From: Chitinophagaceae bacterium
Lineage (GTDB): Bacteria; Bacteroidota; Bacteroidia; Chitinophagales; Chitinophagaceae
Length of the DNA: 64,000 nucleotides
Assembly: GCA_947488765.1 (NCBI GenBank)
Contig: CANLAE010000003.1
Span: 1-64,000 of the forward strand
Direction of reading: 5' to 3'
The notes under the pieces are model-generated. The model ran no database searches, was not told where the DNA came from, and saw only the letters and a list, made by a program, of their open reading frames with translations. The translations under genes and the position numbers were made by a program. How positions within the stretch are numbered: the first letter of the stretch is position 1; each line of letters begins with the position of its first letter. Positions 1 to 64,000 of the stretch are shown in pieces.

Positions 1-13
1 TTTGAAGGGAGTG

Positions 14-44
14 CAAAGGTAGAAGCCTTTTCCAATCTACCAAA
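14..44 (-). promoter_or_regulatory. Bacteroidota sigma-A type promoter, copy 1 of 3
   Basis: On the minus strand, TTTG (41-44) is followed after 19 nt by TACCTTTG (14-21), matching the Bacteroidota consensus TTTG-N19-TAnnTTTG. The next bases are GCACTCCC, like the GCAxCCCGC that follows the other two copies. It reads off the left edge, so its gene is not visible. Confidence 0.7.
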
Positions 45-118
45 TTTATATTGATAAATCTTTAAACTATTTTAAAAAATTTTATCTCTTAGATCTTACG
101 CTTTTTAACAGCGGGGTG

Positions 119-148
119 CAAATATAGTACCTAATCACACTTACCAAA
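119..148 (-). promoter_or_regulatory. Bacteroidota sigma-A type promoter, copy 2 of 3
   Basis: On the minus strand, TTTG (145-148) is followed after 18 nt by TATATTTG (119-126), then GCACCCCGC. The same -7 box and a similar initial transcribed sequence precede the tRNA-Glu at 28.4 kb, so this is the strong stable-RNA or ribosomal-protein style of promoter. Confidence 0.75.
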
Positions 149-210
149 ATTTATTTCTAAAAAATTGTACATAAGTGATTGATAAAGAACTAGTTTTTTC
201 TTGCGGGTTG

Positions 211-241
211 CAAAGATAGAAGGCGAAACCTATTCACCAAA
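211..241 (-). promoter_or_regulatory. Bacteroidota sigma-A type promoter, copy 3 of 3
   Basis: On the minus strand, TTTG (238-241) is followed after 19 nt by TATCTTTG (211-218), then GCAACCCGC. No tRNA or ORF is visible between this and the next promoter, so the three are probably stacked in front of one leftward unit. I see nothing else between 242 and 409. Confidence 0.75.
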
Positions 242-409
242 TGTTTTTTGAAAATAATGAAATTTAATTTTTGTATACCAATCTAAACAGTTGATATCAT
301 TGCGTTACATCAATTAAAATAAAAATCACTCAATAATAAAATCAGGAGAAAAATTACAAAAAATAAGATGAATAACTATTGAAATTAATAATGGAAGAAA
401 AAATTAAAC

Positions 410-432
410 AAAAAAGTATTGAATACTTTTTT
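410..432 (-). terminator. Hairpin terminator after exbD
   Basis: AAAAAGTATT (411-420) and AATACTTTTT (422-431) are inverted arms, giving a short hairpin ending in a T tract on the minus strand. It lies about 28 bp beyond the exbD stop codon. Confidence 0.6.
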
Positions 433-459
433 ATTGGAAGAACTCTGCTAAAAAATGTT

Positions 460-861
460 TTAGTTTTTTACATTTGCTACAACCTTAGCTCCTGCTTTCT
501 TTGCAGAGCTCATTATTTTGAAGAAACTTCCTGTAAAAGAAATGGTATCTGCATTGATTACAACGGAAGGTGTATCAATAAAATTTCTAACTTTTTCAAC
601 CTCTACTTTTAGGACAGAGTCAAGAGCCGATTCAGGTACAACAATTTGTCCTAAATAAATTTTATTTTCTTTATCAATACTCACTACAACATTTTGTTTT
701 GCTTTGGTGTCACTCTTGCCCTTAGGATTGTTTACTTTGACTACATTGGGATTGGCAAGTGTAGAGACTATTAAGAAAAATAATAACAATATGAATAGAA
801 TATCATTCAATGCTCCTGTATGTAAGTCAGGCTTTTGTCTTAATCTTTTTCGGATATTCAT
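460..861 (-). CDS. ExbD/TolR-family biopolymer transport protein
   Basis: A 133-residue protein with the ExbD/TolR plan. A short cytoplasmic N-terminus is followed by one membrane helix (about 17-36) beginning with the family's functional aspartate (in LNDILFILLLFF), then a periplasmic domain with alternating beta strands. In the family, ExbD forms the proton channel with ExbB and energises TonB-dependent outer-membrane transport or a Tol-like envelope machine. It lies 51 bp downstream of an ExbB gene on the same strand, so the two form a unit. No TonB is next to them. The substrate receptor cannot be told from the sequence; this may be the general cell supply for SusC-type receptors. Confidence 0.88.
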   Translation of the reverse strand: MNIRKRLRQKPDLHTGALNDILFILLLFFLIVSTLANPNVVKVNNPKGKSDTKAKQNVVVSIDKENKIYLGQIVVPESALDSVLKVEVEKVRNFIDTPSVVINADTISFTGSFFKIMSSAKKAGAKVVANVKN

Positions 862-912
862 TTGTATAAATTAGAAGCTTGTTAAAGATGGAATTACCAA
901 AATAATTCTAGT

Positions 913-1611
913 CTATTTAGTTGGTTCCTGTAAGATGTCTATAAATTCTGCGCTTGCCGCTTCCATTTTGTATACCGTTTTATCAATTTGTGTTGTAAGA
1001 AAACTGTAACCTACATAGGCTATCAATCCTACAATTAACCCTGAACCGCTAGTAACCATCTTTACATAAATTCCCCCAGCAATGGTATTCAGCTCGAAAC
1101 CGCTGTTGTTAATATTGTAAAACAATTGAATCATCCCTATAATTGTTCCTAAAAACCCAAACATTGGAGCTATACCTGCAATCAAAGACAAAACGGAAAG
1201 GTTACGTTCCATTTGATACATTTCAAGTTTACCAACATTTTCCATACTTTTTTCAATTGCATCGATTGGCTTTCCAATTCTTTGTAACCCTTTATCAATC
1301 ATTCTTCCCACTGGATTATTGGTATTTTTTGCAAGCGCTCTTGCGGCAGAAATATTACCATTGACAATATTATCACGTACGATACTCAGAAATTTATCGT
1401 CTATTTTACTGGCTTTTCTGATTGCTAATAATCGCTCAAAAAAAACGAATATTGAAGCAGCAAACAAAGCATACAATGGATACATAATCCACCCACCCTT
1501 ACTTAATAAGTCAATCATTGAAATTTTTTCAGAAGTTGCTGCAGAGGATACTTTATGTAAACTATCTGCTACATTGGCTGCTGGGACTTGCAAGAAATAA
1601 AACATTTGCAT
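913..1611 (-). CDS. ExbB/TolQ/MotA-family proton channel protein
   Basis: A 232-residue inner-membrane protein. Helices are at about 38-60, 135-160 and 180-205. The conserved MotA/TolQ/ExbB segment includes LSLIAGIAPMFGFLGTIIGM followed by a Gly-rich stretch (TSGSGLIVGLIAYVGY). It partners with the ExbD encoded 51 bp downstream to convert proton motive force into work on the outer membrane. The N-terminal 35 residues are Ala/Ser-rich and not strongly conserved. A start at the second Met (residue 3) is equally possible. Family assignment is secure; the specific role (TonB energising versus Tol-like) is not decided here. Confidence 0.9.
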   Translation of the reverse strand: MQMFYFLQVPAANVADSLHKVSSAATSEKISMIDLLSKGGWIMYPLYALFAASIFVFFERLLAIRKASKIDDKFLSIVRDNIVNGNISAARALAKNTNNPVGRMIDKGLQRIGKPIDAIEKSMENVGKLEMYQMERNLSVLSLIAGIAPMFGFLGTIIGMIQLFYNINNSGFELNTIAGGIYVKMVTSGSGLIVGLIAYVGYSFLTTQIDKTVYKMEAASAEFIDILQEPTK

Positions 1612-1747
1612 TAATTTTAAGTAAAGTGCTAAAATAATTACTACTACAAACCAACAATAATTCTGTGTATAAAAATAGCAGTTTAATTTTTTTATGAAAG
1701 TTTTTACACAAAATCTAAAAAGACAAGTCTTACAAATTCTGAACTTA

Positions 1748-2674
1748 TCATTTGGTTTCTTTCATTTTCAATATTCCCATTATTTGTTTCATAGTTTTGT
1801 CCATGCCTTCACTACTGCCATCTAAAAAAATTACATTACCTTTTCCATATTCAGCGAAATTTTTGATAGCTTCTGTCCACATACTGAATAAAATAACATT
1901 TGTATCTAAGTTAGCTTCTTTCATTTGTTCTGCGGCTTGCGTCATACCACGTGCAACTTCTTCTCTAAATAATGCAACACCTTGACCACGTAATCGGGCT
2001 GCTTCTTTTTCTGCTTCTGCAGATATTTTAATAGCATTACCTTCTGCTTCAGCAGCTTTTGTTTTGGTGATTAATAAAGCTTGACCTTCATTTTCAGCAG
2101 CAGCTTTTAAATTGTTACTTGCAACAACTTTACTCATGCTATCCATAATCTGTTGGTCGAACGTAATATCATTAATTTGTAAATCTTGTAAATGATAGCC
2201 CCATTCTTCTAAACTATGGTCAATTTGATCTTTTACATAATCTACAATTTCTCGTCTTGCAGTTAAAATTTCAGCTTGTTTTTTTGTTGCAACAAATGCT
2301 CGAATACTTCCTTCAACCGTTCTGATTAAAGCTTGCATTAAATCTTTATCACTAATAAATTTGAATGCTACTTTCTTAATTGTTTCTTCATCACTATTTT
2401 GAACACTATACAACAACATACTTTTAAAATAAACATTCGCTTGATCTATAGTGACAGCCTGAAACTCAAGCTCCACGCTTCTGTTTTGAATACTTACTCT
2501 TTTATAAATCTGCTCTATCAATGGTATTTTAAATCGCAAACCAGGTAACAAGATGCGTTGATATTTGCCAAATAATGTTATTACTGCTATAGTTCCTTGG
2601 TTAACAGTAACCAATCCTGAAAACACAATTAGCAATAAAACAAACAACCACCAAAAATCGTAAATGATACTCAT
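1748..2674 (-). CDS. SPFH/prohibitin-domain membrane protein (slipin/QmcA-like)
   Basis: A 308-residue protein with an N-terminal membrane anchor (about 5-27), then an SPFH domain beginning VNQGTIAVITLFGKYQRIL and including the usual LPGLRFKIPLIEQI step. A long charged, Ala/Glu-rich coiled coil follows (about 195-255, AAEAEGNAIKISAEAEKEA). Family members oligomerise into membrane microdomain cages and act as scaffolds for proteases or lipid domains. No NfeD partner is adjacent. It is monocistronic as far as can be seen, 137 bp beyond the ExbB start. The family is clear; the role in this cell is not. Confidence 0.88.
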   Translation of the reverse strand: MSIIYDFWWLFVLLLIVFSGLVTVNQGTIAVITLFGKYQRILLPGLRFKIPLIEQIYKRVSIQNRSVELEFQAVTIDQANVYFKSMLLYSVQNSDEETIKKVAFKFISDKDLMQALIRTVEGSIRAFVATKKQAEILTARREIVDYVKDQIDHSLEEWGYHLQDLQINDITFDQQIMDSMSKVVASNNLKAAAENEGQALLITKTKAAEAEGNAIKISAEAEKEAARLRGQGVALFREEVARGMTQAAEQMKEANLDTNVILFSMWTEAIKNFAEYGKGNVIFLDGSSEGMDKTMKQIMGILKMKETK

Positions 2675-2850
2675 ACATTATTTTTTTTACAAGATAGGAA
2701 AAGCCATTGACTTAATCCAAATAAATTAAATGAATTATAAAAAAACATTTTCTCTTCATCCATCTAATCATGATTAAATAAAAAATTGAAGTATAAAATT
2801 GCTGCCAAATAAAAAAAAATAGTTGCATATTGCACAAACAAACTAACTCA

Positions 2851-3360
2851 ATGAAAGGATTAACCATACAAAAAATTATTTCTTATATCTTAATACCAAT
2901 AGGAATTTTATTAGCTTTGAATGTTATAAATGGATTGATAATTGCAATTTCCAATCCAATGCTTTTGTTTGTTCATTTTATAATTGCGTGTGTACCTATT
3001 TACATTTTTAGTAGCACTTATTTTTTATTTAATGGGATTATAAAAGAAAAAAAATGTAAGGCCTCTTTGAAGGATTGGATAAAAATAAATGCTTACGTAT
3101 CAATTATATTTATTGCAATCATTTTAATTTGTTCAATTAGTGTTCTCATGATTCTTAGTTCACCTCAGATTTTGCAGGAAGTTTTCAATAAAATGCCCAC
3201 GAATCAATTTCAAGGTGGTGCGCCATCACAAACTGAATTAATTTATTTATTAAAAATATTCGTCTCAATAATGCTACCTTTTAGCATACTATTATTACTG
3301 CATATTATCAAAACTTTCAAATTAATTAAAAAATATCCTTCGGCATTTATTGATGAATAA
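2851..3360 (+). CDS. Small four-helix membrane protein of unknown function
   Basis: About 169 residues with four predicted membrane helices (about 8-30, 38-62, 85-110 and 135-158) and a Gln/Pro-containing loop before the last one. I chose ATG 2851; an upstream TTG at 2830 would add seven polar residues and seems less likely. No motif I recognise. The gene lies just upstream of rarA on the same strand (26 bp gap), so the two may share a promoter. No function is proposed. Confidence 0.6.
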   Translation: MKGLTIQKIISYILIPIGILLALNVINGLIIAISNPMLLFVHFIIACVPIYIFSSTYFLFNGIIKEKKCKASLKDWIKINAYVSIIFIAIILICSISVLMILSSPQILQEVFNKMPTNQFQGGAPSQTELIYLLKIFVSIMLPFSILLLLHIIKTFKLIKKYPSAFIDE

Positions 3361-3386
3361 ATAATGCAATTATCTATCTTTAAGTA

Positions 3387-4652
3387 ATGAATAATTCCAT
3401 ACCACTTGCTGAGCGGTTACGCCCAAAAACATTAGATGAGCTCATTGGTCAGCAGCACTTAACGGGGGAAGGCAGTATTTTAAGAAATGCTATTGAACAA
3501 GGAAAAATTCCTTCCATGATTTTATGGGGACCACCTGGCGTTGGCAAAACAACTATTGCAAATATTATTGCACACACTTTATCAGTTCCATATTTTCAAC
3601 TAAGTGCAATCAGCAGTGGCGTTAAAGATGTTCGTGATGTAATTGAACAAGCTAAACAAACAACAAAAGCTATTTTATTTATTGATGAAATTCATCGGTT
3701 TAACAAAGGGCAGCAAGATGCATTATTAGGTGCAGTAGAAAAAGGAATTATCACTTTGATTGGTGCAACAACAGAGAACCCATCATTTGAAGTAAACAGT
3801 GCCTTACTGAGCCGATCGCAAGTATATGTACTGAAGCCTTTGAATGAAAATGATTTGATTGAATTGTTACATCATGCTATTACAAAAGATGAAATTTTAT
3901 CTAGACAAAAAATTATATTAAAGGAGACTGAAGCACTTATCAATATTAGTGGTGGTGATGCAAGGAAGTTATTAAATTTATTAGAGCTTGTAGTTTCCGC
4001 CTCGGATCAAAATGAAATTATCATAACGGATCATTTAGTAATGCAAGTTGCTCAACAAAAAATTGCTTTGTATGATAAAAAAGGCGAGCAACATTATGAT
4101 ATTATTTCAGCCTTTATTAAAAGTATGAGAGGAAGCGATCCAAATGGTGCCGTGTATTGGCTAGCAAGGATGATTGAAGGCGGAGAAGATGTAAAATTTA
4201 TTGCCCGTCGTATGCTAATATTTGCAAGTGAAGATGTTGGCAATGCCAATGCTAATGCACTTTTGTTAGCCAATGCAACATTTGATGCCGTAAGCAAAAT
4301 TGGTTATCCTGAAAGCAGAATAATTTTAAGTCAATGTGCAACCTATTTAGCATCGTCACCAAAAAGCAATGCTTCGTATGAAGCGATTGGCAAAGCTTTA
4401 CAATTGGTCAATGAAAAAGGGGATTTACCCGTTCCATTACATATTCGCAATGCACCAACAAAATTGATGAAAGACATGGATTATGGAAAAAATTATCAAT
4501 ACTCACATTTGGGTGAAGGCAACTTTATAGAGCAGGAATATTTACCTAAAGAAATTGCAGGAACAAAATTTTACGAGCCCGGAAATAATGCGAGAGAAAA
4601 TGAATTGAGGAAATTTTTAAAAGAAAAATGGAAAGGGAAATACAAATATTGA
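3387..4652 (+). CDS. rarA: Replication-associated recombination ATPase RarA/MgsA
   Basis: A 421-residue AAA+ ATPase. Walker A GPPGVGKT is at 48-55, Walker B/DEIH at 100-103, followed by sensor 1 (GATTENPSFEVN) and a C-terminal MgsA tetramerisation region (from about residue 255, including SEDVGNANANALLLANA). Length and motif order fit the MgsA/WRNIP1/Mgs1 family, which acts at stalled replication forks. The start context (ATG, Leu-Ala-Glu-Arg-Leu-Arg-Pro) is the usual one. Its stop codon lies within the left part of a strong inverted repeat that likely terminates transcription from both this gene and the convergent SDR gene. Confidence 0.95.
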   Translation: MNNSIPLAERLRPKTLDELIGQQHLTGEGSILRNAIEQGKIPSMILWGPPGVGKTTIANIIAHTLSVPYFQLSAISSGVKDVRDVIEQAKQTTKAILFIDEIHRFNKGQQDALLGAVEKGIITLIGATTENPSFEVNSALLSRSQVYVLKPLNENDLIELLHHAITKDEILSRQKIILKETEALINISGGDARKLLNLLELVVSASDQNEIIITDHLVMQVAQQKIALYDKKGEQHYDIISAFIKSMRGSDPNGAVYWLARMIEGGEDVKFIARRMLIFASEDVGNANANALLLANATFDAVSKIGYPESRIILSQCATYLASSPKSNASYEAIGKALQLVNEKGDLPVPLHIRNAPTKLMKDMDYGKNYQYSHLGEGNFIEQEYLPKEIAGTKFYEPGNNARENELRKFLKEKWKGKYKY

Positions 4653-4680
4653 TTTCCCTTTCCATTACATTTTTTTTATT
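4631..4680. terminator. Bidirectional terminator between rarA and the alginate locus
   Basis: A perfect 12-bp inverted repeat (GGAAAGGGAAAT 4631-4642, ATTTCCCTTTCC 4653-4664) spans the rarA stop codon and is followed by a T-rich stretch. It separates convergent genes. Confidence 0.7.
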
Positions 4681-4703
4681 TTTTTGAGAAACAAAAAATT
4701 GAC

Positions 4704-5456
4704 TTAAGAGAAATAATTTCCGCCATTGATATCAATATTGGCTCCTGTTATAAAACTACTTTCATCACTTAATAAATAAGCAACTAAATCAGCTACATCT
4801 TTTGCATCACCTTGTCTGCGAAGCGGTGTACTATTTGCAACTGCAATACGCACTTCAGGCTTTGTAAATGTATCATGAAAACTCGTTGCAATCATTCCTG
4901 GATCTACAGCATTCACTCGAATACCTTTGGGACCAAGTTCCTTAGCCATAGCTCTTGTAAATGTTGCCACAGCGCCTTTTGCGGTTGCGTAAGCAGATGC
5001 ACCAAAGCCTCCGCCATCACGACCGGCCTGAGATGAAAAGTTTACAATAGCACTTCCATGAGGCATTAATGGTGCAACATGTTTGGTGAGTAAAAAAGCA
5101 GAACGAGTATTCAATGTCATTACATAATCCCAAAAATCTGCATCCATATCTTCTAATAATTTTCTTGCAACTAAACCACCGGTAACATTTACCAACATAT
5201 TTATTTCACCTCCAAAATGTTTTTTTGTTTCTTCAACAATACGCAATACATCTTCATTTTTAGTTGCATCGCCTTTTACCAAAATACAACTACCGCCAGC
5301 ATCTTGTATTGTTTGCATTGTTTCCTTTGCCTGCTCATCATTATTCAAATAATTGATTACCACCTTCACTCCTTCTGAAGCTAATCTTATTGAAATTGCT
5401 TTTCCAATATCTCTTGCACCACCGGTAATAATAGCTACTTTGTTATTGTATTTCAT
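4704..5456 (-). CDS. SDR-family oxidoreductase, probable DEH reductase (KDG-forming)
   Basis: A 250-residue classical short-chain dehydrogenase. The Rossmann motif TGGARDIG is at 11-18, catalytic Ser in FSSQAGRDGGG, and the YxxxK motif is seen as YATAK. A terminal GGNYF segment is typical. In alginate loci such enzymes reduce 4-deoxy-L-erythro-5-hexoseulose uronate (DEH) to 2-keto-3-deoxy-D-gluconate. It is the last gene of the minus-strand run that starts with the GntR regulator, only 10 bp after the MFS transporter. KduD, which acts on the KduI product, is the alternative. Substrate is inferred from context. Confidence 0.75.
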   Translation of the reverse strand: MKYNNKVAIITGGARDIGKAISIRLASEGVKVVINYLNNDEQAKETMQTIQDAGGSCILVKGDATKNEDVLRIVEETKKHFGGEINMLVNVTGGLVARKLLEDMDADFWDYVMTLNTRSAFLLTKHVAPLMPHGSAIVNFSSQAGRDGGGFGASAYATAKGAVATFTRAMAKELGPKGIRVNAVDPGMIATSFHDTFTKPEVRIAVANSTPLRRQGDAKDVADLVAYLLSDESSFITGANIDINGGNYFS

Positions 5457-5466
5457 AATTTTAATT

Positions 5467-6753
5467 TTACAGAATTGATTTCTTTTTTGAAGTTATAAAA
5501 GTAATGCAAATCCAAGCCAATGGAACCATTACTGCTGCTAAAATAAAAAAACTATTGTAGTTTGTTTTTGTAAGAATTGGTACTAATAATGTTGTTATCA
5601 ACGTGCCTATAACAGCCGCTGTACCGCCCATACCGGCAACGGTTCCAACATTTTTCCCATTGAAATAATCACTTGGTAATGTTTGTAAATTTCCAATGAT
5701 AAATTGAAACCCCAATAATGTTACACTAATTAATGCTATTGTAAAATTGATGTGTTCTTTTAAATCATTTAAATGATAAACAATTGCTCCAAGTGCTACT
5801 AACATTATAGTGGAGCCAATTGTAATTGCTTTTTTTCTTGCATGAACCGGTTGTGTTCCTTTTCTGATTTGATGTGAAGAATAATAACCGCCGATTAAGC
5901 TACCCATTGCAGCGAACAAAAATGGAACCCATGCAAAAGAACCTACTTGTTTAATATCAAATGCAAATTGTTCTTTTAAAAATGTAGGTAACCAAGTAAC
6001 AAACAACCACCAAACAGGATCGATAAAAAATCTTGCAACTATGATTCCCCAAGTATTACGAAATTGAAACAATTCTTTCCATGAGTATACTTTTGTTTCT
6101 GTTATTTTAGTTGTTGTGTTAACAGCAGCATCTAAAATGTGTTCTTGTTCTTCTTTGGTAATCCAAGGATGTTTATCAGGGGTATTTTTATTGATAATTA
6201 TCCAGGGAATAATCCAGATGAATCCCAATAATGCAATTCCTGCAAAAGTTCCTTTCCAACCAAATGCAATGTATAATGTAGCAATAAAAGGAGCAGCTAC
6301 AACACCACCTAAAGAAGCCCCTGCACCAAATATTCCTTGAGCAATTGCCCTTTCTTTTGCGGGAAACCATTCTGCATTACTTTTTGTTGCACCAGGCCAA
6401 TTACCTGCTTCAAAAAAACCAAGAAGAAATCTAAAGACGCTGAATGATGCCAATGTTTTTGCAATAGCATGTAATGCAATAGATACACTCCAACCTGCAA
6501 TAGAAATTACAAATCCTAATCTTGTACCAATCGCATCCATTAATTTGCCAGTAAAGGTTTGCCCTAAGGCATAAGCAATCATAAAAAATGTGGTGATATA
6601 TGCTAAGGCTTGTTTGTTATCGGCATCAAGAATTCCAAAATCTTTATAAATATAAGGCCACATAATATTGATAGCACTTCTATCTATATAATTGATGATC
6701 GTTGCAATACCAATTAAAGAAATAATCCACCAGCGCAGTCCTTTTATTTTCAT
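5467..6753 (-). CDS. MFS hexuronate/aldonate transporter (anion:cation symporter type)
   Basis: A 428-residue, 12-helix permease. The opening segment has the ACS-family pattern INYIDRSAINIMWPY, and the loop between helices 2 and 3 has GKLMDAIGTRLG. Helix 4 carries GFFEAGNWPGATK, a conserved feature of ExuT/GudP-type transporters. It probably moves unsaturated or keto uronates from periplasm to cytoplasm after lyases have cut alginate. The position between the jelly-roll lyase and a DEH-reductase-like SDR supports this. The exact substrate cannot be read from the sequence. Confidence 0.85.
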   Translation of the reverse strand: MKIKGLRWWIISLIGIATIINYIDRSAINIMWPYIYKDFGILDADNKQALAYITTFFMIAYALGQTFTGKLMDAIGTRLGFVISIAGWSVSIALHAIAKTLASFSVFRFLLGFFEAGNWPGATKSNAEWFPAKERAIAQGIFGAGASLGGVVAAPFIATLYIAFGWKGTFAGIALLGFIWIIPWIIINKNTPDKHPWITKEEQEHILDAAVNTTTKITETKVYSWKELFQFRNTWGIIVARFFIDPVWWLFVTWLPTFLKEQFAFDIKQVGSFAWVPFLFAAMGSLIGGYYSSHQIRKGTQPVHARKKAITIGSTIMLVALGAIVYHLNDLKEHINFTIALISVTLLGFQFIIGNLQTLPSDYFNGKNVGTVAGMGGTAAVIGTLITTLLVPILTKTNYNSFFILAAVMVPLAWICITFITSKKKSIL

Positions 6754-6826
6754 GAATAATTTTTAGTTCAGAAATTTGAATATAGGCAATCTATTTTTCT
6801 ACAAAAAATATTACTTATATCAATTA

Positions 6827-8239
6827 TTAAATGACAGAAAAAGTATGTTTCGCTTTAATAATATTTTTTTCAAGCAACCGAAGATGATATAAGCCTTTGG
6901 GTAAATCCTTTGTAGAAATTGTAGTTGTATTTGATTTTAATTTAAAAGACTTTACACAATGACCAATTGCATTAAATAATATAATTTCTGATTCTGAAGG
7001 CAATAACCCTTTAATGTCTATAGTAATAAAATCATGAGCGGGATTGGGATAAATATTGATAATTTGACCATTATTTCCTGGAATAAAAAGAATAGGAGTA
7101 GCAACTAAAGTTGTAGTACTTCCAATGTTTGAATATGCTGAAAATCCTCCGTAGTTTTCTGCACGAACTCTATAATAATAAGTTGTTGCAGCAGTTAAAT
7201 TCGCATCATTGTAAGTCATTGTATTTGTAGCTAAAATTGCTATTGCGGCCCATCCACTTGTTCCATTTAAAGATCTTTCCAAATAAAATGCTGTTTCGTT
7301 TGTTGAATTATCTGACCATGAAACTTTTATTTGTGTAGCACTTGTAGCAACAGGAGAAATATTAGATGGAGCTGTTGGTGGCAATCCTTCATAAATAGAA
7401 ATAGAAGCTATTCTTAAAGAATCATCACGCAAATAAGTTGGACTTGTTAAGCTTCTATAAATTCCCCACTTAGGTCTGATAAAAGTATTAGAGGAACGAA
7501 TTGTTTGAATATTGGAATTATTGTAAGTTAACAAAGTTGCACCATCGCTTACTCTTGTTACATTTACGGAGTAGGTGCCATTAGTACCAATTAAAATTCT
7601 TTCTGTAACTTCTACCCATACTCCTAAGAAATTAGTCAATGGTGCAGTAGTGTATGTTGTTGTTCCACTAGTACTATCTTTTACATAAATTAATTGTAGT
7701 GTATTTCCGCTACTGCTATACCTTGGAGTTAATGTAAAAAGAGGAGAATCATCGTCACCACCCACTGCTTTTATTTGATGTATGTGTGTAAAATTTGGAG
7801 AAGGCAGAAAACCAATAGGTAATCTAAATCTCCATTTATAACTTACTGTTTCACCCAATGTTCCTTTTAAACTATCAGGAGATGCTTCATACGTTTTTAT
7901 TTCTACTCTTTGTCTGTCAAAAGCAACACAACGATCATTATCGGCAGTTGTTGCAGTAACAGTCGTTGTAGGCGGAACATGAATATAAAATTCGAAAACA
8001 TATTGATTCAATGTAGCATCCCAAACCTCAGCAATATGTCTACCAAAAGCAGGATGACTAGTACATTGATCAGGTGTTTCCATAGATGTAGCACCAGGCG
8101 CAAGGATATTATTGATTAATTCATAGGTACTACCCGGACCATCAGCATTTAATATTGATTGTGCATTGCTGATAATTGAAATTAAACTCAAAGCAAATAA
8201 AATACTACAAAAAAGAAATATTGTCTTTATTTTTTTCAT
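6827..8239 (-). CDS. T9SS-exported jelly-roll polysaccharide lyase-like protein with FnIII domain
   Basis: A 470-residue modular protein: signal peptide (1-26), a beta-sandwich catalytic-type domain (about 30-285), a fibronectin type III domain (about 291-377) and a type IX secretion C-terminal domain (about 395-470, with IYPNPAHDFITID). The catalytic domain carries FDRQRVEIKTYE, THIHQIKA and RPKWGIYR, which parallel the conserved inner strands of jelly-roll lyases such as the heparin-lyase-I/PL7 superfamily. With PL6 and PL17 downstream of the same SusC/SusD, the likely substrate is alginate, and this would be the enzyme working outside the cell. The exact PL family is not certain. Confidence 0.65.
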   Translation of the reverse strand: MKKIKTIFLFCSILFALSLISIISNAQSILNADGPGSTYELINNILAPGATSMETPDQCTSHPAFGRHIAEVWDATLNQYVFEFYIHVPPTTTVTATTADNDRCVAFDRQRVEIKTYEASPDSLKGTLGETVSYKWRFRLPIGFLPSPNFTHIHQIKAVGGDDDSPLFTLTPRYSSSGNTLQLIYVKDSTSGTTTYTTAPLTNFLGVWVEVTERILIGTNGTYSVNVTRVSDGATLLTYNNSNIQTIRSSNTFIRPKWGIYRSLTSPTYLRDDSLRIASISIYEGLPPTAPSNISPVATSATQIKVSWSDNSTNETAFYLERSLNGTSGWAAIAILATNTMTYNDANLTAATTYYYRVRAENYGGFSAYSNIGSTTTLVATPILFIPGNNGQIINIYPNPAHDFITIDIKGLLPSESEIILFNAIGHCVKSFKLKSNTTTISTKDLPKGLYHLRLLEKNIIKAKHTFSVI

Positions 8240-8312
8240 ATAGACCTATTTGTGATAATAATAAAAATATGATTTCAATTATTTTATTACTAAGATTAAT
8301 TTGAAAAATAAT

Positions 8313-9203
8313 TTAGTTGTTTGGGATATTTATTGATTTTAAAAAAGCATCAATTGATTTTGTCAATTCATCATTTTGTTCTTTGGTAAATTTTCCATGA
8401 ACCCCGCCGGGTACAGATGTAAATTGACTTACAGCTCCTACTTCATCAAACTTCTTTTTTAAATTAATTGATTGCTGATAAGGCACTACCGGATCTGCAT
8501 CTCCATGTACAATAAATGTTGGTGGGCTAGTTTTTTTTACATAATAAATTGGTGAAACAGATTTTGCAAATATTGAATCTTTTGCTTTTGCACCCAACCA
8601 GTTGGTAGCAGATTTACTCGTAATATTTTTTCCGTAAGCCCAATCCCAAACGTCTGTAATACCATATTTATCAATGATTGCAGCAATGTTATAATCCTTT
8701 ACTTTTTTATAAGCACCATCAAATTGATTATCGTTTTGAAGCAAGCCTGCCATCAATGCCAAATGCCCACCAGCACTGCCTCCCATTACCACAATTTTAT
8801 TGGGGTCAATATTCAATTCCTTTGCATTTTTTACAACATATAAAATAGCAGCTCTAACATCCTCAATTGCAGCAGGAGCAGTAGCTTGGCCTGTTAATCG
8901 GTATTCAATATTTGCAACTGCAAAACCCAATTTAAAAAATGGCGTAAAACCACCTTGTGTTTCTTTTTCGCCATGATTCCAACCACCACCGTGAATATTA
9001 AAAACCACCGGTGTTGGTTTTGATGATATTGGATTGTAATAAATATCTTCTCTCCCTTTCCAATCATTAATTTCTATGTAAACGGCATCGATCTTAGCTT
9101 CATAACCAACCGGATATTTTACTTTTTTTACAGCAGCAGTATCTTGTTGCGCAAAAAGATTTACAGCTAACAATAAAAACAAAACGACAAATATTTTTTT
9201 CAT
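8313..9203 (-). CDS. Exported alpha/beta-hydrolase, esterase (BD-FAE-like)
   Basis: With start ATG 9203 the protein has 296 residues and a clear signal peptide (MKKIFVVLFLLLAVNLFAQ). A longer frame to 9272 exists but has no secretion logic. The oxyanion motif HGGGW and the nucleophile motif GGSAGG are present. Late Asp (HGDADPVVP) and His (GGVHGKF) complete the triad. Similar enzymes deacylate carbohydrates. Its place between KdgF and the secreted lyase suggests removal of O-acetyl groups from acetylated alginate; that is inference only. Confidence 0.75.
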   Translation of the reverse strand: MKKIFVVLFLLLAVNLFAQQDTAAVKKVKYPVGYEAKIDAVYIEINDWKGREDIYYNPISSKPTPVVFNIHGGGWNHGEKETQGGFTPFFKLGFAVANIEYRLTGQATAPAAIEDVRAAILYVVKNAKELNIDPNKIVVMGGSAGGHLALMAGLLQNDNQFDGAYKKVKDYNIAAIIDKYGITDVWDWAYGKNITSKSATNWLGAKAKDSIFAKSVSPIYYVKKTSPPTFIVHGDADPVVPYQQSINLKKKFDEVGAVSQFTSVPGGVHGKFTKEQNDELTKSIDAFLKSINIPNN

Positions 9204-9286
9204 AATGATTATGTTATCAGCTGAAGAATAACTATGCGACACCTGTTGCGTCGCACACTTGAACACCAACAACTTTATTCAGCTAT

Positions 9287-9625
9287 TTATTTTAAAAACT
9301 CTTCTCTATGCGGACTAAATACATCAATAAAAATTCCTGGTTCAATACAGTATGAACTATGCAAAACATTGGGTAAAACATAAAAGCCATCACCTGCTTT
9401 TACTTGTTTTACTTCACCATCAATCGTCATTTCATGAACACCCGAAACTACATAAGTCACTTGTGAATGAGGATGTGAATGCATTGCACCTACTGCACCT
9501 GCCTCAAATTTTACTTTTACCAACATTACCCTGTCGTCATAACCAAACATTTGTCTTTGGATACCGTTGCCTAAATCTTGCCAAGGAATGTCATTATCAA
9601 ATTGAAATGCCGGACTGTGAATCAT
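9287..9625 (-). CDS. kdgF: KdgF-like cupin, unsaturated uronate ring-opening enzyme
   Basis: A 112-residue single-domain cupin without signal peptide. Motif 1 appears as HSHPHSQVTYVVSG with the metal-binding His and Gln/Glu set, and motif 2 as GDGFYVLPNVLHS. Length and motifs match KdgF, which converts 4,5-unsaturated monouronates from pectin or alginate lyases to the linear keto form. It is 5 bp from the PL17 lyase gene, which makes exactly these monouronates. Assignment rests on motifs and context. Confidence 0.82.
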   Translation of the reverse strand: MIHSPAFQFDNDIPWQDLGNGIQRQMFGYDDRVMLVKVKFEAGAVGAMHSHPHSQVTYVVSGVHEMTIDGEVKQVKAGDGFYVLPNVLHSSYCIEPGIFIDVFSPHREEFLK

Positions 9626-9630
9626 GAGAA

Positions 9631-11751
9631 TTATTTTATAGTTATAAATTGCTGTTTATTGTTGTATTGTAATTGTATTGTGTACTTTTTATTGTTGTAT
9701 TCAAATGAAAAAGTAGAACCTGTTTCATTGTCATTTATCAACTGAATATTTTTAGTTAATGGAATAAATCCCTTAGTAAATTCAATCAAAGGATTGTTGA
9801 TACCATGAGGTTCTGTAATATTAATAAAGGTATGATTACCTGTTTTTGGTTGTGTTAGTACAAATGCTTTTTCACTTCTCAAATTAAAATCTGGATCATT
9901 CGCACCTAATGTTACAAATGATACTTTGCTTGTAGTATCCGCTAAAAAAGTAGTCGTATAATATTTTCGATTGTTTAAAAAAGTGATTGCTCCATTTGTA
10001 TTATTTACTTTTCCTTCTGCATTTAACCAAATATGTTCATAGCCATATTTTGAACCAAATGCCAGAAGCTGCTTATTATTATTTTGATATGGAAAGGTTG
10101 TGTTTGTAAGATGACCTTGATACCAGAAAGGCAAATCATACTGATGTGTTGTTGTACTTCTTACTTTGAAAACATCAATGAATAAAGGACTTACGGCACC
10201 TTGTGGTTGAAATAAAATTACAGTTCGCAACATTTTTACATCATCGTATGCTTTATTTTCTTCAGCAGAAACAACTTGAAAATTTTTATTCGCATCAAAA
10301 TACAAAAGACTAGGAGCATACTTTTCTCCTACTTCTGCATTGCCATTAAAATGTGATGTTTTATCTACTACCAATGTATTGTGTGCAATAGAAGCTTTTG
10401 CCCAAGTATCATTTTCTTTGGTATAACCGCCGCCCGACTTCGTTTCAACATTAAGAAAACGTACCGAACCATAATCGCTAAATACTTCAACATTATTATC
10501 AAAAAATAAAACATTCAATCGATCAAAATGCCCATGTCCCATACCTTGGCTTGCTGCCTTCATTACCAAACAAGTTTGATTATCATTGCTACCACTTCTC
10601 AAAACACCTAATCCACCTTTAGTTCCATCTGCCCCGTCTTTAATAAACATTGATTTGTATTCAAATGTTTTTGATTTTCCTTCAGCAATTGCTTTTGCAA
10701 CTTTTAATCCTGCATCACTTACAATAACTCGTTTTTGTTGTTGTGCAATATTCAATAATTCATCATTAGGTTGAAAATCGCTATAGGCAATATCTGTAGC
10801 ATAAACCAATTCTTCTGTTTCGTATGTTTTTTCTTTGAGTGCATCATTAATTGGGAAAAAAACTTTGTTGGTATAAGTTGTTTGCAACGAAATATTTACT
10901 GCTTTTTTTAATAATTGATTACGGTATTCATACACTTTTAATTTGGGTTGGTATTGCTGTATTGCACGTGCAAAAACAATAAACGGATGAATTGCATATC
11001 GTAAATAATAAGGACCTTCCTCATAATATCCATCGGGAGAAAACAAATCATCAATCAATTTAAAAAATCCGGTTTTGCCATCTTTATTGCCACCCTTTAA
11101 TGCCATTTCTACCCAATCTTTTCTTCCACATACATATCCCGCCATACCTACACCTGCAGTACTCCAAGCTCCAAAATTGTGTATGTAATTAAATATTTTT
11201 CCATTCACAACTGTTTGTTCATTCACAACCGGAATCCACAAATTCTCCATTAAATATTTTCTGTCATTTTCTGAAACGTAATCATAGATACAATCGTAGC
11301 CTTGAATCATATACACCAACCAAACACAATCATTTAAATTTTGCCAAAATATTTTACCGCCGGGTTGTGTTTTTCTTTTTGGATGTCTGCCCCAAGTATT
11401 ATACACTCTTGCATATTCCATCATCATGTCTTTCACATATTTTGCATAGCGTTCATCTTTTGAAAGTTGGTATAACATACCACAGGATAGTGCAGCTTTG
11501 TAATTATTTTTATGTTGCTCGTGAGAGACACCTCCCCCTCCATCAGCCGGTGTAGGAACATTGATAGGTAAAGCGAGCATTATGTCTGCTTCGCTTTTTA
11601 AATCATTATAAGACGTTTTGAGTAATGGATATTTTGAAATGCCTAATCTTACTGCTTCAGCATTCTTTTTAGTAAGCATTATAGAAGGGTGTAATTGCCC
11701 AAAAGCAATCGTAACACATAATATACTCAGAATAAAAAAAAATTTCTTCAT
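9631..11751 (-). CDS. PL17 oligoalginate lyase (exo-type)
   Basis: A 706-residue exported enzyme (signal peptide 1-18). An N-terminal alpha/alpha toroid holds the conserved HNFGAWSTAGVGM segment (His191, Asn192) and the Tyr-rich EGPYYLRYA segment near 245-253. A C-terminal heparinase II/III-like beta-sandwich has GHGHFDRLNVLFFD. These match PL17 oligoalginate lyases, which cut terminal units to give unsaturated monouronate. The gene sits between PL6 and KdgF, the logical order of the pathway. It is probably periplasmic; no T9SS domain is present and there is no lipobox. Confidence 0.9.
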   Translation of the reverse strand: MKKFFFILSILCVTIAFGQLHPSIMLTKKNAEAVRLGISKYPLLKTSYNDLKSEADIMLALPINVPTPADGGGGVSHEQHKNNYKAALSCGMLYQLSKDERYAKYVKDMMMEYARVYNTWGRHPKRKTQPGGKIFWQNLNDCVWLVYMIQGYDCIYDYVSENDRKYLMENLWIPVVNEQTVVNGKIFNYIHNFGAWSTAGVGMAGYVCGRKDWVEMALKGGNKDGKTGFFKLIDDLFSPDGYYEEGPYYLRYAIHPFIVFARAIQQYQPKLKVYEYRNQLLKKAVNISLQTTYTNKVFFPINDALKEKTYETEELVYATDIAYSDFQPNDELLNIAQQQKRVIVSDAGLKVAKAIAEGKSKTFEYKSMFIKDGADGTKGGLGVLRSGSNDNQTCLVMKAASQGMGHGHFDRLNVLFFDNNVEVFSDYGSVRFLNVETKSGGGYTKENDTWAKASIAHNTLVVDKTSHFNGNAEVGEKYAPSLLYFDANKNFQVVSAEENKAYDDVKMLRTVILFQPQGAVSPLFIDVFKVRSTTTHQYDLPFWYQGHLTNTTFPYQNNNKQLLAFGSKYGYEHIWLNAEGKVNNTNGAITFLNNRKYYTTTFLADTTSKVSFVTLGANDPDFNLRSEKAFVLTQPKTGNHTFINITEPHGINNPLIEFTKGFIPLTKNIQLINDNETGSTFSFEYNNKKYTIQLQYNNKQQFITIK

Positions 11752-11806
11752 AATTTATGTTTGAATAAGAACCTGTAAAATTATAAAAGCGGTACAAGCA
11801 GTAAAA

Positions 11807-14113
11807 CTATTTCAAACCAATATTTTCGGCATCAGCACCTTTTTTATACAATGCTGAAGTCTTGCTGATTTTATATCCCGATTGAAAATGAGGATCAATA
11901 TTGATGTTATGCTTACCCAGTAATTTATTGTGAAAAGTTTGCACTCTACCTGATTTATAAAAATTACAATAATCTACTTTAATATCATCCCAGCTTAGTT
12001 CTTCAAACCAAATACTTCTTCCGCCTGATCCGCTATTATTAAAAATTGAATTGGTAACTCTTGCATATTGAGCACCTAATAATTTAACTACAAAACTTTG
12101 TTCTCTGTTGTCAACGTTATCAAATACACAATGATTAATCGTAACAGAAGGTCCGGTAGTACTTTCGTCTGTACCACCACGATACACATTAATTGCAGGT
12201 CCTAAATTATTGTAGAAAACACAATTTTCTATCAATAAATCCTCCACATTATAAATTCCTTTGTCTTCTTTTTCAGCAGAAAAATCAATACAAGTTCCAG
12301 CACTACCACTAAATTGACAATCTGAAATTTCTATTTTATCTGCTAAAGAATTTTTTGTTCCGCGGATTGGGTTGTAACCACTTTCATTAAAATCTTTGAA
12401 AATACAATTACTTACTTTTAATGTATAATGATGCAACAAACCATCTTTTGGTGTTGAGATACCAGCTTGCACATCTCCTGCATCTTTAAAGTTTGCATTG
12501 AATGTAACGCCACTGATATCAAGGCTTCCGCCTTCGCCAATGATAAAAAACCCATTGATAGTTTTATCTGTTCCATTTACAAATTCAACATTGCCTTGTG
12601 CACGTACAACTATTTTTTTTGTAATTACAAATTCTTTGGTTAAAAGATATCGGCCCGACTTCAATTCTACAATACTATTATCTGTGGCAGATGCAAAGAA
12701 GTTAGTAAGTTGTATTAATTCATCTGGACCAAATACTCCATTTTTTACTTCATTATTTTTTGTTTCAAAAATAGAATTTGGTAAAGTCAACCAATGCAAT
12801 TCTTTTAAATTAATTTGAGCAGAAAAATTTTGTTCTAAATAATTTTTTAATTGTTGAATCGCATTTTGAGTAGTAAAGAAAGGAATTGGAATATTTTTTG
12901 GAGTTAGTTGAAAACCAGACTTAACTATTGATGCAATGTTGGTTGAATTGTTGCTTAGTTTAATTCCTCCATCATTATTAAAATCTATAATAGCAATTTT
13001 CTTTTGTCCAATGATTGTATTGTTTTTAAAAACAACATTTGAAGGTGCTAAAGTTCTTTCAACATCTTTACCCGAACCAAAAAGAATGTTCTCACAATTC
13101 AAAAAAAGATTATTGCTGATAGTAACATCTTTTACATGCAAGTACCTGCTAGGCAAAGAATTTGGAACAGCATTCATCACTGTAAATGCACTCCTGAAGC
13201 GGTTGCCAGATAACCCTACAAAAACATTATTTTTAATAACATGTCCAGAATCTATTGCTCGTACACCGCCTGTGTAGGGCTTATTATTTCCTATAAAAAT
13301 GTTATTTGCAACTGTTGTATTTTGTCCATGACGCAATACCACATTGCCTTCACATTCAAAGAAAGTATTGTTGATGATTTGATTGTTGCAACTTTTTACA
13401 GAAATGATTTCTACTTCACCATTTACATGATAAAATAAATTGTCTTTAACAATTGTATTTGATGAAGTCATGGAATATCTTGATACACCAATACGAATTG
13501 TTTCTCCGGTATTGCTTGCAAGCGAACTTCGTCCTGCAATAAAATTGCTATCAATAGAGTGGAAATTTTGCTGACTTTTTGCATCGTTTAATTCTACAAT
13601 AATGGTACAACCACCATTGAGTTTATCGCCAATATAGTTATGGTCGAAACGATTGTATTTGCCCCAAAAAATGATCCAACTGTCGGAATCAAATCGAGTG
13701 GGTTTACTATAATTTTCAATTTTACAATTGGTAATTCTACAATGATTTGCTAATTTATCTTTTGTACGAAACTCAATTACAGCACGTTCTTTAGCGAACC
13801 CATTGATAAAATACAAATTACTTACCTCTAAATAATCTCCACCAATTGCTATGGAAGAATTACCAGAAAGTATTACTGCATTTGGAAAGCCTGCAAGTAC
13901 AATAGGATTATCTTTTGTACCAATTGCTTCAAAATTAATAACTGTATTTTGCCATTTACTTGTAGAAGAAAGTAAAATACTATCACCTGGTTTTGCAGTT
14001 TTAATTGCAGCAACCAATTCAGATTGGTTGTAAACCAGTGTTGCCATTGCTTCAGTTATGGACATAACCAGAATGAACAACAACACTGGTCTTTTTAATA
14101 CAACCTTTATCAT
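11807..14113 (-). CDS. PL6 alginate lyase (chondroitinase B-like parallel beta-helix)
   Basis: A 768-residue protein with signal peptide (1-24) and two parallel beta-helix halves (about 25-400 and 450-765), the layout of two-domain PL6 lyases such as AlyGC. The catalytic Lys/Arg pair is visible as Lys240 (EIISVKS) and Arg261 (VVLRHG), with the same 21-residue spacing known for AlyGC Lys220/Arg241. A Ca-binding type acidic loop lies upstream. It cuts alginate, probably at guluronate-rich stretches, in the periplasm or at the outer membrane. It follows susD after a stem-loop. Confidence 0.92.
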   Translation of the reverse strand: MIKVVLKRPVLLFILVMSITEAMATLVYNQSELVAAIKTAKPGDSILLSSTSKWQNTVINFEAIGTKDNPIVLAGFPNAVILSGNSSIAIGGDYLEVSNLYFINGFAKERAVIEFRTKDKLANHCRITNCKIENYSKPTRFDSDSWIIFWGKYNRFDHNYIGDKLNGGCTIIVELNDAKSQQNFHSIDSNFIAGRSSLASNTGETIRIGVSRYSMTSSNTIVKDNLFYHVNGEVEIISVKSCNNQIINNTFFECEGNVVLRHGQNTTVANNIFIGNNKPYTGGVRAIDSGHVIKNNVFVGLSGNRFRSAFTVMNAVPNSLPSRYLHVKDVTISNNLFLNCENILFGSGKDVERTLAPSNVVFKNNTIIGQKKIAIIDFNNDGGIKLSNNSTNIASIVKSGFQLTPKNIPIPFFTTQNAIQQLKNYLEQNFSAQINLKELHWLTLPNSIFETKNNEVKNGVFGPDELIQLTNFFASATDNSIVELKSGRYLLTKEFVITKKIVVRAQGNVEFVNGTDKTINGFFIIGEGGSLDISGVTFNANFKDAGDVQAGISTPKDGLLHHYTLKVSNCIFKDFNESGYNPIRGTKNSLADKIEISDCQFSGSAGTCIDFSAEKEDKGIYNVEDLLIENCVFYNNLGPAINVYRGGTDESTTGPSVTINHCVFDNVDNREQSFVVKLLGAQYARVTNSIFNNSGSGGRSIWFEELSWDDIKVDYCNFYKSGRVQTFHNKLLGKHNINIDPHFQSGYKISKTSALYKKGADAENIGLK

Positions 14114-14140
14114 GCTTGCTTACCTATGTACAGCGTTAAA

Positions 14141-14177
14141 GGTGTTATCTCATACTTCATCAAAATGAGATAACACC
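14141..14177 (-). promoter_or_regulatory. Intra-operon stem-loop between susD and the PL6 gene
   Basis: A perfect 13-bp inverted repeat: GGTGTTATCTCAT (14141-14153) and ATGAGATAACACC (14165-14177) with an 11-nt loop, starting 11 bp after the susD stop. The T tract after it on the minus strand is weak. It may be an attenuator or mRNA end-protector giving higher SusC/SusD than enzyme levels. Confidence 0.6.
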
Positions 14178-14187
14178 CAAATATTTT

Positions 14188-15963
14188 TTAGTATCCAGGA
14201 TTTTGTGGTATTACCAATGTTGTATTATTATCAATTTCTCTTTGTGGAATTGGTAATAATAATTTGTTGGTATTTGCATAACCTTGTAGGGTTGGCAAAC
14301 CACCCAGACTATTTAAGTTTGGCTGTGCCAAAATAGAATATTGGGTTGTCCACATTGTACTGAAATGAGCTTTCATTGTTGTTACAGCATCTTGAGAAGG
14401 TAATGTTAAATTAAATCTCAAAATGTCAAACCAACGATTATTTTCAAATGCAAATTCCAATCTTCTTTCTGTTGCCAATGCAGCTTCAAATTGTGCAGTA
14501 GTTGCAACATCTGTAGACACCAAAGGCGTTGCACCAGCTCTGTTTCTAAATACATTGATAGTAGTAAGACTTGCTGGAATATTTCCTTGAGCTTCAGCTA
14601 ACATTAATAATACATCAGCATACCTTAATACAACCCAATCATTTTCTGCATCATTGGTAATTGTAACTGGTGATACTAATTTTTTAGGATAATATTTAGG
14701 TGCATTTGACGGGCTATAAAAACCAATATTAGTAACTTTTCTTAAATCTTTATCAAAGTGTATGATTGAAGAATTGGTTACAATAGATGTAGATTTTACC
14801 GGAAGAGAAATATAAACTGTAGTGCCTACAACTGAAGTAACTTTTGTTCCTTCCTGAATATCAGAACCACTAACATACATACCAGGTAAAACATTTGTAT
14901 TAGCAAGTGTTAAAACTACTTTTGAAGAATCTTTGGTAGTTTGGCCTTTAGTTTCAATTGTCTTGTATGCAATATTTAAGTCAGCCATTGCAGGATAATT
15001 ATATCCTTTACCATCGCCATTTACAATTGCAGATCCGCTATTTTCAGGAGCAAATGTATTTGGGAAAGTAGAACCTAAACCTAAACCACCAGCTTTGTAA
15101 CGAATAGCGAACATGATTTCCGAATTCATTTCATTGCTAGTAGAAAAAATATTGGGGTAGCTTATTTGTAAGCTGTATCCGCTATTAGCAATTACATCTT
15201 GCAATAAAGGAATAGCCAATGCTTTGTCAGATGCAACACCTGTTGATAAATATGCTTTTGCTAGCAAGGCTTCCGCACACCATTTATTTGCTCTTCCTAA
15301 GTTAGCACTGGCAATAGAAGTAAACTTAGTAGCATTACCAAATGCAACACTATTTTTTAAATCTGCGATGATTAATTTATAAATTTGACTAACAGAAGTT
15401 CTATTAACAAGGGTAGCTGCTATAGGATCGATAGGTTCATGAATTAAAAATACACCGCCATATAATCTTACTAAATTAAAATAATGATATGCTCTAATAA
15501 AAGTAGCTTCAGCTGCAATGTTTTTGCGATCTGCATCTGAAACAGGAATAGTTAGATTATCATAATTTAATACTCCACTTGTATCATTATAATTAATGCT
15601 TAAGCTATTTAAAATTGTATTAACATTTCTGATATTGTAATAACTACTAATCCAATAATTATAGTTTCCCTGATGAGAAGTAGGTGGGGTAAAAATATCT
15701 AATAATGTTAAATCTAAATTTGGTGCAGAAGTAGTACCTGTGCTACCCATCAAAGTATTGTCACTTCTTAATTCGGTTAACTTCCATTCTTCCAACAATG
15801 GTTTTTGCATACCATTATAAGCCCCTACCAAAGCTGTTTGAACTTCTGCGGTTGTTGAGTAGTATGTTTGAACTGTACTATTTGATAATGGATATAAGTC
15901 AATGTTTTTTTTGCAACTACTCAGTATTATGCCGAGTAAAATAATATATTTAGATGATTTCAT
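14188..15963 (-). CDS. SusD-like surface glycan-binding lipoprotein with an extra inserted module
   Basis: A 591-residue SusD/RagB protein. The lipobox ILSSC places the lipidated Cys at 17. TPR-type helices are seen around AEATFIRAYHYFNLVRLYGG (152-170), and the C-terminal SusD signature around LRYADVLLMLAEAQG and RRLEFAFENNRWFDILRF. It pairs with the SusC encoded 20 bp upstream to bind and import alginate oligomers. Oddity: residues about 338-402 form an insertion with a GMYVSGSDIQEGTKVTSV core, a small beta-rich repeat not normal in SusD, placed just before the usual DLRK segment. Confidence 0.92.
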   Translation of the reverse strand: MKSSKYIILLGIILSSCKKNIDLYPLSNSTVQTYYSTTAEVQTALVGAYNGMQKPLLEEWKLTELRSDNTLMGSTGTTSAPNLDLTLLDIFTPPTSHQGNYNYWISSYYNIRNVNTILNSLSINYNDTSGVLNYDNLTIPVSDADRKNIAAEATFIRAYHYFNLVRLYGGVFLIHEPIDPIAATLVNRTSVSQIYKLIIADLKNSVAFGNATKFTSIASANLGRANKWCAEALLAKAYLSTGVASDKALAIPLLQDVIANSGYSLQISYPNIFSTSNEMNSEIMFAIRYKAGGLGLGSTFPNTFAPENSGSAIVNGDGKGYNYPAMADLNIAYKTIETKGQTTKDSSKVVLTLANTNVLPGMYVSGSDIQEGTKVTSVVGTTVYISLPVKSTSIVTNSSIIHFDKDLRKVTNIGFYSPSNAPKYYPKKLVSPVTITNDAENDWVVLRYADVLLMLAEAQGNIPASLTTINVFRNRAGATPLVSTDVATTAQFEAALATERRLEFAFENNRWFDILRFNLTLPSQDAVTTMKAHFSTMWTTQYSILAQPNLNSLGGLPTLQGYANTNKLLLPIPQREIDNNTTLVIPQNPGY

Positions 15964-15983
15964 AGTTGTAGTATTTTAAAAAA

Positions 15984-18900
15984 TTAAAAGTTAATATCTG
16001 CACCAAATAAAAATGTTTTATTAATTGGGAAACCACCTCGTTGATACCCATCAATTAAACTAGAGGCATAGGGTCCGTTATTAGATCTTGCTTCAGGATT
16101 AATTCCATTATAGTTATCAGCAAATTTGAAAAATAAATTTTGTGCAGAGAAGTATATCCTTGCAGAAGACAATCCTAATTTTTTAATTGTTGATTTTGGA
16201 AGTGTAAGTCCTACAACTACATCACGTAAAGAATAATAAGATGCATCATCCACAACATAATCAGTCAACATCCAGTTGAAACCTCCAGAACCAACGCCAG
16301 TTGGCGTTTTACCGTCTCCAGGATACATAGCACTTACCCAACGATTAGTATTGTATGCAGATACTGTTCTTTGAGCTTCACTATAATTTTGATCTCCATT
16401 TATTATTTTACCTCCTTGAATTCCTTGAAAACTGAAACTTAGATCTATTGCTTTAAAATTAATAGTATTCGTCATTCCCCAAGTAAAATCGGGATATGGA
16501 TTACCAATAGTAGTTCTATCATTTGCATCTAAAACATTATCACCATTAATGTCTACTAATTTTAATCCGCCTGGAGTAAATACATTGGTTAAGTTACTCG
16601 TTAATCCCTTTGCTTTTGCATCATCAATTTGTGCTTGAGACAACCAAATTCCATCTGTTTTGTAACCAAAATATTGTACCAATGGTTCGCCAATTTTACT
16701 TTGATATACTTCTACACGTTCTCCATAGTTTAGTAAATAAGCTTCTTTTCCAAGTTCAGTTACTTTGTTTTGTGTGTGTGAAATATTAAAAGAAGTTGAC
16801 CACTTAAAGTCTTTTTTATTGATGTTTTTTGTATTTAATTCTACTTCAATACCATTGTTTTTTAAACTTCCATTATTGTTCCAAAATTGAGGAACACCAG
16901 TAAATGCCATTGCAGATTGTTGCAATAATAATTTTTCTGTATTAGACTCATACACATCTACACTAAGGCTGATTTTATTTTTCAATATTGAAAGATCTAA
17001 TCCAAAATTGTTGGAGAAGGTACGTTCCCAAGTAATATCAGGATTTCCTAAGAATGAAGCAGAAGCACCTTGACCAGAGGTTGAAGTACCATTGCCACTT
17101 CCAAATGGATAGTTAGCACTATATAATAAATCTAACCAGGCAAAATCTGTAATTCTATTATTACCAGTTGCACCATAACTTGCTCTTAATTTCAAGTTAT
17201 TCAACCATTTTACTTTATCCATAAACTTTTCTTGACTAACAACCCAGCCTGCTGAAATTGAAGGGAATGAACCCCATTTATTTCCTGGAGCAAAATAAGA
17301 ACTACCATCAGCTCTCATACTAACAGATAATAAGTATTTATTAGCATAGGCATAAGTAATCCTTCCCAAATAAGAGATTAATCCAATTTGATTTTTAGTA
17401 GTGAATGTACCTCCTTTATCTATTAAAGTTGCATTGTTTAGCGTAGTTATATTATCACTTGGATAATCAGTACCAGTTACCTGATCTTTATTAATACTCG
17501 TTTTTTGAGTGGTAAACCCTGCTAACAAATTAATGGAATGTTGTTTGATATTTTTAGCGTATGTAAAAGTATTCTCAGAAAGCAAATCTATATTACTATT
17601 ATTTGTGTAGATTCCTTTGTTTGGAATACCGTCAGCACTAGCATTTCTATTAGCGAAATTTAAACCATTTGTATAATTTAAATAAGAACTTGCTAATGTT
17701 TTAAAATTCAAACCAGGTAATATTGTAACTGTTAAATCAACAGATGCTTGCAATCTATATTCATTTATATTGTTGTTTTGCATATCAACTGAAGACTTAG
17801 GATTGTTTTGAGCTGAACCACTAGGGTTTGCAGATGTAGTAGTGTACCAAGTACCATCAGGCATAAATCCTGCATAAGGCAATCCTGAAAAATGTCTTGG
17901 GTGTGCATAATCTCCAGCAACAATGTTAGCCCACTGAACATTTCTATTAACTTGCGCAGCAGTAGCGGCATTGTGACGTACTGGCAAAAAGCTAGGAAAT
18001 CTGTAAAAATTTGTATAATTTTCTGATGGAGATCCTTTTTTTGAATAAGATGGATTGATATTAAAATTCATTTTGACATTTTTACCTAAATCAACACCAA
18101 TTTTAGCTCTTACGTTGTATTTTTGGTAACCACTTTTATTCATAATTCCTTCATCATTTTGAAAGCCTCCTGAAATAAAATAACGCACATCTTTCTTACC
18201 ACCAGAGGCACTCAATTGCATATTTTGAAATAATCCAGGTTTCAAACATTCGCTTTGCCAATCGGTGCCAACACCACCTCTCATAGTTTGTTCAATAATA
18301 TATGCTGCTCTATCACCTGCTGTTACGGTATTGCCTGATTGAATTACAGATGGGTCTGTTTTTTTCAATGCCATTTCTTGGAATAATAATGAAACATACT
18401 CGGAAGTTGACATTACATAATAACGCTTATAATCTTTTTTCTGACCGATAGAATATTTAAAGTTGTATTTTACTTTATCTGCTACGCCACTTTTTGTTGT
18501 GATTAAAATTACACCACTTGCACCACGAGAACCGTAGATAGCAGCCGAAGCAGCATCTTTTAAAACTTCTACAGATTCAACATCGGCAATATTAACAAAT
18601 GCTAAACCATCTGGAACAGGTTGTCCATCTACCACAACTAAAGGTTCTGCACCAGCATTTACTGAGCTAATACCACGTATATTTATTTTAGAGGCAGCGC
18701 CAGCTTCTGAAGTTGTATTTTGAATACGAACCCCTGCAATTTTACCTTGTAATGCTTGATCAAGATTAGCAACAGGAACTTCGTCTAATCGCTCATTTTT
18801 ATATTTTGATACTGCACCTGTTAAACTAGATTTCTTTTGTGTACCATATCCAATTACAACTACTTCATCAGCAGCTGATGCTGAAGTTGATTTTAATGCA

Positions 18901-19184
18901 ACTACTAAAGTTTGAGATTTATTAACGGTGAGTATTTGACTCTCATAACCCACATAACTTACTAATATGGATTGTCCTTTTTTAAGATTAATGGTAAAAT
19001 TTCCAGAGGAGTCTGTACTTAATCCTTTGGCTTCGCCATTAACAAGTACACTTGCACCTTGTAACGGCATTTTTGTGTCGGTAGCAGTTACTTTACCTTT
19101 CACTGTAATTTTACCCTCTTGTGCAACTACTTTACTAGTAATTACTACACAAAAGAGCAATAACAAAGAGATAACTTTTTTCAT
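15984..19184 (-). CDS. SusC-like TonB-dependent outer-membrane receptor
   Basis: A 1066-residue receptor. Signal peptide (1-21), a carboxypeptidase-D-like regulatory domain (about 25-97), a TonB-box-like DEVVVIGYGTQ, a plug domain with NIRGISSVNAGAEPLVVVDG, and a C-terminal beta-barrel ending in FGADINF. No STN domain is present, so it is not of the anti-sigma-coupled class; control by the adjacent GntR protein is more likely. It is the import channel of the alginate locus, working with the SusD below. Confidence 0.95.
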   Translation of the reverse strand: MKKVISLLLLFCVVITSKVVAQEGKITVKGKVTATDTKMPLQGASVLVNGEAKGLSTDSSGNFTINLKKGQSILVSYVGYESQILTVNKSQTLVVALKSTSASAADEVVVIGYGTQKKSSLTGAVSKYKNERLDEVPVANLDQALQGKIAGVRIQNTTSEAGAASKINIRGISSVNAGAEPLVVVDGQPVPDGLAFVNIADVESVEVLKDAASAAIYGSRGASGVILITTKSGVADKVKYNFKYSIGQKKDYKRYYVMSTSEYVSLLFQEMALKKTDPSVIQSGNTVTAGDRAAYIIEQTMRGGVGTDWQSECLKPGLFQNMQLSASGGKKDVRYFISGGFQNDEGIMNKSGYQKYNVRAKIGVDLGKNVKMNFNINPSYSKKGSPSENYTNFYRFPSFLPVRHNAATAAQVNRNVQWANIVAGDYAHPRHFSGLPYAGFMPDGTWYTTTSANPSGSAQNNPKSSVDMQNNNINEYRLQASVDLTVTILPGLNFKTLASSYLNYTNGLNFANRNASADGIPNKGIYTNNSNIDLLSENTFTYAKNIKQHSINLLAGFTTQKTSINKDQVTGTDYPSDNITTLNNATLIDKGGTFTTKNQIGLISYLGRITYAYANKYLLSVSMRADGSSYFAPGNKWGSFPSISAGWVVSQEKFMDKVKWLNNLKLRASYGATGNNRITDFAWLDLLYSANYPFGSGNGTSTSGQGASASFLGNPDITWERTFSNNFGLDLSILKNKISLSVDVYESNTEKLLLQQSAMAFTGVPQFWNNNGSLKNNGIEVELNTKNINKKDFKWSTSFNISHTQNKVTELGKEAYLLNYGERVEVYQSKIGEPLVQYFGYKTDGIWLSQAQIDDAKAKGLTSNLTNVFTPGGLKLVDINGDNVLDANDRTTIGNPYPDFTWGMTNTINFKAIDLSFSFQGIQGGKIINGDQNYSEAQRTVSAYNTNRWVSAMYPGDGKTPTGVGSGGFNWMLTDYVVDDASYYSLRDVVVGLTLPKSTIKKLGLSSARIYFSAQNLFFKFADNYNGINPEARSNNGPYASSLIDGYQRGGFPINKTFLFGADINF

Positions 19185-19221
19185 AGTGGGCAGTTATTGG
19201 TTTAATTAATCGTATAAAATT

Positions 19222-19941
19222 TTAAAAGTTCAATTTTTTGCTGATTTGCATCATATCTTCCAAATGCAGTTGCATTGCTTTTTCGGCGGCAGCAACATCT
19301 TTCAAAATTATGGCATCCAAAATATTTTTATGTTCTTCAATTGCTTTTGTACTTCTATCAACTCCGCATGTTTTACTATCTACAATATTTCTTATCAAAT
19401 CCGGAACTACAATTAACATCATACTTTCAATGACTTGATTTTTTGTAGCTGCCGCAATTTTCAAATGAAAAAACATATCATCTTCAAAGGCGGCAAGACC
19501 CAATTCAGCTTTTTTTTCATGTTCAATAAGTGCAATTTGTAATTCAGCAAGATCATCATCGGTTCTTCGGACTGCAGCTAATTTTACTGCATTTATTTCC
19601 ATGTAAAAGCGTGCTTCTAATAATGCACCAAAATCGTCTTTATTTAGGTTAATTACATCAGTCAATAAACTATCTAATATTTTAATGCTTAGACCAGCGA
19701 CATAAGTTCCACTTTGAGGAGAAGTTTTAAGCAAACCAAAGAACTCCAATTTCATGATTGCTTCCCTCACATATCCACGTCCCACCCCAAAATTTTCTGC
19801 TAGTAATCTTTCTGCGGGTAAGCGATCTCCCGGCTTCAATTTTCCGTTGGTGATTAATTGTTTTATTTGTCGGATAATAGCTTCCACTGGACTTTCCAGG
19901 TACTTATCGGCAATTGATTCAATTAAAATAGAAGCTTCCAT
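19222..19941 (-). CDS. FadR-subfamily GntR transcriptional regulator of the alginate operon
   Basis: With start ATG 19941 the protein has 239 residues: an N-terminal winged helix (about 12-78, GKLKPGDRLPAERLLAENFGVGRGYVREAIMKLE) and an all-helical FCD ligand domain with spaced Asp/His residues fitting its metal site. The longer frame to 20019 would run through the operator palindrome and is rejected. It is first in the minus-strand run, 37 bp before susC, with two operator sites just upstream, so autoregulation and repression of the whole locus are likely. The ligand is probably a uronate breakdown intermediate (inferred). Confidence 0.88.
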   Translation of the reverse strand: MEASILIESIADKYLESPVEAIIRQIKQLITNGKLKPGDRLPAERLLAENFGVGRGYVREAIMKLEFFGLLKTSPQSGTYVAGLSIKILDSLLTDVINLNKDDFGALLEARFYMEINAVKLAAVRRTDDDLAELQIALIEHEKKAELGLAAFEDDMFFHLKIAAATKNQVIESMMLIVVPDLIRNIVDSKTCGVDRSTKAIEEHKNILDAIILKDVAAAEKAMQLHLEDMMQISKKLNF

Positions 19942-19954
19942 GCAATCGTTTTGT

Positions 19955-19998
19955 ACACTAATATTGGTAAACCAAAATTGGTAGACCAATATTAGTGT
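19955..19998. promoter_or_regulatory. Double GntR/FadR-type operator, 44-bp palindrome
   Basis: Two 12-bp sites, TTGGTAAACCAA (19964-19975) and TTGGTAGACCAA (19978-19989), lie 14 bp apart centre to centre. They are enclosed by perfect 14-bp arms, ACACTAATATTGGT (19955-19968) and ACCAATATTAGTGT (19985-19998). The TTGGTnnACCAA form is typical for FadR-subfamily regulators. The block sits 13 bp upstream of the GntR start codon. A lone half-site TTGGTC occurs near 20054. Confidence 0.85.
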
Positions 19999-20105
19999 GT
20001 TTTTTTTATACAAAATCATTTGTTAAAAAAAATATTAACTACATCGTTTTCGTATTGGTCTATTCTTATATGGATATTTACAATTCTATTACGACTAATA
20101 CAATA

Positions 20106-20135
20106 AAAAAAGAGGAATACACATCCCTCTTTTTT
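20106..20135 (-). terminator. Terminator after the second SDR gene
   Basis: AAAAAAGAGG (20106-20115) and CCTCTTTTTT (20126-20135) form a 10-bp hairpin with an A/T tract on each side, 27 bp beyond the SDR stop. It separates the kduI-SDR unit from the GntR-susCD unit. Confidence 0.75.
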
Positions 20136-20161
20136 TATCATTTTTTTGTATCTAATTCATA

Positions 20162-20983
20162 CTAAACCCCACCAAAAATACTAAAGCCACCATCTACACA
20201 AATCATAGAACCGGTAACAAAAGCACTTGCATCGCTTAACAACCAAACCAAAGCACCTTGTAATTCATCCGGATTTCCAAAACGTTTGAATGGTGTTTGT
20301 TTGATTACAGCCTCACCTCTTTCAGTGTATCCTCCTTCCTTTTTAGTAAGTAAGTATCGATTTTGTTCAGTTAAAAAAAATCCTGGTGCCAAAGCATTCA
20401 TTCTGATTTTATCACCATAACGATTTGCCATTTCTACCGCAAACCATTGATTGTAACAATCAACAGCAGCCTTACCCATATTATAACCTAATACTTTTGT
20501 AATAGCTCTTTTACTGTTCATTGAAGAAATATTTACAATACTTCCCTTTCCAGAAGCTGCAATTGCTTCTCCAAAAACCTGGGTTGGTATGACGGTTCCC
20601 CATAAATTAATATCTAAGGTCTTTCTCATACCTTCCATATTCATATTAAAAACACTTTCATTGTTTTGCAAAACTCCTTCAGGCATATTTCCTCCGGCTG
20701 CATTTACCAAACCATCTATTTTACCAAAAGCATCCAAAACTTGTTGTTTACATGCTTGTAATTGTGCTTCGTCTAATACATCAGCAACCAAAGCAATTGC
20801 CTTTCCACCTTTTGCATTGATAGCATTGGCACGTTCTTCTGCTACTTCTTTTTTTCTACCTAAAATACCCACTGTACCGCCTGCTTCTACAATTGCGTCT
20901 ATAAAAGCATTTCCTAATATTCCTGTACCGCCTGTTACTACGATTACTTTATTTTCTAAACTATATTTTTCGATGATACTCAT
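20162..20983 (-). CDS. SDR-family oxidoreductase, D-mannonate/fructuronate reductase-like
   Basis: A 273-residue SDR with TGGTGILG (17-24), NAAGGNMPEG, catalytic Ser in NISSMNSKRA and a Tyr-x3-Lys motif seen as YNMGK. Bacteroidota homologues beside KduI are often called D-mannonate oxidoreductase, and the long insertion around NMNMEGMRKTLDINLWG fits that group. It may reduce a keto-uronate from the KduI branch. It lies 108 bp downstream of kduI in the same direction. The exact substrate is uncertain; its sequence differs clearly from the SDR at 4704-5456. Confidence 0.72.
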   Translation of the reverse strand: MSIIEKYSLENKVIVVTGGTGILGNAFIDAIVEAGGTVGILGRKKEVAEERANAINAKGGKAIALVADVLDEAQLQACKQQVLDAFGKIDGLVNAAGGNMPEGVLQNNESVFNMNMEGMRKTLDINLWGTVIPTQVFGEAIAASGKGSIVNISSMNSKRAITKVLGYNMGKAAVDCYNQWFAVEMANRYGDKIRMNALAPGFFLTEQNRYLLTKKEGGYTERGEAVIKQTPFKRFGNPDELQGALVWLLSDASAFVTGSMICVDGGFSIFGGV

Positions 20984-21091
20984 AACTAATTTTATTGGAA
21001 TGAATTTTAATAATTTGTCTATTGTAATGAATAAAAATTAATTAATCCGAATTATAAATCCGCATTAATTAATTTTAATAAATACAAGATT

Positions 21092-21940
21092 TTATAACAA
21101 CGAAATTGCTGGCAAAGGATCTACATCTGCATAATCTTTGTTTTCACCGGCCATTCCCCAAATGAAACTATAATTAGCAGTTCCACAGCCGGAGTGGATG
21201 CTCCATGAAGGAGACAAAACAGCCTGATGATTGGCAATAACAATATTTTTTGTTTCATCTGCAGGTCCCATAAAATGCATTACACGCTGATCTGGAGCAA
21301 CATCAAAGTAAAAATAAACTTCACTTCTTCTATCATGCAAATGACTAGGCATTGTATTCCATACACTTCCGGTAGCTAATACAGTTAAGCCCATAACAAG
21401 CTGACAACTTTGTATGCCTTCTAAATGAATGTATTTATATATAATTCTTTCATTGCAAGTTGCACTGCTTCCCAATGCTACCGGAGAAGCTTCATTCCCT
21501 TTCATTAATCTTGTTGGGTGAGTTACATGAGCCGGTGATGATAATAAATAAAATAAAGCAGGATTGGCTGCATCTTTGCTTACAAAACTTACTTCTTTGC
21601 AACCCATGCCAGCATATATGCAATCGTATTTTTCTAAATCATAAGAAGTACCATCAACTGTTACACTACCACTACCCCCTACATTTATTACACCCAATTC
21701 TCTTCTTTCTAAGAAAAAGCTGCTGCGTAAATTTTGGTAAGTTGGTAAAGCAACTACTTTTTTTGTTGGAATTACAGTTCCAGCAATAAGCCTGTCGTAA
21801 TGGGTGTACGTAAGGTTACAAGTATCAGTAACTGATAAATTCTCTAACAAAAACAACGCTCTTAATTGTGTTGTTGTAAAAGATGGGTACTGCGTTGGAT
21901 GAACTGCATGCACAATGGGCAATGATTGTAATGTTGACAT
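21092..21940 (-). CDS. kduI: 5-dehydro-4-deoxy-D-glucuronate isomerase KduI
   Basis: A 282-residue cupin-fold isomerase. The zinc ligands known from E. coli KduI (His196, His198, Glu203, His245) are present at His200, His202, Glu207 and His249 with identical spacing. It converts the open-chain keto-uronate from lyase products into 2,5-diketo-3-deoxygluconate. Cytoplasmic, no signal peptide. It starts a short unit with the SDR downstream and is divergent from the T9SS protein gene at 22162. Confidence 0.95.
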   Translation of the reverse strand: MSTLQSLPIVHAVHPTQYPSFTTTQLRALFLLENLSVTDTCNLTYTHYDRLIAGTVIPTKKVVALPTYQNLRSSFFLERRELGVINVGGSGSVTVDGTSYDLEKYDCIYAGMGCKEVSFVSKDAANPALFYLLSSPAHVTHPTRLMKGNEASPVALGSSATCNERIIYKYIHLEGIQSCQLVMGLTVLATGSVWNTMPSHLHDRRSEVYFYFDVAPDQRVMHFMGPADETKNIVIANHQAVLSPSWSIHSGCGTANYSFIWGMAGENKDYADVDPLPAISLL

Positions 21941-22054
21941 GAATTGTTTTTTTTAATGAATTACCGAAATGGTACATAGTTGTGCAAGCGATGCAAATGT
22001 ATTATTCGTTTGGAGAATTCAAAAAAAATCTATAAAAAAAAATAAAATAAAAAA

Positions 22055-22084
22055 TTTGACAAACAAAAAAAATATTTACTTTTG
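22055..22084 (+). promoter_or_regulatory. Promoter of the T9SS surface protein gene
   Basis: TTTG (22055-22058), an 18-nt spacer and TACTTTTG (22077-22084) match the Bacteroidota consensus on the plus strand, 78 bp before the start codon at 22162. Confidence 0.7.
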
Positions 22085-22161
22085 TTTCCTCATGCTTTCC
22101 CACCTATTGCACCAATGAAATTGGGCTATATTTAATTTTTAATTTAAAAAACGTTTGTCAG

Positions 22162-24909
22162 ATGAAAAAGGTAATTTCTACTTTTTTGTTTTTTATTGTT
22201 GTAACTCTTGCACATTCACAAACTACTTATTATTGGGTAGGTGGCACAAATGGTGCTTGGGCAACAGCTACCAGCTGGAATACAGCTTTGAATGGAAGTG
22301 GGACATCGAGAAGTTCCAATAGTTCATCAGATATTTTAATTTTTGATGGAAGTAATATTGGTGGTGCATCTGCAACTACGGGTACAATAACACCAAATAA
22401 TCAAGGATCAACATCTTTCGCACAGTTGAAACTACAAAATGGTGCGAATGTTGTATTTCAAAGGTCTGTAACAGGAAGTTCAACCTATACAATTTTGGGA
22501 GAAGGCACTGCAGCTGATGATTTTACAATAGATGCAACCAGTTCATTAAAAATAACTTCCTCAATTGCAGGATATGGTTTTACAGTTCAATTAGGAAATA
22601 CAACATTCAACACACCTTCCGGTAAAATTTTTGGTACTATAAGAGTCGATGACGGAGGATTAGCATCTACTTGCAGACTGATAGATTCTAGCGCGATTAG
22701 TTCATTGGTATTTGCAAATGGATCTAATTTATACTTATATAACAGAAGTTCAACATCGGCATACGCATTTGGAACTAGCTCTACCCCAAAATCTACAAAT
22801 TACAGTTTCAAATTTCAAGCAGGGTCAAATTTTATCTACCAAGGTACAGCAAAAGTATTTGCAACTATGGCTACCGATTATTTCTTTGATTTTGACAAAG
22901 GAAGTAATGTAATATTAGAAGCAACACCCCCCAACCTATTTTCAAACCACAGTTTTGCAAATGTTATTGTAAGAAACAATCAAACAATAACTTTAGACGG
23001 GAACCCTTATATCATAGATACTTTAACTATCAATACGGGAAGTACATTATTAATAAAATCTACTGGCAATACCAACATTACAGGAAGCATTATCAACAAT
23101 GGCACTTTTGGAAGTGCAGGAACAGGAGCTACTTCATCTGCACTTTTAATGGTTGGAACAACACCTCAAAGTATTGGTGGCACAGGAACATATAATGCAA
23201 TTGGAGCTTTACAAATTGCTGCAGATGCTGATGTTACATTGAATGCAAATATTACATTAAATGGAACTTCAACTTCAAGTATCGTAGGTAAATTAAATGC
23301 ACAAACTTATTCTATTACCGGACCTTATACAAGTTCTTATAATATCAGAACAGCTTCTAATGTAACTACAGCAGGTTGCAATACTTCAGCAGATGGTTAT
23401 AGCGTTACTTTACCAACAGCCGTATATACTTCAGGTGTAAATACTGCAAATGCAGTAGCGGGTGTATTGGTTTCAGGACCTGATTTTCAACCAAATACTT
23501 ATATTATAGGTACAAGTTCCGGTACTAGTACAATTACCCTTTCTAAACCAGCTTATACAAGAAGTGCTGTGGGTACAGTATCTGTTACATTAAGTAATAA
23601 TGGTGGTACACTTTCTACAGCTAATACAGCAGGGTTAGATGGTACAATCACATCTTCCTTAAAGAGAACTTTTGGAGTTGGTACAAATTATATTTTTAAT
23701 GCTGCAACCACCACTCCTTTTTCTGATAGTGCTTATTTAAATCCTATGGGTAATGTAACTTTTAATGCTCCTGTTACTACCAACAGAACCCAAAATGTTA
23801 CAGGTGTATTAACACTCAATAGTGGCAACTTAATAGTAAGACCAACTGATACTTTAATTATTCAAACTACTGGAAGTGTTGCTGGCGCAAGTGCTTCAAA
23901 ATATATTGCCTTACAAAAAAATACCACTTCAGTTGGGGTTTTAAGGATGAATGGCGTAACTGGTTCTAGAGTTTTTCCTATAGGTAGTGAAACAAAATAT
24001 TTACCTGTAACAATTACTCCAACCACAACTGACTCAGTTGCTGTAAGTATTTTTGAAGGAGCAACTGTAGATGGCACTCCAGGTGGAACTGCAATGAATG
24101 CAACTCAAAAAGCAAGAATTGTAGACGCAATTTGGACAATCAACAGAATTTCTCCTAATTCAGATGCATGCGGTGTTATTACAAGTTGGACAGCAGCTTT
24201 AGAAGGCTCTTTATTTAGTAACTATGCAAACAGTGAAATAGGCATTAGCAGATACAGTGGAACTGCTTGGACAAATGCAGCAGGTGCAGGTGATAACGCT
24301 GCTAATACAGCTACAAATAATACATTCACTTCTTTTGGATCATTTGGTGTTGGTAAAGTTGGAACAACTTTACCTGTAAAAATTTCTAGCTTTAACGCCA
24401 TTCAAGAACAAGGTAAAATTAAATTAACTTGGAATGTAAGCTCAGAAATAAATGTATCAAATTACACTATTGAAAAATCTACTGATGGTGTTCAATTTAA
24501 TACATTATCAACTTTAAATGCAAACAACAATCAAAACTACACTAGTTATGATTTTGCTCCTGCTTCAATTAATTATTACAGAATAAAAGTTGTAGAGAAC
24601 AATAACAGCAATAGCTACAGCAGTATTGTAAAAATTAAAATAAGTTCAATTAAAGCTGAATTGGTAGTTTATCCAAATCCTATTGTAAATAATCAATTCA
24701 GTGTTCAATTAAGCAATATAGCAAAAGGAAAAACGGATGTTGTTATTTACAACAACATTGGCCAACAGGTATTTTCTAAATCGATTCTATCTGAAGCTGG
24801 AAGTCAAACACAGTATATTTCTCTTCCTACATCTATTTCAAAAGGATTGTACAAATTGGTAATCACTAATAATGAAACCAAATTGCAACAAACATTATTG
24901 ATGCAATAA
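22162..24909 (+). CDS. Large T9SS-exported surface protein, function unknown
   Basis: A 915-residue protein. Signal peptide (1-19), a Ser/Thr/Gly/Asn-rich beta-repeat body (about 20-700) beginning TYYWVGGTNGAWATATSWNT, a fibronectin-like region (LPVKISSFNAIQEQGKIKLTWNV, about 735-825) and a T9SS C-terminal domain with VVYPNPIVNN (about 833-915). Part of the body (VSGPDFQPNTYIIGTSSGTSTITLS) resembles the module inserted in the SusD of this window. It is probably a surface adhesin or matrix protein. No enzymatic motif was recognised. It is the only plus-strand gene in the central part of the window. Confidence 0.8.
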   Translation: MKKVISTFLFFIVVTLAHSQTTYYWVGGTNGAWATATSWNTALNGSGTSRSSNSSSDILIFDGSNIGGASATTGTITPNNQGSTSFAQLKLQNGANVVFQRSVTGSSTYTILGEGTAADDFTIDATSSLKITSSIAGYGFTVQLGNTTFNTPSGKIFGTIRVDDGGLASTCRLIDSSAISSLVFANGSNLYLYNRSSTSAYAFGTSSTPKSTNYSFKFQAGSNFIYQGTAKVFATMATDYFFDFDKGSNVILEATPPNLFSNHSFANVIVRNNQTITLDGNPYIIDTLTINTGSTLLIKSTGNTNITGSIINNGTFGSAGTGATSSALLMVGTTPQSIGGTGTYNAIGALQIAADADVTLNANITLNGTSTSSIVGKLNAQTYSITGPYTSSYNIRTASNVTTAGCNTSADGYSVTLPTAVYTSGVNTANAVAGVLVSGPDFQPNTYIIGTSSGTSTITLSKPAYTRSAVGTVSVTLSNNGGTLSTANTAGLDGTITSSLKRTFGVGTNYIFNAATTTPFSDSAYLNPMGNVTFNAPVTTNRTQNVTGVLTLNSGNLIVRPTDTLIIQTTGSVAGASASKYIALQKNTTSVGVLRMNGVTGSRVFPIGSETKYLPVTITPTTTDSVAVSIFEGATVDGTPGGTAMNATQKARIVDAIWTINRISPNSDACGVITSWTAALEGSLFSNYANSEIGISRYSGTAWTNAAGAGDNAANTATNNTFTSFGSFGVGKVGTTLPVKISSFNAIQEQGKIKLTWNVSSEINVSNYTIEKSTDGVQFNTLSTLNANNNQNYTSYDFAPASINYYRIKVVENNNSNSYSSIVKIKISSIKAELVVYPNPIVNNQFSVQLSNIAKGKTDVVIYNNIGQQVFSKSILSEAGSQTQYISLPTSISKGLYKLVITNNETKLQQTLLMQ

Positions 24910-24930
24910 TTATAAAAAACATCACATAAA

Positions 24931-24968
24931 AAATCCCGATTGTTTTTACAGCAATCGGGATTTTTTTT
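24931..24968. terminator. Strong bidirectional terminator
   Basis: AATCCCGATTG and CAATCGGGATT pair perfectly (11 bp) around a 9-nt loop, with A and T tracts on both sides. It lies between the convergent T9SS gene and the alpha-2-macroglobulin gene. Confidence 0.9.
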
Positions 24969-24986
24969 AGCCAAGGTTGTCAATGA

Positions 24987-27269
24987 TTATTTTTCTTGAA
25001 CCATAATATTGATTCCTTCACTATGACTTTTGAATTCCGGTGCATACATACATTGTATGGAAGCTATACCAACACTAAACTTACCTGTATGTGTTACATA
25101 CAAAGGATATTCAAAAAAATATGTTCCTTTTTCTAAGTAATCAATAAAGAAATTAGTACTTGCATCTTTTATTACTTCGTAGTAGCCCAATCCATCTTGC
25201 TGTTTGTAATTACTCAAAATATTTAAAGGCTCTGTAGCACTTGCACGCATGTCTTTTAAATGAAGGTATTCCATTGTTCTGTCGCTTTTTAATTCAATGC
25301 GAACAACAATTTTATCTCCCACTTTTAAACCATCATTTGTATTGATTAATTGTAAAACTGTTCCTTGATTATTTTTCTTTTCAAGGAAATATTTTTTCTT
25401 CAAACTCAATGGGCTCGATACTTCTGTGGTTTTATCCATGTCTTCAAAATACTGCCAGTAAACCGAGCCAAATGATGGTGCTGATTGTTGAACAGCTGTT
25501 TTATTGATTTGACTGATGGTAATATTACCCATATTTGCATTGACTTTATCCCCTGCAATTCTTTGTTTGATGTAATCAGTATTGCCTGCTGCTGAAGTTT
25601 GATTTTTGATAACCAGATTGCCTAATTTAATTTGTGTTTGCTGATTATTATTTATCCAGCTATTACCCGAATTCAGCAATGCATAACAAGCATCGGCAGT
25701 TGCAACAGTTGTTTGCCAATTATTGGTTTGTTTGTTTAAAATAAGCCATTTTTTTGCAGCATCAATTTTATTATTGATATCGCTTAATACTTTATTTGAA
25801 GCTACTTCATTTAAAAATTCAATCATCAAACTTTGATGTTCTATTGGAGATGCGTACCAAAAAAAGGTGGTTCTTTGCTTCCAATATAAAGTGCCATTTG
25901 TAGTATCTTCTATTGCATTTTCTAAAATAGATGGCAGCATATTTACATTAACAAATCTCGTTTCGTTATTGCGATAAAAAGTTAATCCAATCAACGCTGT
26001 ATTATAAGAATTTTGTTTTTTCCAATATTGCTTTGCCTGATTGTAATAATACAGATAAGCTTCTGTTTTTTTGCTGTCATCTGCATAAAACCTTTTCATG
26101 TATAAATACTGAATTTGAGTAGCAAATAAATTATTCTTATTTAAATCAATTTTATTTTTTTTCAACCAATTGTAATCATTGGTGGTTTGTATATCCAAAT
26201 ATTCCAAAGCTTTATCTACAAGGGCTTCCAGGTTATCAATTTGATCATCGGTAAGTGCATTTATTTTTTTTAATTTACCAATACCAATCAAAATATAATT
26301 GGTGATATATCGGTTTTCATTACCACCTTTAAACCATGCAAAACCTCCGTTGTTTGTTTGTAGTTGTTTCAACTTTTCTATCAATGCATCAATATTGCTA
26401 GTCATTTTTCCTAAGTCAAAAAGCAAGGCAATATTTTTTTGATTTTCTTGTTCAGTTTTTGCATTCAATACCCAAGGTGTTTCCTGCAATAATATTTGTT
26501 TCAGTTCTTCATTTTTCTGAAGATTTGATTTCAACATTGAAGTATCATTTTTCCAACGATCTATTACTTTTTTGATAGTTGCATTTTTATTTACAATGTT
26601 TGCTGCGAGGGCATTTGCGAACATTCTATTAAATATTTGTTCGGAACATTCGTAGGGATGTACCATTAAATATGGCAAAGCCTGTACTACATTCCATATT
26701 GGATTGGAAGTATTATCAACCGTAACACTTTCATGCACCAATGATTCACTTTTATTGTTCAATAGTTTTTCAAACACAAATGATTTTTCTATTTCACTGG
26801 GCTTTAAATACAATGGCAACGATTCTGTAACCAACATTCTATTGGTTAATACCGGAACAATATTTTCTTCGCCATCACCATAATTTCCTGCTTTTGCTAT
26901 CACTCGCCAAGTAAGTGGTTTGTTAAAATTGTATGGTATTTGTATAGGAAATTTTACTATAGTAATTTGTTGTGCATTTGCAGTAAAATATTGCGTTGGA
27001 AAACTGTTTTGAAACCAACCATCCACACTCACACCTGTGGTTGCATCTAACAATTCTAAAGTACATTGTCCGGTTAATTCTTTGTCACCAAGATTAGCAA
27101 TTTTAGCAACAATTTCAAGGTTATCTCCTTCTCTCAAAAACCTTGGTAGGCTTGTTTTAACAGAAAGTATATTGTTACTAATCGTTTTTAATAAGGTATC
27201 ATTTTTTTGTGCAAAAACATTGTCGAACAATAATAAAAAGAGACAACAAACTAATACTTTACGAAGCAT
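24987..27269 (-). CDS. Short alpha-2-macroglobulin-like protein with thioester-type motif
   Basis: A 760-residue exported protein (signal peptide 1-20). It starts directly with a beta domain like the A2M-type MG domain (about 35-150), followed by helical thioester-domain-like repeats (about 190-560) and a C-terminal receptor-binding-like beta domain (about 640-750). The segment PYECSEQ (Cys208 to Gln211) retains the C-x-E-Q thioester pattern. Bacterial A2Ms usually exceed 1,500 residues and carry MG1-MG6 plus a bait region, which are absent here. A full signal peptide argues for a genuine short form rather than a fragment. Protease trapping in the periplasm is the family role; without the bait region the role here is uncertain. 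Confidence 0.8.
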   Translation of the reverse strand: MLRKVLVCCLFLLLFDNVFAQKNDTLLKTISNNILSVKTSLPRFLREGDNLEIVAKIANLGDKELTGQCTLELLDATTGVSVDGWFQNSFPTQYFTANAQQITIVKFPIQIPYNFNKPLTWRVIAKAGNYGDGEENIVPVLTNRMLVTESLPLYLKPSEIEKSFVFEKLLNNKSESLVHESVTVDNTSNPIWNVVQALPYLMVHPYECSEQIFNRMFANALAANIVNKNATIKKVIDRWKNDTSMLKSNLQKNEELKQILLQETPWVLNAKTEQENQKNIALLFDLGKMTSNIDALIEKLKQLQTNNGGFAWFKGGNENRYITNYILIGIGKLKKINALTDDQIDNLEALVDKALEYLDIQTTNDYNWLKKNKIDLNKNNLFATQIQYLYMKRFYADDSKKTEAYLYYYNQAKQYWKKQNSYNTALIGLTFYRNNETRFVNVNMLPSILENAIEDTTNGTLYWKQRTTFFWYASPIEHQSLMIEFLNEVASNKVLSDINNKIDAAKKWLILNKQTNNWQTTVATADACYALLNSGNSWINNNQQTQIKLGNLVIKNQTSAAGNTDYIKQRIAGDKVNANMGNITISQINKTAVQQSAPSFGSVYWQYFEDMDKTTEVSSPLSLKKKYFLEKKNNQGTVLQLINTNDGLKVGDKIVVRIELKSDRTMEYLHLKDMRASATEPLNILSNYKQQDGLGYYEVIKDASTNFFIDYLEKGTYFFEYPLYVTHTGKFSVGIASIQCMYAPEFKSHSEGINIMVQEK

Positions 27270-27338
27270 AAGTGAAAATTTATAAATGAAAATAAAACCT
27301 TTCGTCCGTATTCATATAAAACCTATAGTAACTAGATA

Positions 27339-27370
27339 AAGAATGCCCCTGAAAATTCAGAGGCATTCTT
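27339..27370 (-). terminator. Hairpin after sucD
   Basis: AAGAATGCCCCTGA (27339-27352) and TCAGAGGCATTCTT (27357-27370) pair over 14 positions with one C-A mismatch. It lies 20 bp beyond the sucD stop; the following T tract is short. Confidence 0.6.
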
Positions 27371-27389
27371 ATTCAAATATTATTCGAAA

Positions 27390-28265
27390 TTATTTTTTAG
27401 CTAATTCCGCAGCCATAGTTTTACCAATATCTGCAGGGCTTGCAACTACTGCAATACCACATTCTGCCATGATTTTCATTTTAGCAGCTGCAGTGTCATC
27501 AGCACCACCAACAATAGCACCTGCATGTCCCATTCTGCGACCCGGAGGAGCAGTTTGGCCAGCAATAAAACCTACAACTGGTTTCGTTTTATTGTCTTTA
27601 ATCCAACGAGCAGCATCAGCTTCCATGCTACCACCAATTTCACCAATCATAATGATGCCATCCGTTTCAGGATCTTCCATTAATAATTTAACTGCTTCTA
27701 CAGTTGGTGTTCCAATAATTGGATCTCCACCAATACCAATTGCCGTGCTTATTCCTAAACCAGCTTTTACAGCTTGATCTGCAGCTTCATAAGTCAATGT
27801 TCCGCTTTTGCTTACAATTCCGATACGACCTTTCTTAAATATAAATCCTGGCATAATGCCAACCTTTGCTTCTTCGGCAGTAATAACACCCGGACAATTT
27901 GGTCCAATTAATCTGGTAGTTTTTCCTTCTAAATAATTTTTCACTTTCACCATATCTTGCACCGGGATTCCTTCTGTAATGCATACTACCAAAGCAATTC
28001 CTGCATCAGCAGCTTCCATAATTGCATCAGCAGCAAAAGCAGGAGGTACAAAAATGATACTTACATCAGCACCAGTATTTTTTACAGCATCTGCAACAGT
28101 ATTGAAAACAGGTCTTTCTAAATGTAAGGTGCCACCTTTATTAGGTGTAACTCCACCAACTACATTTGTTCCGTATTCAATCATTTGAGAAGCATGGAAA
28201 GTTCCTTCTGTTCCTGTAAATCCTTGAACTAAAATTTTTGAGTTTTTATTTACTAATACTGCCAT
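27390..28265 (-). CDS. sucD: Succinyl-CoA synthetase alpha subunit SucD
   Basis: A 291-residue TCA-cycle enzyme subunit. N-terminal CoA-binding Rossmann domain with [11 protein letters not shown], central [20 protein letters not shown], and the phosphohistidine segment [13 protein letters not shown]. Length is normal (about 290). The beta subunit SucC is not adjacent, which is common in Bacteroidota. A housekeeping gene, unrelated to the polysaccharide loci. Confidence 0.97.
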
Positions 28266-28366
28266 AAATATTTTTTAAAGTGTCGCAAAAATAGGTGAAA
28301 CAGATTGATAAATTCAAGTAGTTTATTAATAGAGAACGTAAAAAGAAAATGTTTCATTAAAATAAT

Positions 28367-28398
28367 TTTGGCTTAAAATATTTAGACCTCTATATTTG
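28367..28398 (+). promoter_or_regulatory. Promoter of tRNA-Glu
   Basis: TTTG (28367-28370), a 20-nt spacer and TATATTTG (28391-28398) followed by CAACCCG. The -7 box and start region match the tandem promoters at 119-241. Confidence 0.75.
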
Positions 28399-28414
28399 CA
28401 ACCCGATTAACAAC

Positions 28415-28486
28415 GGAGCGTTGGTCAAGGGGTTAAGACGCCTCCCTTTCACGGAGGAATCACGGGTTCGATTCCCGTACGCTCTA
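28415..28486 (+). tRNA. tRNA-Glu (TTC)
   Basis: A 72-nt cloverleaf. Acceptor arms GGAGCGT and ACGCTCT pair with one terminal G-T wobble. The anticodon stem CCTCC/GGAGG encloses the loop CTTTCAC, anticodon TTC at 28448-28450. The T-arm has GGTTCGATTCC. CCA is not encoded. It is followed by a strong hairpin terminator. Confidence 0.95.
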
Positions 28487-28510
28487 CTAGAAATCCTTAA
28501 AACAATTTCA

Positions 28511-28548
28511 AAACGCTGTAAACTAAATGTTTTACAGCGTTTTTTTTT
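28511..28548 (+). terminator. Terminator after tRNA-Glu
   Basis: AACGCTGTAAA (28512-28522) and TTTACAGCGTT (28531-28541) form an 11-bp perfect stem with 8-nt loop, followed by eight T. Confidence 0.9.
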
Positions 28549-28585
28549 GTGACTATCCCAAAAAGTCCATTAAATCTTATTCTTT

Positions 28586-28642
28586 CAGTGACCTATTTGT
28601 AAAATCCGGCTAAACTGACCCAATGCAGTGACATTTGGACCA
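28586..28642. mobile_element. Possible vestigial IS21-type end
   Basis: Between the tRNA terminator and the HTCS gene lies a non-AT-rich stretch with repeated CAGTGACC, ACTGACCC and CAGTGACA elements. Such spaced GTCACTG/GTCAGT repeats resemble the multiple end repeats of IS21-family elements. No transposase is present and no second end was found, so this is a weak call. Confidence 0.3.
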
Positions 28643-28667
28643 CACTTCTAAATTTAGAACTGAAATT

Positions 28668-31600
28668 TTAATGAGTATTTTTATGTTGTAATATATATTC
28701 TGAGGGGGAAACTTTATAATATGATTTGAACCATTTAGAAAAATATTGTGGATTCGAATGACCAATTGTATAAGCAACCTCGGATATATTCATTCCTGAA
28801 TTTAGCAGAAGTTGGGCAGCTTTTTTTAATCTTATAGTATCAACAAAATCTTTTCCAGTGTTACCTGTAATTGCTTTTATTTTTCGAAAAAAAGTGGAAC
28901 GACTCATGGCTAAAGTTTGAGCTAAATTATTAATATTTAATTCAGGTTCGCCAATATGATCTTCTACATATTTAATTAATTTTTCCAAAAATTCGGCATC
29001 TTTAGTATTTGTAGTAATTTCTTTTGGATTAGGGAATTGGTTGTTTGTAAAAAGTTGTCTTAGTTTTTCTCTGGAATCAATTAAATTTTTAATTGTTAGA
29101 CCTAGTAATTTAATATTAAACGGTTTGGGAATAAAGTTATCTGCTCCTGTTTCTATTCCCTTCAGTTGACTACTAGAATCGGCTCTTGCTGTTAATAAAA
29201 TGATTGGTATATGTGAAGTATTTAAATCGGTCTTAAGGACATTACAAAGTTCAAAACCATCCATTAAAGGCATAACAATATCACTAATAATTACATCTGG
29301 TTGATACTGATTTGCCAACTCAACGCCAATTTTTCCATTTGGTGCAATAATTACATTGTAAGTTTCTGACAAGTAATTTCTTATACTCTCTAATAATTCT
29401 AAATTGTCATCAACATAAAGAATGATAGCTTTAGTTGGATCTAATTCATCTATATGTTTATTTAAAAATACTTTTGGTTCATTTATTATATTTTGATATT
29501 CAACGCTCCTTAAAACATTTGTAAAATCAGATTTCAATATTACGTTATCAGCCTTCTCTTCATTTAAGTATACATCATCCTTTAAAGGCAAACTTATAAT
29601 AAATTCAGAGCCAATCCCAGGTTTGCTTGTCACTGATATGAATCCCTTATGAACTTCTATAAGGTTTTTCGCAAGAGACAAGCCTATTCCAAAACCCTTT
29701 TCATAGGAGTCATTATTACCTCCTTTATGATAAAACCTATCAAATATTTTTAATAAATTGTCTTTTTCAATACCTACTCCATTGTCAATTACACTTATCT
29801 CAAGAAACTCATTGCTTTCCGATGGATAAATTAATACTTCAACTGTACCACCATTTTTTGTATATTTTATAGCATTCGAAATTAAATTATTAAATACTTT
29901 AGCAAGTGCATTTGCATCGTACCAAATGAAAAATTCGGGTTGAAAATTTTTAAGAGATAATTTTATATTTTGTTTTACCGCCAAAGATTCGAAGGCTACT
30001 AAAATATTTCTAAGAAAAATAACAATGTCGCTTTTTCTTACACTAAGCTGATAATTTCCTATTTCAATTTTTTGTATTTCAAGTAACTCATTTGTAAGAC
30101 TCAACATTTGATTTACATTTTTCTCAATGCCTAAAGCTTCTTTTTCTTGTTCTTTATTAAGTTTTAAATTTACAATAAGCCGCTCAACTGAACATATGAT
30201 TAGTGTAAGAGGTGTTCTGATTTCATGAGATATATTGATAAAAAATTGAAGTTTTGATTCATTCACTTTCTCAATTTGTTCTCGGTATTGCTTTTCTAAT
30301 AATACTTTGTTTTTATTTTGAACTCTCTTTTTGGTGATAGAAGCTACCAGAATTACCAAGCCTATAAGAATAAGCAAATACAATAAAATTGCATAAATAG
30401 AACCCCAAAAAGAAGGACGTATTTCAAGATGCATTGATGTATAAGTAGTATTCCAAACGCCATCTTCGTTAGATGCTTTTACTTTAAATATGTAATTTCC
30501 CTTGGGCAGATTTACATATTCAGCCATTCTAATATCTGAGGTTGTATAAATCCAATCTTTATCAAACCCCTCAAGCATATAGGCATATTTACATTTTATT
30601 GGGTTTATATAGTTAAATAAAATAAAATTAAACTTTAAATTGTTTTCTGTATATGGCAGTATTAGTTTATTAGAATTGTTTAATTCTCTTTTGTAGTTTG
30701 CATTAATACCATTGATAAAAATATTTTGAATAACAACAGGTTCTATGAAATTATCGTAATTCATATATTTAGGTGAAAATTCAGATACACCATTAATGCC
30801 ACCAAAATACATTACTGCTTTATCATCCATAAACGAGGCATGTTCTGCAAATTCGTAATCTTGAATACCATCGTTTATATCGTAATGAATTATTTTATGT
30901 GTTAATTTATTAAATTTAACCAACCCTCTATTTGTGCCTACCCACAAATTGCCAGTGTTATCGCTTTGTATAGATTGTATTAAGTTACTTGGAAAACCAT
31001 TTTGGATAGAAAAAACTTTAGTATTGAAAATTTTACCAGAAGTATTTGTTTGAAAATTAATAATGCCATTTCTCGTACCTATCCAATAATTATTAGCACT
31101 GTCTAAATAGATATCGCAGATGTATTTGCTGATTGTTTTATCTTTAAATTCCTGATTTATAGAAATGAATTTCGATACATTGTCATTCTTATCTAATTCA
31201 ACCTTAACCAAGCCACTCATCTCTAACCCAACCCAAATACAGTTTAACTTTAAATCGAATTTAATGCAACGAACTGTATTTTGAAATTGATAATCCTGTA
31301 ATAACTTATTTTCATAATTCGATATTTCAGAAATCTTATAATTATCCGTTAAAACAAAACTTAATAACTTTTTACTTGTGCCAATCCAGTATTTTTTTGA
31401 TTTATTACAAATTGAAAAAATAGTGCCTTGTATACCATTGCCTAAAAATTGTTTTTCGGCTTTAATATTTTCTTTATCGTATGTAATTAAATATAGTCCA
31501 TCTGAAGTGCCTGCTAAGCAATGGGTTTTATCAATTTCTGATAATGCAAAAATTGAGAGATTTTTAAGCAAAAAATTTATATTCTTTCGTTTTTCAAGGT

Positions 31601-32798
31601 CATAAATGTATAAGCCTTCAAAAAGTGTTCCTAACCATAATCTGTTATAAGCATCCTTTGTAATAGAACGTATATAGTTGTTAGGCGAAATAACAGACAA
31701 GTTATTCGCATCATATGTAATTTGATAATTCTTAAATTTAATGCCTGCAGTATTTTTGTAAAAAACGCCACTCCCTAAAGAACCTAACCATAATGTATTA
31801 TCACGTGATTGATAGATACTTTTAATTTTATTACTTGGAATTTCAGATTCACTTATTTTGACAGGTAATAAATTATTTTTTTCTAACGCTTCCTTTGGTA
31901 TAACAAATACGCCATTGCCTCGAGTTGTTATCCACAAATCATTTTTTTCATCCTGTAAAATATCAGTTATTCTAGAAAAAGAAGTATTTGGATTTTTAGG
32001 AGATACTTTTAGAGTTGTATACAATCCTTTACTTTCTTTTATTTGAAAAAGTCCATGATTGGCTGTGCCAGCCCATAAATTTGAATAATTATCTTTATAT
32101 ATTACAGTAACTTCTATATCTGAAATATTATCTGGTACAATTTCATATATTACCGCCAACTTTTTATCAACTATTTTAGATATAATAACATGATTATTGG
32201 CAATTAATAAGTAATTATCGTATTTGTCCTTCTTATAAACCTTTATCCCTTCTAGCTTTAATGTTGATTGAAGTTTGCAATTATTGATTTCAGCACAAAT
32301 CTTTTTTGCTATTGCATCCGTAAAAAGGCTTTTTACAGTATTAATTTCCCACAATCCATCTTTACTACTAGCTAAGATTTTCCCATCAATTAATTTCATG
32401 GAAAGAATAGTATGTGTGAAAATACTTTCCTTAGGACTGTATTTATTAAGATTGTAAAACTTTTCTGTAACTGGATTGAATACCGAGATACCTTCAAGTG
32501 TGGCTATCCATATATTTCCTACAGAATCTTGCAAAATAGACTGTATGGTATTGCCACATAAATCATTACACGAATCTCCTCTGTAAAAAGTCTTAAATGT
32601 AAAGCCATCATACCGATTTAACCCATAATGTGTACCAAACCACATATAGCCATCTTTATCTTGAAAAATAGCGAAAATGCCATTTTGAGATAACCCTTGT
32701 TTATTATCAATTTTTTTAAAATATTGATTTGATTGACCAGCACATATCATAGCTGTCAAGCAAAAACTTAGAATTAGTATAAAATAAGAACGAAACAT
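28668..32798 (-). CDS. Hybrid two-component system sensor/regulator (HTCS) of the sulfated-galactan locus
   Basis: With start ATG 32798 the protein has 1376 residues. Signal peptide (1-20), a double beta-propeller of two-component regulator repeats (about 25-690, e.g. GYMWFGTHYGLNRYDG, GNLWVGTNRGLVKFN), a Y_Y_Y domain (about 710-780), a membrane helix (about 795-815), HisKA with ISHEIRTPLT, HATPase with NLISNAIKYT, a receiver domain with the phospho-Asp in IISDIVMPLMDG, and an AraC-type DNA-binding domain at the end. It senses a periplasmic oligosaccharide and activates its polysaccharide locus directly. It faces the same way as the sulfatase genes upstream. The longer 32867 start has no signal peptide at its N-terminus and is rejected. 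Confidence 0.95.
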   Translation of the reverse strand: MFRSYFILILSFCLTAMICAGQSNQYFKKIDNKQGLSQNGIFAIFQDKDGYMWFGTHYGLNRYDGFTFKTFYRGDSCNDLCGNTIQSILQDSVGNIWIATLEGISVFNPVTEKFYNLNKYSPKESIFTHTILSMKLIDGKILASSKDGLWEINTVKSLFTDAIAKKICAEINNCKLQSTLKLEGIKVYKKDKYDNYLLIANNHVIISKIVDKKLAVIYEIVPDNISDIEVTVIYKDNYSNLWAGTANHGLFQIKESKGLYTTLKVSPKNPNTSFSRITDILQDEKNDLWITTRGNGVFVIPKEALEKNNLLPVKISESEIPSNKIKSIYQSRDNTLWLGSLGSGVFYKNTAGIKFKNYQITYDANNLSVISPNNYIRSITKDAYNRLWLGTLFEGLYIYDLEKRKNINFLLKNLSIFALSEIDKTHCLAGTSDGLYLITYDKENIKAEKQFLGNGIQGTIFSICNKSKKYWIGTSKKLLSFVLTDNYKISEISNYENKLLQDYQFQNTVRCIKFDLKLNCIWVGLEMSGLVKVELDKNDNVSKFISINQEFKDKTISKYICDIYLDSANNYWIGTRNGIINFQTNTSGKIFNTKVFSIQNGFPSNLIQSIQSDNTGNLWVGTNRGLVKFNKLTHKIIHYDINDGIQDYEFAEHASFMDDKAVMYFGGINGVSEFSPKYMNYDNFIEPVVIQNIFINGINANYKRELNNSNKLILPYTENNLKFNFILFNYINPIKCKYAYMLEGFDKDWIYTTSDIRMAEYVNLPKGNYIFKVKASNEDGVWNTTYTSMHLEIRPSFWGSIYAILLYLLILIGLVILVASITKKRVQNKNKVLLEKQYREQIEKVNESKLQFFINISHEIRTPLTLIICSVERLIVNLKLNKEQEKEALGIEKNVNQMLSLTNELLEIQKIEIGNYQLSVRKSDIVIFLRNILVAFESLAVKQNIKLSLKNFQPEFFIWYDANALAKVFNNLISNAIKYTKNGGTVEVLIYPSESNEFLEISVIDNGVGIEKDNLLKIFDRFYHKGGNNDSYEKGFGIGLSLAKNLIEVHKGFISVTSKPGIGSEFIISLPLKDDVYLNEEKADNVILKSDFTNVLRSVEYQNIINEPKVFLNKHIDELDPTKAIILYVDDNLELLESIRNYLSETYNVIIAPNGKIGVELANQYQPDVIISDIVMPLMDGFELCNVLKTDLNTSHIPIILLTARADSSSQLKGIETGADNFIPKPFNIKLLGLTIKNLIDSREKLRQLFTNNQFPNPKEITTNTKDAEFLEKLIKYVEDHIGEPELNINNLAQTLAMSRSTFFRKIKAITGNTGKDFVDTIRLKKAAQLLLNSGMNISEVAYTIGHSNPQYFSKWFKSYYKVSPSEYILQHKNTH

Positions 32799-32977
32799 TA
32801 AAGCCTGTTTAATAATAGATAAAAGTAGTTTTAAATTATTTTTTGCTTGAGTTTCGCAAATTAGCAATATTATTTTGGACTTTCAATGAAATGTTTAAAA
32901 TAGGCTTTAGTTATAAAAAATACTTTAAATCAACAGAAAGTATACTTATTTTTTATACTTTAGCTACTATTGAATAA

Positions 32978-33009
32978 AAAAAGAAGTAAGGATAAACTTA
33001 CTTCTTTTT
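32978..33009 (-). terminator. Terminator after the FGE gene
   Basis: A 13-bp perfect inverted repeat (AAAAAGAAGTAAG, CTTACTTCTTTTT) with 6-nt loop, 64 bp beyond the FGE stop and upstream of the HTCS gene. Confidence 0.85.
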
Positions 33010-33072
33010 AGAATAGTACTTTTATTTATGGTAAATACAGTATCTTTTTTTAGGGCTAGTCAAATAAAAAGT

Positions 33073-34224
33073 TTATTTGCTTTTCACACATCTAAAACCT
33101 GTGTTACTGCTACCTGAGTCGCTACTACTTTTCATCCTACGAGAGACTCTATAACCTGTACAATAACTTTTATTGCACATAAACGAACCACCACGTAACG
33201 ATTTCTTGGGTGTATAAGGTTCTTCGGGGTCGTAACTTGTATTTGGCCCTTTTGGGTTTTTAACACCACCTGTCTTATTCATAGTTTTATAATAATCGTT
33301 TCTATACCAATCACTACACCATTCCCAGACGTTACCTGCCATATCGTACAAGCCATAGCCATTGGGTGCATAGCTTTTTACAGGTGCTACACCATAATAA
33401 CCATCTCTTTTTGTATTTATATTGGGGAACTTTCCTTCCCAAGTATTGGCTTTGGGTTTACCTGCATCTAAGTTTTCATTACCCCAGCTATATACATTAT
33501 CTAACAATCCACCTCTTGCAGCCCATTCCCATTCGGCCTCAGTTGGTAAGCGCTTACCAGTCCATTTTGCATAAGCCATCGCATCATCCCAAGATACTTG
33601 CACAACTGGCAAGTTATCTTTCCCTTTAATGGTAGAATTTGGTCCATCAGGATGACGCCAATTTGCACCCTGCACCCAACTCCACCACTGAGCATAATTG
33701 TTTAAATCAACCTCTTGTTTTGGTGGTGTAAAAACCAATGAAGATGCAACTAATTTATCATCTGGTGGCTTTGGAGTATTTGGGGGTAATTGCTTTTTCA
33801 ATTCTTCCCAGTTAGGTTTTTGTTCCGCAGTAGTAACATAATGCGTAGCATTTACAAAAGCAGCAAACTCAGCATTGGTTACTTCGTGTTCATCTATCAA
33901 AAAAGCATCTACACTTACTTGGTGTTTCGGATACTCATCATCTAAAGCTTGATTATCATCTGCACCCATCATATATGTGCCAGCAGGTATGCTTACCATA
34001 CCGTCGGTTGACGCATTTTTACTTGCCATAATATTTTGCGTACTATCTGCTACCGCACCAAATCTTGATGGAATGTTGGAATGACAACTGATAGATGATG
34101 TGTCTTTATATTGAGTAATACTATCTGCAATTATTGTAGGATTTTCATTGGTTTTGCAAGAGGATATGCAAATGGCAAATAATATTGTAAATATATTAAT
34201 TGAGAATTTTATTTTAATACCCAT
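33073..34224 (-). CDS. Lipoprotein formylglycine-generating enzyme (sulfatase-activating)
   Basis: A 383-residue FGE-sulfatase domain protein. An N-terminal lipobox (ICISSC, lipidated Cys23) predicts a membrane-anchored periplasmic protein. The domain (about 76-381) has IPAGTYMMGADD, RLPTEAEWEWAARGG and GNVWEWCSDWY. Both catalytic cysteines of true FGE are present: Cys350 and Cys355 in RGGSFMCNKSYC, matching the C-x4-C pair of human FGE (Cys336/Cys341). It would oxidise the active-site Cys of sulfatases to formylglycine with oxygen and copper. The locus encodes five Cys-type sulfatases, its evident clients. Family proteins lacking these cysteines have other roles, so the residues matter. Confidence 0.88.
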   Translation of the reverse strand: MGIKIKFSINIFTILFAICISSCKTNENPTIIADSITQYKDTSSISCHSNIPSRFGAVADSTQNIMASKNASTDGMVSIPAGTYMMGADDNQALDDEYPKHQVSVDAFLIDEHEVTNAEFAAFVNATHYVTTAEQKPNWEELKKQLPPNTPKPPDDKLVASSLVFTPPKQEVDLNNYAQWWSWVQGANWRHPDGPNSTIKGKDNLPVVQVSWDDAMAYAKWTGKRLPTEAEWEWAARGGLLDNVYSWGNENLDAGKPKANTWEGKFPNINTKRDGYYGVAPVKSYAPNGYGLYDMAGNVWEWCSDWYRNDYYKTMNKTGGVKNPKGPNTSYDPEEPYTPKKSLRGGSFMCNKSYCTGYRVSRRMKSSSDSGSSNTGFRCVKSK

Positions 34225-34391
34225 GCATGTATTTATAAATGTGAATAATAAAAAACGAAAGAAAACAAAATACTAATTGAATACAAATAAGGCTATGCCA
34301 ACTTTTTTTACAAAAGTGAATTGTCTTAAAATAGGGTTGCACTTAAAATGTAATATCTAAACCTATTTTAGGCCAAGTCATGCAGAGAACC

Positions 34392-36161
34392 TTATAAATT
34401 TTTTGTTATTTCAATCATGTGAAAAACATCATCTTCTTGATCTTCGTTTACTAGTGAAAAATCACTATTTTTTTGGCCTTTATTTGCAAATGCCCCATCT
34501 TTAATAGTTATTGTTTTTTCAACCCATTTTCCACTATTGGTTTTAGCGATAGTGATTCCTATTTTATCTGAATTGGATTCCCCATCATATCTAAAAGAAA
34601 ATTTACCAATTCCTTCATCTAGATAAATTAATTTAATACCTACATAACCCTTTTCCTTTTGAGATAAAAATTGGTCATCTAGATCAAAATACATTCTATT
34701 TTTATTGCTTTTATTTTCAAAAGAGCGAGCATATCTCCCATAAGGCTGATTCGTTGGTCCAATCCTCCACAATCCAACACTAGTTTGATTGGCATCAATC
34801 TGTGTAATAAATCGACTGTAATTTCTGGCTATCAAACCAAAACCAACATCATTCATCGCTTTGGCTTCAAAAAGATAATTTTGTCCTTTAAGTGTTGTCG
34901 CAGCATTTAAGTCGCCGACTTTTGCCCCATATTTTCTAAATTCTGATTCAATTTTCAATACCCTTTCCTTATTGCTTTGTTTCGCTTCTCCATAGGTACT
35001 CACATCAAAACGTGCAGTATCTGCAGCATCTAGTACATCACGAAAGGCAATAAATGCATATGGACTTGACTGCGGTTTTTTATGGTAAGAATACTTAGAG
35101 CTAAATTCGAATCCTTCATTATACAAACCTGTTTTAACGGTATTATAATCAACCTCCCATAGATCTAAGCCTCTGTCAACCGTTGATATTGCTGTCCAGT
35201 AATAGTTCCAAATTTTATTTTCTTTAAAAATCTCACCTTCACCAAATTTAGAAAACTCGCCACGTACAAATTCAGGTTTCTTGCCATTCAACCCGTAAAA
35301 AGTTGGTCGCAGTTGGTTGTCCTGCTTTATTTCATCATTGGCTTGATACCCTATTGCAATAGTGAATTGCTGCTTGCGAAGATCAATTTGGTAATTTTTT
35401 CTAAGCCAATTGGCATAAAGCTGTTCACCCAATTTTTGTTCATTTTTTGAATTTACAAGTTCGTTAGTATCTCCCTCATCATCAACATTGAAAAGAAATT
35501 TTATGTGCTTTAGTTCTGGCCTATCAAAAGCTTCATAAAAGCGAACAGTTGCACCACTACAAAATTCAAGGTATTGTTGAGCACTGATTTTAAATTCAGG
35601 AGTTATTGGGGTGCCTTTATAAAGTTGCTTGTCACCTGTAGAACCAAAAGCAGGTTGTATAAATGAAAAAGCTTCCCGATTTTCTTTTGGAAGACTGGCA
35701 ATATGCTCTGCAAGTTTTCCAATAAATTTGTAAAAAAAGTTGATATAATTTTTATCTAGGTAGAATGGAAATACATCTTTGGCACTTCTGTTACCTCCTT
35801 TGCAAGCAACTTTTGGCACGCCTTGATCGTAAATCCATTCTGGTGAATGAGGTCCAGTCCATAAAACAAAATAGTAATAATATTTTCCTTTAACTGCATT
35901 ATGTATTTTTTCGTCCATTTTTGACCAGTCATAAACACCATTCTGAGGCTCCAAATCACTCCATTTTATACGGTCTGCCATTCCTTTTATAAATGGAAAT
36001 AATTTAGTATTAATTTGTCCACTTGTTTTATTAGTATAAAAGCCAGCCCAAATAGGACGCTCAAAAGACTTCACATGGTCGCTGGTTATTTTTTGTGCAA
36101 ATAAAGAAGTATTGATGCTCAATAAATAAAAACAAGTAAATAACAATTTATATTTTTTCAT
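34392..36161 (-). CDS. Exported GH42-like (clan GH-A-like) protein, paralogue P1
   Basis: With start ATG 36161 the protein has 589 residues and a signal peptide (MKKYKLLFTCFYLLSINTSLFAQ). A TIM-barrel-like domain begins with an RIKWSDLEPQNGVYDWSKMD pattern typical of GH42-like enzymes. The strand-4 region reads FGSTGDKQLYKG (Asp177, Lys178) and the strand-7 region FGEGE (candidate nucleophile Glu308). A C-terminal beta-sandwich (about 430-589) ends with VNEDQEDDVFHMIEI. It is the most divergent of five family members in this locus, lacks the Glu seen after TGD in P3-P5, and may have altered chemistry. It lies 28 bp downstream of an alpha-galactosidase gene. Confidence 0.72.
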   Translation of the reverse strand: MKKYKLLFTCFYLLSINTSLFAQKITSDHVKSFERPIWAGFYTNKTSGQINTKLFPFIKGMADRIKWSDLEPQNGVYDWSKMDEKIHNAVKGKYYYYFVLWTGPHSPEWIYDQGVPKVACKGGNRSAKDVFPFYLDKNYINFFYKFIGKLAEHIASLPKENREAFSFIQPAFGSTGDKQLYKGTPITPEFKISAQQYLEFCSGATVRFYEAFDRPELKHIKFLFNVDDEGDTNELVNSKNEQKLGEQLYANWLRKNYQIDLRKQQFTIAIGYQANDEIKQDNQLRPTFYGLNGKKPEFVRGEFSKFGEGEIFKENKIWNYYWTAISTVDRGLDLWEVDYNTVKTGLYNEGFEFSSKYSYHKKPQSSPYAFIAFRDVLDAADTARFDVSTYGEAKQSNKERVLKIESEFRKYGAKVGDLNAATTLKGQNYLFEAKAMNDVGFGLIARNYSRFITQIDANQTSVGLWRIGPTNQPYGRYARSFENKSNKNRMYFDLDDQFLSQKEKGYVGIKLIYLDEGIGKFSFRYDGESNSDKIGITIAKTNSGKWVEKTITIKDGAFANKGQKNSDFSLVNEDQEDDVFHMIEITKNL

Positions 36162-36189
36162 TATTATATTTTTATTGAGCTCCAGTGAA

Positions 36190-38037
36190 TTATTTTGATT
36201 TAATTTCCTGACATAGCTGGTTAAAAGATTTATTCCCTTCATATTTCAGGATTTTAGAATGACGACCTTCTAAATGGATAGGATTTTGTTTTCCAAAATC
36301 TTGCAATGCGTATTCTTTAGATTTATCGCTCCAATTAAAAATGCCCAAATAAATATCTTTACCCTTACGAGCAATGATTAACTCAAAGCCATCACTTTTA
36401 TTAGTTGCATGTTTCCAAAAATCCAATGGCACAGTCTCATCCATAACAGGAAACTCAAAAACATCATTTATAAGTGCCTTACGCTCTGATCGAAGTGTTA
36501 CTAAGTTATCGCTATGCAAACGTGCTGTACCGTACAATTTGTTGAAGTCAGCCCACATTTGTGCCTCATTCATTGTCATACTGCCACCATTTTTAATTTT
36601 TTCTTGAGATACCTTTTCATCTTCATCAATACCTTCTCTGAAAACTAGGTAATCAGCATCGCCATTAAATACTTTGCCACTTAAATAGAAGTTACTTAAG
36701 TTGGCAAGGCATCTTTCTGGAAAAGCTTCGTAAAGTGGATGAATATCACCACCAGTACGCATACCATCAACAAAACCAATGCATGGCCCAAAAACAGCAG
36801 AGCAACCAAGAAAATAAGAATCATTACCCATCGATTCCCGCATGGTTTTCATCCCTAGACGGAAACGTTCAACACTTGTGATAGTAGGATCATAGGCTTT
36901 GATGGTTTTAACATTTTTGTTTTTCTCCTTCACAAAGTCTTCTAATCCGTAGCGCATAAAGTCAATTTTAAAATAACGTACGCCCCAGTTATTTTTCATA
37001 TTTTTTATACAATCTTGAATATGTGCCCTTGCACCAGGATGAGAATAATCGAAATAAGTATTTTTCATTACTTTATCTGGCATTACAACGGTCTCAACTA
37101 TTAAATTTCCATCTTGATCATGCAAAAAATATTCAGGATGCGTTTTACAAATCTCCGAATTAGCATCACCTCTAAATCCATCAAAATGTAAGCCTGGTGT
37201 TTTACCTTCTGAGGTAATACGTGAAATTATTTGTTTAAGACCGCCTGGCAACATATTAGGTCGCAAGGTTTTATAATCACCACGTTCTGTCCACCAACCG
37301 CCATCAATTTGAACCATATTTGCCTTTGGTGCAAGCTTATTTAACTGATCCATATTGTCATAAATGTCTTTTGGTGTAAACACCCTACCGTAATAATCCC
37401 AAGTAGCCCAACCTTTAAAATCTGCTGGTTTAAGTGTCGTTATTTTATTTTCTGCTGCAATAGCTGTACCAAATTGATTCAATAAATCAAGCCAATTATT
37501 GGTACGTTTTAATACGATTTGTTCGTACTGAATAGTTTGACCGGGTTTAAGTTGTTTGCCTTCGCCATTAGACCATATTTCAAAAACACCATCTTTTTGA
37601 ATGAAATTTGGCAGGAAAATACGCCATGATAGAGAACCTGCGAAAACATACTGCCCATCTGCAAGACGAACCATTTCGTACATTCTACTAGAGCTTTTTT
37701 TGGTTTGAGTGGCGATAGTTTGGCGTAACAACGGTGTTTGACCCATACAGCTACCACCATACACCATTTCCAAATTGTCGGTTAGTATTTCGTTAATTGG
37801 TATACTAACACTTATTTTTTCAATTGTAAGTGGCAGTTGTCCTTTGTTAGAAAGCGAAATCATCAATCGTTGAAATCCATTCGCTTGGTCTTTTAAAGTT
37901 TGTGTAGTTGTTACTGGCTGGTTTGCTGTTACATTCACCTTGATATTATTCCATGTTTTTGGTGTTTGTGCATAAGCCAAAAAGTTTCCGAACATCGTTA
38001 TTAATAATAAAATTGCAAATTTTCTTTTCATAATCAT
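36190..38037 (-). CDS. Exported alpha-galactosidase-like enzyme (GH36/GH27-like, first copy)
   Basis: A 615-residue protein with signal peptide (1-24). An N-terminal beta-sandwich is followed by a TIM barrel with MVQIDGGWW, the nucleophile motif YFKIDF (Asp359), the acid/base motif RTGGD (Asp431), and a short C-terminal beta domain. This fits clan GH-D alpha-galactosidases. With GalM/GalK/GalT and the SSS transporter in the same locus, release of D-galactose from an alpha-linked galactan is likely. Closest family (GH36 or GH27) is not settled. It lies 84 bp after paralogue P2. Confidence 0.82.
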   Translation of the reverse strand: MIMKRKFAILLLITMFGNFLAYAQTPKTWNNIKVNVTANQPVTTTQTLKDQANGFQRLMISLSNKGQLPLTIEKISVSIPINEILTDNLEMVYGGSCMGQTPLLRQTIATQTKKSSSRMYEMVRLADGQYVFAGSLSWRIFLPNFIQKDGVFEIWSNGEGKQLKPGQTIQYEQIVLKRTNNWLDLLNQFGTAIAAENKITTLKPADFKGWATWDYYGRVFTPKDIYDNMDQLNKLAPKANMVQIDGGWWTERGDYKTLRPNMLPGGLKQIISRITSEGKTPGLHFDGFRGDANSEICKTHPEYFLHDQDGNLIVETVVMPDKVMKNTYFDYSHPGARAHIQDCIKNMKNNWGVRYFKIDFMRYGLEDFVKEKNKNVKTIKAYDPTITSVERFRLGMKTMRESMGNDSYFLGCSAVFGPCIGFVDGMRTGGDIHPLYEAFPERCLANLSNFYLSGKVFNGDADYLVFREGIDEDEKVSQEKIKNGGSMTMNEAQMWADFNKLYGTARLHSDNLVTLRSERKALINDVFEFPVMDETVPLDFWKHATNKSDGFELIIARKGKDIYLGIFNWSDKSKEYALQDFGKQNPIHLEGRHSKILKYEGNKSFNQLCQEIKSK

Positions 38038-38121
38038 TGATTTACTTGTGCCTATTTTTTAGTTCGATTTAAAAAAATTAATGTTATTATATAATTTATT
38101 TTATTTTGGTATGTAAAACCT

Positions 38122-39846
38122 TTACTTTCTTTCTACTTCTATAATATGAAAAATGAAATCCTTTTGGCTGGTATTAATCAGTGCAATATCTGAACCTCTA
38201 GGGCCACCTTTTTTCATAATAGGATCGGATACTGTAAAATAATCTTCACGCCAAGTATTTGTACCTTTACCTGTGAAAGTTTTACCAGTTTTCAAAGTTT
38301 TACCACCTGCATCGTAGCAAAAATTCCATGAACCTGTGTTGTTATCAAGCCACACAATTTTAAATGCTAGGGTTTTTGCTTTGGTTGTTTTAAAAAAATC
38401 ATCGTGAAATTTAAAGAAGAGGGAATCTTTTCTAGTAGCGTGTTCAAAACCACGTGCAGATAGACCATAAGGTTTGTCTTTGGGACCAATATGCCACCAA
38501 CCTACACTGGTTTCAACTTTATCAATTGGAAATAAATAGAGGTTGTAGTCATCATCTTCACAATTCCAACCCACATCGTTGTATCCTTTTCTATTTCTAC
38601 TAGCGAGTGATCCAACTAATGTTTTTTCCAAATCTTCCACAATGGCTCCACGACTAGCAAATACCGCACATATTTTTTGTACTCTATCTGTATTATTCCT
38701 TGTAGCTGCTCCATATTTATTTTCAGGAAAACGGATTTTATCATCTGCATTTAGTTGATCTCTCAATGCACAAAAGGCAACCGGTGAGCGATCAGGATAT
38801 TTATAGCCGGCATATTTATCAAAAATATCGAGTGCTTGGTAGAGCTTCGGATTCTCTAATACATTTTGTGGAATATTCCAGATATCCAAACCTGCATCCA
38901 ATGCAGACAAAGCACTCCAGTATAAATTTTGTAGTGAATCTTTCACAAACCACTTGTGACTCCACATGGTTTCGCCTTCGCCACGACTAAAAACAGGACG
39001 CTGCAAAATATTTTTATCTGTATCCCAGGGTCTAAAAAGACTGTTCTTTTCTTTTGTGTTATTCGAACCGTAAAAATGTGATGCTACTCCTTTTTTATTA
39101 ACAAAACCGGGATATTCTCTTGCACCCCAATCCATATCTACGGTATGGATTAGCAAGGGTATTTCTGGTAGCCCATTTGATTTATTAGTAAATGCATTTA
39201 TTGTAAATTTCCTTATATAGGCTTGATAGACCGGCCATTCCGTTTTTTTGTCAACTTTGTATTTAGGATTAACAGGATCCCCTTTATAGCAATATCCATC
39301 ACCAGTTGAGCCTTCAACTACTTGATGAAACAAAATATATTTAAATAAACTGTCAGGTAAACTTCTAAGATGATTGGCTACTTGCGTAATAATTCGCTCG
39401 GAATAAAATTTGTAGTTTGAATCTAATGGATAGGCATTATAAGAAAAGTTTTTGTCCGTTTTAAAGGTCTTTATTTCCACTTTAGGAACACCATTTTCAT
39501 ACAACCAATCGGGTTCAGTAGGATTCAACCATATCAATGTAAACACATACTTTTTATGAGCAGCAGCCTTTTTTATAACATCATCAATAATATCCCAGTT
39601 TACAAAACCTTCTTTAGGTTCTAACTCATTCCAACCTACTACAATGGGAATGCCACGCATTTTAGAATACGTTTCATTGGGAAGTATTTTTTCATTCCAT
39701 TTATTTGGTGTTCCTCCCCAAGAGTACCAACACCAAACTCCACAAGCATCTTTGGGAAAAATACCTGGAATTCTTGTTTCGTTTTTTTGAGAGTAACTTA
39801 AAGTAAATAAGATTGAGCAAACAACTAATAAAACATTTTTTTTCAT
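38122..39846 (-). CDS. Exported GH42-like (clan GH-A-like) protein, paralogue P2
   Basis: A 574-residue protein with signal peptide (1-19). The barrel opens with GWNELEPKEGFVNWDIIDD. Strand 4 reads VVEGSTGDGYCYKG (Glu178, Asp183), and strand 7 SRGEGE (candidate nucleophile Glu290). The C-terminal beta-sandwich ends with LINTSQKDFIFHIIEVERK. The residue after TGD is Gly instead of Glu, but a Glu occurs five positions before the Asp. It begins the unit P2, alpha-galactosidase, P1, FGE and has the conserved regulatory motif 125 bp upstream of its start codon. Confidence 0.72.
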   Translation of the reverse strand: MKKNVLLVVCSILFTLSYSQKNETRIPGIFPKDACGVWCWYSWGGTPNKWNEKILPNETYSKMRGIPIVVGWNELEPKEGFVNWDIIDDVIKKAAAHKKYVFTLIWLNPTEPDWLYENGVPKVEIKTFKTDKNFSYNAYPLDSNYKFYSERIITQVANHLRSLPDSLFKYILFHQVVEGSTGDGYCYKGDPVNPKYKVDKKTEWPVYQAYIRKFTINAFTNKSNGLPEIPLLIHTVDMDWGAREYPGFVNKKGVASHFYGSNNTKEKNSLFRPWDTDKNILQRPVFSRGEGETMWSHKWFVKDSLQNLYWSALSALDAGLDIWNIPQNVLENPKLYQALDIFDKYAGYKYPDRSPVAFCALRDQLNADDKIRFPENKYGAATRNNTDRVQKICAVFASRGAIVEDLEKTLVGSLASRNRKGYNDVGWNCEDDDYNLYLFPIDKVETSVGWWHIGPKDKPYGLSARGFEHATRKDSLFFKFHDDFFKTTKAKTLAFKIVWLDNNTGSWNFCYDAGGKTLKTGKTFTGKGTNTWREDYFTVSDPIMKKGGPRGSDIALINTSQKDFIFHIIEVERK

Positions 39847-39931
39847 ATGTTACTTATAGCATCATACTGATTATTAAACTTTCAAATAAAATAATTTAAA
39901 AGCAATGAGTATGAATTGCTACTATTTATTG

Positions 39932-39997
39932 TAAAATTAAAAGCTGATTAAAATTGCACAACTTCAATAAGTCTCAATTTGGTGTAGATTTGTTTCA
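39932..39997 (-). promoter_or_regulatory. Predicted HTCS operator and promoter of the P2 unit (motif A)
   Basis: On the plus strand the motif reads GTCTCA, five bases, GTGTAGATTTGTTTCA (39971-39997). A candidate -7 box TAATTTTA (minus strand, 39932-39939) lies 32 bp away. The same motif occurs at 58177 and 60256 in front of other units of the locus. Confidence 0.65.
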
Positions 39998-40096
39998 AGA
40001 TTACATCAAGCAGCATTTTATTGGTATAAAACCAGCAGACTGCCATTTAATATAGATTAAATAAAGTAGAACCCTACCCATATTTACAAAAAGAAA

Positions 40097-40136
40097 AGCA
40101 ATCAATAAAGCAGTAATTGCTGCTTTATTGATTGCT
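40097..40136 (-). terminator. 17-bp perfect hairpin terminator after the P3 gene
   Basis: AGCAATCAATAAAGCAG (40097-40113) and CTGCTTTATTGATTGCT (40120-40136) pair without mismatch around a 6-nt loop and are followed by a T-rich run on the minus strand. The 451-bp gap 39847-40297 thus holds this terminator, the relic at 40204-40297 and the promoter with motif A. Confidence 0.9.
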
Positions 40137-40203
40137 CAGTTGTTCATTTTCGTTTTTATTAAATGAGAATAATTATAGCTTCACAGTAATGCTTTTATTG
40201 CGT

Positions 40204-40297
40204 TCAATTTTTTTTGTTATTTTTAAGTTGAGCAAACCCTAAGTTCATAGAATCATCATCATCTTTAAAAGGCTTGGCTTGATTTACAAAATACGAT
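40204..40297 (-). pseudogene. Relic of a sulfatase-type C-terminal tail
   Basis: Just after the P3 stop codon, a different frame reads KSYFVNQAKPFKDDDDSMN and ends near 40204. It matches EYFVKQAKDFKEEDDSMSE in the tail of the sulfatase at 44016-45443; at DNA level 42 of 49 bases agree (40246-40294 with 44100-44148). The Lys-rich end of P3 continues into it after a one-base frame shift. Confidence 0.7.
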
Positions 40298-42226
40298 TTA
40301 TCCTTTTTTATCTTTTTTTACCTTTTTATCTTTCTTATCTTTTTTCTGTTTGTCGCCTTCAATGGTATTTTCACCTTTACCATATTTAGTTCCTTTATTA
40401 TGGCCAGGAAAAGCACGATTCTCGGCCTGTGGAAGTAGTGCAGGCATATCTTTTTCGCCACGTTTTACTTCTATTATACTAAAAATATCATCTTTATCGT
40501 CTGTATTTATAAGTGCTAAGTCAGATCCATTAATGCCACCATAGCGAAATACAGCATCTTTAATTGTCACAGTTTCATGATGCCATTTTTTGTCGCCTTT
40601 ACCTGTAATATTAACTGCAGTTTTCATGGCTTTAGCCCCCCCATCATAATCCAACTTCCATTTTGAGCCCACTTCACCATCAAACCAAACAATATTTATA
40701 GTCATTACTTTAGGTTTTGCATCTTGCGAAAAGCCTTCATGTAGTTTAAAATACATAGCATCTTTTCCCGAAACATGTTCAAATCCACGTGCAAATCTGT
40801 CATAAATGGATGATGTAGAAGTTAATGGCCCATTTACCCTCCATAATGGGATAGATGTTTTATCAGCATCAATTTGATAAAGTAATCGAGAGTAATTGTC
40901 TGGCCAAATTTTCCAGCCTGCATCATTAAATCCATTTTGATTACCACGTTGTTTTACCTGTCCCATAGTCAACGCACTTTTATCGTCGTTTGCTGCTCCA
41001 TACTTAGCATATTCGGCAGTGATTTTTTCCATTCGCTCTATATTTCCATGAGAGGCAGTTCCGTACTTATCCTCTGGATAAGCCTTCGTATCGGCTGCAT
41101 TCAAACCTTTATGTAAAGCACAGAAAGCATTGGTAGCTTTCTCAGGGTGTATTTGCCCTGCATACTTGTTGAAAAAATAGAAAGAATAATCAAAACCTTG
41201 TTCCTTGCTAACCTTCAAAGCTCCGCTTGTGACATCCCAAACACTTTGACCGGCATTCAATGCGTTAATTGCACCCCAGTAAAAGTTGAGTTGAACATTT
41301 ATTTGATACCAAGGACGGGTCCAGGTTTGGTCCATCTCGGAACGACGAAATAATGTAACCCCTTTTGGGTCGACTAGATAAGGCAAAAATGTATTTACTG
41401 CATCAATTTCTCCACTTAAATGATGTCCTCTTGAAAGTGCTCCATTTTTGATACCAAAACCATCTTTGAGGTTTTTAATTGCCCAATCCCATTCTTGAAC
41501 AAAATCACTTTTCCCGTCTTCAGTTTGAGGTTCAAGATTATTGAGAAGCATGCTAATATTCAATCCTGATTTTTTACCAAACAATTTATCATGCAAGGCA
41601 AAGGTTTCAAGACGGAATTCTCTCCATTTTTCACTTTTCACTGGTAAAGAATAATTATTATCTATAGGTTCGCCTTTGTAGGCACACTCATCTCCTGTAC
41701 ATCCTGTTTTAACTTGAATAAATGAAATAGTTCTTATTTTCTCTTTAGAAAAGCTACTGATGTGCTTAGCCACTTCTGTTAGAAAACGGTGATAATACTT
41801 TTTATATTCTGGAGATATATAATAAGGATAATAATCAAATGCACCTGGGTTTTTACTAGCGTTTGTAATTACTTTTGGCACCCCTTTTTCATAAACCCAA
41901 TCTGGTGTTTTAGGTCCTGCTGCAAACGAAATATATAACGAAATTTTTTCTTTATAGGCTCTTTCAATGGCCTTATCTAATATAGACCAGTCATACACTT
42001 CAGGCGTTTTCTCAACTTCATTCCAAGGAAAATCACAAGATGTACCTTTTAAAAATGGATACTGCTTGTTATCCATTGCTTCTCCACGATCCCAAACACC
42101 AAAAGAGCTAGGTTGTGGACCTACCTGACTTATAGCTATGTTGGAGAAAGCAATGAGGGCTATAAGGATAACTTTTCTTGCAAAAAAAACGAAATTTCTT
42201 CCTTTAATATTCATGATTCTATTCAT
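40298..42226 (-). CDS. Exported GH42-like (clan GH-A-like) protein, paralogue P3, with Lys-rich tail
   Basis: A 642-residue protein with signal peptide (about 1-33; a start at Met5 is equally possible). The barrel opens with FPWNEVEKTPEVYDWSILD. Strand 4 has TGCTGDE (Asp179, Glu180), strand 7 RRSEMD (candidate nucleophile Glu297). The C-terminal beta-sandwich ends with LINTDDKDDIFSIIEVKRG. A further 55 residues follow that the other paralogues lack, ending in a Lys/Asp-rich run (KQKKDKKDKKVKKDKKG). The tail stops where a frame-shifted sulfatase-tail relic begins. It follows two sulfatase genes. Confidence 0.72.
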   Translation of the reverse strand: MNRIMNIKGRNFVFFARKVILIALIAFSNIAISQVGPQPSSFGVWDRGEAMDNKQYPFLKGTSCDFPWNEVEKTPEVYDWSILDKAIERAYKEKISLYISFAAGPKTPDWVYEKGVPKVITNASKNPGAFDYYPYYISPEYKKYYHRFLTEVAKHISSFSKEKIRTISFIQVKTGCTGDECAYKGEPIDNNYSLPVKSEKWREFRLETFALHDKLFGKKSGLNISMLLNNLEPQTEDGKSDFVQEWDWAIKNLKDGFGIKNGALSRGHHLSGEIDAVNTFLPYLVDPKGVTLFRRSEMDQTWTRPWYQINVQLNFYWGAINALNAGQSVWDVTSGALKVSKEQGFDYSFYFFNKYAGQIHPEKATNAFCALHKGLNAADTKAYPEDKYGTASHGNIERMEKITAEYAKYGAANDDKSALTMGQVKQRGNQNGFNDAGWKIWPDNYSRLLYQIDADKTSIPLWRVNGPLTSTSSIYDRFARGFEHVSGKDAMYFKLHEGFSQDAKPKVMTINIVWFDGEVGSKWKLDYDGGAKAMKTAVNITGKGDKKWHHETVTIKDAVFRYGGINGSDLALINTDDKDDIFSIIEVKRGEKDMPALLPQAENRAFPGHNKGTKYGKGENTIEGDKQKKDKKDKKVKKDKKG

Positions 42227-42332
42227 TTTAATAATGGTTTTCTGACTTTGAATGTTGTTGTTGGTTTAAACTGAAAAATTCATTTCTATTTAATAGAAAG
42301 TAATTTTCAGCTTTATTATAATTTAATGACTA

Positions 42333-43931
42333 TTAATCATCTTTAGGTTCCTTTGGTGCTTTTCCTGTCCAAGCCTCGCCAGTACAATCCTTCCACCAAG
42401 CTAGCCATTGTACTTCCATTTTTTTAGCAATGTCAGGATGTTTGTTTATCAAATTGTTCGTCTCTGTTCTGTCCGATGTTAAGTCATACAGTTCCCAAGT
42501 TGCACCTAGTCGTACTAGTTTCCATTGCCCATCTATTATTGCAGCACCTTTACCAAACTGATAAAACAAAGGATTCTTACGGGAAAGCTGCTCACCTTTT
42601 AATGCAGGTAAAAGACTTACACCATCTGTAGGAAGAATTTTTGGCTCTTTCGATTCACCTGGAAAATTTGCCCCAGCAACAGACAATATAGTAGGCATAA
42701 TATCAACAAGATGAGTAGCTTCATTATTCCATCCAGTTAGAGGCTTCACAACTGCTGGCCAATTAACAATAAGGGGCGTACTAATTCCACCTTCATAACT
42801 GGTAGTTTTCCATTTTTTTAGTGGCGTGTTGCTTACCGTTGCCCAGTTTTGACCATAACTTGGGTAGCTAGCTACACTACCCATTGGTGCTTTGATATCT
42901 TCTTTATCGACCTTTGGATCCACCGCACAAGCACCATTATCTGAAAGGAAAAAAACTAAGGTATTCTTAAGTTTGCCTTGTTCTTCTAATCGCTTTAGCA
43001 AACGACCAATATTTTGATCTAACCGATCAACCATAGCCGCATATACTTCCATACGTGTAGCTTCTAGTTTTCGTTCTTCGGCAGAAAGACTCTCCCATTT
43101 AGGTTTTGTCTCCCCTATTTCCATTGGTGGTAAAGGTGATATTTTGGGGTCTACTAGCCCAATCTCAACTTGACGCTTGTATCTAGCCTGTCTAACCACT
43201 TCGTAACCACCATCATAAACGCCTTTATATTTTGCAATATCCGCAGGCCAGGCATGCAACGGCCAATGCGGTGCAGTGTAGGCCATATAAAGAAAGAAAG
43301 GTTTGTCGTCTTTTTTATAGTCATCTAGCCAAGTAAGTGCACGATTGGTAAATGCATCCGTATCGTAAAACATTGAATCTTGAGGGATATAATTGCTGTT
43401 TTCAGGAATATCTTTTTCATCGATTGACCATCTATTACTGGCAATTTTATAAGCAGGAATTGGTTGACCAGGGGCAGCATCAAAACCAGGATTAAAATGG
43501 TTTTCACAGCCACCAATCATACCATAATAGCGGTCAAAACCTCGTGTTACAGGATTAAACTTTGCATGTTGCTTTCCGGACCAAAAGGTATGGTAACCAG
43601 CAGGATGAAGCACTTCGCCTATGGTGGCAGTATTTGCAAAATCAGCATTGGTTCGTTGATAGTAAACACCCGTTAATAAAGAAGCTCTTGTGGGAAAACA
43701 TTTAGAGGTGTTGTACATCTGTGAGAATTTAACCCCACCTGCAGCAAGTCTATCAATATTTGGTGTGTGAATTTCACCACCGTAACACCCAATGTCTGAA
43801 TACCCCATGTCATCTGCCAGTATAATCAGAATGTTAGGTTTGTTTGATGACTTTTTTGTTTGGGCAAATATTGCTACTGGTAAAGCAATCATTACCATAA
43901 CAATAGCATTAATTAGTTTTTGTTTATTCAT
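42333..43931 (-). CDS. Exported S1-family sulfatase (Cys78)
   Basis: With start ATG 43931 the protein has 532 residues and a signal peptide (MNKQKLINAIVMVMIALPVAIFA). The metal-binding start ILADDMGYSDIGCYG is followed by the formylglycine site CFPTR with Cys78. FFLSDNGA provides the second metal ligand set. It is a Cys-type enzyme, so it depends on formylglycine formation. The longer frame to 43985 lacks a signal at its end. The subfamily (S1_x) cannot be named from sequence alone. It is followed 106 bp later by P3. Confidence 0.88.
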   Translation of the reverse strand: MNKQKLINAIVMVMIALPVAIFAQTKKSSNKPNILIILADDMGYSDIGCYGGEIHTPNIDRLAAGGVKFSQMYNTSKCFPTRASLLTGVYYQRTNADFANTATIGEVLHPAGYHTFWSGKQHAKFNPVTRGFDRYYGMIGGCENHFNPGFDAAPGQPIPAYKIASNRWSIDEKDIPENSNYIPQDSMFYDTDAFTNRALTWLDDYKKDDKPFFLYMAYTAPHWPLHAWPADIAKYKGVYDGGYEVVRQARYKRQVEIGLVDPKISPLPPMEIGETKPKWESLSAEERKLEATRMEVYAAMVDRLDQNIGRLLKRLEEQGKLKNTLVFFLSDNGACAVDPKVDKEDIKAPMGSVASYPSYGQNWATVSNTPLKKWKTTSYEGGISTPLIVNWPAVVKPLTGWNNEATHLVDIMPTILSVAGANFPGESKEPKILPTDGVSLLPALKGEQLSRKNPLFYQFGKGAAIIDGQWKLVRLGATWELYDLTSDRTETNNLINKHPDIAKKMEVQWLAWWKDCTGEAWTGKAPKEPKDD

Positions 43932-44015
43932 TCCATTTGTTTTTTGTTGATTATTTTGTTGATAATTTAAAAAAGAGTCATGCATATATTTATAATAAAA
44001 AGCTATAATGAGGTG

Positions 44016-45443
44016 CTAATTCTTTTCTTTTTTGCCGCTTTTATCTTTCTTCTCCTTATTCTTCTTTTTATATTTATTGTCTTTACCAGCATCTTCGCTC
44101 ATAGAATCATCTTCTTCTTTAAAATCTTTAGCTTGCTTTACAAAATACTCTGGGCGTGGCCCCTCGAATAATTTAAGTGCAGCCTCTAACTTTACTTTAG
44201 CCGCTTTGGCTTTGGTATTTAATGAAGTTTCGCTAAGTGGTGCGTTTTCATTATCATCTTTTTTTACATCAAAAAATTTACCATTTGTGTAAAGCTTATA
44301 GTTTGCATCATGTACAAACTCTGCCTTTGCAGTTTCACCACCACTTGGATTGTACCAAGAATACAGCCATTCACGTGGATTACCTTTTTCACCAAGTAAT
44401 TGAGGTAAAAAACTATGCCCATCTAACTTCAAATCTGTTGGAATTTTAACAGCTGCAGCTTCGCAAATGGTAGGTAAAAAGTCTGTTGCAGCAATCAAAT
44501 CGCCGGAAATTTTACCACTAGCAAAGTGACCAGGCCATGTACCAATTAAAGGCACATGCGTACCCCATTCGGTAGTTGCTCCCTTTCCCCCTTTTACGTC
44601 TTGGCCTTTAAATCTTGCTGGCATTCCTTTGGCAGTGCCATTATCGCCAAGAATTAATACCATTGTGTTCTCACGTATCTTTAATTCATCTAGCTTGGCA
44701 ATCAATTTACCAATGAGTTTATCAGTATAGTCTGTCATATCAGCAAAATGACCACTAGTGCCTTTCTTACCTTTTCCATTTTGTACTTGAAGATAATCTG
44801 GATTGTCTGGCGTAGCATCAAATGGTGCATGTGTAAGCATCATTGGGTAATAAAGAAAGAAAGGGACATCTTTCTTTCTAGTGATAAAATCGAGCGCATA
44901 ATCACTTACAATATCAGGGCCATATTCATTATTTGTATACTCAATTGATTTTCCATTAATGGCTATTTGAGGATTTTTATAACGCGGCGATTTTTTTAGT
45001 AAATGCCAAAGTGCATATTCATCAAACCCAAAATGCCCAGGATTGTCGTAGTTTTTACCTAATTGCCATTTGCCTGTAACACAGGTGGCGTAGCCTGCAT
45101 TTTTTAATAAATTACCAAAAGTCTTTTGCGTTAAATCGAGGCTACCAAAATTTGTATAGTTTCTACGATTGCTCATACCTGTCATCAACTCAACCCTTGT
45201 TGGTGTACAAAGTGGCTGCACATGACACTCTTCAAAACGTACACCTTTTGCAGCAAGCTGATCCATTATAGGCGTTCTATAACTTTCACCACCATTAGCC
45301 GTAACATTTTCGTAACCAAAGTCATCTATTAAAATGAGTACAATATTGGGTTTGGGTTGTGGTTTTGCACCTTGTGCAAATATTGCTGCTGGAAAACCAA
45401 TCAACATCATTAATAGAGTGGCAACTTTTTTTATCATATTCAA
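44016..45443 (-). CDS. Exported S1-family sulfatase (Cys79) with Lys-rich tail
   Basis: A 475-residue protein, signal peptide 1-24. Motifs: LILIDDFGYENVTANGG, CTPTR with Cys79, and LILGDNGT. The C-terminus ends in a Lys-rich run (KYKKKNKEKKDKSGKKEKN) preceded by YFVKQAKDFKEEDDSM, the segment also found as a relic near 40.2 kb. It is an active-type sulfatase with respect to its Cys. It follows the terminator after the Spy-like gene and is followed 84 bp later by another sulfatase. Confidence 0.88.
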   Translation of the reverse strand: MNMIKKVATLLMMLIGFPAAIFAQGAKPQPKPNIVLILIDDFGYENVTANGGESYRTPIMDQLAAKGVRFEECHVQPLCTPTRVELMTGMSNRRNYTNFGSLDLTQKTFGNLLKNAGYATCVTGKWQLGKNYDNPGHFGFDEYALWHLLKKSPRYKNPQIAINGKSIEYTNNEYGPDIVSDYALDFITRKKDVPFFLYYPMMLTHAPFDATPDNPDYLQVQNGKGKKGTSGHFADMTDYTDKLIGKLIAKLDELKIRENTMVLILGDNGTAKGMPARFKGQDVKGGKGATTEWGTHVPLIGTWPGHFASGKISGDLIAATDFLPTICEAAAVKIPTDLKLDGHSFLPQLLGEKGNPREWLYSWYNPSGGETAKAEFVHDANYKLYTNGKFFDVKKDDNENAPLSETSLNTKAKAAKVKLEAALKLFEGPRPEYFVKQAKDFKEEDDSMSEDAGKDNKYKKKNKEKKDKSGKKEKN

Positions 45444-45471
45444 ACGATTAACAACCCAATCCTTTTATTAA

Positions 45472-45510
45472 AAAAAATCCTCCCGATTTTATTTTTCGGG
45501 AGGATTTTTT
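45472..45510 (-). terminator. 15-bp perfect hairpin terminator after the Spy-like gene
   Basis: AAAAAATCCTCCCGA (45472-45486) and TCGGGAGGATTTTTT (45496-45510) pair perfectly around a 9-nt loop; the A/T tracts make it a strong intrinsic terminator for either strand. Confidence 0.92.
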
Positions 45511-45521
45511 TGAGTTTATTT

Positions 45522-45926
45522 TTAATTTTCTTTTTCCTCTTTTTTGCCTTTTCCTTTACCACCTTCTTTGTTTTTCATCTTTTCTTTTTTTGCTTCAACC
45601 CAAGCATCAAATTTTACTTTTTGTTCATCAGTTAAAATGGCTTTGATACTTGCGTTAGCAGCTTCAGTAGTTGCTTTTGCTTCTTTTTTACCAGCCTTTT
45701 TATCACCAGCACTAGCCTTTGCTTTTAAGGTGTCTAATTTTGTAAGACTTTCTATTTGAACCGCTTTGATTTTTGAAGATTGATCTGCTGTTAAATTAAG
45801 TTCTGTTGTTAATTCTTTAACATAGATTGTTGCACGTTGTTCTGCATTTTTTTTGGGCTTACCATCTTGTGCAAAAACTGAAATTGTAGACAATGCTACT
45901 GCCAATACTAGAATTACTCTTTTCAT
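45522..45926 (-). CDS. Small exported Spy/CpxP-like protein with Lys-rich tail
   Basis: A 134-residue protein with signal peptide (1-19). Helical throughout, with LTADQSSKIKAVQ and ILTDEQKVKFDAW elements, the repeat type of LTxxQ (Spy/CpxP) envelope chaperones. The C-terminal 25 residues are mostly Lys, Gly and Glu. It sits between the SSS transporter gene and two sulfatase genes, so a chaperone for exported sulfatases is possible but only a guess. Sequence is too short for a firm family call. Confidence 0.6.
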   Translation of the reverse strand: MKRVILVLAVALSTISVFAQDGKPKKNAEQRATIYVKELTTELNLTADQSSKIKAVQIESLTKLDTLKAKASAGDKKAGKKEAKATTEAANASIKAILTDEQKVKFDAWVEAKKEKMKNKEGGKGKGKKEEKEN

Positions 45927-46103
45927 TTTTTAAGATTGAATTGTTATTGATTGTTGTTACTGATTACTACTATTAATATTAAAAATATTTTTTGAATTAT
46001 ATAAATAAATATGGTGTGTCAGACATTTTATAATCTAAAAAGTTTAAGACAAGGGTCATAATATATTTTTGATTACATATTGCTAAGCATACAGCATTTT
46101 TAT

Positions 46104-47786
46104 CTACCAAAACATGGTGTATAAAGCGACTAATAAACCAATTATTATAAGTGATCCAACTGCAAAGCCAGTAGATGTTTTAAACATGGATGCATCTATT
46201 TCGAGACCATTTGGTTTTACCCCTTTACGATATTCAATGATGCTGATTATATACATTCCTATCAAGCAAAGCACAAACACAATTGCCATACGATCCAAAA
46301 ATGGTATTTCAAATAATCCCTTTGAGTTTGTAACAGCTAGCCCAACATGATAAAGTGGTTGAAGATCAATTAAACTTGGAATAAATTTTAAAATTACAGA
46401 AAGAATAAACCCTCCTATCATTGCAAATAATGCAGCATTAGAAGTAGTTTTTTTCCAAAAGAAACCTAGCAGGAACATAGCGAAAATACCAGGAGACACA
46501 AAGCCAGTGTACTCTTGTATGTATTGAAAGCCTTGCTTTCCTTCTCCCATCAAAGTGTCGCCTAAACCAAGTGTTAGAAGAATACCAATAGCTGTAGAAA
46601 TTACGATAGTAATTTTACCAATACCTACCAGCTTACTTTCAGAGGCCTCTTTATTAAATATTTTTTTATATATATCTAATGTAAAGATGGTACTAATACT
46701 GTTCACCTTAGCAGCAAGCGATGCAACAACTGTTGCAGCAAAAGCAGCAATAGTAACTCCCTTTATGCCAGATGGAAGAAGCGTTAATAAAGCAGGATAA
46801 GCTTTATTGCTTTCAGCAATGGTTACACCTTCGGCATTTGTGGAATTAATCAAAGACGCATCAATCAAATTATGGCTATTGAGATAAAACATAGCTATTC
46901 CGGGAACAACAATAATGAAGGGCATTAACATTTTTAAAAATGCAGCAAATAGAATACCTTTTCGAGCAACTGGTAAGCTTGCGCCCAATGCTCTTTGTGT
47001 TATGTATTGATTGCAACCCCAGTAGTTTAGATTAGCAATCCACATTCCACCAAGTAATACGCTCAAACCTGGCAAATCAATATAATTGGGGTTGTCCTTT
47101 TTAAAGATCATATGAAAATGGTCAGCAGTTTCAGTTTTTAATATATGGAAGCCGGCACTTATTCCTTCTGTGCCTCCAATCATTTTTAATGAAATAAATA
47201 ATGCAATAAAACCACTTATCACCAAAAAGAATACTTGGATTGCAGATGTATAACCTACAACTTTCATACCGCCAAGTGCAATAAAAATGGAAAAAATAGC
47301 TAATAAGAAAACACTTAATGTGAAATCAAGTCCACTAATACCAGAAATAGCCACAGCACCCAAATACAGAATAGATAATAAATTGACAACTATATAAAGT
47401 AATAACCAGAATACTGCCATGATGATAGCCACTTTTGAATTGTAACGTTGATTCAAAAATTGTGGCATCGTAAAAATTTTATTCTTTAGGTACACTGGCA
47501 TAAAAAACACTGCTACTATAATTAGTGTGAGTGCTGACATCCATTCATAAGAGGATATTGCTAAACCTAACTGAAATCCCGAGCCACTCATACCAGTCAT
47601 TTGTTCTGCTGATATGTTAGATGCAATCAATGATGCACCTATAGCCCACCAGGAAAGTGTTCCCTCTGCTATAAAAAAGTCGGCAGAACTTGCTTCCTTT
47701 TGCTTTTTACGTCTGTATATCCAATAACCATATACAGACACTACCACAAAATAAAAAATTAAAATAAGCCAGTCAATCTTAACCAT
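46104..47786 (-). CDS. Sodium/sugar symporter of the SSS family (galactose/glucose type)
   Basis: A 560-residue membrane protein with about 14 helices. ASLIASNISAEQMTGMSGSGF in helix 1-2 and NLNYWGCNQYITQRALGA are typical of SGLT-type symporters. It lies 25 bp after galT in the same direction, as in other Bacteroidota galactose operons, so D-galactose is the likely substrate. Confidence 0.88.
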   Translation of the reverse strand: MVKIDWLILIFYFVVVSVYGYWIYRRKKQKEASSADFFIAEGTLSWWAIGASLIASNISAEQMTGMSGSGFQLGLAISSYEWMSALTLIIVAVFFMPVYLKNKIFTMPQFLNQRYNSKVAIIMAVFWLLLYIVVNLLSILYLGAVAISGISGLDFTLSVFLLAIFSIFIALGGMKVVGYTSAIQVFFLVISGFIALFISLKMIGGTEGISAGFHILKTETADHFHMIFKKDNPNYIDLPGLSVLLGGMWIANLNYWGCNQYITQRALGASLPVARKGILFAAFLKMLMPFIIVVPGIAMFYLNSHNLIDASLINSTNAEGVTIAESNKAYPALLTLLPSGIKGVTIAAFAATVVASLAAKVNSISTIFTLDIYKKIFNKEASESKLVGIGKITIVISTAIGILLTLGLGDTLMGEGKQGFQYIQEYTGFVSPGIFAMFLLGFFWKKTTSNAALFAMIGGFILSVILKFIPSLIDLQPLYHVGLAVTNSKGLFEIPFLDRMAIVFVLCLIGMYIISIIEYRKGVKPNGLEIDASMFKTSTGFAVGSLIIIGLLVALYTMFW

Positions 47787-47811
47787 AAGTGTATTTTTTG
47801 TTGTTTATTAA

Positions 47812-48870
47812 TTAGTTTCTATTTGTATCTAATTTATTATTGTAGTGTACTTTAATTTGTTGTCTTAATTTTTCAGCAGCCATTTCTGGTGTTATATCAC
47901 GCTGAGGCATACCAAGCATCTCGTATCCAACCATGAATTTTTTTACATTTGCTGACCTTAGTAATGGAGGATAAAAGTGCATATGCCAATGCCATTCTTC
48001 ATGCAAACCATCATTTACAGGACTTTGGTGCATTCCTGCCGAATAAGGAAATGAGATATTAAACAGGTTATCGTATTTAATGGTTAACTTTTTAAGAATG
48101 TCTGCAAGCGATTTCTTTTCTTGTTCATAGAATTTAGTGATATCAGTAACATGACGCTTGCTAATTATCATTGTTTCGTAAGGCCAAACAGCCCAAAATG
48201 GTACAACTACTAAAAAATGTTCATTTTCTATAACAATGCGTTCTTTCTGTTCTATCTCAACAACTATATAATCAGATAGTAAACTTCTATTATGAGTTTC
48301 GTAATATTGCTTTTGCTGATTGGTTTCTTTTTCTAATTCAAGCGGAATAGATGAAGAAGCCCAAATTTGGCCATGTGGATGTGGGTTACTACACCCCATC
48401 ATATCGCCTTTGTTTTCAAAAATTTGGATATACTTAATTGCATTATTATTTGAGATTTCGAAAAATTCACTTTGCCATAAGTTCACCACTTTTTCTATAT
48501 CTATTTCATCCATTAAAGGCAGTGTTAAGCTATGGTCTGGCGAAAAACAAATTACTTTACAAATACCACTTTCACTTGTTGCCACCAATAAATCATTATT
48601 ATTTATTGAGCCCAAAGGTGTATCTGCCAACAAAGCAGAAAAATCATTTGTAAAAACATAAGTCTCTTTATAATCGGTGTTTTTACTTCCGTCTGAACGA
48701 GCATTTCCAGGGCATAAATAACAATGAGGATCATATTCTGGCCTATTATCATTAGGCATTGATTCTACTTTACCTTGCCAAGGTCTTTTTGAACGATTTG
48801 GGGAAACTAAAACCCATTCGCCCGTTAATATATTTTTTCTTTTGTGGGGATGTTCCTTTATATCAAACAT
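47812..48870 (-). CDS. galT: Galactose-1-phosphate uridylyltransferase GalT
   Basis: A 352-residue Leloir enzyme. The zinc site CYLCPGN is in the N-terminal half and the active-site HPH triad in MGCSNPHPHGQIWAS. A late histidine-rich strand (HEEWHWHMHFYPP) is also conserved. It transfers UMP between UDP-glucose and galactose-1-phosphate. Only 2 bp separate it from galK. Confidence 0.95.
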   Translation of the reverse strand: MFDIKEHPHKRKNILTGEWVLVSPNRSKRPWQGKVESMPNDNRPEYDPHCYLCPGNARSDGSKNTDYKETYVFTNDFSALLADTPLGSINNNDLLVATSESGICKVICFSPDHSLTLPLMDEIDIEKVVNLWQSEFFEISNNNAIKYIQIFENKGDMMGCSNPHPHGQIWASSSIPLELEKETNQQKQYYETHNRSLLSDYIVVEIEQKERIVIENEHFLVVVPFWAVWPYETMIISKRHVTDITKFYEQEKKSLADILKKLTIKYDNLFNISFPYSAGMHQSPVNDGLHEEWHWHMHFYPPLLRSANVKKFMVGYEMLGMPQRDITPEMAAEKLRQQIKVHYNNKLDTNRN

Positions 48871-48872
48871 AA

Positions 48873-50027
48873 TTATTCAATGATTTCTGTACCGTTAGTA
48901 ATCGTAACAACATAAAAGCTCAATGGCAATGACATTGTTTCTTCGTAACGTGGTTTTATAATTTTTATTAATTCTTCAATTTCTTCTTCCTTTACCAAAT
49001 TAATGGTACAACCCCCAAAACCTCCCCCCATCATTCTACTTCCAATTACCGCATCATTTTTTCGAGTTTCATTTACTAAAAAATCTAATTCCTTACAACT
49101 CACTTCATATTTCTGGCTTAACCCATCATGGGTGGTGTACATTTTAGCACCTATAGCATTTATATCACCCATTTCTAAATTAATACTTGCTTGTTGTAAC
49201 CTATTTATTTCTTCTACAACAAATTCAGCTCTACGATATACTAAGGCATCTTTATTTAAAACATTATGTTTAAGCATTTCAATTGTAGCATCACGCAAAG
49301 ATTTTACTGAAGGATTAGATTCTTTTACCCATTCAACAGCTTTCATACATTCTAATCTTCTTGTGTTGTATTCAGAGGATGCAAGCGAATGTTTTACATT
49401 CGTATTTAACAATAAAATTTTTAGTCCATTTAACTTAAATGGTTTGTATTCGTACTCCATCGTCATGCAATCCAATTTTATTACATGGTCTTTTTTGCCC
49501 ATCATTGAGGCAAACTGATCCATAATGCCACACATAACCCCTGCATATTCATGCTCAGCTTTTTGTGCCATATGCACCATCGTCATCCTATCTAGGTTGG
49601 TTTGTAGTAATTCATTTAATGCAAAAACTGTGGCACACTCAATAGCCGCTGAAGATGATAGCCCTGCACCAATTGGCACATCGCTCAACAATGCAGCATT
49701 AAATCCTTTTAGAGTTATCCCTTTTTTAATAAATTGAGCAACAACACCCAAGATGAAATTGGGCCAACTAATATCACCAATTGGTTTTAGGTCTTTAATG
49801 TGTATTTTAAAATGCTCATTCAAATCCAACGCTGATAAATGAATTTCGTCATCATCTCTTAATGCTATTGCTAAGTAAGCTGCTTTATCAATAGCCGCGG
49901 GCAATACAAATCCGTTGTTATAATCTGTATGTTCGCCAATGATATTTACTCTACCTGGTGATTTTACAACCAAAGGCTCTTGTTGATACAGTTGAACAAA
50001 CTGCTTTTTTAATTTTTCAATATCCAT
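48873..50027 (-). CDS. galK: Galactokinase GalK
   Basis: A 384-residue GHMP kinase. All three family motifs are present: the galactokinase signature GRVNIIGEHTDYNNG, the ATP loop IGAGLSSSAAIE, and the C-terminal GGGFGGCTI. It phosphorylates D-galactose at C1. Gene order galM-galK-galT-SSS gives a complete intake route for free galactose. Confidence 0.96.
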   Translation of the reverse strand: MDIEKLKKQFVQLYQQEPLVVKSPGRVNIIGEHTDYNNGFVLPAAIDKAAYLAIALRDDDEIHLSALDLNEHFKIHIKDLKPIGDISWPNFILGVVAQFIKKGITLKGFNAALLSDVPIGAGLSSSAAIECATVFALNELLQTNLDRMTMVHMAQKAEHEYAGVMCGIMDQFASMMGKKDHVIKLDCMTMEYEYKPFKLNGLKILLLNTNVKHSLASSEYNTRRLECMKAVEWVKESNPSVKSLRDATIEMLKHNVLNKDALVYRRAEFVVEEINRLQQASINLEMGDINAIGAKMYTTHDGLSQKYEVSCKELDFLVNETRKNDAVIGSRMMGGGFGGCTINLVKEEEIEELIKIIKPRYEETMSLPLSFYVVTITNGTEIIE

Positions 50028-50125
50028 TTTATTATATTTCTGTTATATGTACTTTTAAGTTATACTTTGATTGTAAATACTTTTTGATCTTTTTCATATG
50101 GGTATGTTCTTATTAAATCATTAAA

Positions 50126-51286
50126 CTATTCTACAATAGAAAAGCGGAAAATTGTTTTTGTTTCGTATTTATCAGTTGGGTTAAGAATAATAGTTGGAAA
50201 TAATTTAGAATCAGATGAATAAGGATAACATTGTGTTTCCAATGCAAAAGATTCACGGTAATTAATCGGTTTTCCCATTTTTCCAATATCTGCACCTTTA
50301 AAAAAATTGGCACTAAAAAAATGTAGGCAAGGTTCCTGAGTTAAAACTTCCATTTTTCTACCACTATTGGGTTCTATAACAGAGGCTGCTACTATCATTT
50401 CATTTTTCTTATTCCGTATAATAATAAAATGATGATCATACCCGCCAGCCAATTTCAATTGTTGATTGTCATTTTCAAAAATCAAATCTTTACCTATTGC
50501 TTTTTCTTTTCTAAAATCGAATGGTGTTGCTTTAACCTTATAATTTTTAGCAATTGCTATTTTTGCTTCATCTATTGGACAGATATAATTAGCATTAATT
50601 GTAAGCAAATGATTATAAATTGAGCCACTACCTTCGCCTGCTAAATTGAAAAAAGCATGATTGGTTAAGTTTAACGGGGTACTTTCATCGGTAGTAGCTT
50701 TATAATCAATTATCAATTCTCTTTTTGAATTTAAGATATATGTAACATCTACATTAACGTTTCCAGGATATCCCATTTCACCATCCTTTGAAAGATACGT
50801 TAATACCAAAGACGTATCATTATTAGATTTAACGTTCCAAACCTGATTGTGAAAACCATATGAACCACCATGTAAGTGGCTAGTACCCGCATTTAATTGC
50901 AGTGAATAAGTTGAGTCGTCAATCTTTATCTTTCCATTGTTGATACGACCAGCGACTCTACCTATAATTGCCCCATGATAAACGCCTGTAGCTTTTAGAT
51001 AGTCATCAATACTTTTAAATCCAATGACGACATCAGCCATTTTACCATACTTGTCAGGTACACATAAGCTAACTATTCTAGCACCATAATTGGTAATTGC
51101 CATATTGATATTGTCATTTTTCAAGAAATACAAGTTGACATTTTTGCCATTGATATTTTTTTGAAAATTTTCCACTTTTAATAGCATTCCAGCATCATTT
51201 TTAGAATTTTGGCCATTAACAATGTGAATGCCTTGTACTAAAAACAATATCACCAATAAAAGAATATTTACATTAGAATGTTTCAT
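50126..51286 (-). CDS. galM: Exported aldose 1-epimerase (galactose mutarotase) GalM
   Basis: A 386-residue protein with a signal peptide (1-25). Catalytic His residues lie in GTSHLHGGSYGFHNQVW and LTNHAFFNLAG, and the catalytic Glu in VLTQEPCLHFF. It balances galactose anomers; the signal peptide places this step in the periplasm, where galactose is released. It follows three sulfatase genes at 102 bp and precedes galK by 98 bp. Confidence 0.93.
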   Translation of the reverse strand: MKHSNVNILLLVILFLVQGIHIVNGQNSKNDAGMLLKVENFQKNINGKNVNLYFLKNDNINMAITNYGARIVSLCVPDKYGKMADVVIGFKSIDDYLKATGVYHGAIIGRVAGRINNGKIKIDDSTYSLQLNAGTSHLHGGSYGFHNQVWNVKSNNDTSLVLTYLSKDGEMGYPGNVNVDVTYILNSKRELIIDYKATTDESTPLNLTNHAFFNLAGEGSGSIYNHLLTINANYICPIDEAKIAIAKNYKVKATPFDFRKEKAIGKDLIFENDNQQLKLAGGYDHHFIIIRNKKNEMIVAASVIEPNSGRKMEVLTQEPCLHFFSANFFKGADIGKMGKPINYRESFALETQCYPYSSDSKLFPTIILNPTDKYETKTIFRFSIVE

Positions 51287-51388
51287 GCTTTAACAATTAC
51301 CAACTTGCTTTTTTGAAATTTATCCTATTAAATACTACGCTTTCTTTGCACTTATTGAATACCTTAGAACACAAATATTTAGGCCTTT

Positions 51389-52930
51389 TTATTTCAATTC
51401 TAATTTTTCAACATTTTTATAATCTTTCCCTCTAATCAACTCAAAGTTCTTAATCATTTCGTTTAAAAGCTTGGGTTGCGATTTGGCCAAATTGTTTTTT
51501 TGTCCAATATCATTTTTCAAATTGTATAATTGATATTCTTTTGAATTACCTAATTCAATGTTGACTTCTTCTAGTATTGCATCACCAGGATAGGGTGGAA
51601 TCATTAACCAATCGCCTTGGCGAAATGCCGTTTTTGTATTGGCTTCAATTACAAGGCTTTTTCTACCCTTATTAGATTTACCCATCAAAACATCTATCAA
51701 ATTTTGGCTATCATTGTTTGTAGTTTTACCGCCTATGAGGTTAGCAAGTGAAGAGAGCAAATCCATTTGACAAACCAAAGCATCAGAAACAGCTGGTGTT
51801 ATTTTTCCTTTCCAGTAGGTGAAAAATGGAACTCTTGTACCCGCCTCTAGCAAACTGTATTTGCCACCACGAAGTGGTCCACCTGGTTTATGATTGCCCA
51901 ATTTTTCAACAGCTTCATCATAGTAACCATCATTTAATACGGGACCATTATCACTAGAAAACATTATCAAAGTATTGTCTAAAATTCCTTGAGATTTCAA
52001 GGTTTTTATAATTTCCCCGATACACCAATCTGCTTCTAAAATTGCATCGCCCCTTGCCCCCAAACCTGATTTGCCAACAAATCTTTGATTTGGAGTGCGA
52101 GGAACGTGTGGCTGATTCATAGCATAATAAAGAAAAAATGGTTTTTCATGGTTGTTTTTGATATATGTTTCGGCTTTTTCTAAAAAATGGTCCGCTATAT
52201 CTTCATCTTTCCAATTTGCACTTGCGCCACCCTTTACAAAGCCAATTCTAGGTATTCCATTTATAATTGAGCCGTTGTGCCCATGATGCCACATCATTTT
52301 CAATAACTCTGGATTCGCTTTTCCGGTAGGTTGCCCATCATAATTTTTGTCGTAATTAACCGAAATGGGGTCATATGCATTAAAACCATCTACAAAACCG
52401 TTATCAATATATACTGTAGGCACTCGGTCCTGTGTAGCAGCCATAACATAGGCATAATCGAAACCAACGTCATTAGGTCCAGGTGATACTTTTTTATTCC
52501 AATCAACAATTCCTGTACCTAAACCAAGATGCCATTTGCCAACAACAGCGGTTTGATAGCCATTTTGTTTTAGCATTTTAGGCAGTGTTTGCTGATCTAT
52601 ACCAATTAACAAGGGTGCAGAACCGGGCAATATTTTAGCATCTTTATTACGCCAAGGATACACACCAGTAAGTAATGCATAACGGCTAGGTGTGCAGGTT
52701 GCGGAAGAAGCATAGCCGTTTGTAAATTTTACCCCATTGTTAGCTAGCATATCAATATTTGGTGTTTTTATAGTAGTTGCACCATAGCAACTTAAATCAC
52801 CATAACCTAGATCATCTAAATATATAACTACTATATTTGGCTTTACACTTAATTTTTGTGCTTTACTTACGAAAATTCCTGAAATGATGAAAACCGCAAG
52901 CAGTAAAAATGATTTACATATTTTCCTCAT
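51389..52930 (-). CDS. Exported S1-family sulfatase (Cys79)
   Basis: A 513-residue protein with signal peptide (1-24). Metal site VIYLDDLGYGDLSCYG, formylglycine site CTPSRYALLTG with Cys79, and MFSSDNGPV. This is the most canonical arylsulfatase-like member of the five. Its start codon overlaps the end of the previous sulfatase gene by 17 bp, so translation is coupled. Confidence 0.92.
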   Translation of the reverse strand: MRKICKSFLLLAVFIISGIFVSKAQKLSVKPNIVVIYLDDLGYGDLSCYGATTIKTPNIDMLANNGVKFTNGYASSATCTPSRYALLTGVYPWRNKDAKILPGSAPLLIGIDQQTLPKMLKQNGYQTAVVGKWHLGLGTGIVDWNKKVSPGPNDVGFDYAYVMAATQDRVPTVYIDNGFVDGFNAYDPISVNYDKNYDGQPTGKANPELLKMMWHHGHNGSIINGIPRIGFVKGGASANWKDEDIADHFLEKAETYIKNNHEKPFFLYYAMNQPHVPRTPNQRFVGKSGLGARGDAILEADWCIGEIIKTLKSQGILDNTLIMFSSDNGPVLNDGYYDEAVEKLGNHKPGGPLRGGKYSLLEAGTRVPFFTYWKGKITPAVSDALVCQMDLLSSLANLIGGKTTNNDSQNLIDVLMGKSNKGRKSLVIEANTKTAFRQGDWLMIPPYPGDAILEEVNIELGNSKEYQLYNLKNDIGQKNNLAKSQPKLLNEMIKNFELIRGKDYKNVEKLELK

Positions 52931-54350
52931 CTTTTATTTTTTTTGCTTTTTTCGCTTTCTTAATAAGTGGAAATAAGTCTGACTCAATGCGTGCAGTTTT
53001 AGCTAATTCTAAAAATTCATTTTTAAGTTGGGGTAAAGTAGCCGCTAAGTCATTTTTTTCATATGGATCTTTTACTAAATCGTAAATTTCGATAGACTGT
53101 TTTCGTGTCTCTTTATCGTATGATATAACCGCCTTCATATCACCTTTTCTAATACCTTGTGTTTGATTTCGCTCCCAATACAGGTAATCATGTTCTTTTT
53201 GCATTTTGGTCTTACCCAATAACGTTGGAAGCATTGAGATACCATCAATATCGTTCGGTGTTTTTACATTTACCAATTCAGCAACTGTGGGTAAAAAATC
53301 CCAAGCAGCAGAAATTAAAGGTGATTTACTACCTGCAACAATTTTTCCTTTCCAATAAGCAATCATCGGACTTTTTATTCCACCTTCATACATTTCACTT
53401 TTGCGACCATGTAAATTGCCACCTGTTTTAAGATATTCGTCTTCAGTTGGTCTAAGAGCGGTACCATTATCACTTGTAAAAATGATTAATGTATTCTCCA
53501 ATAAATTCAATGCCTTCAATTTAGCCAGCAAATCCCCAACTTCTTTATCTAGACGGGCTGTCATTGAAGCGTATTTTGGTATCGAAAAATCTTCTGAGGT
53601 TGGATCGCCTTTGGGCTTACCTGTTTTTTTAGTGTAATAATCTAGTATTTTATCATCAGGTTGATTATAAGGATTATGAGGTAATGTTGATGCAAAGTAT
53701 AAAAAGAATGGCTTACTCTTATTCTTATCAATAAATTCTAATGCTTTCGCAGAAATAACATCAGCACTATATTCTTTATATGGAGCTTTTAAGTTACCAT
53801 TTAAAGTTACAGAGTCATCATTCTGACGCATATAACTTGAATAATAATCATGTGCATGTCGTTGACAATTATAACCATAAAATTGGTCGAACCCTTTTTT
53901 GTTTGGCGACCCTTCAGAACCAGGATATCCTAAACCCCATTTTCCAAAAGCCCCGGTAGTGTAACCAGCTTCTTTCAAAACTTCTGCAACAGTAACATCA
54001 CTGCTACGGATTGGCTCATTGCCCTCAAATGGCAATTCTTTATTATCTCTAATCCATGTATGACCAGTGTGTTTACCTGTCATCAATGCAACTCTCGAAG
54101 GGGCACAAATATTAGAACCGCAGTAATGGTTTGAAAATACCATTCCCTCTTTTGCCAATCGGTCTAGATTTGGTGTTTCAATTACTTTACCTCCATAACA
54201 ACCAAGTTCATGATATCCCATATCATCGGCTAGAATATAAATGATATTGGGTTTTTTATTCTTTTTCTCAGATTTTTGACCTTTTACACTTGTACAAAAG
54301 CATAAAGTAAATAATACTGCAATTGGAATGAAAAGCTTATTTATTTTCAT
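52914..54350 (-). CDS. Exported S1-family sulfatase (Cys82)
   Basis: A 478-residue protein with signal peptide (1-24). Metal site ILADDMGYHELGCYGG, formylglycine site CAPSRVALMTG with Cys82, and IFTSDNGT. The C-terminus is Lys-rich (LIKKAKKAKKIKDEENM), as in other exported proteins of this locus. It lies 21 bp after the third sulfatase gene. Confidence 0.92.
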   Translation of the reverse strand: MKINKLFIPIAVLFTLCFCTSVKGQKSEKKNKKPNIIYILADDMGYHELGCYGGKVIETPNLDRLAKEGMVFSNHYCGSNICAPSRVALMTGKHTGHTWIRDNKELPFEGNEPIRSSDVTVAEVLKEAGYTTGAFGKWGLGYPGSEGSPNKKGFDQFYGYNCQRHAHDYYSSYMRQNDDSVTLNGNLKAPYKEYSADVISAKALEFIDKNKSKPFFLYFASTLPHNPYNQPDDKILDYYTKKTGKPKGDPTSEDFSIPKYASMTARLDKEVGDLLAKLKALNLLENTLIIFTSDNGTALRPTEDEYLKTGGNLHGRKSEMYEGGIKSPMIAYWKGKIVAGSKSPLISAAWDFLPTVAELVNVKTPNDIDGISMLPTLLGKTKMQKEHDYLYWERNQTQGIRKGDMKAVISYDKETRKQSIEIYDLVKDPYEKNDLAATLPQLKNEFLELAKTARIESDLFPLIKKAKKAKKIKDEENM

Positions 54351-54371
54351 ATATTAATTATTATACTTTTT

Positions 54372-55964
54372 TTAATTTTCATTTTCTTTTTCAACCCAGT
54401 TTGACGGCATTGGAACAGTGGGTTTACCATATTTTTCTAAAAATTTCTTGAACATATCGTAATATTTTTCTTTATACATTTTTTTCAGTTTCTCTTCACG
54501 TGCTTCAGGATAATAATCAAAAATATCACCTTGACCTAATGCTCTTGGGTCCTTTTGTTTTAAAAGAACTTGATCCATTTGGACTTTTAAATTTTTTACT
54601 GTGGTTGCATATTTTGGGTTTGCTGCCAAATTATGAACGCAGTCGGGATCTTTTTCAATGTCATATAGTTCCTCAGCTGGACGTTTTCCAAAAGAAAGCA
54701 GGTAGTATTTATAATCTGGATCGTTTTCTTTTAGATTTGTTACATATGTTTTGGTAGGCGAATTATCGCAATTGTTGTAACCATATTCAGGATCACCTGC
54801 AGGCCATCGATTGGTTTTATAATTGTAAGCATACAAAAACTTATCAGTCCTAATTGCCCTTACAGGATAGCCAATTGCAATTTGATCGCCATCAATTCGG
54901 CCCATATCATGTCGCTCTCTACCAACTATTGAAAACGTTCTGCTTTTATCAATTAATCCAGATTTGTTTGACAGCAAAACATTGAGAAAGCTTTTACCAG
55001 TCATTTGAACATGAGGTTTCAGACCAGCAGCTTCCATTAAAGTTGGTGCAACATCTGGAAAATTAATAAAATCAGTTACCACCCTTCCAGATTTAATTTT
55101 GTCGCCCCAACGAACTACGAAAGCCTCATGAAAGTCTTCATCATAAATTTGGCCCTTGATGTGAGGAAATGCCATTCCTTGATCGGAAGTTGCGATAATT
55201 ATTGTGTTTTCTAATAGACCACGTTTAGCAAGTTCTTCTAAAGTTTTTCCTATTTGTTGGTCATGGTATTCTACCTCCACAGCATAGTCAGCTAAATCTC
55301 CTCTAACCAATTCATTGTCTGGCAAAGATTCTTGAACAGAAATTTTACTAATATCTTTATGTTCTTTTTTATGTGAGTCCTTTTCAAAAAAACGATGTGC
55401 CTCATGCGTACCCAACCAAAAGCAGAAAGGCTTTGAACTGTCATTTTTATTCAAAAAATCAGCAAAATTGGCCACGTAATCCTTTTTACTTATTCCTTTA
55501 AAAGGAGGATTGCAAGTGATAGAATTATATTCCCAACCAGCAGGGTTATGCTGACCATAAAAAACACCAGGCCCCCAACCCTTGCCAGTAAACCCAATAG
55601 TATAGCCTGATTGCTCTAATAATTCTGGATAAAACTTCCATTTTTCTGGCATTACAGGAATATGATTTGCAGCTTCTTCAAGCTGCCAAGAGTAGCGACC
55701 AGTAAGAAAGCAAGCCCTTGATGGTGAACATTTTGGGTTACATACATAAGCATTGGTAAACAAAACGCCTTCTTTAGCAATTCTATCAAAATTGGGTGTT
55801 TTAATAAACGTATTGCCATACACCCCCATACTTGTTCTAGAAATATCATCTCCCATTATTACTAAAATATTGGGACGTTTATTTTGAGCGATTCCTACAC
55901 TCGAAAAAAACAATAAACTCAAGAAAATAATAGATTTTGTTATCGTCAAGTTACTTTTTTTCAT
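54372..55964 (-). CDS. Exported S1-family sulfatase (Cys79)
   Basis: A 530-residue protein with signal peptide (1-26). Metal site VIMGDDISRTSMGVYG, formylglycine site CSPSRACFLTG with Cys79, and IIATSDQGM. Its long C-terminal region (from about 430) differs from the other four. Its ATG overlaps the stop codon of the upstream alpha-galactosidase gene (TAATG), so the two are translated together. Confidence 0.9.
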   Translation of the reverse strand: MKKSNLTITKSIIFLSLLFFSSVGIAQNKRPNILVIMGDDISRTSMGVYGNTFIKTPNFDRIAKEGVLFTNAYVCNPKCSPSRACFLTGRYSWQLEEAANHIPVMPEKWKFYPELLEQSGYTIGFTGKGWGPGVFYGQHNPAGWEYNSITCNPPFKGISKKDYVANFADFLNKNDSSKPFCFWLGTHEAHRFFEKDSHKKEHKDISKISVQESLPDNELVRGDLADYAVEVEYHDQQIGKTLEELAKRGLLENTIIIATSDQGMAFPHIKGQIYDEDFHEAFVVRWGDKIKSGRVVTDFINFPDVAPTLMEAAGLKPHVQMTGKSFLNVLLSNKSGLIDKSRTFSIVGRERHDMGRIDGDQIAIGYPVRAIRTDKFLYAYNYKTNRWPAGDPEYGYNNCDNSPTKTYVTNLKENDPDYKYYLLSFGKRPAEELYDIEKDPDCVHNLAANPKYATTVKNLKVQMDQVLLKQKDPRALGQGDIFDYYPEAREEKLKKMYKEKYYDMFKKFLEKYGKPTVPMPSNWVEKENEN

Positions 55965-58117
55965 TACCTATAATTGAAGTTTGATAATTTTTCGAACTCT
56001 ATAATTTTTACCGAATGTGCAGGTTGGCTTAATGTTAATTTATCTGATTCTAAACTAAAATTCTTTTTTGTCCATATTTCAGTTAATTTATATTTTGAAC
56101 TACCTAATTCAAAATCAGTTTTTAGATTGTAGGTTTTAGTTACATCATTATCGAGCCAATTAAATATGGTAATAATCAATCGATCTTTGGTTTCTAGTTT
56201 CCATATTGTTGGGATATCAACCCCTGTAAACAAATCAAGTGGAATTGCATGTACACCTAATTTATTTACTGCTATAATGTCTTTATTTTTCAATAATTCT
56301 AATCTTTCTGCTGGCAAGGATTCTACTTTATCGCCAAAAAAGAAAAGGCCACCCATAATGGCTTGCAACGTCATATGACACTTTGCTTCGTCAATGGTAT
56401 ATTGTGGTGATACAAAAAATGCATCTGGATCCACTATAGCAATATTTTTATGTATGTAATAGTTTTGGGATACTGCTCTTGCAAAGCGGATTAATCCTTT
56501 TTCTACTTGGTCATTTTCAATGGTACCCAATGTTTTTCCATAGGTAATATTGGTGTAAGGTTCAGCTTCTGATTTATACCCTGGATGATTGATATCGTTT
56601 CCGATACGCACTGCATCGTAACATTCTAATGCACCAAATACATAACCCATGCTGCGTGTAACAATTAAGTTTTCAGGTAATGCACTTCTAACAGCACGAA
56701 TTGTTTTATTGTGTGCTTGCATAAATGTCATAGTTGAATCGTAGCGTTTACCTTCTTCTAAACCACCATACGTATGATCCCATTTCATAAAAGAAGGTTT
56801 ATAACCTTCTACTATCTGTTGATAACGTGCTGCCGAAAATCCTGGAACTGCAGGGTGGCTTCCATCTACATAAATTGTACCTGTTGTAGTTTCCATTTCA
56901 TCATCCCCTTTTGCCGCTTTTTTGCTAACTGCAGGTTTTAAAATCCAATCGGGGTGTTGAGCTGTAATTGGGTCAGTAGGATTTGTACGAAAAGGACTAA
57001 CATGAAGGCCAAAATCAAGTCCTAAATCTGTAATGTAATTTGATAAAAAACGAATACCATGAGGGAATAAAGCATCATTTACTTTGTACAAACCCGGGCT
57101 CGTCCACCAACCACCATCAATTTGAATCTGTTTCCAACCGTAATCTTTTAAATTTTTATTTATAAAATCAGCTGAAGTAAGAAATGCTTTTTCTGAGATG
57201 TTACGTCCATATGTATGCCAAGAACTCCAGCCAGGCTCTGGACTACGCATTGGCTTTCCTTTGCGGACATTTTCGCCCATTATCTTACCTGTTTCTAACA
57301 ATATTTTAGTAGGTCGCTGATTGTCCCAAAAACCTACTAAGAATGCATCGGTCGTAATCGTATTACCAGCAGGAATCCATATTTTTTCTCTCTCAAAAAT
57401 AGCACCACTCCGGGCAGAAACTTTTAGTTTGTTAAAGTCATTTTCAACAGGCAATTCCCACTTAAAATTATTAGGCCATAATTCACTAGATATACTTGCA
57501 AAGGAGAATGCACAATTTTTTTTGTCATTAACCAACATACTCAGCCAAACCCCTGTATGAGCTTTAGAATAAGTACCAGATTTTGCTATTTTAGTATTTA
57601 GTTGATAAGGATAAATAATAGCACCTGTATGAGGTGCAGAAGCGCTTTCTGTAAAAATTAACCAGTCCTTGCTATTGCCTGGCAAAACAATATTCTCTTT
57701 CTCAGAATTAAATAATCTGATTCCACCTAATTTAAATTTTTCTGTTGCTGTTAATGAAGCATTCATTACCAAATAAGGGCGACCTTCCATCAATTCAAAT
57801 TCGACAGTAAAATTGGAAATCAAAGGATGACCTTCACAAATAAGATAAAGATATTCGACCTTGCCTGTATAAGTATTTAGTTCACTTAATCGGGTACCTT
57901 CTTTCTTCAACCATTTTATACTTTTAAACTCACTTGCAGAAACCCATTTGTCATTGATTTGAATCTCGGGGGAAACATTGTTAATCTGTGCAAATTGATC
58001 GTTCCACTGAATACTGTATTTTGCCTCGTTATCCTTATACTTAATGATGGGACTCATATTGGCAAGTACAAAAGATGCCATTAATACTAGACAGGTAAAC
58101 AAAGCAATTTTTTTCAT
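55964..58117 (-). CDS. Exported alpha-galactosidase-like enzyme (GH36/GH27-like, second copy)
   Basis: A 717-residue protein with signal peptide (1-19). A long N-terminal beta-sandwich (about 25-270) precedes a barrel opened by GWSSWHTYGRNIS. It holds QIDGGWW, the candidate nucleophile Asp447 (FMKWDHT) and acid/base Asp508 in RIGND. It has only the fold and motifs in common with the 615-residue enzyme, so different linkages or sulfation states are likely. It leads an operon that runs through three sulfatases and the galactose genes. Confidence 0.8.
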   Translation of the reverse strand: MKKIALFTCLVLMASFVLANMSPIIKYKDNEAKYSIQWNDQFAQINNVSPEIQINDKWVSASEFKSIKWLKKEGTRLSELNTYTGKVEYLYLICEGHPLISNFTVEFELMEGRPYLVMNASLTATEKFKLGGIRLFNSEKENIVLPGNSKDWLIFTESASAPHTGAIIYPYQLNTKIAKSGTYSKAHTGVWLSMLVNDKKNCAFSFASISSELWPNNFKWELPVENDFNKLKVSARSGAIFEREKIWIPAGNTITTDAFLVGFWDNQRPTKILLETGKIMGENVRKGKPMRSPEPGWSSWHTYGRNISEKAFLTSADFINKNLKDYGWKQIQIDGGWWTSPGLYKVNDALFPHGIRFLSNYITDLGLDFGLHVSPFRTNPTDPITAQHPDWILKPAVSKKAAKGDDEMETTTGTIYVDGSHPAVPGFSAARYQQIVEGYKPSFMKWDHTYGGLEEGKRYDSTMTFMQAHNKTIRAVRSALPENLIVTRSMGYVFGALECYDAVRIGNDINHPGYKSEAEPYTNITYGKTLGTIENDQVEKGLIRFARAVSQNYYIHKNIAIVDPDAFFVSPQYTIDEAKCHMTLQAIMGGLFFFGDKVESLPAERLELLKNKDIIAVNKLGVHAIPLDLFTGVDIPTIWKLETKDRLIITIFNWLDNDVTKTYNLKTDFELGSSKYKLTEIWTKKNFSLESDKLTLSQPAHSVKIIEFEKLSNFNYR

Positions 58118-58136
58118 TTCAATCGTATTTCTTTTT

Positions 58137-58203
58137 CAAATGTATAATTCATGCAATTTAAATACCAATTGATATCGTCTCATTTATGTGCAGATTTGTT
58201 TCA
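58137..58203 (-). promoter_or_regulatory. Predicted HTCS operator and promoter of the alpha-galactosidase/sulfatase unit (motif B)
   Basis: Motif GTCTCA, five bases, GTGCAGATTTGTTTCA on the plus strand at 58177-58203. A -7 box TACATTTG is on the minus strand at 58137-58144, 33 bp away, and the start codon ends at 58117. Identical layout to motif C. Confidence 0.75.
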
Positions 58204-58520
58204 TTCGATAGATAATTATACTTTTGAATATACCCTTTTACAATGAAATTTGATATTCGAAAACAAATTGGTTAATAAGCGATTTTCTTAACAGCACATA
58301 AAAGCAATTCAATTACGTTATCTATTGTTATTAAGAGTATAAAAATATCCTTTGTCTGAAACAAAAGCTTAAGTGTGCATTGATTTATTTATTGATATAA
58401 AAATGTAAATTGTAGTTTCGAATTAAAAAGCACTTTATATGATAAACACAGTTTTTACAGCTCGTTCCATATAAAGGATATTCTAAAAAAAACTCACAAA
58501 CTAATATTCAATATATCTAC
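58204..58520. other. Rest of the intergenic region upstream of motif B
   Basis: No ORF or RNA gene recognised. It holds an inverted copy of the motif core (TGAAACAAAAGC at 58357-58368), which may be a second, weaker operator site. Confidence 0.4.
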
Positions 58521-60188
58521 TTACTCAATTATTATCTTGGAAGCATATCTAAATTCATTACCAGTAACCGTTAAAATATAAAACCCTTTAGATATAGTAG
58601 ATGGTAATGAAAGACTAACTGAACTAGATGTATTTTGAATTGGCAAATTTTTATATAATACAAGACTGCCCTCCAAACTTTGAACTTTTACCTGATAATT
58701 TCCATTTTGCAGACCGTTTAATTGCATTTGTAGCGTTTTACTTTTAATAGGGTTTACCAAAGAAATTGCACTGCTATTTGTATTTTGTAGATTAATTTTT
58801 ACAACAGAACTGAATGAAATAGTGCCATCGTTATCTAATGCCTTAATGCGATAATACACAATTGCATCTGTTGAAATAGTTCTGTCCTTAAAGTCATATT
58901 TAGATTCTTGTAAATTATTGGCAGTTACAAAAAAGAGGTCATTAAATCGAACACCATCATTACTGCGTTGAACATAGTAACCTTTCACATTCGATTCGTT
59001 GTAGGTGCTCCACATAACTTCTACAACTTTATTTTTAGCTGCAGCATAAACAGTACCAAATTTTGTAGGTACAACAGCTACATTATCAAATACAATATTA
59101 TCAATGTAAATAGAATTAGTTATGTCTAAAAGACCACCTTCTATTCCCACTAAAACCCAATTAGTTGGGTCTAATTTCGGATTAGATGCAGTATTATTAG
59201 TACCAGTTGTATTTTTATAATTAGAATTTTGAAAAACTACTACATCATTTACTGCATAAGTGGCTGTTGCTAACCATGTAGTTTGAACACTAAAAGCAAA
59301 CTCAGGTTGTTGATTACCTGTCCATGTGCTTAGATTAAAATCATAGGTTTTATAACTGGCATCAGATATTGTATAAGCTTGAATCGGTAAATAATTTATA
59401 CCACTAGCAGTTAACATTAATCTAGTGTTTGTAGAGGTATTTTTTAATGTAATGTGTGCATATTTATTTGTAGTGCCATCAACCGTAAAGGTACCAGCAT
59501 TTAAAGCAACTTTAGAATCTAAAGTATTTGCAGCAGTTGCTGTCATTTTCAAAGTACCATTTGGACCATCGGTAGCTTGTATGGCTGTAGCTCTGGTCAA
59601 AGTTGTGAAACCCTCTACATCTGATGCAGTATTAAAATTAAATACGTTGCGTGTTGGGGTAACAACGTTAACTGGTCTTATATAATCAATATCTATATTA
59701 GTACCTACACTTGTTGGCACAGTTGTTTGGGGAACATAATTTGCTCCGCCTGCTGAAGCATCATATAATCTAAACTCAAAGGCAATGCTTACAATGGGTG
59801 GTCCTGTTCTATTTAATACAATTGTATACGTCTTATAATCATTATCACTTTCTGTAATTATGGAATAATAAGAAGTGCCATCAGCTAAAACTCTTAAATA
59901 AGTTGCACGCGAACCATTTTTTACTCTTATTTGAATGCTATTGAAAGCATTTCCATCCATATTTGCTATTGCATTTGTAAACGTTGGATTTCTTGCAGCA
60001 CTACTAGTTCCTGTTATTGTGGTATATCTTATAAACGTTCCAGTTGCTGTTAGTATACCTGAAGCTCCAGCACTTCCTTGGGTAGCACTCCATCCTTCTG
60101 TATTTCCTGCAGTGTTAAATTCCCAAGGTCCTTGTGCGAATGTGAAAAACGGAAGAATAAATAATAAAAAAGTAGTTTTAATTTTCAT
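58521..60188 (-). CDS. T9SS-exported carbohydrate-binding protein with CBM5/12-like insert
   Basis: A 555-residue protein with signal peptide (1-18). Two galactose-binding-like beta-sandwiches (about 20-175 and 185-370) start with WEFNTAGNTEGW and FNFNTASDVEGF. Inside the second is a stretch WLATATYAVNDVVVFQN... ending DPTNWVLVG (about 303-346), with the spacing of a CBM5/12 chitin-binding type module. A fibronectin-like region (about 375-465) and a T9SS C-terminal domain (about 470-555) follow. No catalytic motif is seen. It may be a surface glycan-binding protein. It has its own promoter with motif C. Confidence 0.72.
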   Translation of the reverse strand: MKIKTTFLLFILPFFTFAQGPWEFNTAGNTEGWSATQGSAGASGILTATGTFIRYTTITGTSSAARNPTFTNAIANMDGNAFNSIQIRVKNGSRATYLRVLADGTSYYSIITESDNDYKTYTIVLNRTGPPIVSIAFEFRLYDASAGGANYVPQTTVPTSVGTNIDIDYIRPVNVVTPTRNVFNFNTASDVEGFTTLTRATAIQATDGPNGTLKMTATAANTLDSKVALNAGTFTVDGTTNKYAHITLKNTSTNTRLMLTASGINYLPIQAYTISDASYKTYDFNLSTWTGNQQPEFAFSVQTTWLATATYAVNDVVVFQNSNYKNTTGTNNTASNPKLDPTNWVLVGIEGGLLDITNSIYIDNIVFDNVAVVPTKFGTVYAAAKNKVVEVMWSTYNESNVKGYYVQRSNDGVRFNDLFFVTANNLQESKYDFKDRTISTDAIVYYRIKALDNDGTISFSSVVKINLQNTNSSAISLVNPIKSKTLQMQLNGLQNGNYQVKVQSLEGSLVLYKNLPIQNTSSSVSLSLPSTISKGFYILTVTGNEFRYASKIIIE

Positions 60189-60215
60189 ATTGCAATTCTT
60201 TATAGTTAGTCAATA

Positions 60216-60283
60216 CAAATTTATTATAACTCAAGTAGTTTAACCTATCAAAAAAGGCTCATTTATAGTGTGATTTTGTTTCA
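60216..60283 (-). promoter_or_regulatory. Predicted HTCS operator and promoter of the T9SS carbohydrate-binding gene (motif C)
   Basis: Motif GGCTCA, six bases, GTGTGATTTTGTTTCA on the plus strand at 60256-60283. A -7 box TAAATTTG on the minus strand is at 60216-60223, 33 bp away, as for motif B. I see nothing more in 60284-60488. Confidence 0.7.
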
Positions 60284-60488
60284 CCAATATATTTTAGGTA
60301 ATTGTTTTAAGCAAAAAAGTTTCTATACTTTAATTTTTTAAACTCTAACAACTTTTGATTCTATTGTGCACTTTTTTAAGAATTTTCAAGGTGATGATTA
60401 AAAACTAAAATCATCCTTACAAGATTTATTTTTCATCTTGTAGAAATAAAATTATTTGTTTAAAAGAGAATTAATTCAATGTGTTAAT

Positions 60489-62246
60489 TTACTTCCTTTG
60501 AATTGTAACTTCTATACCATTAAAAATATCATCAACACTATCTGTATTTACCAACATAAAATCAGAACCAAATTTTCCACCATGGTTTAATCCCATATCA
60601 GCAACATCTACTGTAACGCTTTTCCATTGATTATCGCCTTTACTTTTTACTTCAATTGCTGTTTTAATATCTTTCCCTTTTGTATACTTTAATGACCAAG
60701 TAGATCCTGCATTTTTATCTAACCAAGTAATCGTAAATTTTAAACTTTGAGGTTTTGAATTGGCAAACATCTCGTCGTTAAACTTAAAATACATCGTATT
60801 TTTTCCAGTTGCATTTTCAAAAGAACGGGCAAATCGGTCGTATTTAGATGATTTCTCATCAATTGTACCTCTAACTCTAAAAAGGCCTATTGAAGTTTCA
60901 TTTGGATTAATTTGAGTTAAAAATCTTTCGTAATTTCCATCTTCAATTTCCCAGCCCGCATCGTTATATCCTTCTTGGCTATAACGTTGATTTACCTGAT
61001 TCAAATTAGCTGATTTTACATCATCCATTTTAGCACCTCTAGGTTCGTATGCTTTACAGATCTTTACATATCTATCTAGATTAGATTGCTTAGCAACGCC
61101 AAATTCGCTTTCAGGAAATTTCACAACATCGGCAGCATCTAATCCCTCATGAAATATAGATACTGCAGTAGTAGCAGTTGTAGGATATACTTGTTGAGCA
61201 TATTTATTAAACATTCTAAAAATATCGGCAATCTCTTTATGATCATAACCATATTCAATTGCTCCTTTTTGCATGTTGGTAGAAGAAACTCCAGTATTCA
61301 TTCCGCTTATAGCTGCCCAATAAAATCCAATTTCTTTGTTTATTTCAAAAATAGGTTTGTTCCAAGAAGCGTCCATTTCTGAAGCAGAGAACAATTTCAT
61401 GCCTTTAGGATTTACCAAAAAAGGCATCCATTTTTTTTTAAAAGATTTTTCATTAGACAAATGATGGCCTCTGTTGTAAGCCCCACCTTTAATTCCAAAA
61501 CCTATTTTTGGATCTATCGTATTCATTACCCAAGCATGTGCTTCTGGCTGTTTCTCTTCGTCAACACCATTAAAAATCAAAACAATTTGATTGTCATTTA
61601 CATCATTAAAATATTTTTTAAATTGAGTAAAAGATTCCAAACGAAAGTCTTCCCATTGCTTTTTAGAAATTTTATACTCCTGATTATTAGGGTCCCCTTT
61701 GTAAGGAGATTCATCACCAGTAGCTCCTGTTTTTACTTGAACAAAAGCAATACTCTCAAACTTGTTTTTAGGTTGATTTCTTAAAAACAAAGAGAATTGT
61801 TTAATGAGCTCGAAATAATATTGTTTATGTGCTTCATTTATGTAAAAAGGATAATTCGCAAACTTTTTATCATGCTTTTCTGGTTTATCACTCGTTACTT
61901 TTACTAAAGGAACACCATTTTCATACAACCACATGGGTGCATCAGGACCAACATTAATACTTATTTTAACAATTTTATGGTATTTAGTTGCATTATCTAA
62001 AACCTCTTGAAACATAGAAAAATCATACTTACCTGGCCCTTTAGATTGAACTTCTGCCCATTTTGCAGATACTTCAATACCCATCACAAAATCTGCTTTT
62101 GGATCGGAATAATCATCAATCCCTCCACCACGATCCCAAGTGCCATATGAAGTAATTGGGACAGCAATTTTTTGTGCTAATAGTACATTATTAAAAATAA
62201 AAATTGCTAAGATGACTAAACTGTAACTAATGTTTTTTTTGCTCAT
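60489..62246 (-). CDS. Exported GH42-like (clan GH-A-like) protein, paralogue P4
   Basis: With start ATG 62246 the protein has 585 residues and a signal peptide (about 1-24). The barrel begins TYGTWDRGGG-like (SYGTWDRG) and AKWAEVQSKGPGKYDFSMF. Strand 4 has TGATGDE (Asp178, Glu179), strand 7 SASEMD (candidate nucleophile Glu290). A C-terminal beta-sandwich runs from about 445. It is very close to P5; the last 70 codons are almost identical at DNA level. It lies 31 bp after P5 and is followed after 300 bp by the T9SS protein. Confidence 0.72.
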   Translation of the reverse strand: MSKKNISYSLVILAIFIFNNVLLAQKIAVPITSYGTWDRGGGIDDYSDPKADFVMGIEVSAKWAEVQSKGPGKYDFSMFQEVLDNATKYHKIVKISINVGPDAPMWLYENGVPLVKVTSDKPEKHDKKFANYPFYINEAHKQYYFELIKQFSLFLRNQPKNKFESIAFVQVKTGATGDESPYKGDPNNQEYKISKKQWEDFRLESFTQFKKYFNDVNDNQIVLIFNGVDEEKQPEAHAWVMNTIDPKIGFGIKGGAYNRGHHLSNEKSFKKKWMPFLVNPKGMKLFSASEMDASWNKPIFEINKEIGFYWAAISGMNTGVSSTNMQKGAIEYGYDHKEIADIFRMFNKYAQQVYPTTATTAVSIFHEGLDAADVVKFPESEFGVAKQSNLDRYVKICKAYEPRGAKMDDVKSANLNQVNQRYSQEGYNDAGWEIEDGNYERFLTQINPNETSIGLFRVRGTIDEKSSKYDRFARSFENATGKNTMYFKFNDEMFANSKPQSLKFTITWLDKNAGSTWSLKYTKGKDIKTAIEVKSKGDNQWKSVTVDVADMGLNHGGKFGSDFMLVNTDSVDDIFNGIEVTIQRK

Positions 62247-62277
62247 TGTAATGTAAATAATTATTAAACCAAATCTT

Positions 62278-64000
62278 TTATTTTCTTGTGATTTCAACTT
62301 CTATGCCATTAAAAATATCGTCAACATTGTCAGTGTTTACCAACATAAAATCATAACCAAATTTTCCACCATGGTTTAATCCCATATCAGCAACATCTAC
62401 TGTAACGCTTTTCCATTGATTATCGCCTTTACCTTTTACTTCAATTGCTGTTTTAATATCTTTCCCTTTTGTATACTTTAATGACCAAGTAGATCCTGCA
62501 TTTTTATCTAACCAAGTAACCATAAATTTTAAACTTTGAGGTCTTGAATTGGCAAACATCTCATCATCAAATTTAAAAAACATGGTATTTTTTCCTGTAG
62601 CATTATCAAAAGAACGAGCAAAACGATCGTACTTTGAAGATTTTTCATCAATTACTCCTCGAACTCTAAAAAGGCCTATCGAAGTTTCGTCTGGCTTAAT
62701 TTGAGTTAGAAACCGTTCATAATTTCCTTCTGCAATATCCCAACCAACATCGTTATAAGCATTTTGAGATTCTCGTTGTGCAACCTGCCCTTCTGAAGCA
62801 GCTTTTAAATCGTCCATTTTTGCACCTCTACTTTCATACGCTTTGCAAATTTTTAAGTAACGATCCATATTTCCTTTACTAGCTTTTCCGAACACTTTTT
62901 CTGGAAATTTTACAGTGTCTGCAGCATTAAGTCCTTCATGAAATACAGAAACGGCAACAGTTGCAGTTGCAGGATATACTTGCTGGGCGTATCTATTGTA
63001 CATTTTGAAAATATCTATAATTTCTTGGTGTTCAAGAGCATATTTTGTAGAACCTTTATTCATGTTAGTGGATGATAACCCAGTATTTATAGCTCCAAGT
63101 GCAGCCCAATAAAAACCAAGTTCAGTGTTAATATTAAATATTGGCTTTTGCCAAGATTGATCCATTTCTGAGGCTGAGAACAGCTTCATACCTTTAGGGT
63201 TTATTAAATAAGGCGTCCATTGTTCTTTAAATGATTGCTCACCTGTTAAATGATGCCCTCTATTATAAGCACCACCTTTAATACCAAAACCAATTGTAGG
63301 GTCTATTTGTGTCATTACCCAATTATTAGCCTCTGGTTGTTTTATAGGATCTACATTGTTAAATGTTAATACAATCTTACGATCTGATACATCATTAAAA
63401 TACTTTTTAAATTGAATGAAAGATTCTAAACGAAAAGCCTGCCAAGGTTCATTTGGAATAGTATAACTTTTATCTATGGGCTCGCCTTTATACGGCTCTT
63501 CATCACCAGTAGAACCTGTTTTTACTTGCACAAAAGCAATACAATCAAATTTATTTTGTGGCTGATTTCTCAAAAAAAGTGAGAATTGCTTAATCATTTC
63601 AAAATAATATTTCTTGTGAGCCTCATTTAGGTAATACGGATTTGAATTTGCGTATTTATCGTTTTTGGGTTTGTTGCTTTTTACAATAACCAACGGAACA
63701 CCATTTTTATAAAGCCATAAAGGAGCATCGCCTCCAACATTTATGCTCATTTTTACTATTTTCTTATACTTTGCTGCCTTATTTAAAGTTTCTTGAAAAA
63801 CTGAAAAGTCAAAATTCTCTGGTCCTTTTGGTTGAACATCAGCCCATCTTGCCGAAACTTCTATACCCAAAATAAAATCTGCTTTTGGATCTGAATAATC
63901 ATCAATTGCACCACCGCGATCCCAAACACCATATGTGTTTATAGGAACTGCTATTTTTTTTTGTGCTTGGATAACAGTTGATAAAAACAACAATGACCCT
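62278..64000 (-). CDS. Exported GH42-like (clan GH-A-like) protein, paralogue P5, cut by the window edge
   Basis: At least 573 codons are visible. The open frame continues through the right edge; the codons at the edge encode the late part of a signal peptide (LLFLSTVIQAQ), so the start lies beyond 64000. Motifs as in P4: NTYGVWDRGG, ARWADVQPKGPENFDFSVF, TGSTGDE on strand 4 and SASEMD on strand 7. The C-terminal beta-sandwich is nearly the same as in P4. First visible gene of the locus; its promoter is outside the window. Confidence 0.7.
   Translation of the reverse strand, partial: GSLLFLSTVIQAQKKIAVPINTYGVWDRGGAIDDYSDPKADFILGIEVSARWADVQPKGPENFDFSVFQETLNKAAKYKKIVKMSINVGGDAPLWLYKNGVPLVIVKSNKPKNDKYANSNPYYLNEAHKKYYFEMIKQFSLFLRNQPQNKFDCIAFVQVKTGSTGDEEPYKGEPIDKSYTIPNEPWQAFRLESFIQFKKYFNDVSDRKIVLTFNNVDPIKQPEANNWVMTQIDPTIGFGIKGGAYNRGHHLTGEQSFKEQWTPYLINPKGMKLFSASEMDQSWQKPIFNINTELGFYWAALGAINTGLSSTNMNKGSTKYALEHQEIIDIFKMYNRYAQQVYPATATVAVSVFHEGLNAADTVKFPEKVFGKASKGNMDRYLKICKAYESRGAKMDDLKAASEGQVAQRESQNAYNDVGWDIAEGNYERFLTQIKPDETSIGLFRVRGVIDEKSSKYDRFARSFDNATGKNTMFFKFDDEMFANSRPQSLKFMVTWLDKNAGSTWSLKYTKGKDIKTAIEVKGKGDNQWKSVTVDVADMGLNHGGKFGYDFMLVNTDNVDDIFNGIEVEITRK

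Follow-up and report, generated by a model that had tools for sequence, protein, structure and literature searches.

A shortened alpha-2-macroglobulin (A2M) gene was found in the 64,000-nucleotide stretch of DNA analysed here (the window), which belongs to a freshwater, small-genome relative of Chitinophaga (genome G000). The gene (760 codons, ATG start) encodes an apparent signal peptide followed by the C-terminal half of a Bacteroidota A2M, and we are highly confident of this anatomy and of its origin by in-frame loss from a resident full-length A2M beside sucD. Our tentative reading, held at somewhat short of even chances, is that the product is an exported thioester module that lacks the bait region, is still under selection and cannot be triggered by bait cleavage. 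The main rival is slow decay of the reduced gene. Descriptions of bacterial A2Ms present them as bait-triggered traps; a natural form that is kept by selection without the bait and with the thioester would, if real, mean that the thioester half is useful by itself.

Gene, domains and predicted fold

The window's genome comprises 2,505,652 bp in 37 contigs and is 100% complete. The contig with the short A2M gene measures 187,802 bp, with the gene about 25 kb inside. An earlier note on this DNA had reported a 760-residue A2M with an apparent signal peptide and the motif PYECSEQ, and the open reading frame was confirmed together with the motif. The note's statement that no other A2M part is adjacent also held, as the sequence upstream is an intact sucD, separated from the start of the short gene by about 120 bp, and not A2M sequence. 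The features are as follows.

24987-27269, minus strand: short A2M gene, 760 aa, signal peptide plus C-terminal half of a Bacteroidota alpha-2-macroglobulin (sequence, Pfam, sister-species copy)
27390-28265, minus strand: sucD (succinyl-CoA ligase alpha), conserved upstream neighbour, intact (Pfam and comparison with relatives)
27210-27269, minus strand: apparent signal peptide, residues 1-20, cleavage between A20 and Q21, no lipobox (by eye; AQxxDTxxK N-terminus common to full-length relatives)
27162-27209, minus strand: residues 21-36, remaining short piece of the mature N-terminus together with the deletion junction, which is placed approximately (from aligning both short forms to full-length N-termini and to the MG start)
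26880-27164, minus strand: first retained MG domain, approximately residues 36-130 (model strands; structural alignment to 4ziu)
26709-26879, minus strand: first CUB segment, approximately residues 131-187 (model strands; assignment approximate)
25650-26708, minus strand: thioester domain (TED), helical, approximately residues 188-540 (model secondary structure; residues of about 189-542 align with C3d and with the thioester domain of C5)
26658-26660, minus strand: His204 at the lock-tyrosine position (comparison with 105 homologues)
26637-26648, minus strand: CSEQ thioester motif, residues 208-211 (sequence)
25410-25649, minus strand: second CUB segment, approximately residues 541-620 (model; assignment approximate)
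25035-25409, minus strand: bMG10 (C-terminal MG, CTMG) domain, residues 621-745, including Met741-Tyr742 (Pfam PF17973; Met-Tyr conservation)

Downstream of the short A2M lies a convergent gene for a Por-secretion-tail protein (22162-24909, 915 aa), which is intact in G000. In the sister species (G005), this gene is a decayed 3' remnant (locus L118, about 3985-4290), 76% identical over the first 165 aligned bases with two gaps, and 65% over a longer stretch. The neighbours of the short A2M are thus sucD and the Por-secretion-tail protein gene, and not pbpC; adjacency to pbpC is not defining for the clade, because the full-length relatives that were checked also adjoin sucD. A scan for promoters and terminators at the short A2M gave no signal above shuffles.

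The apparent signal peptide, which was recognized by eye and not by a predictor, reads MLRKVLVCCLFLLLFDNVFA and is followed by QKND. Together with a short linker it runs straight into the MG domain located after the bait-bearing part of other A2Ms. Full-length relatives have MG2, a bait region and the PF00207 A2M domain; the short A2M has none of the three, and its N-terminal MG chain is reduced to one MG domain ahead of the CUB. This domain is MG9 in the numbering of Fyfe et al. and MG7 in the title of PDB entry 4ziu. The earlier proposal that the preceding MG domains and the bait are missing is therefore upheld, with its label MG1-MG6 corrected to MG1-MG8 plus bait under the same Fyfe numbering. 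The only Pfam match was bMG10 (PF17973, E 2.3e-30, residues 621-745), no NCBIfam model matched, and the sole hit in a PDB sequence search was E. coli YfhM, with a weak score (best E 0.0037).

Structure prediction, which the earlier note had suggested as a check, gave the fold of a C-terminal A2M half. The AlphaFold2 model (mean pLDDT 80.4, 42-row alignment) was most similar to 4ziu, native E. coli A2M from MG7 to the C-terminus (Z 23.0, rmsd 5.1 Å, 584 aligned), and its TED resembled C3d and the thioester domain of C5 in fold. Native chains of A2M and C3 were approximately 4-7 Å from the model and activated chains approximately 15-17 Å, in agreement with Foldseek. As a control, the C-terminal half of the full-length G009 protein was modelled (pLDDT 81.0); this model was not native-like, at 13.5 Å to 4ziu and 15.0 Å to activated 4rtd. 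Domain arrangement therefore varies between predictions, and no conclusion on an open or closed state is drawn. As far as models can tell, the fold of the short A2M is secure, and the placement of the TED against MG10 is not.

Relatives beside sucD and origin of the short form

In a sample of ten genomes of the genus, five (G000 included) had an A2M match. The sister species G005 carries the same 760-aa form at 84% identity behind the same sucD, so that the short form, which the earlier note had proposed to seek in relatives, does recur. Full-length A2Ms directly follow sucD in the more distant congeners G009 (2,076 aa) and G002 (2,061 aa), and the short A2M is 63-66% identical to them over the C-terminal half. 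In G004, an A2M frame of at least 1,097 codons runs off a contig end, and the sucD contig ends in the apparent start of a signal peptide; we take this A2M as full-length though its frame is incomplete. In locus L119 of the same genome (2617-5745, minus strand), the stretch of the bait region includes a Plug domain of the TonB-dependent receptor type (PF07715, E 2.7e-10), which spans residues 137-203 of the frame read and immediately precedes PF00207. The other five genomes (G001, G003, G006, G007, G008) gave no A2M match, and the stretches around their sucD genes showed no A2M homology (best E 2.1). As half of the sample is without a match, the gene can be lost.

The mature short forms begin with AQKNDTLLK, which matches the start of the full-length proteins in G009 (AQTGDTTFKK) and G002 (AQTSDTTFKK). 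Among 64 full-length homologues with an intact 5' end, 33 carry AQ, and five of these have AQxxDT at the same spacing (L080, and L032, L035, L037 and L038, which are among the most query-like homologues). The motif was found in none of 79 background signal-peptide proteins with AQ. Alignment also extends to the DNA ahead of the start codon, where short and full-length genes agree at 33-35 of 59-60 positions. After about 15 mature residues, the short-form sequence resumes in the MG domain beyond the bait-bearing part. Since the signal peptide is the gene's own, with AQxxDT shared with the full-length proteins of G009 and G002, the short form arose by an in-frame internal deletion of approximately 1,320 codons.

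Close to the junction, both short forms have Ser36, Thr39 and Ser40 where homologues have near-fixed Met (103 of 105, with two gaps), Pro (97 of 105) and Asn (97 of 105). These residues are either substitutions or derived from the retained N-terminus, which includes a similar stretch with Leu-Pro at its end. In a tree of 12 C-terminal halves, the short forms were a clade, sister to G004, with 100% support. Because they are monophyletic, a single event on a single branch explains them most simply, and the deletion predates the split of the G000 and G005 species.

Selection, decay and the thioester site

The genes of G000 and G005 differ at 244 nucleotides, without a gap or stop in 760 codons. 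When 244 neutral changes were simulated, a mean of 13 stops arose and none of 2000 runs was free of stops; the observed number of amino acid changes (120) is below the simulated neutral minimum of 137. With dN at 0.072 and dS at 0.326, dN/dS was 0.221 by NG86 and 0.195 by YN00. This is the second highest value of 100 reciprocal-best orthologue pairs (those with dS over 0.1 among 106 found), for which the median was 0.070. Full-length C-terminal halves had dN/dS values of 0.026-0.087 in 14 pairs with dS of 0.27-1.34; the remaining pairs had higher or saturated dS. Judged from these sequence comparisons, the short A2M is under purifying selection that is relaxed approximately three-fold relative to full-length C-terminal halves.

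Relaxed constraint is also what one would expect from the main rival, according to which genome reduction halved the gene and the remainder, with little or no role, is being lost. Besides the elevated dN/dS, this account can draw on the longer branches from the common node (0.27-0.28 for the short forms versus 0.18 for G004), and on the departures at 67 columns that are invariant in 40 longer homologues (three in G000, four in G005; 0-8 in leave-one-out comparisons of the 40 longer homologues, of which 32 had 0 or 1). The five genus members without an A2M match and the lost lock tyrosine in G000 (below) point the same way. However, the reading frame has stayed free of stops, frameshifts and indels over 760 codons while the neighbouring gene remnant decayed, dN/dS is far below 1 although all divergence after the species split postdates the deletion, and both species retain CxEQ and the Met-Tyr pair. 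We consider decay unlikely on balance, even as the strongest of the competing explanations. If decay is all there is, the gene would be a datable intermediate of A2M loss during genome reduction.

Both short forms keep CxEQ, as do 100 of 105 other distinct homologues. The five homologues without it (L029, L037, L038, L103, L105) all have changes in the residues just before the motif as well. According to PMC4498604, the thioester of E. coli A2M is shielded by two tyrosines of the TED and by a Met-Tyr pair in the last MG domain, from which the cleaved bait displaces the TED. Both short-form species retain the Met-Tyr pair (Met741-Tyr742) and the second TED tyrosine. The first lock position, which is occupied by Tyr in 92, Phe in eight and other residues in five of 105 homologues, is Tyr in G005 and His in the window species alone. 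Matched by its position relative to CxEQ, this site (His204) corresponds to lock Tyr1175 of the Salmonella protein treated in PMC4498604. The earlier note's view of a genuine short form with its own signal peptide and CxEQ thus stands; relaxed selection, His at the lock in G000, and five of ten genus genomes without an A2M match speak against its simple 'complement-like' reading.

A role that does not involve covalent chemistry was also considered, with the C-terminal half acting as a periplasmic binding or scaffold protein and the thioester motif being incidental or hydrolysed at once. There is precedent in Type II A2Ms such as MagD, which trap protease non-covalently without CxEQ according to PMC5764988; the motif has been lost in 5 of 105 homologues, and His204 may weaken protection in G000. 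Yet the known non-covalent trapping needs the bait region that the short A2M is missing, and CxEQ is exact in both species though it can be lost in the family. We therefore regard a purely non-covalent role as rather improbable.

Rarity, proposed mechanism and known systems

Two overlapping samples were scanned for A2M, one of the family (394 genomes, 271 with a match) and one of the order (396 genomes, 286 with a match). Among the matches listed, which were the stronger ones, no third short form with a signal peptide was found besides G000 and G005, in a one-by-one check that covered only part of the longer incomplete frames (approximately 900-1,700 aa). Other short frames among the matches listed were due to a contig end (G165) or to a frame break near the bait region, with the N-terminal part lying immediately upstream (G363, G315, G629); locus L073 is of the latter kind. 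In a set of 110 loci, the short frames not accounted for in this way (L034, L062, L077) are cut off by contig ends. A viral scan yielded no relative of the short A2M. A literature search found no short or bait-less bacterial A2M, which does not exclude an earlier description.

The A2M genes of L113, L114, L145 and L073 are broken near the bait into side-by-side N- and C-terminal frames, either natural two-chain A2Ms or sequencing errors. In each of three genomes (G610, G650, G662), a pair of full-length A2M frames separated by about 6 kb looks like tandem copies.

Four homologous loci with a frame broken near the bait and the N-terminal part directly upstream might suggest that the short A2M, too, is one part of a split protein that assembles with an N-terminal half encoded elsewhere. 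This is very improbable: the N-terminal 1,302 residues of the A2M from G009, used as a query, matched nothing in G000 or G005, and they did match G009, G002 and G165 (3 of 10 genomes searched). The one MG2-domain protein of G000, on contig C19, was set aside as a candidate for the N-terminal half, since a similar frame exists in G002, which has a full-length A2M, and no MG2 match was present in G005. The C19 frame (842 aa; L206/L208, C19:22616-22855) lies beside an apparent SusC/SusD pair, as judged by eye. An assembly break or a frame error upstream at 27270, either of which the earlier note had named as fatal to its proposal, is refuted by the mid-contig position, the complete sucD upstream and the same form and junction in the independent assembly of a second species, even though comparable short frames elsewhere are contig ends or broken frames.

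The history starts with an ancestor of the two sister species, which lost about 1,320 codons in frame from its resident full-length A2M; the gene's own upstream region, the signal peptide, a short mature N-terminus and the MG-CUB-TED-CUB-MG10 half were left. The product would be exported to the periplasm and is predicted to have the fold seen in the isolated C-terminal half of the E. coli protein. Without a bait, it cannot be set off by the competitive trigger known from E. coli. If the short A2M is indeed a selected, bait-less thioester module, the covalent route that remains would be a thioester that opens spontaneously or on meeting small amines, provided that the bond forms and is used. 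The thioester would be held by contact between TED and MG10 and, once open, could couple covalently to nearby periplasmic nucleophiles. Selection still keeps the short A2M, more loosely than the full-length protein. We put forward covalent capture of this kind as a possibility with slightly worse than even prospects. Conceivably, though with still more reserve, the short A2M is a natural stand-alone bacterial thioester protein, in which an export-targeted TED-MG10 module, one deletion away from a protease trap, captures periplasmic targets covalently without bait or proteolytic trigger, as a counterpart of C3 tick-over. In any case, its mature form of 740 residues is suited for testing thioester protection and reactivity without the rest of the trap.

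The closest known system is the full-length Bacteroidota A2M beside sucD in Chitinophagaceae (approximately 2,000-2,100 aa), which is like the short form in place, own signal peptide, CxEQ and MG10, and differs by the approximately 1,320 residues (all earlier MG domains, bait and PF00207) that the short form is missing. Two features of bacterial Type I A2Ms, CxEQ in a helical TED and the Met-Tyr pair of bMG10, are present. Compared with the Type I protein of E. coli (YfhM, ECAM; PDB 4ziu), the short A2M has the domain set of the 4ziu structure, CxEQ and the Met-Tyr pair of the final MG domain, at 14% identity over the aligned part; unlike it, the short A2M is a natural gene product of 4ziu-like size, has neither bait nor lipobox, and is not encoded beside pbpC. 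Type II A2Ms, represented by Pseudomonas MagD, are likewise bacterial periplasmic A2M relatives, and according to PMC5764988 MagD keeps the bait and misses CxEQ, the reverse of the short A2M. Complement C3 and C5 and the TEPs have an MG ring and cleavage-triggered activation, both of which are absent from the short A2M, so that a mechanistic likeness would be a matter of inference; what they have in common with it is the fold of MG, CUB, TED, CUB and C-terminal MG domains.

Follow-up and report, generated by a model that had tools for sequence, protein, structure and literature searches.

The gene P3 of the Chitinophagaceae operon described here ends in a lysine-rich run and a stop codon, and the DNA directly beyond it, read one base out of frame, looks like the end of a sulfatase. 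This arrangement raises the question whether the piece once belonged to P3, whether it is the remainder of a sulfatase gene or whether it is due to an error in the sequence. The window, i.e. the whole stretch of 64,000 nucleotides which was analysed, carries on its minus strand the genes S2, S1, P3, P2 and M in this order (Table 1). The segment 40204-42226 comprises P3 plus the sulfatase-like piece, called the relic in the following.

Table 1. Features of the P3 region, with positions given in the numbering of the window
Feature	Position	Strand	Basis or detail
M, melibiase-like	36190-38037	minus	
P2, GH42-like	38122-39846	minus	
Native upstream region of P2	39846-40098	minus	aligns to L012 10297-10556, partly to L026
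Intrinsic terminator behind P3 and relic	40096-40137	minus	18-pair stem with T tail; inverted repeat I4
Relic, matching the final 29 codons plus stop of an S2-type sulfatase (YFVNQAKPFKDDDDSMNLGFAQLKNNKKN)	40204-40293	minus	+1 frame relative to P3
A-rich repeat coding for the Lys/Asp tail, presumed junction	40297-40345	minus	TRF, period 9 nt, 5.3 copies
P3, exported GH42-like enzyme, 642 aa, Lys/Asp-rich C-terminal tail	40298-42226	minus	ORF, PF02449
B-type part of P3 (about residues 420-642)	40301-40969	minus	sister to the F. luteum copy in L076, 100/98
Flavobacterium A-type part of P3 (about residues 20-418)	40970-42170	minus	identity scan, tree 100/100
S1 sulfatase, directly upstream of P3	42333-43985	minus	PF00884, 189 bits
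S2 sulfatase	44016-45443	minus	PF00884, 165.5 bits (cut-off 25)
S2 C-terminal tail (YFVKQAKDFKEEDDSM and Lys-rich end), nearest match of the relic	44016-44147	minus	

P3 and its neighbours

The match of P3 to PF02449 is partial, with 27.8 bits (cut-off 21) over residues 65-155, corresponding to profile positions 31-122 of 376. The AlphaFold model of the protein is of low confidence overall (mean pLDDT 54), and residues 580-642 are disordered. As a distantly GH42-like protein in a sulfatase-rich locus, P3 resembles the GH42-like carrageenan enzymes of GH167 (PMC6923384); however, this likeness is drawn from the description of GH42-like enzymes in that paper, and among PDB sequences the best match of P3 was no better than E 0.14. 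Three more P3-like paralogues, 37-42% identical to P3, are found in tandem at 60492-66412 of contig C3.

The region from 36190 to 58135 contains sulfatases, GH42-like and melibiase-like enzymes and apparent galactose-pathway genes, including a putative uridylyltransferase (47812), galactokinase (48873) and mutarotase (50126), all named by eye, and its content suggests a sulfated-galactan locus. The translation of S2 has the CxPxR formylglycine motif in the form CTPTR, and the best solved match of this protein is a kappa-carrageenan sulfatase (9fo1).

The C-terminus of P3 reads GDKQKKDKKDKKVKKDKKG, the gene ending with KKDKKDKKVKKDKKG and a TAA stop. This TAA arises where a GATAAA unit of the 9-nt Lys/Asp repeat is read out of frame, and the frames of P3 and of the relic are offset by one base beside an A6 and an A7 run. 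An argument based on a DKS/DKA motif shared by Lys-rich ends was dropped, as these ends are too low in complexity to be aligned base by base.

The sulfatase-like piece behind P3

Continued in the +1 frame past the end of P3, the DNA encodes KKIKKDKSYFVNQAKPFKDDDDSMNLGFAQLKNNKKN followed by a stop. From stop to stop this frame has 37 aa, of which the relic proper runs from YFV to a TGA. In agreement with the sequence-only reading, which had described a Lys-rich end followed by a sulfatase-like tail one base out of frame, 42 of the 49 bases at 40246-40294 are the same as at 44100-44148 in S2. When the 49 bases were used as a query against the 64-kb window the second-best site had 28 bases alike, and shuffled versions of the query (n = 200) reached at most 32. 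By BLASTN the match to S2 lengthens to 87 nt (73%, E 5e-10), and at the protein level an S2-tail query gives a score of 67 with the relic DNA and of at most 29 with shuffled versions of it. The relic is the only one of the twenty-five intergenic stretches of the window to match another gene of the window, and its motif recurs in the 2.5 Mb genome only in S2.

The piece has several marks of a gene relic. Its homology to part of a functional gene, S2, is significant, while the start and the body of the gene are missing, with only 29 codons left and no catalytic domain nearby. The homology to S2 begins at YFV, which is residue 433 of 475, and the alignment of S2 with solved sulfatases goes no further than residue 420 and leaves the tail out. 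Nor is the piece conserved as part of P3 in the relatives described below. It precedes the operon terminator, whose region has a fold z of -3.1.

The sequence-only reading had taken the retained similarity as a sign that the event was recent or that the tail is useful, and neither point is borne out. The relic differs from the S2 of the window at 8 of 51 bases, which is like the difference between the S2 genes of the window and of L012 (7 of 51). Third codon positions account for five of these eight differences, too few to show coding constraint. Among the four S2 tails compared with the relic over these 51 bases, that of the window agrees at 43, the others at 38 (L076), 37 (L012) and 35 (L026).

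Relatives of P3 and of the sulfatases

Comparison of the region with related genomes, proposed with the initial observation, showed the relic to be a peculiarity of the window genome among the relatives compared. The YFV tail is present in none of the P3 proteins of 20 relatives, and in the DNA downstream of P3, scanned in 16 relatives with L021 to L024 outside the scan (the L021 contig ends close behind P3), the relic is absent, with scores at shuffle level. Two scores were borderline, 29 for L020 and 31 for L017, and show no likeness to the motif. Translations of 400 nt beyond P3 in L022, L023 and L024 are also free of a YFV tail. L012 and L026, both labelled Chitinophagaceae, keep the order S2-S1-P3-P2-M with the relic missing. 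None of 10 genomes of the same genus, 396 genomes from the family, 395 from the class and 400 from Flavobacterium contained a P3 closer than those already known.

The P3 relatives in Flavobacterium, Chitinophagaceae, Verrucomicrobiota and Planctomycetota mostly have Lys-rich ends, such as KKDKSND, KKDKTGDTEN or KKDKKK directly before the stop, and two acidobacterial ones have no such end. The closest relatives have their stop only after the repeat. In our reading the Lys-rich tail is the normal end of P3, and the one-base offset of what follows needs no special mechanism.

The distribution of the S2 tail is different. The native C-terminus of S2, YFVKQAKDFKEEDD, recurs on the S2 relatives encoded by L012 and L026, and L076 of Flavobacterium luteum encodes an S2 with the tail in the form YFSDQAQDFKEEDD; more distant S2 relatives, e.g. 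those of L058 and L060, are without it. A search of viral contigs with S2 gave no match. Since the relatives of P3 lack the piece and the Bacteroidota relatives of S2 carry the tail, the relic is, to judge by these comparisons, a fragment of a sulfatase joined to P3 and not an ancestral part of P3.

Sulfatase remnants beside P3 are also found elsewhere. Directly upstream of P3, the Flavobacterium loci L007 (about 3136-3254), L008 (7691-7822) and L010 (7727-7849) carry decaying C-terminal stubs of S1, which are interrupted by stops or frame breaks and differ in their state of decay; in L010 the stub reads ETNDLSTIHLNIAKKMKKQWLVW, a stop and KDCNKTEWTGKDRKEFK. L011 has a shorter S1 remnant at about 6020-6110. 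In the Verrucomicrobiota locus L017 an S1-type sulfatase is located directly behind P3. The stubs mean that the loss of a sulfatase body leaving its tail has happened independently, and gain and loss of sulfatases beside P3 is common in this family. Like the stubs, the relic is a C-terminal piece of a neighbouring sulfatase that presumably stayed beside P3 when the rest of the gene was lost, but it is of S2 type, lies downstream of P3, still has an open frame and is joined to the Lys-rich end. Literature on sulfatases with Lys-rich tails and on polysaccharide loci of mosaic structure was searched and yielded nothing relevant.

The mosaic structure of P3 bears on the origin of the relic. P3 is 67-68% identical to the syntenic copies of L012 and L026, against 78-86% for the S2, S1, P2 and M genes of the same loci, and 80-86% identical to the P3 of Flavobacterium. 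F. luteum (G710) has two P3 loci, copy A (L008) next to an S1 stub and copy B (L076) in a full S2-S1-P3 operon. The A-type part of the window gene is about 90% identical to Flavobacterium at the nucleotide level, with mostly 85-97% to copy A over residues from about 23 to 418, whereas residues from about 420 to 620 are about 70% identical to copy A and 78-86% to copy B. Out of 549 sites informative for A versus B, 458 fit a single best breakpoint at P3 nt 1251-1259 (about 40970 in the window). In two separate trees the 5' part falls inside the A clade (100/100) and the 3' part beside L076 (100/98). By its sequence P3 is demonstrably a recombinant of two P3 lineages. Copy B may likewise be a hybrid, as the branch of its 5' part in the tree is unusually long (0.55). 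Flavobacterium-type P3 loci also occur in L007, titled as a MAG of Rhizobium sp. Q54, and in L011, a Chitinophaga pinensis MAG; either these labels look wrong or the contigs look misbinned.

On the P2 side the upstream region of P2 aligns to L012 with 63% over 268 nt (E 6e-14) and is native. From this flank and from the 5' edge of the A-type tract near 42170, the foreign or rearranged block extends from about 42170 to about 40100, with the relic and the terminator inside it. Taken alone, the relic is an unremarkable scar of recombination; it is useful as a marker at the edge of a replacement with a hybrid gene at its core. About 1.2 kb of Flavobacterium-like DNA lie here in an operon of Chitinophagaceae in which the remaining genes share only about 80% identity with their closest relatives, which shows that sugar-degradation loci are rebuilt through sub-gene exchange across classes of Bacteroidota.

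Origin of the relic

We consider the relic to be probably a dead fragment of S2 type, joined by illegitimate recombination to the A-rich 3' end of P3. In the steps that we infer, the recombination that replaced or moved P3 would have linked the A-rich, Lys-coding 3' end of this gene with the last part of an S2-type gene, and in the same event the body of a sulfatase copy would have been lost, or else the S2 tail copied. The relic would thereby have stayed behind in the 3' untranslated part of the transcript and would do nothing there. This reading is based on the match of the relic to S2 tails, on L012 and L026 with their identical gene order and no relic, on the mosaic P3, on the S1 stubs of Flavobacterium and on the sulfatase directly behind P3 in L017. 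BLASTN similarity to all relatives stops at 40297-40306, within the Lys-rich repeat, which fits a join at low-complexity DNA; the native P2-side flank begins about 200 bases beyond the junction, with the terminator in between. It counts against a dead fragment that a whole S2-type sulfatase between P3 and P2 is not present in any relative, and that the 29 open codons, with five of the eight differences from S2 at third positions, look weakly coding-like, a pattern which could predate the join. Deletion of a sulfatase by recombination at A-rich repeats was one of two origins offered in the sequence-only reading, and with an S2-family piece, a recombinant P3 and the Flavobacterium stubs it is the one that fits better, although the deletion itself is a reconstructed step, and a small duplication of the S2 tail would leave an identical picture.

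The other origin offered there, that the tail was formerly part of P3 and was cut off by a slip in the A-rich repeat, has the off-frame stop and the one-base offset in its favour, but the P3 relatives examined, all of them without a YFV tail, show that the tail is not ancestral to P3. It would take an in-frame fusion of P3 to a sulfatase tail at the Lys-rich repeat and a later one-base slip in an A run that truncated P3 at the TAA. Such a course is suggested by the runs of six and seven A at the offset, by the Lys-Lys-Asp 9-nt repeat, which continues as GATAAATCG, and so into the frame of the relic, when one A is counted as surplus, and by the stop in the GATAAA unit, which falls short of the stops of the nearest relatives. 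A P3 with the YFV tail is, however, present in no relative, chance alone puts one join in three in frame, and the complexity of the repeat is too low for base-by-base alignment, so that dating the frame shift from the Lys-rich ends is ambiguous; we hold this course to be possible but unlikely. That the relic arose as a copy of the S2 tail of the window, by a short duplication or by template switching and with no sulfatase ever deleted, is a rather doubtful proposition. The S2 of the window is the nearest of the four tails, and the ends of P3 and S2 are both A-rich, but the difference among the tails rests on 51 bases, the divergence from S2, similar to that between the window and L012, means that a copy made within the lineage would have to be old, and the end of the relic (NLGFAQLKNNKKN) departs from the end of the S2 of the window. 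Another reading, in which the exported enzymes of the locus swap C-terminal modules (Lys-rich, YFVxQAKxFK) at A-rich Lys-coding repeats and the junction of P3 and relic is a swap one base out of frame, appears improbable to us.

An assembly or sequencing error in an A run that hides a real fusion of P3 and tail would account for an offset of a single base at such runs. Within 36 long frames (58 kb), however, there are 217 A/T runs of 6-9 bases and the genes look intact, and the Lys-rich end and stop of P3 match the usual ending of the family, so that an error is very improbable. Production of the tail by frameshifting or by slippage of RNA polymerase on the A runs, which would yield two forms of P3, has a precedent in AT-rich symbiont genomes, in which slippage at A tracts restores frames, tracts of at least 9 being counted (PMC3017870). 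The homopolymer frame shifts of Blochmannia vafer (PMC3017870) are similar in the one-base offset beside A runs in an AT-rich gene, but the runs of the window, six and seven A, are shorter, the downstream part is not a conserved part of the same protein and no correction is seen. The tail is unique to the window genome, and no relative has the downstream frame that, with a conserved slippery site, would speak for programmed frameshifting or slippage. With the relic placed before a terminator, like any 3' untranslated stretch, we give this explanation next to no credence.

Low-complexity Lys-rich C-terminal tails recur in the region, on P3, on S2 and on a CpxP/Spy-like protein of 134 aa (45522-45926), and on the P3 relatives L007 to L020 from Bacteroidota, Verrucomicrobiota and Planctomycetota. 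Perhaps they serve in binding to anionic polysaccharide.
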